Virus record (IMG/VR): IMGVR_UViG_3300047378_000702
Coordinates: 1 to 21,213 of that record
DNA length: 21,213 bases
Direction: 5' to 3' (one strand)
Source of the DNA: a virus
Part shown: positions 1 to 21,213 of the stretch, piece by piece
Numbering within the stretch: the stretch's first letter is position 1
How the letters are laid out: each line of letters begins with the position of its first letter
The notes under the pieces: model-generated
Seen by the model: the letters and a program-made list of their open reading frames with translations, nothing else
Told to the model about the DNA's origin: nothing
Database searches by the model: none
Program-made: the position numbers and the translations under genes

Positions 1-3000
1 ACCCTTTAGCAAGAAAAGGTGTTGGTGCTATGATGGGTGTGAGACAAAGAGCCACAAAAGAAGCGGTAAAAACCTTAGCATCTTCAGGAAGTAGACAAGC
101 AGCAATAAAAGCAGGTACCAAAGCATATCTAAAAGAAGTTGGATCTGAGGAAATAGAGGAACTTGTACAAGGAGGATTTGAAAATTACCAAAAATATAAG
201 TATGATCAAAACTCTCCCAATCCAGTATATGGTGTAGATAAGTTTATGTCTAAAGAAGAGTTTACTAACACTCTTATTTTAACTGCTACAGCAACTACTT
301 TAATGGCATCTCCAAACTTGGGAGTATCTTCGTCTCAACTTGAGAAGGAAGCCTGGACTACAGCAGGACTAGACTATGCAAACTTTGAAAAATCAGTACA
401 AAAAGAATTAAATAAAAAGAACCCTAAGTTCACTGAGGAAACTGCCCAGGGTATGTTAGAAAAGGCTAAAGTATATGAAACTATAGTAAAGCCATTAAAA
501 GACTCAGGGGTTAAAATAAATGAGATTACCGAGTTGGCTGATGTTGTTTATAATTCTATGAATGCACCTACACAACCTGATGCAGAAACGTCTGCGGAAC
601 CAACTGTAGAGGAAAAGAAAGCAGAAATCAAAAATGGTATACCTAAACAAGGTGCTATTGTCGATGGAGGTAAAGTTGTATCTGTAATAGAAAACATAGG
701 AGATAGTGCTACAGATTCTGATTTAAAGACTAAACTTGACAACATTCAGGGTAGAACTTTCAAAATGAAAAGAACTTCCCTTGAAACATTATACGAAACA
801 AACAAAGAGTTTAAAAAGTTTGTAGATGAAAACCCTGACATGGTATATGATGGCAAGAATAAAAATGCTCCTGCTGTTATTGATAATGAAGGAAATGTTT
901 TAGATGGAATGAAGCGATTGGCTGCTGCATATAACAGAGGTCAAAAAGGTATTAGAGTTTTTAACGAGCAAGAAACTACTGTTTCAAAAGAAGAAGAAAC
1001 TAGTATTGTTAATGAGATAGATAATATAATTTCTTCTAAATCAGAAAACAGCACCAATGAGTCTATGGAAGACATAGAAAAAATTGGTAATCATTTTCAA
1101 AGAGTATTTAAAGGATCAACAATAGAATTTGATCAAGAAGTATTTAATGCTGAGGCTCAAAAGAGAGGATTAGATCCTGCAAAAAACAAAGGGTTCAGAG
1201 ATAGAAATACAAATCAAATTTATATAAACCCTAAACTTGCTACGCTTGATACACCTATACATGAGTTTGCTCATATATGGGAGGATATGTTGGCTGAAGT
1301 TAATCCAGATGCTCATAAAAAAGCAATGGCTTTAATTAAAGGTACAAAGTATCATAAAGAAGCGGTTGCTAACGGTTATGGAGATAGAGCACTAAACGAG
1401 GCTTTAGTACAGGCTATTGGTGAAAAAAGTGCTAAAATATTTAAAGATCCTAAGAGACAATCACAGTTTGAAAAAGTAATTGATCAAGTTAAACAGGCAA
1501 TTAAGCAAGCATTAAACCTACCTAGTGACGCAGATTTTGATATCAAAACAAGTAGTATTGATGCTGTTATAAACTCAAGTGCAGAGAAAATAATGTCTGC
1601 CACAAGTATTGATCCTAATGCAAATAAAGAATCAATTGATGTTGACGCAATTGACGCACAGAGATATAAAAACCCTGAGCGTGAAGCAATAAAAGAATTT
1701 AATGCGTTAAAAGAAACATTAGAAAACGACCCAACACTATCACAACTTACTCCTGTGATGAAGGAAGGTAAATATCAATTCACTAAAACAAAATCAGGTA
1801 AACTAAAAGTTAAAATATCTGGTCAGTCTTATGCTTTGGTTAACGGAGTTAATGAATACTTTGAGGGAACAATTGAAGAGAAAATAGATCTGATTGGTGA
1901 TAAAATTGTAGATGAATTTGAAGCGAATAAGGATGTACCTGAAGTAGTTAAAGGTTTAGGATGGTATAAAGATTTACATTTAAATATGAGAAACCTCTTT
2001 GGAGGTAGAACTAATTTCTTTGGTAGATTGTTAGGTGCAACTTCAGGACAGACAGATGTACAGCAAAATTACAAATATGCTACTCAAGCATTAGAGGCTT
2101 ATTCAAAGGGTGCTTATGACAAGTACATAGAAGAATATAAAGAGTTTATTGATAGAGTAGAACAGTTTGAAAACGAAGAGGAATTAAATCAATTCTTCAA
2201 CGAATATAAAGGAAGAGCAGTAAACGCTTTAAAAAAACAAGGAAAAACTGCTTATAGCGAATCAAGACTTAAGCCTGATCCTAAAGATATTAACGAAACA
2301 AAAAGAAAGTTATTAAATCTATGGCCAAAGGCTAACCCTTTATATAGAACTGATAATCCTACAAAACTATACGGTATTAATAGTCCTGCTGCTGCAAAGG
2401 TGTTAGCAGGTATTTGGTTGCAACAAACTCAGCAATCAAAAACAAATAACTTTTATGAAAATGTTGTTGGTATAACAACAAATCCTACCATTGATTTATG
2501 GGCTGCTCGTACAATAAGACGAATGGTTTACGATGGTAATGTCGATAGATATAGAATTGCTGAGAGAGCCGAGCAAGGTGTAGATGAAAGAGTTTATGCT
2601 GCTGAGGCAGGAGGTTTTTCAGATTACCAATTAGCGGAAGAGGTTATTAAAAACGCTTCGGCTAAACTAGATATGGATCCTGATGATCTACAGGCATACT
2701 TATGGTTTGCAGAAAAGGATCTTTGGTTAAAGAAAGGATGGTCAAAAGGAACTGCCGCTAAGAAATCTGATTTTAGGGAAGAGGCTGCTAAAAATGATAT
2801 CACTAGATATTATTTAGGATTAAGTACAGAAAGAGATCAGTATACAGATCCTGAGTTAGAAGCAAAAGATAACTTAGAAATAATAGAAGAGGAAAGACAG
2901 TCTATTCAAAATGACTTAAGAGAGGGTGACCTGGTATCATTAAAAGTAAACGAGACACAGGGACAGTATTTAATATATCCTGAAAGAAGTTTTGATGCTG

Positions 3001-6000
3001 AGATGATTGTAAAGTCGGATCAAGATATGACTCCTGTTTTAAAGAGGGCTATTGAGTCTGCAAAGAAACATGAACAAGAATCTGTATTCTTATCAGAGGT
3101 ATTACCTATTGATGAGAGAATGGATCCTGAAACAATGGAGAGAGAATTGGCTAAACGTCCAAACGCTCGGCCTGCTGTTGAAATGCAATTTAGAACTCCA
3201 ATGAGTTTTGAAGAAGCATCTACTTTCGCTAGAGAAAATTTAGACAAAGAAGGTGTTCAGTTAGGGCCAATAAAAACAGATATTTCTGGTTATACTTTTA
3301 TAACTAATGAAGCAGGAAATAAAGTATTAGGTGTTAAGTATCAGTTTGTTCCAGAGTTTGTTTTTGAAAACGAAGAGGATATTACAGATGATAATGTAAG
3401 GCAAGCAGTTAGTGACTGGAGTAATAATGCACATGAAACTAAATTAAATTTAGAGAATAACGAAAATGTTTTGTACTTTTACAACCATTATGTAGATACA
3501 TTCGTTGCTCACAATAATCAATACAACGGAATCTTAAATAATATAGAAAATGGATCAAAAGACATATTTAAAGGAACTAGCAAAACACGCACAAAGGAAT
3601 ACTTCCAATCAAAGGCCACAAGAGTCGAACCCCAACAAGGAAGTCCAAGTGTCGATGCACAAAGACAACAAGATGAAGGGGATAGATCCCGCTTCTCTGG
3701 AACTGTATCGCCAAATGATGGCGGATCGATTTCAGCAGTCGAACACAGAAGAATAGATCAGGCAAAACTACCTGATCAACTTACACAATTACTTACTACA
3801 TTGAGTGGACAAGGCATGGTGCCTTCTAAACTTATTCCCGCAATTAAGATTTATTCTCAAAGAGTAGATGGTAAAGAACTATCTACTGAACAAGCGAGAA
3901 TGCTGCTTAATAAATTCATGGGGTCTGAAGGTTTTAGACAAAGAGGATTTGAAACAGGATCTATTGAAAATGCTAAGGACAGCGATGAAGGAAAGCAGGA
4001 AGTATATGATTGGGTAAACGAAAATCCCAACTATTACGAAACCATGGATATGAAACAAACCATGGAACTAGTATTAGAGGACATAAATTCTAGAGGTGGT
4101 TTTGAAAACGAACAAGTAATAAAAGATTTACTAGGTAGTAATACCACCGTTAAAGAGTTAGCAAGAGTACAGTTAGCACGTCAAGCAGCATTACATCATT
4201 ACGGATTAAAAGTCAGTAAACTTAGATCGGAGGGTGCCTCAGGTGCGGAGATAGATTCTGTAATTGATACAATGGCTAAAATAGAACGTGTTTTAGCAAA
4301 AGACGCTACAGAAGCAGGACAAGCATCTGCCGCATTAAGATCTTGGACAGCACAAACAGCCGCTACATTAATTGACAGGACTGAACGTGCCATGGAGAAG
4401 TTCAACGAGGACATGGACAATAAAAGTAAGTTTGGTCATTTTATTCATAGGCTTTTTGGAGGTAAACAAAAATTAGAAAGCACAACACTATCAGAAGAAC
4501 AGCGTTCAAAAATTGAAGAGTTACACTCTATAATTAAAGACGCTCCTTCTAACAGTGAACTTGCTAATGTTGCTATGAGATCTATGTATAAATATATGGA
4601 TTCAGTATTACCTTCTTACACATGGCAAGACACCTTCTTTGGTTTGCAATACGCAGCACTTTTATCAGGTGCGTCTACGCAAGTATTAAATGTGACATCA
4701 GGTAGTGCAAACATTGTTTTGCAACCGTTAATGGAAATGTCTAGAATAGATAAAATCTTTACAGGTGGTTACTTTGATTTCATAAGAAAGATTGGTTCTG
4801 GCACAAACAAAAAAGGTATGCAGCAAGGCTATAATATGGCTATGGATATCTGGAAAAATGGAGCCAGAGTAGATAAATACCAGAACTCTGAAAGCACACC
4901 AGATGGTGGTCAGTACAATGTTTTAGAAACTACAGAATTTAAAGGTGGTAAAGCAAACCCTTACAATTACTATAAGTATGTAGGTAGAATGTTAAATGCT
5001 ACTGATAGATTTATAAGTAAAGTTGGATATGAAGGTAGATATTATAATTATCTGATAGATCAATTAAGAAAAGATGGTGTTCCTAAAAGTCAATTAAGAA
5101 AGAGAGCATCAGAGTTATACTTAGCAACTGAAGTTAGTAGAACCGCACAAAAGGAAATGGAAACCTTAATGAACAGAATGCGTGAGGCTGATCCTAATAC
5201 TGATTTTAGTAATATAGAAGTTGTTAGAGCAAGAGAATTAATGCACGAAGCACTTGCTTTAAAATACAGTGAGGACTTTGTTGACAAATCAGATGCTGAA
5301 CTTGAGGTGATGAAGGAAAAAGATGGTTTCGATGGAACCATTGAAGAGTTTAAAGAATACATGAAGGCCATGAAAGAGGCTGAAATAAACGGTATTGCTA
5401 CAGACGCTAACTTGGCTAGTAATGCACAGGTGTTTATAGACAATAGACCAGGTGGTTTTGCTCAACCTATTGCTTGGGTCGCTGATAAAATTAGACAAGC
5501 ATCCAATTCACAAAGTATAGGGTTTGGTGGTAAACTTGCCCTGAAATCATTTGTACCTTTTACAAGTATTATTGGTTCAATTGGTGAATATATGATCGAT
5601 GTTACACCTGGTATAGGTTTAGCAAGAGCATACATTGCTAAGGATGGTTTGGGTGAAAAAGGATCTAGAATGAGAGACGAACAAATGTCTAGAGCATACT
5701 TTGGTACAATGTCGTTTTTAGGTCTAGCAGCACTTGCGGCTAAGGCATATGAAGATGATGATGAGGAACCGTTTTTTGAAGTAAGTGGTGGAGGTTACAA
5801 CAACTCTAACATGTACACTAGAAACGATATGAAGAATGCTTCACTACCTCCATATTCTTTTAGAGTTGGTGGTGTAGTTATGGATTATAGAAACATAGTT
5901 CCTTTAGCAATTCCAATGGCCATTATAGGTAATTATATGGAAACTCACAAGATGACAGGAGGAAAAGGAGAAGTGTTTGATGATATGATGTCTAGATTAA

Positions 6001-6740
6001 CTATTGCTTATGCAAATTCAGCAAACTTAATTATGGATTCATCTGTACTTACATCTGTGAAAGAATTAACTGAGGCCATATTTGGTCAAGTAGATGGTAG
6101 AGGATCTCAATACGATCCTAATACGGTTAGTGATTCTAGTTTAAATAAAACATTACAGCGTATAGGTAAAACATCTATTAGATCTGTAGGAGGTACTATA
6201 ATGAGACCATTACCACAAAACCTAAATTTATTTAGACAGGTGACTAAAATATTTGATGCTAATTCATATAGTGCAGGAGATGCTAAAAACGCATTGTTAT
6301 ACGCAGCAGGACTTAGTCAAATAGCAGGTCAACCAAAAGTCGATGTGTTTGGTGAACAGGCTAAAAGTTTTCCTGGTGAAACAGTAATTCCTTATACTCA
6401 TTGGTTAGGTTTAAGAGGCTCTGATGCTAGATGGCAGTTTTTAGATAAGTATAACGCTTATCCTGGTAAAATTCAAAATAGACCTATGAAAATAGGAAGA
6501 GACATGAGACCTCTTACAGATGAAGAACTGTATCAACATCAGGTTACTACTGGTCAAGAGTTTAATAAACTCATTATTAAATACATGAAAGGAAGAGGTA
6601 AACTTGAAGATAAAATACTTACTTATTCAGGTAGATCTCAAAGCATGCACAAGACGAACATATCTAAAATGTGGTCTGCTGCTCAGGCTAAATCTAAATT
6701 GAAAAATAAAAAATCCTGGAGAAATACAGTAATAGATTAA
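1..6740 (+). CDS. Giant multidomain (polyvalent-type) virion protein, 5' end missing
   Basis: The frame is open to the left edge (codons for PLARKGVGA precede the first in-window Met at 30), so this is the C-terminal part of a still larger protein; at least 2236 residues are present. Counting from the Met at 30, residues about 240-310 resemble a ParB-like fold (VLDGMKRLAAAYNRG near 290). Residue 411 starts a zinc-metallopeptidase motif, HEFAHIWED, with a downstream NEAL glutamate near 457 as a possible third ligand. From about residue 1540, LLSGASTQVLNVTSG resembles a segment common in large phage internal or ejection proteins. A hydrophobic stretch (FLGLAALAAKAY) lies near 1900. A polar, Gln/Ser/Pro-rich linker lies at about 3560-3770. 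Combining enzymatic domains in one huge chain is typical of polyvalent proteins injected with phage DNA. Amidase and holin genes follow, fitting a late-gene position. The virion role is inference; the metallopeptidase motif is seen directly. Confidence 0.85.
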   Translation, partial: PLARKGVGAMMGVRQRATKEAVKTLASSGSRQAAIKAGTKAYLKEVGSEEIEELVQGGFENYQKYKYDQNSPNPVYGVDKFMSKEEFTNTLILTATATTLMASPNLGVSSSQLEKEAWTTAGLDYANFEKSVQKELNKKNPKFTEETAQGMLEKAKVYETIVKPLKDSGVKINEITELADVVYNSMNAPTQPDAETSAEPTVEEKKAEIKNGIPKQGAIVDGGKVVSVIENIGDSATDSDLKTKLDNIQGRTFKMKRTSLETLYETNKEFKKFVDENPDMVYDGKNKNAPAVIDNEGNVLDGMKRLAAAYNRGQKGIRVFNEQETTVSKEEETSIVNEIDNIISSKSENSTNESMEDIEKIGNHFQRVFKGSTIEFDQEVFNAEAQKRGLDPAKNKGFRDRNTNQIYINPKLATLDTPIHEFAHIWEDMLAEVNPDAHKKAMALIKGTKYHKEAVANGYGDRALNEALVQAIGEKSAKIFKDPKRQSQFEKVIDQVKQAIKQALNLPSDADFDIKTSSIDAVINSSAEKIMSATSIDPNANKESIDVDAIDAQRYKNPEREAIKEFNALKETLENDPTLSQLTPVMKEGKYQFTKTKSGKLKVKISGQSYALVNGVNEYFEGTIEEKIDLIGDKIVDEFEANKDVPEVVKGLGWYKDLHLNMRNLFGGRTNFFGRLLGATSGQTDVQQNYKYATQALEAYSKGAYDKYIEEYKEFIDRVEQFENEEELNQFFNEYKGRAVNALKKQGKTAYSESRLKPDPKDINETKRKLLNLWPKANPLYRTDNPTKLYGINSPAAAKVLAGIWLQQTQQSKTNNFYENVVGITTNPTIDLWAARTIRRMVYDGNVDRYRIAERAEQGVDERVYAAEAGGFSDYQLAEEVIKNASAKLDMDPDDLQAYLWFAEKDLWLKKGWSKGTAAKKSDFREEAAKNDITRYYLGLSTERDQYTDPELEAKDNLEIIEEERQSIQNDLREGDLVSLKVNETQGQYLIYPERSFDAEMIVKSDQDMTPVLKRAIESAKKHEQESVFLSEVLPIDERMDPETMERELAKRPNARPAVEMQFRTPMSFEEASTFARENLDKEGVQLGPIKTDISGYTFITNEAGNKVLGVKYQFVPEFVFENEEDITDDNVRQAVSDWSNNAHETKLNLENNENVLYFYNHYVDTFVAHNNQYNGILNNIENGSKDIFKGTSKTRTKEYFQSKATRVEPQQGSPSVDAQRQQDEGDRSRFSGTVSPNDGGSISAVEHRRIDQAKLPDQLTQLLTTLSGQGMVPSKLIPAIKIYSQRVDGKELSTEQARMLLNKFMGSEGFRQRGFETGSIENAKDSDEGKQEVYDWVNENPNYYETMDMKQTMELVLEDINSRGGFENEQVIKDLLGSNTTVKELARVQLARQAALHHYGLKVSKLRSEGASGAEIDSVIDTMAKIERVLAKDATEAGQASAALRSWTAQTAATLIDRTERAMEKFNEDMDNKSKFGHFIHRLFGGKQKLESTTLSEEQRSKIEELHSIIKDAPSNSELANVAMRSMYKYMDSVLPSYTWQDTFFGLQYAALLSGASTQVLNVTSGSANIVLQPLMEMSRIDKIFTGGYFDFIRKIGSGTNKKGMQQGYNMAMDIWKNGARVDKYQNSESTPDGGQYNVLETTEFKGGKANPYNYYKYVGRMLNATDRFISKVGYEGRYYNYLIDQLRKDGVPKSQLRKRASELYLATEVSRTAQKEMETLMNRMREADPNTDFSNIEVVRARELMHEALALKYSEDFVDKSDAELEVMKEKDGFDGTIEEFKEYMKAMKEAEINGIATDANLASNAQVFIDNRPGGFAQPIAWVADKIRQASNSQSIGFGGKLALKSFVPFTSIIGSIGEYMIDVTPGIGLARAYIAKDGLGEKGSRMRDEQMSRAYFGTMSFLGLAALAAKAYEDDDEEPFFEVSGGGYNNSNMYTRNDMKNASLPPYSFRVGGVVMDYRNIVPLAIPMAIIGNYMETHKMTGGKGEVFDDMMSRLTIAYANSANLIMDSSVLTSVKELTEAIFGQVDGRGSQYDPNTVSDSSLNKTLQRIGKTSIRSVGGTIMRPLPQNLNLFRQVTKIFDANSYSAGDAKNALLYAAGLSQIAGQPKVDVFGEQAKSFPGETVIPYTHWLGLRGSDARWQFLDKYNAYPGKIQNRPMKIGRDMRPLTDEELYQHQVTTGQEFNKLIIKYMKGRGKLEDKILTYSGRSQSMHKTNISKMWSAAQAKSKLKNKKSWRNTVID

Positions 6741-6742
6741 TT

Positions 6743-7168
6743 ATGAGAGACATAAACAAGATTATTGTTCATTGTACCGCTACACCTGAATTTAGAAAGG
6801 TTTCGGTTGAAGAAATAGATCGATGGCATAAAGATAGAGGATGGTCACAAATCGGTTATCATTATGTCGTGCAGTTAGATGGCACTATAAATCAGGGGCG
6901 ACCTATCACTATCACAGGTGCTCATGTAAAGGGACATAATAAAGGTTCTATAGGAATAACATATGTCGGAGGTTGTGATTCAGAAATGAATCCTTGCGAC
7001 ACAAGAACGGATGAACAAATAGACAGCCTTGAGTATCTTATTGGTTATCTTTGTGCCAGTTATCCAGGTGCTGAGGTATATGGTCATAGAGATTTCTCTT
7101 CTAAGGCCTGCCCTAGTTTCGATGCTAAGTCTGAGTACGAATCAATACAGAAAAAATATGTTCGATAA
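6743..7168 (+). CDS. N-acetylmuramoyl-L-alanine amidase (T7 lysozyme-type endolysin)
   Basis: A 141-residue Amidase_2 protein expected to cut the amide bond between N-acetylmuramic acid and L-alanine in peptidoglycan and so release progeny. Zinc ligands His10 (IIVHCTAT), His115 (YGHRDF) and Cys123 (KACPSFD), plus Tyr39 and Lys121, match T7 lysozyme His17, His122, Cys130, Tyr46 and Lys128 with a constant offset of seven residues. The domain is therefore essentially complete and presumably active. No signal peptide is visible, so export should depend on the holin encoded downstream at 7720-8187. The start lies two bases after the stop of the giant gene, which indicates co-transcription in the late operon. 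T7 lysozyme also inhibits its phage RNA polymerase, but no such polymerase is visible here. Confidence 0.93.
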   Translation: MRDINKIIVHCTATPEFRKVSVEEIDRWHKDRGWSQIGYHYVVQLDGTINQGRPITITGAHVKGHNKGSIGITYVGGCDSEMNPCDTRTDEQIDSLEYLIGYLCASYPGAEVYGHRDFSSKACPSFDAKSEYESIQKKYVR

Positions 7169-7325
7169 TTTAGGTTACGAAGTTGCAATATCAGAAAGAT
7201 TTAGAATAGGCCCTCTTTTAGGATGGGCATTCTATACTCCTGATGAACAAGACGATTGTTATGAGTTAAATATTTATTTAATATTTATAATGTTACACAT
7301 TAAATGGTGGGAAGGCAATGAGTGA
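7158..7325 (+). CDS. Small hypothetical protein of the lysis cassette (55 aa)
   Basis: A 55-residue protein beginning MFDNLGYEV. The frame is open further upstream (to 7029), but that extension lies wholly inside the amidase gene. The ATG at 7158 overlaps the amidase end by 11 nt and is the sensible start. It contains aromatic and hydrophobic segments (GPLLGWAFY, NIYLIFIMLHIKWW), so it may associate with the membrane. The end overlaps the next start (7318) by 8 nt, so the cassette looks translationally coupled. I do not recognise the family. Confidence 0.6.
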   Translation: MFDNLGYEVAISERFRIGPLLGWAFYTPDEQDDCYELNIYLIFIMLHIKWWEGNE

Positions 7326-7458
7326 TACAAGCAGTAATAGTGGGCCACAATTAAATGCCTTACGCAGTAATTATAATAAATTAGTTTCTAAAAAACTTTA
7401 CTTATCTAAAAGTAAAAAAGTACAATGGGAATCTAAAAGAAGATTTGGCAATATATAA
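7318..7458 (+). CDS. Small basic hypothetical protein (46 aa)
   Basis: A 46-residue ORF starting MSDTSSNSGP, with a Lys-rich second half (KKLYLSKSKKVQW). The ATG lies inside the last codons of the preceding gene and the stop is four bases before the next start, filling the gap between its neighbours exactly. Its compact fit in the late operon is the main evidence that it is real. No family recognised; DNA or membrane-surface binding is only a guess from charge. Confidence 0.5.
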   Translation: MSDTSSNSGPQLNALRSNYNKLVSKKLYLSKSKKVQWESKRRFGNI

Positions 7459-7462
7459 TCTA

Positions 7463-7714
7463 ATGTCTAGGGAGGATGTAAACATAAATAAGTTTTTAGC
7501 AAACAATTGGTCAATTGTGGTTGGTCTGTTGGCTGCTATATTTACAGCAGGAACTATATTCGCCCAGTTTACTGCCTTAAAATTAGAGTTAACAACTATA
7601 CATGAAAGGTTAGATAAAAAGATAAAGGTTATAAACGAACTAGAAGACAGAATAGTAGGCATAGAGAAAGAACTACAATACGAAAAAGGATATCTAGAAG
7701 GTAAAGAAAAGTAA
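7463..7714 (+). CDS. Membrane-anchored coiled-coil protein, possible spanin or holin accessory
   Basis: An 83-residue protein with a short N-terminus, one hydrophobic segment at about residues 15-36 (IVVGLLAAIFTAGTIFAQF) and a C-terminal coiled coil rich in Leu, Ile, Glu and Lys. A TTG at 7445 would extend it by six codons but overlaps the previous gene; the ATG at 7463 is preferred. One transmembrane helix followed by a long coiled coil is the usual build of inner-membrane spanins and XhlA-like lysis accessories. It sits between amidase and holin genes. The function is inferred from architecture and context only. Confidence 0.7.
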   Translation: MSREDVNINKFLANNWSIVVGLLAAIFTAGTIFAQFTALKLELTTIHERLDKKIKVINELEDRIVGIEKELQYEKGYLEGKEK

Positions 7715-7719
7715 ATATT

Positions 7720-8187
7720 ATGAGTGATAAAAAACCAAAAAAGAAATTTAAAGAAACTAAAGTTGGTAAGTTTCTATTAGGTAGTGGTTCTAAAATCGTA
7801 GATGTTGTTGGTGATATGTTACCTGATTCTGGTGTATTAGGAATTGTAAAAAATCTTATAGAAAAAGAAGATCCTAAAATACTACCTCCAGAAGATAAAG
7901 AAAAGGCTCTAAAACTTTTAGAACTAGATCAAATTGAATTACAGGAGATTAGTAAGCGTTGGGCTTCAGACATGAAATCAGACTCATGGCTTTCAAAAAA
8001 TACGAGGCCACTAACATTAATATATTTAACTGTAGTAACGTCTCTTTACATTACATTAGATGCATTAGATATAGCGTTTGATATTGATGAAAGTTGGGTA
8101 GAACTTTTAAAAACCCTTCTAGTTACAATCTATGTTGCATATTTCGGATCTCGTGGATTTGAAAAGTATTCATCAATAAAAAAATAG
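7720..8187 (+). CDS. Phage holin, 3TM / GTA-type
   Basis: A 155-residue protein with a Lys-rich N-terminus, an amphipathic middle, then the stretch DSWLSKNTRPLTLIYL, which resembles the holin-of-3TMs family (gene-transfer-agent and phage holins). Hydrophobic segments follow at about residues 96-112 (LTLIYLTVVTSLYITL) and 129-143 (LLKTLLVTIYVAYFG). Holins permeabilise the inner membrane at a set time so that the endolysin reaches the wall. It is the last plus-strand gene, and its stop overlaps the hairpin separating it from the convergent minus-strand genes. The family assignment is from motif memory. Confidence 0.8.
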   Translation: MSDKKPKKKFKETKVGKFLLGSGSKIVDVVGDMLPDSGVLGIVKNLIEKEDPKILPPEDKEKALKLLELDQIELQEISKRWASDMKSDSWLSKNTRPLTLIYLTVVTSLYITLDALDIAFDIDESWVELLKTLLVTIYVAYFGSRGFEKYSSIKK

Positions 8188-8214
8188 TTAGGAGACCTAA
8201 ATCCCCCAACTATT
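8176..8214 (-). terminator. Intrinsic terminator between convergent operons
   Basis: On the minus strand a 7-bp stem (AATAGTT / AACTATT), with possible further G-C pairs inside, is followed by a T-rich tract (the complement of the A-run at 8176-8182). It covers the stop of the last minus-strand gene (8197-8199) and the stop of the holin gene. The U-tract favours termination of minus-strand transcription. On the plus strand the same hairpin lacks a clean U-run but may still slow polymerase. Confidence 0.65.
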
Positions 8215-8541
8215 ATTTGTAAACCATCCTGAGTGATCTCTAAAGGGTCTGTTCCTATTTTTCATCTCCTCATTTGGTTGCTCCCTATCTTTTAATGCAA
8301 TTAGCAATAATATCAAGTAACCTGTTAGATCTTTGACAGTATCTTCGGTTTTATCGTAAATACCTTTTTGCTTTATTCTAGATAGTTTATCATCTATTCT
8401 AGCACACAAAGAAACCACAGGATCTCCGTCTCCAAAAACATCTATAGGATTAGTAGCACTATCCCCATAGTCTGCATTTTTAGAGATAAGAAGGCCGATG
8501 ATTTCGGCACCGACCCTCTCGATTTTCTCTCTAGTATCCAT
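8197..8541 (-). CDS. DUF1599 / Nmad1-like protein
   Basis: A 114-residue, mostly helical protein. The segment KNADYGDSATNP, followed by RIDDKLSRIKQKG and DTVKDLTGYLILLLIAL, fits the DUF1599 (nucleotide modification associated domain 1) pattern, whose members occur widely in phages next to nucleotide metabolism or DNA modification genes. The acidic helices recall all-alpha NTP pyrophosphatases, but catalysis is not proven for this family. Its start overlaps the stop of the SSB-like gene by one base (TAATG). It is the last gene of the minus-strand replication operon, directly before the terminator. Confidence 0.65.
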   Translation of the reverse strand: MDTREKIERVGAEIIGLLISKNADYGDSATNPIDVFGDGDPVVSLCARIDDKLSRIKQKGIYDKTEDTVKDLTGYLILLLIALKDREQPNEEMKNRNRPFRDHSGWFTNNSWGI

Positions 8542-8909
8542 TAAAATGGTAGTCCATCTTTGTTGACAGCAGCCTCCACTTGGTTAGCATGAGTGTTGTT
8601 GCTGTTTGGAATATTACCATCTGCATAAGTAATTTTCCATGCATTAGCATTTGCTGTTCTAAGGTTGTTGTCTCTATCTCTATAACTTCTTAAGTTAATA
8701 GAAACCTTTACCTCATCACCAGGCTTGTAAGCACTAAATAAATTTGCTTTAGCACCGATTGCTTCTACAGGATAATCAACAGGGTACTGTGTGTCCCCTC
8801 CTAATTCAACTGTTAATACTCTTTTTTCAATCTCTCCTTTTTGAGTTTGAATGGTTTGTGCATCAGAGATTTCTTTGATGCGTCCTTGTAATTCTACTGA
8901 ATTTGACAT
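8541..8909 (-). CDS. DUF3127-like OB-fold ssDNA-binding protein
   Basis: A 122-residue protein with a beta-rich N-terminal domain (ELQGRIKEISDAQ, KRVLTVELGG, DEVKVSINLRSY) resembling DUF3127, a Bacteroidetes and phage family with an OB-type fold. The C-terminus ends in KDGLPF, an acidic-hydrophobic tip like the one bacterial SSB uses to recruit partner proteins. The expected role is to coat single-stranded DNA during phage replication and recombination. The neighbours (Hjc-like nuclease, primase-helicase, exonuclease) agree. Its end overlaps the next start by one base. Confidence 0.75.
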   Translation of the reverse strand: MSNSVELQGRIKEISDAQTIQTQKGEIEKRVLTVELGGDTQYPVDYPVEAIGAKANLFSAYKPGDEVKVSINLRSYRDRDNNLRTANANAWKITYADGNIPNSNNTHANQVEAAVNKDGLPF

Positions 8910-8926
8910 AATAAATAATTAAAGTG

Positions 8927-9163
8927 TTATATATATTCAGAGGTGTCTAAACCTCTCGCCTGAAGATATTCCAGGACTTCACAGACAATGTTATTTACAT
9001 CATCTATTTTCGTTGCAAGAGTTTCATCTAACTCTCTTAATTTTTTTATTTCCTCCTTTGTATTGTCTATTGAAACAATGTTTACATGATCCTCATTATG
9101 CTCTTTGAGTAACCTGTCAACTGTGGGTATTCTAATCTTATACTTTACTGGCATCTCTTCCAT
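8927..9163 (-). CDS. Small coiled-coil hypothetical protein (78 aa)
   Basis: A 78-residue charged protein. Residues about 34-66 (KEEIKKLRELDETLATKIDDV) are predicted helical and likely coiled coil. The start directly abuts the stop of the Hjc-like nuclease gene, so it is co-translated with the replication set. A second Met at residue 4 (MPVKYKIRI) is an alternative start. I do not recognise the family. Confidence 0.65.
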   Translation of the reverse strand: MEEMPVKYKIRIPTVDRLLKEHNEDHVNIVSIDNTKEEIKKLRELDETLATKIDDVNNIVCEVLEYLQARGLDTSEYI

Positions 9164-9511
9164 TTATGGTGTGTTTATAATCTTGTTTTGTACAAGCATT
9201 TGTATTAATTCTAACATATCTTCTTTGTATAAAATACAATATTGTTTTCCTCCAGGTGCTTTATGAAACACAATTGGTATATCTGTTGGTTTCACATCCA
9301 TATCATCAAGTACTTTTTTGTACTGTGGATTTCTTTTGTAACATTTTGCCTGGACAGCAAAATCTCCTGTGTTCATAAGATCTATACCTTTGTCATCTAA
9401 CATTTTAGATCCGTATCTAGATGTTACACATTCTGTGAAACCTAAGGATTTAAAGTCCTTGACTAATTCCCTTTCATAATTGTGTCCTTTAGTTCTATTA
9501 GTGTTTGCCAT
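9164..9511 (-). CDS. Hjc-like PD-(D/E)xK nuclease, probable Holliday-junction resolvase
   Basis: A protein of about 115 residues with a resolvase-like layout: N-terminal helix with Glu (KGHNYERELVKDF), then a strand and turn with Asp (DKGIDLMNTGD), then FAVQAKCYK carrying the Q-x-K form of the (D/E)-x-K motif. This resembles archaeal-type Hjc and phage endonucleases that cut branched DNA. The first Met (9535) would add eight residues and enlarge the overlap with the upstream gene; the internal Met at 9511 has an A/T-rich leader and a 14-nt overlap and is preferred. It probably resolves recombination intermediates before packaging. Confidence 0.72.
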   Translation of the reverse strand: MANTNRTKGHNYERELVKDFKSLGFTECVTSRYGSKMLDDKGIDLMNTGDFAVQAKCYKRNPQYKKVLDDMDVKPTDIPIVFHKAPGGKQYCILYKEDMLELIQMLVQNKIINTP

Positions 9512-9833
9512 ATTTATTGAATTCGTTATAGACATATACCATTTTGTTCTCTACAAAAGTCTTGATGTCTGAATATTCTACTGATTCATGAAACCCTTGA
9601 TACAAAAGATAATAATCTGGCCCTGTTCCATTTGGTCTGATAAAATAATCTTCACGATTTGGCACTACTTCGTCTAACATAGCAACTCTAAGTATGTTAT
9701 CTCCTGTATCAAACTTTTTGTTTTTACCAATTTTACCTCCCCAATTGTTTCTGCTCCAAGCAACCTTATACAGGTTTTGCTTATTGGCCTTTAAACGTAG
9801 GGAATTGCCCACTCTTTGCTTCAATTTCGCCAT
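9498..9833 (-). CDS. Hypothetical protein downstream of primase-helicase (111 aa)
   Basis: A 111-residue protein with a basic N-terminus (AKLKQRVGNSLRLKANKQN) and an aromatic second half (DYYLLYQGFHESVEY). It overlaps the end of the primase-helicase gene by 53 nt in another frame, so the true start could lie further in, but no later Met comes before residue 52. The beginning may be nucleic-acid binding judging by charge. Family not recognised. Confidence 0.65.
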   Translation of the reverse strand: MAKLKQRVGNSLRLKANKQNLYKVAWSRNNWGGKIGKNKKFDTGDNILRVAMLDEVVPNREDYFIRPNGTGPDYYLLYQGFHESVEYSDIKTFVENKMVYVYNEFNKYGKH

Positions 9834-11505
9834 TATTATATTCTGAATAACATGTTGTATCTAAATTGTATTTAAACTCTTGCATACCTGTTTTACCTGT
9901 AAACCTCCATCTTACTTTCCATACATGAACCTCTACTAATTCTTTTTCAAAATCTCTGTAAACAGTAATACCATTGTCAACTTTATTAAAGAAATGTGAA
10001 GATCCACTTACGCTATAACCTGAAGCGACCTCCACTTTTCCATTTTCCTTTTTTAGTTTCTGAGGGTGAGCAACAAGCATAACTCCACAATCATATGCTT
10101 CTTTAAATATCTTGATCTTAGATAACTGAAGTCCTGTGTATTGATGCTCATTCATACCTCTTTCAATCTTATGCTCAACAAAAGCCCAATTATCTATTAT
10201 TAAACAATTGATACCCATTTTTTTAACTAACTCTTTTCCTTTATTTAAAATTCCTTCTACTGTTAGATCATTGTCTTTAAGGTTTATGAAAAAGAAGTGC
10301 TTATTAATAAAATCAATTGCAGGATCTAACTCTTCAGGTTGAAGACTGTCAACACCGCCTCTACCAAACTTCTTTCCTGCATATTTTTCTATAAGTTCTG
10401 CAACGTGTACTTTAATTGGTTGCTTCTCAGCAGAAAAAACACCAAACTTCCATCCCTTTTTTGCTAGTTCTATTACCACTTGATCTACAAAACTTGACTT
10501 ACCATGACCAGGAACTCCTGTAACTAAGGTAAACTCTGATGGCCTCCAAGACATTAATTTATCAAAATTATCATAGCCTATGGTATCACCTTGAGGCATA
10601 CCATAATTATATAGGTTATGAATTTCAGTCCTGGAATCCGATGCTTTACTCACACCTTCAAGTGGGAAGGGCTTTGCATTATCAATACAGTTTACTAATT
10701 CTTGTGCACCTCTCTTTAGCAATACATCATTAGCATCCTTGCATCCGTCAGGAAAATTGACTAACCATATTCTATCCTTACCTATTCTCCTAGATAACTC
10801 ATCTCTTAACTTTATTCCTGGTGCATCATTATCTAAGGCAAGATATATCTTTTCTTTATTCTCAAACTCATCGATGCTGTTATCAAGATACGTTAAGTTT
10901 TGATTCCCTGTTGATGCTCCGTTAGGTACAGAACATGCAAACATAAGCCTGTCTTGTTGTAGTCCTGCTTCATAAAAGGCCATAGCGTCAAACTCTCCTT
11001 CGGTTATAATACACCATGAAGAATCTTTAATAACGTCTAAACCATACATTATCATTTCAGATCCCTTATTTAATTTAAAGTTCTTCTCAGAGTCTCTAAA
11101 TTTAATATTGATCCTTCTACCCTTCCTAATGTAATTGAATTGAATTACAGCCCTCTCAGCCCCTACCTGAGGCATATATTCTACACCTTCAGTCACTCCA
11201 TAGTAACCAATAGTGTTTTCATTTATACCTCTGTCCTTGAAAAAAGTGAGTACTTTATCTGATAATGGTACTGCTCTTACTGTAGGCATTTCGTATTCTG
11301 TAACATACTCAGCAACTGATCCATTGTCTCCACAATGGTGGCAATAGTATGTGCCTGTTTCTACCCATACCCTAAGGCATTTTTCATTCTTATTTTTTCT
11401 CCTGGTGTGAGAACACTTTGGACAAGTGGTTTTCTGAGGTTCAGTACCTGTGTTACTTTTGACATCAATGCCAAGTGCTTGCAGTTTAGATAAATTGTCT
11501 GTCAT
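9781..11505 (-). CDS. T7 gp4-like DNA primase-helicase
   Basis: A 574-residue bifunctional replication protein. A zinc-binding domain lies at residues 28-58 (Cys28, Cys31, Cys55, Cys58; CPKC and CHHC), as needed for primer-site recognition. The TOPRIM domain shows ITEGEFDAMAF (Glu169, Glu171, Asp173) and LALDNDAPG (Asp225). A RecA/DnaB-type helicase domain starts near 318, with Walker A TGVPGHGKSS at 329-338, Walker B LIIDNW at 435-440 and a VAHP motif at 478-481. It should unwind the phage replication fork and lay down primers. The length matches T7 gp4 (566 residues). Its start overlaps the preceding gene by four bases (ATGA), implying translational coupling. Confidence 0.93.
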   Translation of the reverse strand: MTDNLSKLQALGIDVKSNTGTEPQKTTCPKCSHTRRKNKNEKCLRVWVETGTYYCHHCGDNGSVAEYVTEYEMPTVRAVPLSDKVLTFFKDRGINENTIGYYGVTEGVEYMPQVGAERAVIQFNYIRKGRRINIKFRDSEKNFKLNKGSEMIMYGLDVIKDSSWCIITEGEFDAMAFYEAGLQQDRLMFACSVPNGASTGNQNLTYLDNSIDEFENKEKIYLALDNDAPGIKLRDELSRRIGKDRIWLVNFPDGCKDANDVLLKRGAQELVNCIDNAKPFPLEGVSKASDSRTEIHNLYNYGMPQGDTIGYDNFDKLMSWRPSEFTLVTGVPGHGKSSFVDQVVIELAKKGWKFGVFSAEKQPIKVHVAELIEKYAGKKFGRGGVDSLQPEELDPAIDFINKHFFFINLKDNDLTVEGILNKGKELVKKMGINCLIIDNWAFVEHKIERGMNEHQYTGLQLSKIKIFKEAYDCGVMLVAHPQKLKKENGKVEVASGYSVSGSSHFFNKVDNGITVYRDFEKELVEVHVWKVRWRFTGKTGMQEFKYNLDTTCYSEYNNGEIEAKSGQFPTFKGQ

Positions 11506-12122
11506 ATTATTGCTATATTCTTTCTATTGGGGGTGACCTTACTCATTGTCTCCCACTCTGTATATTGTATTAGGTATTTCTCTATAAATTTCTTTCCAAA
11601 TATTACCTCAGGAGTAACTGAGGACTGATACTTTTGACTCCAATTGTCTTTACACCACATAAATACTTTAACCATGGTTGATCCTGTAATTGGCTCTCCG
11701 TTAAACTTTTTGGATAAGATGCTTTTAAATCTTTTTTCATATGTTCTAGGAACGTACTTATTTCCGTACCTTTCGTTGATGTAATTGATGACATCAGCAC
11801 AAACTTCCTGGTACTCAAGAGAAACACTATCATCATTTTTATTGTCTGACACAGCGATTGTAAACCAAAGGGGGGTTGTCCTATACTTTGGATGTGCCTT
11901 CGTACCTATGTTTTCAATCAAATTTTTATCTGATAACTCCGACATATATCGACTCATTGTTCTAGAAGAAGAATTTAATTGATCTGCTAAATCAGATAGT
12001 GTTACGTCACAATAACCATCGTGTGATGTATACTTATAGATAAGATCACATAACATGTATCCAACAGGAGACAGGTCTTGTTTCCTTAAAACATCATATA
12101 TGATTGTTGTTGATCTGATCAT
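11502..12122 (-). CDS. Winged-helix replication protein candidate
   Basis: A 206-residue protein. Residues about 40-75 form a helix-turn-helix with wing (LSDLADQLNSSSRTMSRYMS, then DKNLIENIGT), as in MarR-like or phage replication-initiator domains. The C-terminal half (INERYGNKYVPRTYEKRFKS and GSTMVKVFMWCKDNW) resembles the region of phage DnaD/O-like proteins that contacts helicase. It lies directly upstream of the primase-helicase with an ATGA overlap, a common place for a helicase loader or origin-binding protein. The DNA-binding fold is clear; the exact role is inference. Confidence 0.7.
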   Translation of the reverse strand: MIRSTTIIYDVLRKQDLSPVGYMLCDLIYKYTSHDGYCDVTLSDLADQLNSSSRTMSRYMSELSDKNLIENIGTKAHPKYRTTPLWFTIAVSDNKNDDSVSLEYQEVCADVINYINERYGNKYVPRTYEKRFKSILSKKFNGEPITGSTMVKVFMWCKDNWSQKYQSSVTPEVIFGKKFIEKYLIQYTEWETMSKVTPNRKNIAII

Positions 12123-12376
12123 GTAAGTAACAGTTTATGATAAAATAAATCCTGGTTCTTTTTGTTTCTATGGGACTCTACCCTACAGTTCAATGTAACT
12201 ATCCCATTAATCTTAAAATCTTTAGTCTTTTCGATGTGCTCATCCCAACAATTAATCGCAAGGTATGAATCCTCTAAAGTTTTTACCCAAACAGTAACGA
12301 ACGAATGGGTTCCTTCTCCTTTAACTTCTTTTGGTTTTGATATATATTTAACCTGTCCTAAAACTTCTATATTCAT
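12119..12376 (-). CDS. Small OB-fold protein, SSB-like candidate
   Basis: An 85-residue protein with alternating strands typical of OB folds: MNIEVLGQVKYI, HSFVTVWVK, SYLAINCWDEH, GIVTLNCRVES. The W-x-(8-15)-G-x-V spacing resembles the core of small SSB or PriB-like proteins. It is joined to both neighbours by 4-nt overlaps. A ssDNA-binding role is plausible in this replication cluster, alongside the DUF3127-like protein. The assignment is structural guesswork without a clear family match. Confidence 0.6.
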   Translation of the reverse strand: MNIEVLGQVKYISKPKEVKGEGTHSFVTVWVKTLEDSYLAINCWDEHIEKTKDFKINGIVTLNCRVESHRNKKNQDLFYHKLLLT

Positions 12377-12738
12377 TTAATTTTTTCTTTAATAATTTCT
12401 GCTAGAGAAACTGTTTTACTGTGTTCTATTCTAATGTGATTTAGCAGTAAATTTGTTTTTACTGAAAACGCTTTTGATGTTGCACTTGGTTCTTTAGAAT
12501 TAAAGTAATCATCTAGTATAGTAAGAAATTTGTCTTCCATAAACTTTACATGATGAAGATCTTCAGATAAAAAATCTGAGATTTCCTGTGCAGAAAAATT
12601 AAACATTCTAGATATGCCTACAAAAATGCAAACTCCAAAATATGAATTGCCTTCTATTACTGAATCTACTTCTAGTGTGTGACGGTTCTTAACTGCCAGG
12701 TTGTTCAGTATACCTTTTTTTATATCGTTTAATTTCAT
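12373..12738 (-). CDS. Hypothetical protein next to YqaJ exonuclease (121 aa)
   Basis: A 121-residue mixed alpha/beta protein that I do not recognise. It has LNDIKKGILNNLAVKNRHTL at the start and a central segment FNFSAQEISDFLSEDLHHVK. The middle (RHTLEVDSVIEGNSYFGVCIFVGISRM) could pair with helices as in replication-initiator HTH proteins seen in some phages, but this is weak. It begins one base after the exonuclease stop and overlaps the next gene by four bases, so it belongs to the recombination/replication operon. Confidence 0.65.
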   Translation of the reverse strand: MKLNDIKKGILNNLAVKNRHTLEVDSVIEGNSYFGVCIFVGISRMFNFSAQEISDFLSEDLHHVKFMEDKFLTILDDYFNSKEPSATSKAFSVKTNLLLNHIRIEHSKTVSLAEIIKEKIK

Positions 12739-12739
12739 A

Positions 12740-13765
12740 TTAAAAATTTACTTTTTCAGTTTCTTTAAATCTTACGTTGAAGGTCTTTCCCCATACGATC
12801 TTACCACTTTCACCAAAGTCTACCTCTTGTGCACCTCTGTGTATAAGAATTTGTTTTATTTGCTGCATTGCTAGTTGCTTACTTGATTTAGCAACCTTTT
12901 CTTTATCTCTATTCTCAACATATTCTCTAGTGAGGCCTAGTAACTCATCATCAGAGTCTATCCTTACTCTGTCAACCATTGCCTTATGTTTTTCAGATAA
13001 AAACTGATCAAGATCAACCTTGTATTCATCCTCTACGTCAGGCTCTAGGTGAGAAACCAATCTATATCTTTCATTCATATTGATAGTTTCTCCTTTGATA
13101 TCAATAATGTTTCTTGCTTCCTGGACGCTGAGGTAAAATCTCTCAGCCTCTTCAAGTATTGTTTCTTGAATATTTGGATTTGCCTCTACTGTAAATACAT
13201 CCATGTGCCTTCCATCTTTTAAGAAAGCAAACTGTCCGTAGTCATATCCTAAAACTAGCATGTACAATTGGATCTGTGCAATATAATATGGAGGTATTCC
13301 TCCTGACCACTTATCAGCATTATATCCTGATATTGTTTTTATTTCTAATACACCTTTCCCATGTTGTTCATCATGGCTTGTAATTTGTCTGTCAATATTT
13401 GCAAACAAGAAAGGATACTTTGGATTTATGAAGATGGAATTTCTTCTAATTGATTTTCTTAATTTAGTTTTTGATTGATAATTGTTTATCATTTCAATTG
13501 GATCTCCTGTCCAATATTGCCATAGGTCAGCAACATAATCTTCCAACAAGCGACCATGAAACATAATCTCATTATCTATGTTCTTAATGTTTGCAGTACC
13601 TACAGATTGATTCCATCTTGTTATTTTAGATGTCCAGGGATTTAATCCAAGTAATGTAGATGCGTCTGATCCTCCGACCATTCCTTTGTATACTAGACTT
13701 TTTCTTAGTTCTACCCATTCTTCATAGGTTAGTTTTGCTGTTGGTATTCTTTGAATTTTGCTCAT
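12740..13765 (-). CDS. YqaJ-family (lambda exonuclease-like) recombinase nuclease
   Basis: A 341-residue protein of the YqaJ viral recombinase family, a 5'-3' dsDNA exonuclease that produces 3' overhangs for strand annealing. Visible motifs are the N-terminal WVELRKSL followed by GGSDASTLLGLNPW, then Asp in FANIDRQI and GKGVLEIKTIS, which give the D...(E)xK catalytic set. The helix with AQIQLYMLVLGYDYGQF is characteristic of the family. The start overlaps the stop of the ribbon-helix-helix gene by two bases (ATATGA). A candidate partner annealing protein is encoded just upstream at 13999-14538. Confidence 0.88.
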   Translation of the reverse strand: MSKIQRIPTAKLTYEEWVELRKSLVYKGMVGGSDASTLLGLNPWTSKITRWNQSVGTANIKNIDNEIMFHGRLLEDYVADLWQYWTGDPIEMINNYQSKTKLRKSIRRNSIFINPKYPFLFANIDRQITSHDEQHGKGVLEIKTISGYNADKWSGGIPPYYIAQIQLYMLVLGYDYGQFAFLKDGRHMDVFTVEANPNIQETILEEAERFYLSVQEARNIIDIKGETINMNERYRLVSHLEPDVEDEYKVDLDQFLSEKHKAMVDRVRIDSDDELLGLTREYVENRDKEKVAKSSKQLAMQQIKQILIHRGAQEVDFGESGKIVWGKTFNVRFKETEKVNF

Positions 13766-13917
13766 ATCTTATAGGTTTGTTTTAATGCAGTTCTGATTAA
13801 TTCTGACACGTTTAAGTCAGTCTTAGATGACACATTATTTAAACTTTGTACCTCGCTCGGAGTAAGTCTAAATGTGATTCTATTTGATTTTTTTTCTATC
13901 GTTTCTCCTCTATCCAT
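13762..13917 (-). CDS. Ribbon-helix-helix DNA-binding protein (51 aa)
   Basis: A 51-residue protein starting MDRGETIEKKSN. The strand RITFRLTPSEVQ, followed by a helix, a turn and DLNVSELIRTALKQ, matches the ribbon-helix-helix (Arc/MetJ/CopG-type) fold used for operator binding. The stop overlaps the exonuclease start. It lies just after a terminator-like hairpin (13928-13992), so it is the first gene of the downstream section and may autoregulate it. The target site is unknown. Confidence 0.75.
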   Translation of the reverse strand: MDRGETIEKKSNRITFRLTPSEVQSLNNVSSKTDLNVSELIRTALKQTYKI

Positions 13918-13927
13918 TTCTTAGATT

Positions 13928-13992
13928 TAAAAAAAGGGAGGGCAGTAAAGAGCAGTCGTGCTTTTACGTTTGTTGTTGGTTAGACCCTCCCT
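13928..13992 (-). terminator. Composite hairpin with U-tract (terminator or attenuator)
   Basis: On the minus strand, seven bases after the annealing-protein stop, GGGAGGG (complement of 13985-13991) pairs with CCCTCCC (complement of 13936-13942), and seven T residues follow. Within the 42-base loop there is a second hairpin at 13945-13967 (9 bp with one bulge and a 4-nt loop). The long loop is unusual for a simple terminator. Partial read-through to the ribbon-helix-helix and exonuclease genes, or attenuation, is possible since I see no clear promoter between. Confidence 0.6.
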
Positions 13993-13998
13993 AAGATG

Positions 13999-14538
13999 TT
14001 ACTTTTTCTTGGCTTGCTTTATAGCCACTTTTGATTTCTCAGCGTTGATCAAAGATTTTAATTCTTTCATCTGATCGCTTGTAAGTAAATTTTTATTTGC
14101 GGAAAGTCTTGCCTCAACAACAGAATAATCTACAGGAATGTGAGCCTTCATGTTTTCATAAACACTAGCCTGTTCCTGGGCTTTTACTTGTTGTAATTCT
14201 TTGGCATCATCTTCATCCATAATTGAATCTTCAGCACTATCCACAATACCTAAAATAAATAAGGCTCTGTTAAGTGCTCCTGATTGACATTTTTGAAATG
14301 AAAAAGGCTCTGTAGTTCTTTTGTGAGCGACTCCATCAGCGACAGGATTTCTATCGGGATCTAAAACAATACCCTTCATGACGATAATACTATCGTTCAT
14401 GTCTATAATCTCTGTGTTTAATGAATAACCTTCAACCCTGAAGTAGTCGTTGAAGTAATTAAGTCTTTCGACCCATGGCACTATCTCTATGCCTCTACCG
14501 ATTGTTGTTTTCTTTAGTTTTCTTTTCAGTTTTCCCAT
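13999..14538 (-). CDS. Single-strand annealing protein candidate (ERF/Rad52-like)
   Basis: A 179-residue protein. The core has IEIVPWVERLNYFNDYF, then SIIVMKGIVLDPD, and the segment AHKRTTEPFSFQKCQSGALN followed by RALFILGI. A strand-rich core followed by a helix of the form S-x-A-L-N-R-A-L-x-x-L-G is the pattern of phage annealing proteins of the Erf/Rad52 superfamily. The C-terminal third is Lys/Ala/Glu-rich and probably flexible. The nearby YqaJ exonuclease supports a Red-like pair of exonuclease plus annealase. The exact family was not verified. Confidence 0.65.
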   Translation of the reverse strand: MGKLKRKLKKTTIGRGIEIVPWVERLNYFNDYFRVEGYSLNTEIIDMNDSIIVMKGIVLDPDRNPVADGVAHKRTTEPFSFQKCQSGALNRALFILGIVDSAEDSIMDEDDAKELQQVKAQEQASVYENMKAHIPVDYSVVEARLSANKNLLTSDQMKELKSLINAEKSKVAIKQAKKK

Positions 14539-14752
14539 TGTTATTTTTGATTATGTTTATTAAATAAAAGTTTACTATATAATATTTTCTTGCATGAAAC
14601 AAGATTGATTCCCAATCAAATATCCAATCCTTAATTCTTCGCTCCATACAGATGTCTTCGTGATGTGTGAGCATGAAAAGTTTGAACTCTCTAAGAGAAA
14701 ACCTTTTTCGATCATGAATGATCTCGCTATTTTCGTAGTCAAATCTGACCAT
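14495..14752 (-). CDS. Hypothetical protein between integrase and annealing gene (85 aa)
   Basis: A possible 85-residue protein beginning MVRFDYENSEIIHDRKRFSL, with Trp-containing charged segments (RRIKDWIFDWES). The C-terminal tail is Asn/Lys-rich and overlaps the annealing gene start by 44 nt. Its ATG directly follows the stop of a 16-codon ORF (start 14803) preceded by an A-run. A second, overlapping frame (14575-14832) begins with TTG and looks less protein-like. The interval 14539-14838 otherwise holds only the promoter/operator region at its right end, so a small gene here is plausible but unproven. Confidence 0.45.
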   Translation of the reverse strand: MVRFDYENSEIIHDRKRFSLREFKLFMLTHHEDICMERRIKDWIFDWESILFHARKYYIVNFYLINIIKNNNGKTEKKTKENNNR

Positions 14753-14808
14753 TTAATTAGTGAATTTTTCATGTCGTGGTTGTTTACCTCGAAGGTAAGA
14801 CATTTTTT

Positions 14809-14837
14809 TATATTTGCACCATCGTTCGTCAAATATA
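14809..14837. promoter_or_regulatory. Face-to-face TAnnTTTG promoters / candidate operator
   Basis: TATATTTG (14809-14816, plus) and its reverse complement CAAATATA (14830-14837, so TATATTTG on minus) flank 13 bases, making a dyad. Each matches the Bacteroidetes -7 box TAnnTTTG. The minus box would serve the annealing-protein and replication genes; the plus box would point antisense into the integrase gene. The 19-bp sequence TATATTTGYACCATCGTTC recurs with one difference at the early promoter at the right end. A small hairpin (TTACCT CGA AGGTAA, 14784-14798) lies beside it. Repressor binding is inference. Confidence 0.6.
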
Positions 14838-14838
14838 T

Positions 14839-15801
14839 TTATGATTTTATTAACAACTTGTGGTTAATTTCTTGTTTCTTCAAAGACTCTGTGTCGCTGT
14901 GTCTAACATATCTGTAGAATGCTTCCGATCCATTTGCATGACCTGATATTCTTCTAACCTCAATTTCACTTAAACCCTTAGACAAGTGATATGTAATCCC
15001 GCTGCTTCTTAATTTATGTGGCTTGATTAATTCATATAAAAATTGTTGAGAAGCAATAGGGTTCCCTTCATGATCAAAAGTGTATACAGTTTTAGATTGC
15101 ATAAACTCAGGATAAAATTTAAGAAGTTCTTCTAGCCCTCTCCTAAATGTTTTTAGTGTCCAGGAAAACGTACCATTCTTTGCGATATAACTATTCACAT
15201 CATCAGGCAAATAAAAAGTAGACAACGATCCCATTCCTTTTTTAGTAATGATCGTAACAACATTGCCATCACTTGTGGCCTGAAAGTTTGTAAGATCTGA
15301 GATCCTCATGCAAGAGTAAAGCATCAGTCTTGTGTAATACCATATGTTTTCTAGTTCCTCTCCTGGGTGGTTATTGTGGATCATATCTACTTGATCAGGT
15401 GTAAGAGCAATAACTTCTGTTTGTAACTCTCTCATTGACTGTAGTTTAGGAAACAAATAACCATAATAAGACTCTGCTTTCATTAGCGTTGCTCTTATGT
15501 TTTTAAGATGTGTTTTCCTGGTGTTAGGGTGTTTACAGTCATCGAGCATTAAATTTAAATAACCGTTAACATGGCTCTGTAATTTTCGGGTGACCTTAAG
15601 CCTATCCTTTCTGCTGCTTACGTTATTACAATCTAACTCCTCTATATTAAAGTTATAGTTATAACGCTTCATGCCACTAAGCAATTGTTTATATGCTCTT
15701 ATAGTTAAAGGTGAAAACCTTTTACCGTAATTAAGTATCTCACCTTTTTCCAGGAGATCTATTATGTCTGTAAGTAAATATAAAAATGTATTCTTCTTCA
15801 T
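14839..15801 (-). CDS. int: Tyrosine recombinase (phage integrase)
   Basis: A 320-residue site-specific recombinase. The N-terminal half has a SAM-like core-binding domain (SPLTIRAYKQLLSGMKRY near 30-47). The catalytic domain shows Arg166 in SCMRISDL, Lys187/188 in ITKKGMG, His262 and Arg265 in PHKLRSSGI, His288 in ISGHANG, and Tyr296 or Tyr298 in FYRYVR as nucleophile. All catalytic positions are therefore present. The build resembles integrases of Bacteroidetes temperate phages and mobile elements. A tRNA-like sequence that could be attP lies 87 bases upstream of its start, and the shared operator motif flanks the gene on both sides, suggesting regulated expression. Confidence 0.92.
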   Translation of the reverse strand: MKKNTFLYLLTDIIDLLEKGEILNYGKRFSPLTIRAYKQLLSGMKRYNYNFNIEELDCNNVSSRKDRLKVTRKLQSHVNGYLNLMLDDCKHPNTRKTHLKNIRATLMKAESYYGYLFPKLQSMRELQTEVIALTPDQVDMIHNNHPGEELENIWYYTRLMLYSCMRISDLTNFQATSDGNVVTIITKKGMGSLSTFYLPDDVNSYIAKNGTFSWTLKTFRRGLEELLKFYPEFMQSKTVYTFDHEGNPIASQQFLYELIKPHKLRSSGITYHLSKGLSEIEVRRISGHANGSEAFYRYVRHSDTESLKKQEINHKLLIKS

Positions 15802-15855
15802 CGAAGTGTGATTTAATGTTGAACAAATCAGGCTGTTTTTTCAGTTTTCGAATTC

Positions 15856-15878
15856 GCCCCATACCGAACGTATGAGGC
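15856..15878 (-). other. Strong hairpin in the integrase leader
   Basis: On the minus strand GCCTCATAC, loop GTTCG, GTATGGGGC forms a 9-bp stem with one G-U pair. No T-run follows, so it is not a standard terminator. The plus strand has a C-A mismatch where minus has G-U, favouring a minus-strand RNA role. It lies between the attP-like sequence and the integrase start and could be an RNA control element or part of the recombination site. Confidence 0.45.
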
Positions 15879-15887
15879 ATTAGGTTG

Positions 15888-15909
15888 CAGTCCCTAGGGG
15901 ACTTGAACC
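15888..15909 (-). other. Candidate attP core (tRNA 3'-end identity)
   Basis: Read on the minus strand these 22 bases look like the 3' end of a tRNA gene: last bases of a T-stem, the T-loop TTCAAGT, the T-stem partner CCCCT, an acceptor strand AGGGACT and discriminator G. The 5' T-stem partner expected in a true tRNA (AGGGG) is replaced by GATGG, and no D or anticodon arm precedes it, so it is not a complete tRNA. Phages that integrate into tRNA genes carry exactly such a 3' piece as attP core, usually next to the integrase gene, as here. Confidence 0.6.
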
Positions 15910-15914
15910 ATCGT

Positions 15915-16175
15915 TTAACTGTTTATAATCTCATCTATGTTTTCAGATAGCCTGCCATAGTATTCAATTATACGACATGACTCCTCAAATAATAGTGGAG
16001 ATTGACCTGTTTTCTTTTGATTAAGCGTGCTCTTTTTGGTTTTAGAGCCATAGATATATTCACACACTTCTGTAGTGGGCACACAAGGTATCTGTAAAAG
16101 TTTGTGTGCTTTAGCCTTCAATACACTATGTGTACGATTGCGTTTAGTTTTCAGTTTGATATTTGTAGTTTGCAT
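15915..16175 (-). CDS. Small basic protein, possible DNA-binding regulator (86 aa)
   Basis: An 86-residue protein with a very basic N-terminal half (IKLKTKRNRTHSVLKAKAHK). The segment VPTTEVCEYIYGSKTKKSTL followed by FEESCRIIEYYGRLSEN resembles small phage HTH proteins that I cannot name. It lies just upstream of the attP-like site and integrase, a usual place for an excisionase or regulator, which is a positional inference only. Its start is 11 bases after the DnaA-like gene. Confidence 0.6.
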   Translation of the reverse strand: MQTTNIKLKTKRNRTHSVLKAKAHKLLQIPCVPTTEVCEYIYGSKTKKSTLNQKKTGQSPLLFEESCRIIEYYGRLSENIDEIINS

Positions 16176-16186
16176 TATGTTTAAAT

Positions 16187-16729
16187 TTAATTATATATTT
16201 CTTTTGTTGCAAGTACCTGCTGTAAAGTTTGGTTTAAATGTTTAGAACATCCTTGATCTTCTATTATTGCTTTGATAACAGAATTACTTATGGTGTAGAA
16301 CATTGCGATCATTACAGCGTCACTTCCTTTTACAAATTCTTTTAATATTTTATCGTGGTTAGTTTTTAGATCTTCATATTTTCCTTTCATAGTTACATAA
16401 TCACTTAAGAATTCAGTAGAATCTATTTTGCTTTGCAGTTCTACGCTGTCCATTAAAGTAACTACAGCCTCATAATTAGTTCTAAATTCTCGATCTGTTG
16501 CTATAAGGCTATCAAATTGTCTGCATCCATATAGAACGGTAGCGTGATCTTTACCTACTAGCCTGCCTATTCTCATAAATGTAAGGTTTAAAAACTCCCT
16601 GCAAATTTTGAATAACATAAACCTGGCATCTACATTATGCCTGTATCTATCCTTTGCTAGTGGGTCTGCATTTGTAACTTGTCTTATTACTTTTACAATC
16701 GTGCTGATATCGTTTTCTAATAACGTCAT
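16187..16729 (-). CDS. DnaA domain IV-like DNA-binding protein with coiled coil
   Basis: A 180-residue protein. Residues about 33-75 contain VDARFMLFKICREFLNLTF, then IGRLVGKDHATVLYGCRQF. This matches the DnaA C-terminal domain, where the signature G-(R/K)-D-H-(S/T/A)-T-V binds DnaA boxes (here Gly59, Lys60, Asp61, His62, Thr64, Val65). No AAA+ ATPase domain is present. Residues 90-145 are helical and probably coiled coil (MKGKYEDLKTNHDKILKEF). It may bind the phage origin or host DnaA boxes, or compete with host DnaA. The motif is seen; the function is inferred. Confidence 0.75.
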   Translation of the reverse strand: MTLLENDISTIVKVIRQVTNADPLAKDRYRHNVDARFMLFKICREFLNLTFMRIGRLVGKDHATVLYGCRQFDSLIATDREFRTNYEAVVTLMDSVELQSKIDSTEFLSDYVTMKGKYEDLKTNHDKILKEFVKGSDAVMIAMFYTISNSVIKAIIEDQGCSKHLNQTLQQVLATKEIYN

Positions 16730-16757
16730 TGTTTGTTGGTTTTAAAAGGGTTTTGTT

Positions 16758-17063
16758 TTATGCGTTTTGTAATACACTTTTTCCTATCTCTTGCGAAATA
16801 TTCCAGGGATCATTCCAAAATTCTTTAGATCTGTGCATAGATCCATATTCATTGGATGATACTTGGTACCTGGAGGGTACTGTTACAAAAATATTTATCT
16901 TAATTGAATGGTATGGTAGGTGACATGCCCCGCTTCGTAATGCTTTCTTACACTTTTTTGTGGTTTCTCCACCTATTTTCCATGCCTCTCCTGAATTGAT
17001 GAGGTCTTGAATCTCTTGGTAATTGAATTGCTTTTGCAACTCTTTTATTTTACGTTCGTTCAT
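16758..17063 (-). CDS. Hypothetical protein (101 aa)
   Basis: A 101-residue protein starting MNERKIKELQKQFNYQEIQD, with the segment SGACHLPYHSIKI and the end FWNDPWNISQEIGK. The pattern 'EIQDLINSGEAWKIGG ... LRSGACHLP ... VPSRYQV' resembles a small uncharacterised protein I associate with Bacteroidetes phages and prophages, of unknown function. The upstream spacer carries the hairpin and direct repeat at 17096-17130; 28 bases separate its stop from the DnaA-like gene. Confidence 0.7.
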   Translation of the reverse strand: MNERKIKELQKQFNYQEIQDLINSGEAWKIGGETTKKCKKALRSGACHLPYHSIKINIFVTVPSRYQVSSNEYGSMHRSKEFWNDPWNISQEIGKSVLQNA

Positions 17064-17095
17064 AATAGTAGTTTTTTTTTTCAGTGTAAATTATC

Positions 17096-17130
17096 GTCTG
17101 ACAGGGCTAAATTAACAATTTAGTCTGACA
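17096..17130. repeat. Direct repeat enclosing a small hairpin
   Basis: GTCTGACA occurs at 17096-17103 and again at 17123-17130, enclosing an inverted repeat CTAAATT AAC AATTTAG (17107-17123). The second copy contains the last codons and stop of the 17120-17302 gene. No T-run follows, so a terminator is unlikely. It may be a protein-binding or RNA element in the leader of the next gene. Confidence 0.4.
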
Positions 17131-17302
17131 TACCAAAATAATTTATATCCGAAATTGAATCATCGTTCACCTGGGGGTGACCAAATAAATCCTGTTTACC
17201 TCTTATGTTATGGAATAAGGTAGATATAAAGTCTTCGCTTGCTCCAGGGTATAACAATCTTAATTGTTCTTTTAATTCTTGATCGGCTTTTCTAAATGAC
17301 AT
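17120..17302 (-). CDS. Small hypothetical protein (60 aa)
   Basis: A 60-residue protein beginning MSFRKADQELKEQLRLLYPG, mainly helical, ending in an acidic stretch (DDSISDINYFGMSD). It starts six bases after the preceding gene's stop. It contains one of the recurrent GGTCACCCC sequences (as G-H-P). No family recognised. Confidence 0.65.
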   Translation of the reverse strand: MSFRKADQELKEQLRLLYPGASEDFISTLFHNIRGKQDLFGHPQVNDDSISDINYFGMSD

Positions 17303-17308
17303 GATAAA

Positions 17309-17542
17309 TTATTTTTTAAAGTTAAAGTTCTCTTGATTTCTTAAGTCTTGTTTCTCTCTTATAGATATAACATTATCCATATAGCCTTTAGTTTCTAAGA
17401 CTAGTTCTTTGACCTGTTCTAATTGCTTTTCAACTTCGTTTAGATAGATTAAAGATCTGTTCGGTTCGTATTTATATTTCCTGGAGATGGTATCTAAAAT
17501 GTTTCTCTCCAAAAACTTTCCCATTTTTATATTGCTTGACAT
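17309..17542 (-). CDS. Small coiled-coil hypothetical protein (77 aa)
   Basis: A 77-residue charged protein. The middle (IYLNEVEKQLEQVKELVLET) has heptad-like spacing of Leu and Val, suggesting a coiled coil and probable dimerisation. The start is two bases after the stop of the 17545-17904 gene. Unknown function in the early operon. Confidence 0.65.
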   Translation of the reverse strand: MSSNIKMGKFLERNILDTISRKYKYEPNRSLIYLNEVEKQLEQVKELVLETKGYMDNVISIREKQDLRNQENFNFKK

Positions 17543-17544
17543 AA

Positions 17545-17904
17545 TTAATCGTTTAATTTTTTAAATTGTAATACTAGATTATCTTTCCAATGATCCTTAT
17601 CGTTGAGGTATTCATCTATGATCTTATTAACTAAAGGAATTTCCTCTACTCCAAGGGTAGATAGTTTTGTTACCAAGGCATCAATATGATTTTGAATATT
17701 CATAAAAAACTCCTCATCATTCTCAGCAAACTTGTTGACGTACTTCTCAATCTCCTTTTCCAATTCAAGTTCTGCCTGCTTTACTTTATGTTTTAATGAG
17801 TGTTTAAAAATCTTTGTGTCTTTAAGATCATCAAATGCCTCTAACATTAATTGTCCGTAGATAACCGCTTTGGTTATGCTGTAAAATACTTCTTGTTTTT
17901 CCAT
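17545..17904 (-). CDS. Helical hypothetical protein (119 aa)
   Basis: A 119-residue, highly charged, mostly helical protein (KQAELELEKEIEKYVNKFAE). The start overlaps the stop of the zinc-ribbon gene by one base (TAATG), so its translation is coupled to that gene. No family recognised. Confidence 0.7.
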   Translation of the reverse strand: MEKQEVFYSITKAVIYGQLMLEAFDDLKDTKIFKHSLKHKVKQAELELEKEIEKYVNKFAENDEEFFMNIQNHIDALVTKLSTLGVEEIPLVNKIIDEYLNDKDHWKDNLVLQFKKLND

Positions 17905-18488
17905 TATTTTAGTGATGTTTTTAATTGTTCTCTTGTCATTCCATATTCGTTTTCAAGCCAATCTAAAAATGTTTCTTCGTCTTTAGATCTTACTAAAATA
18001 GAAGTGGCCTGAGAAAATACATTGCTTGTTATACTTGATACGATTGATACTGCTACAGGGCATTCAGAGTTTTCTCCTATAATTTCATGGACTAAATCGT
18101 TAAACTTATGCTTCCAGGAAACATCTTCCCAATATCCTGTAGTCCATCCGCTTTCTATATCTTTCCATCCTTCCTTGAATTCAACGTCCATATAACCTCT
18201 CCATGCATTTGAATTTACCCATTTGCAATCTTTTACAGGTTGGTGATCCTCATCATCATCAGAATAAATTTCTTCGTAGTATGTATTGAATGCCTTCCCT
18301 ATTTCATGCGGGTAATAATATTTTTTTGTCTCCTGATCTTGGGGTGACCATGTCTGAATTACAGTAGAGCGATTAAAAGCCTCGTAATAGCATTCTTCAC
18401 ATAGGATCTCATCGTTACGGTCGTATTGATAAAAATCTAGATCTTGATCTATCTCTTGCTCGCAGCAATCACAAAAATTTTTTTTCAT
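17904..18488 (-). CDS. Zinc-ribbon hypothetical protein behind hammerhead ribozyme 1 (194 aa)
   Basis: A 194-residue protein whose N-terminus carries paired cysteines, CDCCEQE (residues 6-9) and CEECY (from about residue 30), fitting a small zinc ribbon. The rest is acidic and rich in Trp and Tyr. The frame is open upstream to an ATG at 18587, but that 33-residue extension would be translated from the ribozyme core, and ribozyme cleavage would remove its start. The ATG at 18488 has the usual leader (AAAACTGAAACA) and lies 26 nt after the predicted cut. Function unknown. Confidence 0.75.
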   Translation of the reverse strand: MKKNFCDCCEQEIDQDLDFYQYDRNDEILCEECYYEAFNRSTVIQTWSPQDQETKKYYYPHEIGKAFNTYYEEIYSDDDEDHQPVKDCKWVNSNAWRGYMDVEFKEGWKDIESGWTTGYWEDVSWKHKFNDLVHEIIGENSECPVAVSIVSSITSNVFSQATSILVRSKDEETFLDWLENEYGMTREQLKTSLK

Positions 18489-18509
18489 TGTTTCAGTTTT
18501 TATTATTAT

Positions 18510-18595
18510 ACAAAGACGAGGGAGCCAAAAATCATGGAGTCGTTCAAAACATTTCTCCCTCGTTTCGCCTGAGTTACACAGGCTCATCAGTTTGC
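18510..18595 (-). ncRNA. Hammerhead ribozyme 1 (type I), long stem III
   Basis: Minus-strand order: stem I 5' arm GCAAA, core CTGATGA (complement of 18584-18590), stem II GCCTG / CAGGC with a 7-nt loop, GAAA, stem III ACGAGGGAG / CTCCCTCGT with a 30-nt loop (complement of 18525-18554), then the cleavage-site C. Stem I 3' arm is TTTGT. Cleavage is predicted between 18515 and 18514. All invariant hammerhead residues are present. The 3' end of the 18574-18717 gene overlaps the core, and its TAA lies in loop II. The next ATG (18488) is 26 nt downstream of the cut. Confidence 0.93.
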
Positions 18596-18717
18596 TTTTT
18601 CTTTTTTGTAGGTTTCAGGTAAACTATATACCCTTCATCTTTTAAAAGATCTTTTGCTTTTGCTACCTTTCTCTGTTGAGATCTGTAGTGTTCAAATATT
18701 TCATTAGTTATAGCCAT
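18574..18717 (-). CDS. Small basic protein whose 3' end overlaps ribozyme 1 (47 aa)
   Basis: A 47-residue protein (MAITNEIFEHYRSQQRKVAK...) with a helical basic middle and a Lys-rich tail. The last codons (Q-T-D-E-P-V) are spelled by the hammerhead core CTGATGA and stem II, and the stop is in loop II. Coding and catalytic RNA therefore share bases. It begins 10 bases after the stop of the 18728-19039 gene. Family not recognised. Confidence 0.65.
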   Translation of the reverse strand: MAITNEIFEHYRSQQRKVAKAKDLLKDEGYIVYLKPTKKKKQTDEPV

Positions 18718-18727
18718 AGTTTAGATT

Positions 18728-19039
18728 TTAGTATGCACTTATTGGCATAGATTGATTTTGTTCAAATGTTTGCTCTAGTTCTTCACCTTGTAAATAAATT
18801 GGTGCTGTCATCCTGTGCATGATCTTTGCTAAACTGTCTGCAAGATCTACCAGGAAATCATCCTGCTGCCAATCTGTTATAGTACAATCGTTTCCGATCC
18901 TTCCTAGTATCCCGCCTCCTAAATAGTTTTGGTAGGCTGTCATTTTTTCTCCTGGGTAACCTTGGTTTTCTAGGCAGATCTCTATACCTCCGCCTCTTGT
19001 AGTTACTTTTTGTCTGATAATATTAAAACGAGTCTTCAT
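18728..19039 (-). CDS. Hypothetical protein (103 aa)
   Basis: A 103-residue protein (MKTRFNIIRQKVTTRGGG...) with a glycine-rich middle (YLGGGILGRIGND) and an acidic Gln-rich end. The start lies inside the preceding small gene, overlapping by 17 nt. Predicted mixed alpha/beta. Function unknown. Confidence 0.7.
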   Translation of the reverse strand: MKTRFNIIRQKVTTRGGGIEICLENQGYPGEKMTAYQNYLGGGILGRIGNDCTITDWQQDDFLVDLADSLAKIMHRMTAPIYLQGEELEQTFEQNQSMPISAY

Positions 19040-19190
19040 TATATGTGATTTTTATTGGTTCTATTTTAAATGTTTTGCAAAGTTTGTTGTACGTTTCTAG
19101 TCCTGAGGATGACATTCTTTGGGCCTCCCAACCAAGATCTATAATTTGATCCTGGATTTCTGCTAGTTTTTTTGATGTGATTACAGCCAT
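19023..19190 (-). CDS. Small helical hypothetical protein (55 aa)
   Basis: A 55-residue protein (MAVITSKKLAEIQDQIIDLG...) fitting exactly between its neighbours. The ATG overlaps the upstream stop by one base (TAATG), and the end overlaps the next gene by 17 nt. The coupling at both ends supports a real gene. No family recognised. Confidence 0.65.
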   Translation of the reverse strand: MAVITSKKLAEIQDQIIDLGWEAQRMSSSGLETYNKLCKTFKIEPIKITYNEDSF

Positions 19191-19597
19191 TATGAATTGT
19201 ATTTTAAAGTGAAGTAGATCATGTCTAACAATTCATCCTTTGGTTCATCCAAATCAATGATGCTCATAATCTCGTCAATTACTCTCATCATTCCTTTACC
19301 TTCGGCAGCATCGTGTGAGTCTCCTGCATCAAGTAATTCCTGGGCCTGTTCTTCTAGGCTGTAACGATTTGGGGTGACCTCCTCTTCATTCTCAACCCAA
19401 GGACATGCCTTATTGTATAGAGAGAGAGCAAGATCTTTATTACCTATAGCAGTCATAAGAATGTTTAACTCGTTACGCTGTGCTGTACCTCTTCGATATA
19501 CTCCAGGATCCTCAGATCTTTGATAATGCCAATCATGACTGTTAAGAGCGTTTTGTAATTTCATGATCGCTTGTAATTTTTGAATTTCAGTTTGCAT
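19190..19597 (-). CDS. Hypothetical early protein following ribozyme 2 (135 aa)
   Basis: A 135-residue acidic, mainly helical protein (MQTEIQKLQAIMKLQNALNS...). The ATG is 26 nt after the predicted cut of hammerhead 2, with an A-rich leader. It carries one GGTCACCCC sequence (as E-V-T-P). The small-protein gene 19023-19190 is translationally coupled to its end. Function unknown. Confidence 0.72.
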   Translation of the reverse strand: MQTEIQKLQAIMKLQNALNSHDWHYQRSEDPGVYRRGTAQRNELNILMTAIGNKDLALSLYNKACPWVENEEEVTPNRYSLEEQAQELLDAGDSHDAAEGKGMMRVIDEIMSIIDLDEPKDELLDMIYFTLKYNS

Positions 19598-19618
19598 TGT
19601 AATAGTTTTTTTAGTTAT

Positions 19619-19672
19619 ACAAAGACGCTCCGCAGAGCGTTTCGCCTGGATCTCACAGGCTCATCAGTTTGT
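19619..19672 (-). ncRNA. Hammerhead ribozyme 2 (type I)
   Basis: Minus-strand order: stem I 5' arm ACAAA, CTGATGA (complement of 19661-19667), stem II GCCTG / CAGGC with loop TGAGATC, GAAA, stem III ACGCTC / GAGCGT capped by TGCG (a UNCG-type tetraloop), cleavage-site C, stem I 3' arm TTTGT. Cut predicted between 19624 and 19623. The ribozyme starts on the base directly after the TAA of the 47-residue membrane protein gene. The next ATG (19597) is 26 nt downstream of the cut. Stem I can continue past one A-A mismatch. Confidence 0.96.
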
Positions 19673-19816
19673 TTATCCCAGGTATCCAAAACTTGCGTTA
19701 GGATCTACACCTTCTGTTACCAGGTGAAAGACTAGCATTGTAAATGTTAGTGCCCATAGTGTGAATAAAGATCCTAAAAGGCTATTGATTACGATTGATT
19801 GAATTTTGTTTAACAT
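19673..19816 (-). CDS. Small single-pass membrane protein (47 aa)
   Basis: A 47-residue protein with one hydrophobic helix at residues about 13-33 (LLGSLFTLWALTFTMLVFHL), a short basic N-terminus and an acidic end. The leader AAACTGAAAATC before the ATG is the same as before the 86-residue gene at 20757-21017. Its stop touches hammerhead 2. It may act on the host membrane early in infection, or in superinfection exclusion; this is a guess from topology. Confidence 0.65.
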   Translation of the reverse strand: MLNKIQSIVINSLLGSLFTLWALTFTMLVFHLVTEGVDPNASFGYLG

Positions 19817-19842
19817 GATTTTCAGTTTAGATTATTTATTAA

Positions 19843-19983
19843 TTAATTAAAGTTTGTAAGGTTCATTAGATCAGATTGTCTCTCAATAAGATCCATAGCG
19901 GATAGCAATGCTAGTCCTAAGAAAGTAATTGCTATTCCAACTACTGTTGCGATTAGTACTAATTTTAATTTTGATTTTGACAT
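19843..19983 (-). CDS. Small single-pass membrane protein following ribozyme 3 (46 aa)
   Basis: A 46-residue protein with a basic N-terminus (MSKSKLKLV) and a hydrophobic helix (VLIATVVGIAITFLGLALL), then a polar tail. The ATG is 27 nt after the predicted cut of hammerhead 3. A second small membrane protein follows after a 26-nt leader, so the 387-nt RNA released between cuts 3 and 2 would encode two membrane proteins. Function unknown. Confidence 0.65.
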   Translation of the reverse strand: MSKSKLKLVLIATVVGIAITFLGLALLSAMDLIERQSDLMNLTNFN

Positions 19984-20005
19984 TTTATTTATTTTAAATT
20001 ATTTG

Positions 20006-20053
20006 ACAATGACGCTTCGCAGCGTTTCGATCATAAAGATCTCATCAGATTGC
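20006..20053 (-). ncRNA. Hammerhead ribozyme 3 (type I), divergent stem II
   Basis: Minus-strand order: stem I 5' arm GCAAT, CTGATGA (complement of 20042-20048), stem II GATC / GATC with loop TTTAT, GAAA, stem III ACGCT / AGCGT capped by the GNRA tetraloop GCGA, cleavage-site C, stem I 3' arm ATTGT (one G-U pair). Cut predicted between 20011 and 20010. Stem II is unlike the GCCTG stem of the other copies yet still pairs. The TGA of the 84-residue gene lies within CTGATGA. The next ATG (19983) is 27 nt downstream of the cut. Confidence 0.94.
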
Positions 20054-20299
20054 CTGGTATAATTCTTTATCTACCTGCATCCATAAATTGTAAACATAGT
20101 TGTAGTTGGTGCCTAACATGTCGGCAAGGTGTTGAAATAATCTCTCTCTAATTAGACTGTCTTCTACACCAATGATGATGTACACGTTACCTCCTCTATG
20201 TAAGCAATCCATTAAGCATACAAAAGTTGTTAAGTTGATTTTAGATCCCATATCATCTGTTGGGTAATTTTCCTGGTAGAATTTTCTTAATGTTAACAT
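20045..20299 (-). CDS. Hypothetical early protein between ribozymes 4 and 3 (84 aa)
   Basis: An 84-residue protein (MLTLRKFYQENYPTDDMGSK...) with a hydrophobic central strand region (GNVYIIIGVED). The start is 29 nt after the predicted cut of hammerhead 4, and its stop codon is inside the core of hammerhead 3. The two ribozymes would release it as a monocistronic RNA of 318 nt. No family recognised. Confidence 0.72.
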   Translation of the reverse strand: MLTLRKFYQENYPTDDMGSKINLTTFVCLMDCLHRGGNVYIIIGVEDSLIRERLFQHLADMLGTNYNYVYNLWMQVDKELYQAI

Positions 20300-20323
20300 C
20301 GGTTTTAGTTTAAATTAATTTTC

Positions 20324-20377
20324 GATTAGACATCCCGAAGGATGTTTCGCCTGGATCTCACAGGCTCATCAGTAATC
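20324..20377 (-). ncRNA. Hammerhead ribozyme 4 (type I)
   Basis: Minus-strand order: stem I 5' arm GATTA, CTGATGA (complement of 20366-20372), stem II GCCTG / CAGGC with loop TGAGATC, GAAA, stem III ACATCC / GGATGT capped by a TTCG tetraloop, cleavage-site C, stem I 3' arm TAATC. Cut predicted between 20329 and 20328. Stems I and III differ from copy 2 at paired positions while stem II and its loop are identical. It starts on the base directly after the TAA of the 92-residue gene. The next ATG (20299) is 29 nt downstream of the cut. Confidence 0.96.
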
Positions 20378-20656
20378 TTATGCTCTCGCAATTATCGAGT
20401 CCAAGGTGTCTGCAATTGCATGTAGATCTCGAAGGATCATAATATCGTGTGAGTATAGACGATTGGCCTCTGATCTTAAATTTGTGTAGTAGTAACCGTC
20501 ATAGATACCGTAAAGAGAATTTACCAGGTCACTTGCTCTGAAGCCTCCGTTACTTATTTTGTTGATCGTAGTTTGGATGAAAGACATCATCATTGGGTTA
20601 AATGTTGTTTGTCTATCGAATCTGTTGAAGGCTGTGAAATAGTTTGAATTTGTCAT
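20378..20656 (-). CDS. Hypothetical early protein (92 aa)
   Basis: A 92-residue protein (MTNSNYFTAFNRFDRQTTFN...), mainly helical with a Tyr-rich middle (YGIYDGYYYTNL). The leader AATTTAAACTAAAATAAAA before the ATG is typical for this operon. Its TAA directly borders hammerhead 4. Family not recognised. Confidence 0.72.
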   Translation of the reverse strand: MTNSNYFTAFNRFDRQTTFNPMMMSFIQTTINKISNGGFRASDLVNSLYGIYDGYYYTNLRSEANRLYSHDIMILRDLHAIADTLDSIIARA

Positions 20657-20684
20657 TTTTATTTTAGTTTAAATTAATTAGTTA

Positions 20685-20753
20685 TTAGTAATTGTTACTT
20701 CTCATGAAGGTTGCAAATAATGCGATTGGTATTGCTAGTGCTATTAAGATCAT
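20685..20753 (-). CDS. Very small hydrophobic peptide (22 aa)
   Basis: A 22-codon ORF, MILIALAIPIALFATFMRSN followed by NY, starting three bases after the stop of the 86-residue gene. It is almost entirely a hydrophobic helix with a polar end, like small phage membrane peptides. The position fills the gap to the next leader, and nothing else is visible there. Too short to be certain. Confidence 0.45.
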   Translation of the reverse strand: MILIALAIPIALFATFMRSNNY

Positions 20754-20756
20754 GGC

Positions 20757-21017
20757 TTATTGGTTTAAGGTTAATGATTCCTGGTAAACATCTGTCATTT
20801 GTAACCATCCATGAACAGACATGTATAGATCACGCTTAGAAGTGTGAAAGTCATAAACCTTATTTGATCTAGCGTTAAAAGACATTGTGTCGTGGTAAGC
20901 AATTCCTAGTTTTAAAACAGACATTTGAAATTTGATGTCTTCGATGTTTAGGAAAGAAAGTCTTGAAGTGTTAGACTTTACTGTTTGTGTTGCTGTAGTT
21001 GAAATTTGTACTCTCAT
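20757..21017 (-). CDS. First gene of the early operon, hypothetical (86 aa)
   Basis: An 86-residue protein (MRVQISTTATQTVKSNTSRL...) of mixed structure and unknown family. The ATG lies 38 nt after the TATATTTG box, giving a leader of about 30-35 nt with AAAACTGAAAATC directly before the start. It is probably made earliest and most strongly in this operon. Confidence 0.7.
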   Translation of the reverse strand: MRVQISTTATQTVKSNTSRLSFLNIEDIKFQMSVLKLGIAYHDTMSFNARSNKVYDFHTSKRDLYMSVHGWLQMTDVYQESLTLNQ

Positions 21018-21055
21018 GATTTTCAGTTTTAATTAATAATGTTTGAACGATGGTA

Positions 21056-21088
21056 CAAATATATAGAATTATTTTGTTAACATCCAAA
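21056..21088 (-). promoter_or_regulatory. Early promoter (Bacteroidetes type) with operator-like sequence
   Basis: On the minus strand TTTG (complement of 21085-21088) is followed after 21 bases by TATATTTG (complement of 21056-21063), fitting the Bacteroidetes -33 TTTG / -7 TAnnTTTG arrangement. The upstream GTTAAYAAAAT sequence is shared with the minus promoter at 14830-14837. The bases just downstream, TACCATCGTTC, cover the expected start site and recur at 14817-14827 in opposite orientation, suggesting an operator. Confidence 0.72.
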
Positions 21089-21164
21089 TGTGAATTAAAA
21101 AAAAATCGTCATTTCGGCTGTCGTAACCTGTAAAACCTAGGAAAAAAAATTTAAAAAAAGTTTT

Positions 21165-21202
21165 GGACGATCGTCCGAGCGGGGGGTATTTGGGGGGTAT
21201 TT
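21165..21202. repeat. 12-bp palindrome and tandem G-tract repeat upstream of the early promoter
   Basis: GGACGATCGTCC (21165-21176) is a perfect palindrome. GGGGGGTATTT then occurs twice in tandem (21181-21191, 21192-21202). On the minus strand the palindrome is followed by A/T-rich tracts including seven and eight T residues, so it could end a transcript coming from beyond the right edge, or bind a regulator. No gene is visible in 21018-21213. Confidence 0.5.
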
Positions 21203-21213
21203 TGGTTACCTGG

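Follow-up and report, generated by a model that had tools for sequence, protein, structure and literature searches.

Type I hammerhead ribozymes at the gene junctions of a phage operon and their likely role in transcript segmentation

Four type I hammerhead motifs lie at gene junctions on the minus strand of a 21,213-nt virus sequence (IMG/VR record IMGVR_UViG_3300047378_000702, positions 1 to 21,213), referred to here as the window. They are likely (probability about 0.8) to be active ribozymes which segment the transcript of one phage operon without a protein, cleavage in cells being inferred. The motif, its covariation, the junction geometry, the conservation at syntenic junctions and the spread in phages are shown. 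The role of hammerheads in prokaryotes and their phages was described as an open question in a 2017 review (PMC6155905).

All four elements are on the minus strand. Hammerhead 1 (20324..20377, class A) has a 5-bp stem I (GATTA/TAATC), the stem II GCCTG/CAGGC, the loop II TGAGATC and a stem III capped by UUCG; the cut is predicted between 20329 and 20328. Hammerhead 2 (20005..20054, class B, predicted cut between 20011 and 20010) is built from a 6-bp stem I (GGCAAT/ATTGTC), a 4-bp stem II (GATC/GATC), the loop II TTTAT and a stem III capped by GCGA. Hammerhead 3 (19619..19672, class A, predicted cut between 19624 and 19623) matches the first copy exactly over the 28 nt of core and stem II, while its stem I reads ACAAA/TTTGT and UGCG caps stem III. 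Hammerhead 4 (18510..18595, class A, predicted cut between 18515 and 18514) carries a 9-bp stem III with a 30-nt insertion (18525-18554) that is kept in relatives. The type I core C3 U4 G5 A6 N7 G8 A9 ... G12 A13 A14 is present in every copy. CTGATGA, stem II, GAA, a stem III opening with A15.1-U16.1, H17 = C and stem I are likewise intact in 4/4, the cleavage site is always GUC, and the three helices follow the type I topology with an open-ended stem I. By every class-defining sequence feature, the four elements are thus type I hammerheads. This is shown for the motif, and self-cleavage is inferred from it. In the minimum-free-energy folds of all four copies, the stem I of 5-6 bp is unpaired; activity therefore hinges on the three-way junction and on a tertiary contact that is unproven.

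The genes around the elements are all on the minus strand. A gene of unknown function (20378..20656, 92 aa) lies upstream of hammerhead 1, its stop codon adjoining stem I. Between hammerheads 1 and 2, an unknown 84-aa gene (20045..20299) starts 29 nt past cut 1 and ends with a UGA within the core of hammerhead 2. The next ATG, 27 nt past cut 2, opens a 46-aa gene (19843..19983), and the gene upstream of hammerhead 3 (19673..19816, 47 aa) has a stop adjoining stem I; each of the two products shows one hydrophobic stretch by eye. Downstream of hammerhead 3, g6 (19190..19597, 135 aa, unknown) begins 26 nt past cut 3. The 47-aa gene upstream of hammerhead 4 (18574..18717) places its last six full codons and its UAA stop inside the ribozyme, with the stop in loop II, and g7 (17904..18488, 194 aa, unknown) begins 26 nt past cut 4. 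A possible Bacteroidota-type promoter, TTTG-N21-TANNTTTG (21056..21088, minus strand), precedes the first gene of the operon. The pattern follows the general promoter consensus of Bacteroidota; it has 2 matches in the window versus 1.47 expected and is weak evidence alone. One shared transcript for the four same-strand junction elements is an inference. Many other junctions of the operon have no ribozyme, so any segmentation would be partial.

Two other readings of the local sequence were considered and rejected. An open reading frame running from the core ATG of copy 4 (18587) into the next gene is probably no gene; in locus L042 (loop TGAGATT) the frame meets a UGA, as checked by eye. Stem III as an intrinsic terminator fails generally, only copy 3 of the four being flagged, with a weak T-run.

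Most of what the first-pass annotation had read from the letters held. The four minus-strand hammerheads are where it placed them, except that the second is one pair longer, and their type I identity, with core, stem II, stem III, GTC and open stem I, was confirmed in 4/4 copies. That stems I and III vary on both strands while staying paired was also confirmed, and such changes are more extensive in relatives. The claim of regular placement failed, the distances between neighbouring copies being about 270, 330 and 1020 nt. A position between the genes held in part: the elements are at gene junctions, but there is coding overlap at two of them (genes 20045-20299 and 18574-18717). The word "early" for the operon rests on an inference from position only.

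In the covariance search against Rfam that the annotation had proposed as a check, none of the four copies reached a gathering score, and only sub-threshold matches were obtained; its refuting outcome was thus met as far as Rfam is concerned. RF00163 (Hammerhead_1, gathering 34 bits) was passed by 0/4, and under RF03152 (RAGATH-1, gathering 56.3 bits, which includes a 5' hairpin) copies 1 and 3 scored 25.3 and 22.5 bits. The gathering score of RF00163 is the detection threshold of a single model, rather than a trait of ribozymes in this class. Models were therefore built from relatives. For class A (R1), 9 of 33 rows were dropped and one window copy was added, leaving 25; for class B (R2), 9 of 45 rows, themselves drawn from 102, were dropped and one window copy was added, leaving 37. 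Elements with a stem III longer than 22 nt were omitted from the class A input. Under the better-fitting model the window copies reach 59-88 bits: 85.5 for hammerhead 1, 88.2 for hammerhead 3 and 59.4 for hammerhead 4 with R1, and 69.3 for hammerhead 2 with R2. These scores are partly circular: the models were trained on alignments that include copies 2 and 3 as well as a sequence from L024 identical to copy 1. Neither alignment contains copy 4, yet it scores 59.4 bits. These searches took in only some of the loci: R2 was run on 40 and 50 records, R1 on 40 and a pistol model on 50; the records had been selected for holding such elements, and the tallies are not rates. In ten loci, the Rfam thresholds recover 2/40 such elements, which are therefore probably widely unannotated.

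Chance is very unlikely to account for the motif. The pattern CTGATGA-N8-38-CGAAA has 4 matches in the window versus 0.04 expected, and 0/100 shuffles reach four. When the core in a structural finder was scrambled, none of twenty versions gave a match on loci where the true core gave 131. This test controls the finder and not the rate, since most loci were fetched using the true core. Relatives were fetched with patterns of core and stem II only, ignoring stems I and III. Among the 136 distinct contexts chosen in this way, 127 nevertheless contain stem I, stem III and an H17 compatible with cleavage. The remaining 9 were missed by the finder, which demands a stem III of at least 4 bp; by eye, stem I is present in eight of them alongside a stem III that is bulged or only 3 bp long, and the ninth shows a mismatch in stem I. 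Across 165 unique elements, N7 varies (CTGATGA 112, CTGACGA 46, CTGAAGA 7), the other core positions being fixed by the finder, and H17 is mostly C (158), with A in the other 7 (G was excluded by the finder). A blastn search with 37 bases of copy 3 against phage records returned no match.

The helices are supported by covariation. In class A (25 sequences), 9/16 pairs show two-sided change, and 97.4% of cells are paired versus 78.8% in shuffles; in 15/500 shuffles, at least as many pairs change on both sides as in the real alignment. In class B (37 sequences), the values are 14/16 pairs and 95.7% versus 69.9%. Stems I and III covary in both classes, and stem II does so too in class B. Two hammerhead architectures (A and B) exist, both inside the window operon. 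Across the two classes, the type of loop II tracks the length of stem I and conserved flanking A's. This association hints at a possible tertiary contact, inferred from sequence alone without a structure or mutants.

The position of the elements relative to genes was counted over many phage contigs, leaving out elements less than 300 nt from a locus end; those included do not represent independent lineages. The upstream gene ends before the cut in 177/180 cases versus 943/2884 random positions, and three upstream ORFs extend beyond the cut. The stop codon lies within the core or stem II/loop in 54/180; in 72 further cases it ends 0-5 nt ahead of the core, on the 5' side. A start codon follows 15-45 nt past the cut in 141/207 elements. 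As for the exceptions, 27/207 elements have no qualifying upstream ORF, no start was found for 22/207, and in 17/207 the first start found precedes the cut by up to 30 nt. The idea that stop codons are present in all three frames by design is unsupported (only 63/207 elements), and the idea that a loop II UGUAA exists to act as a stop is half supported (3/6 elements).

The placement is conserved in relatives. A class A hammerhead stands directly ahead of g6 in 12/12 loci having this gene and directly ahead of g7 in 11/12, with one intervening gene in the twelfth; for g7, the comparison used a longer start, further upstream. The upstream neighbours of these hammerheads vary. A T7-like phage record contains 14 hammerheads on one strand across 24 kb, of which 2 exceed the RF00163 threshold. 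In L178, whose RNA polymerase is 50% identical to that of the T7-like record, the polymerase gene is still flanked by a hammerhead on either side, and the stems differ. For two more distant relatives of this polymerase (27-28% identical), no hammerhead was found in the fetched stretch or record. Another record combines hammerheads and pistol ribozymes. Pistols were found in 2/50 hammerhead-bearing records versus 0/14 control genomes, mostly right behind a gene's stop. The cultured Cellulophaga phage phi19:3 has one hammerhead (gp051/gp050) and one pistol (gp046/gp045), both at gene junctions, and the question can therefore be tested in a laboratory phage. The annotation of phi19:3 also includes an RNA ligase family protein.

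Found across many phage contigs, the fixed stop/cut/start geometry suggests that operons are segmented and allows the RNA ends to be predicted exactly. Each ribozyme would fold during or soon after transcription and cut the nascent polycistronic RNA 3' of GUC. The upstream mRNA would then end in the stem II and III hairpins of the ribozyme with a 2',3'-cyclic phosphate, and the downstream mRNA would begin with a 5'-hydroxyl and reach the ATG after a short leader of 26-29 nt that is open and A-rich. The end chemistry of hammerhead cleavage is established for the class as a whole. Separate messages made from one operon could differ in ends, stability and translation. Cleavage in cells, the chemistry of the RNA ends and the effects on stability and translation remain inferred, without cleavage or transcript data for these sequences.

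Translation-gated cleavage is a possible alternative. It is proposed because stop codons sit in stem I, loop II or the core: a ribosome reaching the end of the upstream gene would unfold the ribozyme, the cut would occur only after its departure, and processing would track upstream translation. The stops within the core or stem II/loop (54/180), together with the 72 ending just 5' of the core, speak for it, as does the loop II of copy 4, a UGUAA that serves as the stop in 3/6 such elements. However, tight gene packing alone yields the same geometry, in the other 3/6 the stop already falls within the core, and at most stops, just 5' of the core, a ribosome obstructs only briefly. It is also possible that the elements mark the boundaries of exchangeable cassettes, near-identical cores offering short recombination homology and cutting giving a swapped-in gene its own message. 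The gene content from tRNA-Arg to g7 differs among relatives while hammerheads recur, and copies 1 and 3 share their 28-nt core and stem II. On the other hand, variable gene content is normal for this part of phage genomes, and no breakpoints were mapped within ribozymes. Circular or spliced RNAs, or ends rejoined by a ligase, are very unlikely to be the outcome instead of separate messages. Several ribozymes per transcript and the ligase family protein annotated in phi19:3 would fit, but spliced or circular products were undetected in an earlier study (PMC3088659), and the fixed distance to the ATG suits mRNA leaders. Inactive hammerhead-like sequences arisen by chance or decay, favoured only by the lack of Rfam matches at thresholds, are all but excluded by the four matches versus 0.04 expected, the 20 scrambled controls with 0 matches, the strong compensatory change and the fixed gene-junction placement.

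Segmentation thus remains the preferred reading. As related phages carry up to fourteen of these motifs, ribozymes at gene boundaries look like a general, protein-free punctuation of phage messages. A bolder version would be that unrelated phage groups punctuate their genes with any ribozyme class at hand (two hammerhead architectures, pistol), with the upstream stop in or beside the 5' part and the start about 26 nt past the cut, that this replaces host RNase III in T7-like phages, and that cutting is gated by completed upstream translation. Taken as one joint claim, this is unlikely.

Several known systems resemble the array. RF00163 has the same topology and core as the window copies, but its score threshold is unmet by all four. 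RAGATH-1 (RF03152), the top Rfam model for two of them, shares the type I form, the short stem I and the A-rich 5' flank; it differs in its upstream hairpin, which is poorly matched or omitted in the window copies. The HHphage element of the haloviruses HF1/HF2 lies 13 nt upstream of an early-gene start codon, and a transcript 5' end maps within 3 nt of its cut (PMC3088659). Like the window copies, it stands shortly upstream of a start codon, but it is a single variant element before the first ORF of the transcript and not an intercistronic array. In T7, RNase III sites lie between the early genes, and the host protein cuts a long hairpin. There too, a polycistronic phage message is divided where genes meet, whereas the window RNA would cut itself. 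In the open-access literature searched, no title or abstract start dealt with hammerhead arrays in T7-like or Bacteroidota phages; coverage was incomplete, with few subscription papers. The view put forward in the first-pass annotation, that an operon with several hammerheads between its genes is unusual, held only partly, as prophage clusters have been known since 2011 (PMC3088659). Perreault et al. described clusters flanking prophage genes and proposed a processing of long phage transcripts. Three tandem prophage arrangements cleaved in vitro, and one of them, the A. tumefaciens triple array around ardA, did so in E. coli as well; the term "stop codon" is absent from the main text. As in these clusters, several hammerheads are found close by, around single genes or short gene blocks, the window having four on one strand at gene junctions. 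In contrast to them, four elements lie in one operon and up to 14 in the T7-like record, the geometry was quantified across many phages, and the peripheral parts come in two architectures. Scale, stop/cut/start geometry, architectures and class exchange are thus what is added to the known prophage clusters.

The window comprises 21,213 bases of a virus record. Four elements on its minus strand (copies 1 to 4, at 20324-20377, 20005-20054, 19619-19672 and 18510-18595) fit the type I hammerhead exactly. All four are ordered as stem I, CUGAUGA, the stem II hairpin, GAA, the stem III hairpin, C17, and the stem I partner, and the stem III hairpin starts with A15.1-U16.1. The claim of the first-pass annotation, that four type I hammerheads lie on this strand, held, as the core and three stems are present in each. 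A loose pattern, CTGATGA-N8-38-CGAAA, matches four times in the window, compared with 0.04 expected. The Rfam search that the annotation had also called for found no family at gathering score anywhere in the window. Closest were the RAGATH-1 hammerhead model, at 25.3 bits with 56.3 required, and Hammerhead_3, whose topology does not fit, at 20.1 bits with 48.5 required. In ten loci holding 40 hammerheads, Rfam at gathering score detected 2; five further loci gave two matches, which were one element shared by two near-identical phages, and sixteen more loci gave one.

Relatives were sought in viral contigs with two patterns, from both of which stems I and III were absent. Core and stem II of one architecture (class A) gave 60 stretches, and a second pattern with a short stem II gave 102. 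Both other stems and a cleavable H17 (the cleavage-site nucleotide, not G) were present in 127 of 136 distinct contexts, namely in 41/49 class A contexts and in 86/87 contexts of the second architecture, class B. As a control, a structural finder requiring the core and paired stems was run with the true core, which yielded 131 elements, and with 20 scrambled cores, which yielded none in the same loci. Most of these loci had already been selected by the class A pattern, and the rest had come in through relatives of one window protein. The wider set holds 280 elements (165 unique) in 148 of 164 loci, some of which share one contig. Genome contigs contributed 10 stretches, nine from Legionella (eight species) and one from a beta-proteobacterial MAG. 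The Legionella matches (L073-L081) carry the class A core and stem II pattern with, by eye, an apparently 3-bp stem III; Legionella hammerheads adjoining ardA have been mentioned (PMC3088659).

Class A (42 unique elements) has a 5-bp stem I and a 5-bp stem II with a loop that is mostly UGANAYY. An A lies immediately 5' of stem I in 42/42, and U and A are found at the 3' edge (88% each). Class B (123 unique elements) has a 6-bp stem I, whose sixth pair is formed in 98%, an A just outside stem I on either side (95% and 91%), and a mostly 4-bp stem II with the loop UNAAU or similar. Copies 1, 3, and 4 belong to class A and copy 2 to class B. Because the type of loop II is linked with stem I length and the flanking A's, the classes may represent two alternative tertiary contacts, a possibility inferred only from this linkage. 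Stem III of copy 4 contains a 30-nt insertion (18525-18554, minus strand) with AUGUUUUGAACGA...CAUGAUUUU. Relatives retain it despite changes in the surrounding stem III, and it may be a protein or ligand site.

Covariation supports stems I and III in both classes and stem II in class B. Among 25 class A elements, 9 of 16 pairs showed two-sided change, and pairing held in 97.4% of cells, compared with a shuffled mean of 78.8%. None of 500 shuffles matched the fraction paired or the covariation score, and 15 attained the number of two-sided pairs. Stem II is invariant here because the search pattern fixed it. In class B (37 elements), 14 of 16 pairs changed on both sides, pairing was 95.7% (shuffled mean 69.9%), and 0/500 shuffles attained the observed value on any of the three measures. 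Sliding the partners by 1-3 columns lowered pairing to 16-42% in the class A alignment and 26-34% in the class B one. The pairing percentages are biased upward, since the finder selected only rows that pair; the double changes are not explained by this requirement alone. Further pair types were not above shuffles in either class (count attained by 89/500 for class A and 148/500 for class B). At the copy 2 junction and its nine orthologues (9 distinct), every cell was paired, and the double changes, in 2 of 15 pairs, were not above chance (158/500 shuffles attained 2).

The hammerheads have a consistent position relative to genes. Among 171 non-redundant elements with sufficient flank, 153 have an ORF starting at most 60 nt past the predicted cut, compared with 30% at random, and 150 have a stop codon between -20 and +30 of the core, compared with 12% at random. 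In a second count of 207 elements, the upstream ORF was open in 180. It ends before the cut in 177 of these and extends past it in three, compared with 943 of 2884 random positions at which it ends before. Of the 180 ORFs, 35 have their stop codon in the core and 19 in stem II or the stem II loop; in 72 more, it ends 0-5 nt ahead of the core. A downstream start was found for 185 of the 207 elements: 17 of these starts precede the cut and 168 coincide with or follow it, 141 of them by 15-45 nt. The window ATGs lie 29, 27, 26, and 26 nt past the cuts of copies 1 to 4. Since related phages were counted together, these counts are not independent events.

Synteny was compared over 23 loci, two of which (L057 and L064) had no gene cluster in common with the rest. 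Gene content varies between a tRNA-Arg(TCT) gene and g7, the gene downstream of copy 4 (17904-18488, minus strand). A class A hammerhead lies immediately ahead of g7 in 11 of the 12 loci with this gene, one gene intervening in L033, and immediately ahead of g6, the gene downstream of copy 3 (19190-19597, minus strand), in 12 of 12 (both by eye). The upstream neighbours of these hammerheads vary. A tRNA search of the window found none; from the gene order in L066, the tRNA-Arg is inferred to lie just past its end. The TTTG-N21-TANNTTTG site ahead of the operon is weak, with 2 such sites in the window and 1.47 expected. On the plus strand, a 2,245-aa open frame (1-6740) runs off the window edge and adjoins an amidase gene (6743-7168), and the replication and accessory genes are on the opposite strand. 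The top matches of the window primase (30-38% identity) are unnamed faecal phages, vB_RanS_PJN03, Tenacibaculum, Cellulophaga and Flavobacterium phages, and some cyanobacterial phages. On these grounds, the host is likely a member of the Bacteroidota.

Larger arrays occur elsewhere. The 39,798-base record G013 has 14 hammerheads on a single strand over 24 kb (L170/L169, 10936-35337, minus strand), including both flanks of its RNA polymerase gene. This T7-like phage record encodes a T7-type RNA polymerase (PHROG E 3e-161; 28-32% identity in 15 of 2602 known-phage matches), DNA polymerase, thymidylate synthase, exonuclease, and DNA ligase. Its relative G043 has 13 hammerheads. In L178, whose polymerase is 50% identical, a hammerhead with differing stem sequences flanks the polymerase gene at either end, and in L179, one follows this gene. 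Two polymerase relatives at 27-28% identity had no hammerhead in the sequence examined. The L178 polymerase gene also contains a group I intron (2913-3115, plus strand; Rfam, 74.7 bits).

Record G088 has a mixed array (L152, 3510-6813, plus strand), with hammerheads at successive gene junctions (five by R2, a covariance model built from relatives, and four by the finder) followed by three Rfam pistols in the same direction. A stop codon immediately precedes two of the pistols. The remaining one overlaps the 5' portion of a called ORF, in which an in-frame ATG lies 23 nt past the pistol. Pistols were found in 2 of 50 examined records and in 0/14 control genomes. The other record is the cultured Cellulophaga phage phi19:3 (NC_021789), the annotation of which includes an RNA ligase family protein. 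It has a class B-like hammerhead with an 8-bp stem I (21767-21819, minus strand, 49.5 bits, gp051/gp050 junction) and a pistol (20369-20436, minus strand, 46.5 bits, gp046/gp045 junction). For both, the annotated upstream gene end falls inside the ribozyme. In Rhizobium phage RHph_Y38, a class B-like hammerhead (L168, 3597-3644, plus strand, 59 bits) begins 7 nt past the end of a tRNA-Pro gene, and so might define the 3' side of this tRNA.

In the simplest account, with cleavage inferred, every ribozyme would cut the operon transcript between genes. Hammerhead cleavage produces an upstream fragment with a 2',3'-cyclic phosphate and a downstream one with a 5'-OH (PMC6155905). Two stable hairpins would close the upstream message, and an open, A-rich leader of roughly 26 nt would start the downstream one. 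That another ribozyme class occurs at such junctions argues for cutting, rather than the hammerhead itself, as the retained feature, again with cleavage inferred.

Several hammerheads are known to flank prophage genes, for which transcript processing was proposed, and a triple array was cleaved in E. coli (PMC3088659). Known ribozyme classes have been found near phage genes and near the genes of other ribozymes (PMC4604425), and the prokaryotic hammerhead role was named an open question (PMC6155905). Hammerheads between phage genes are therefore of a known kind. Within the literature searched, the new points are how many occur per genome, the measured geometry in which stop codons fall inside the ribozyme, the two architectures with their linked features, and the T7-like case.
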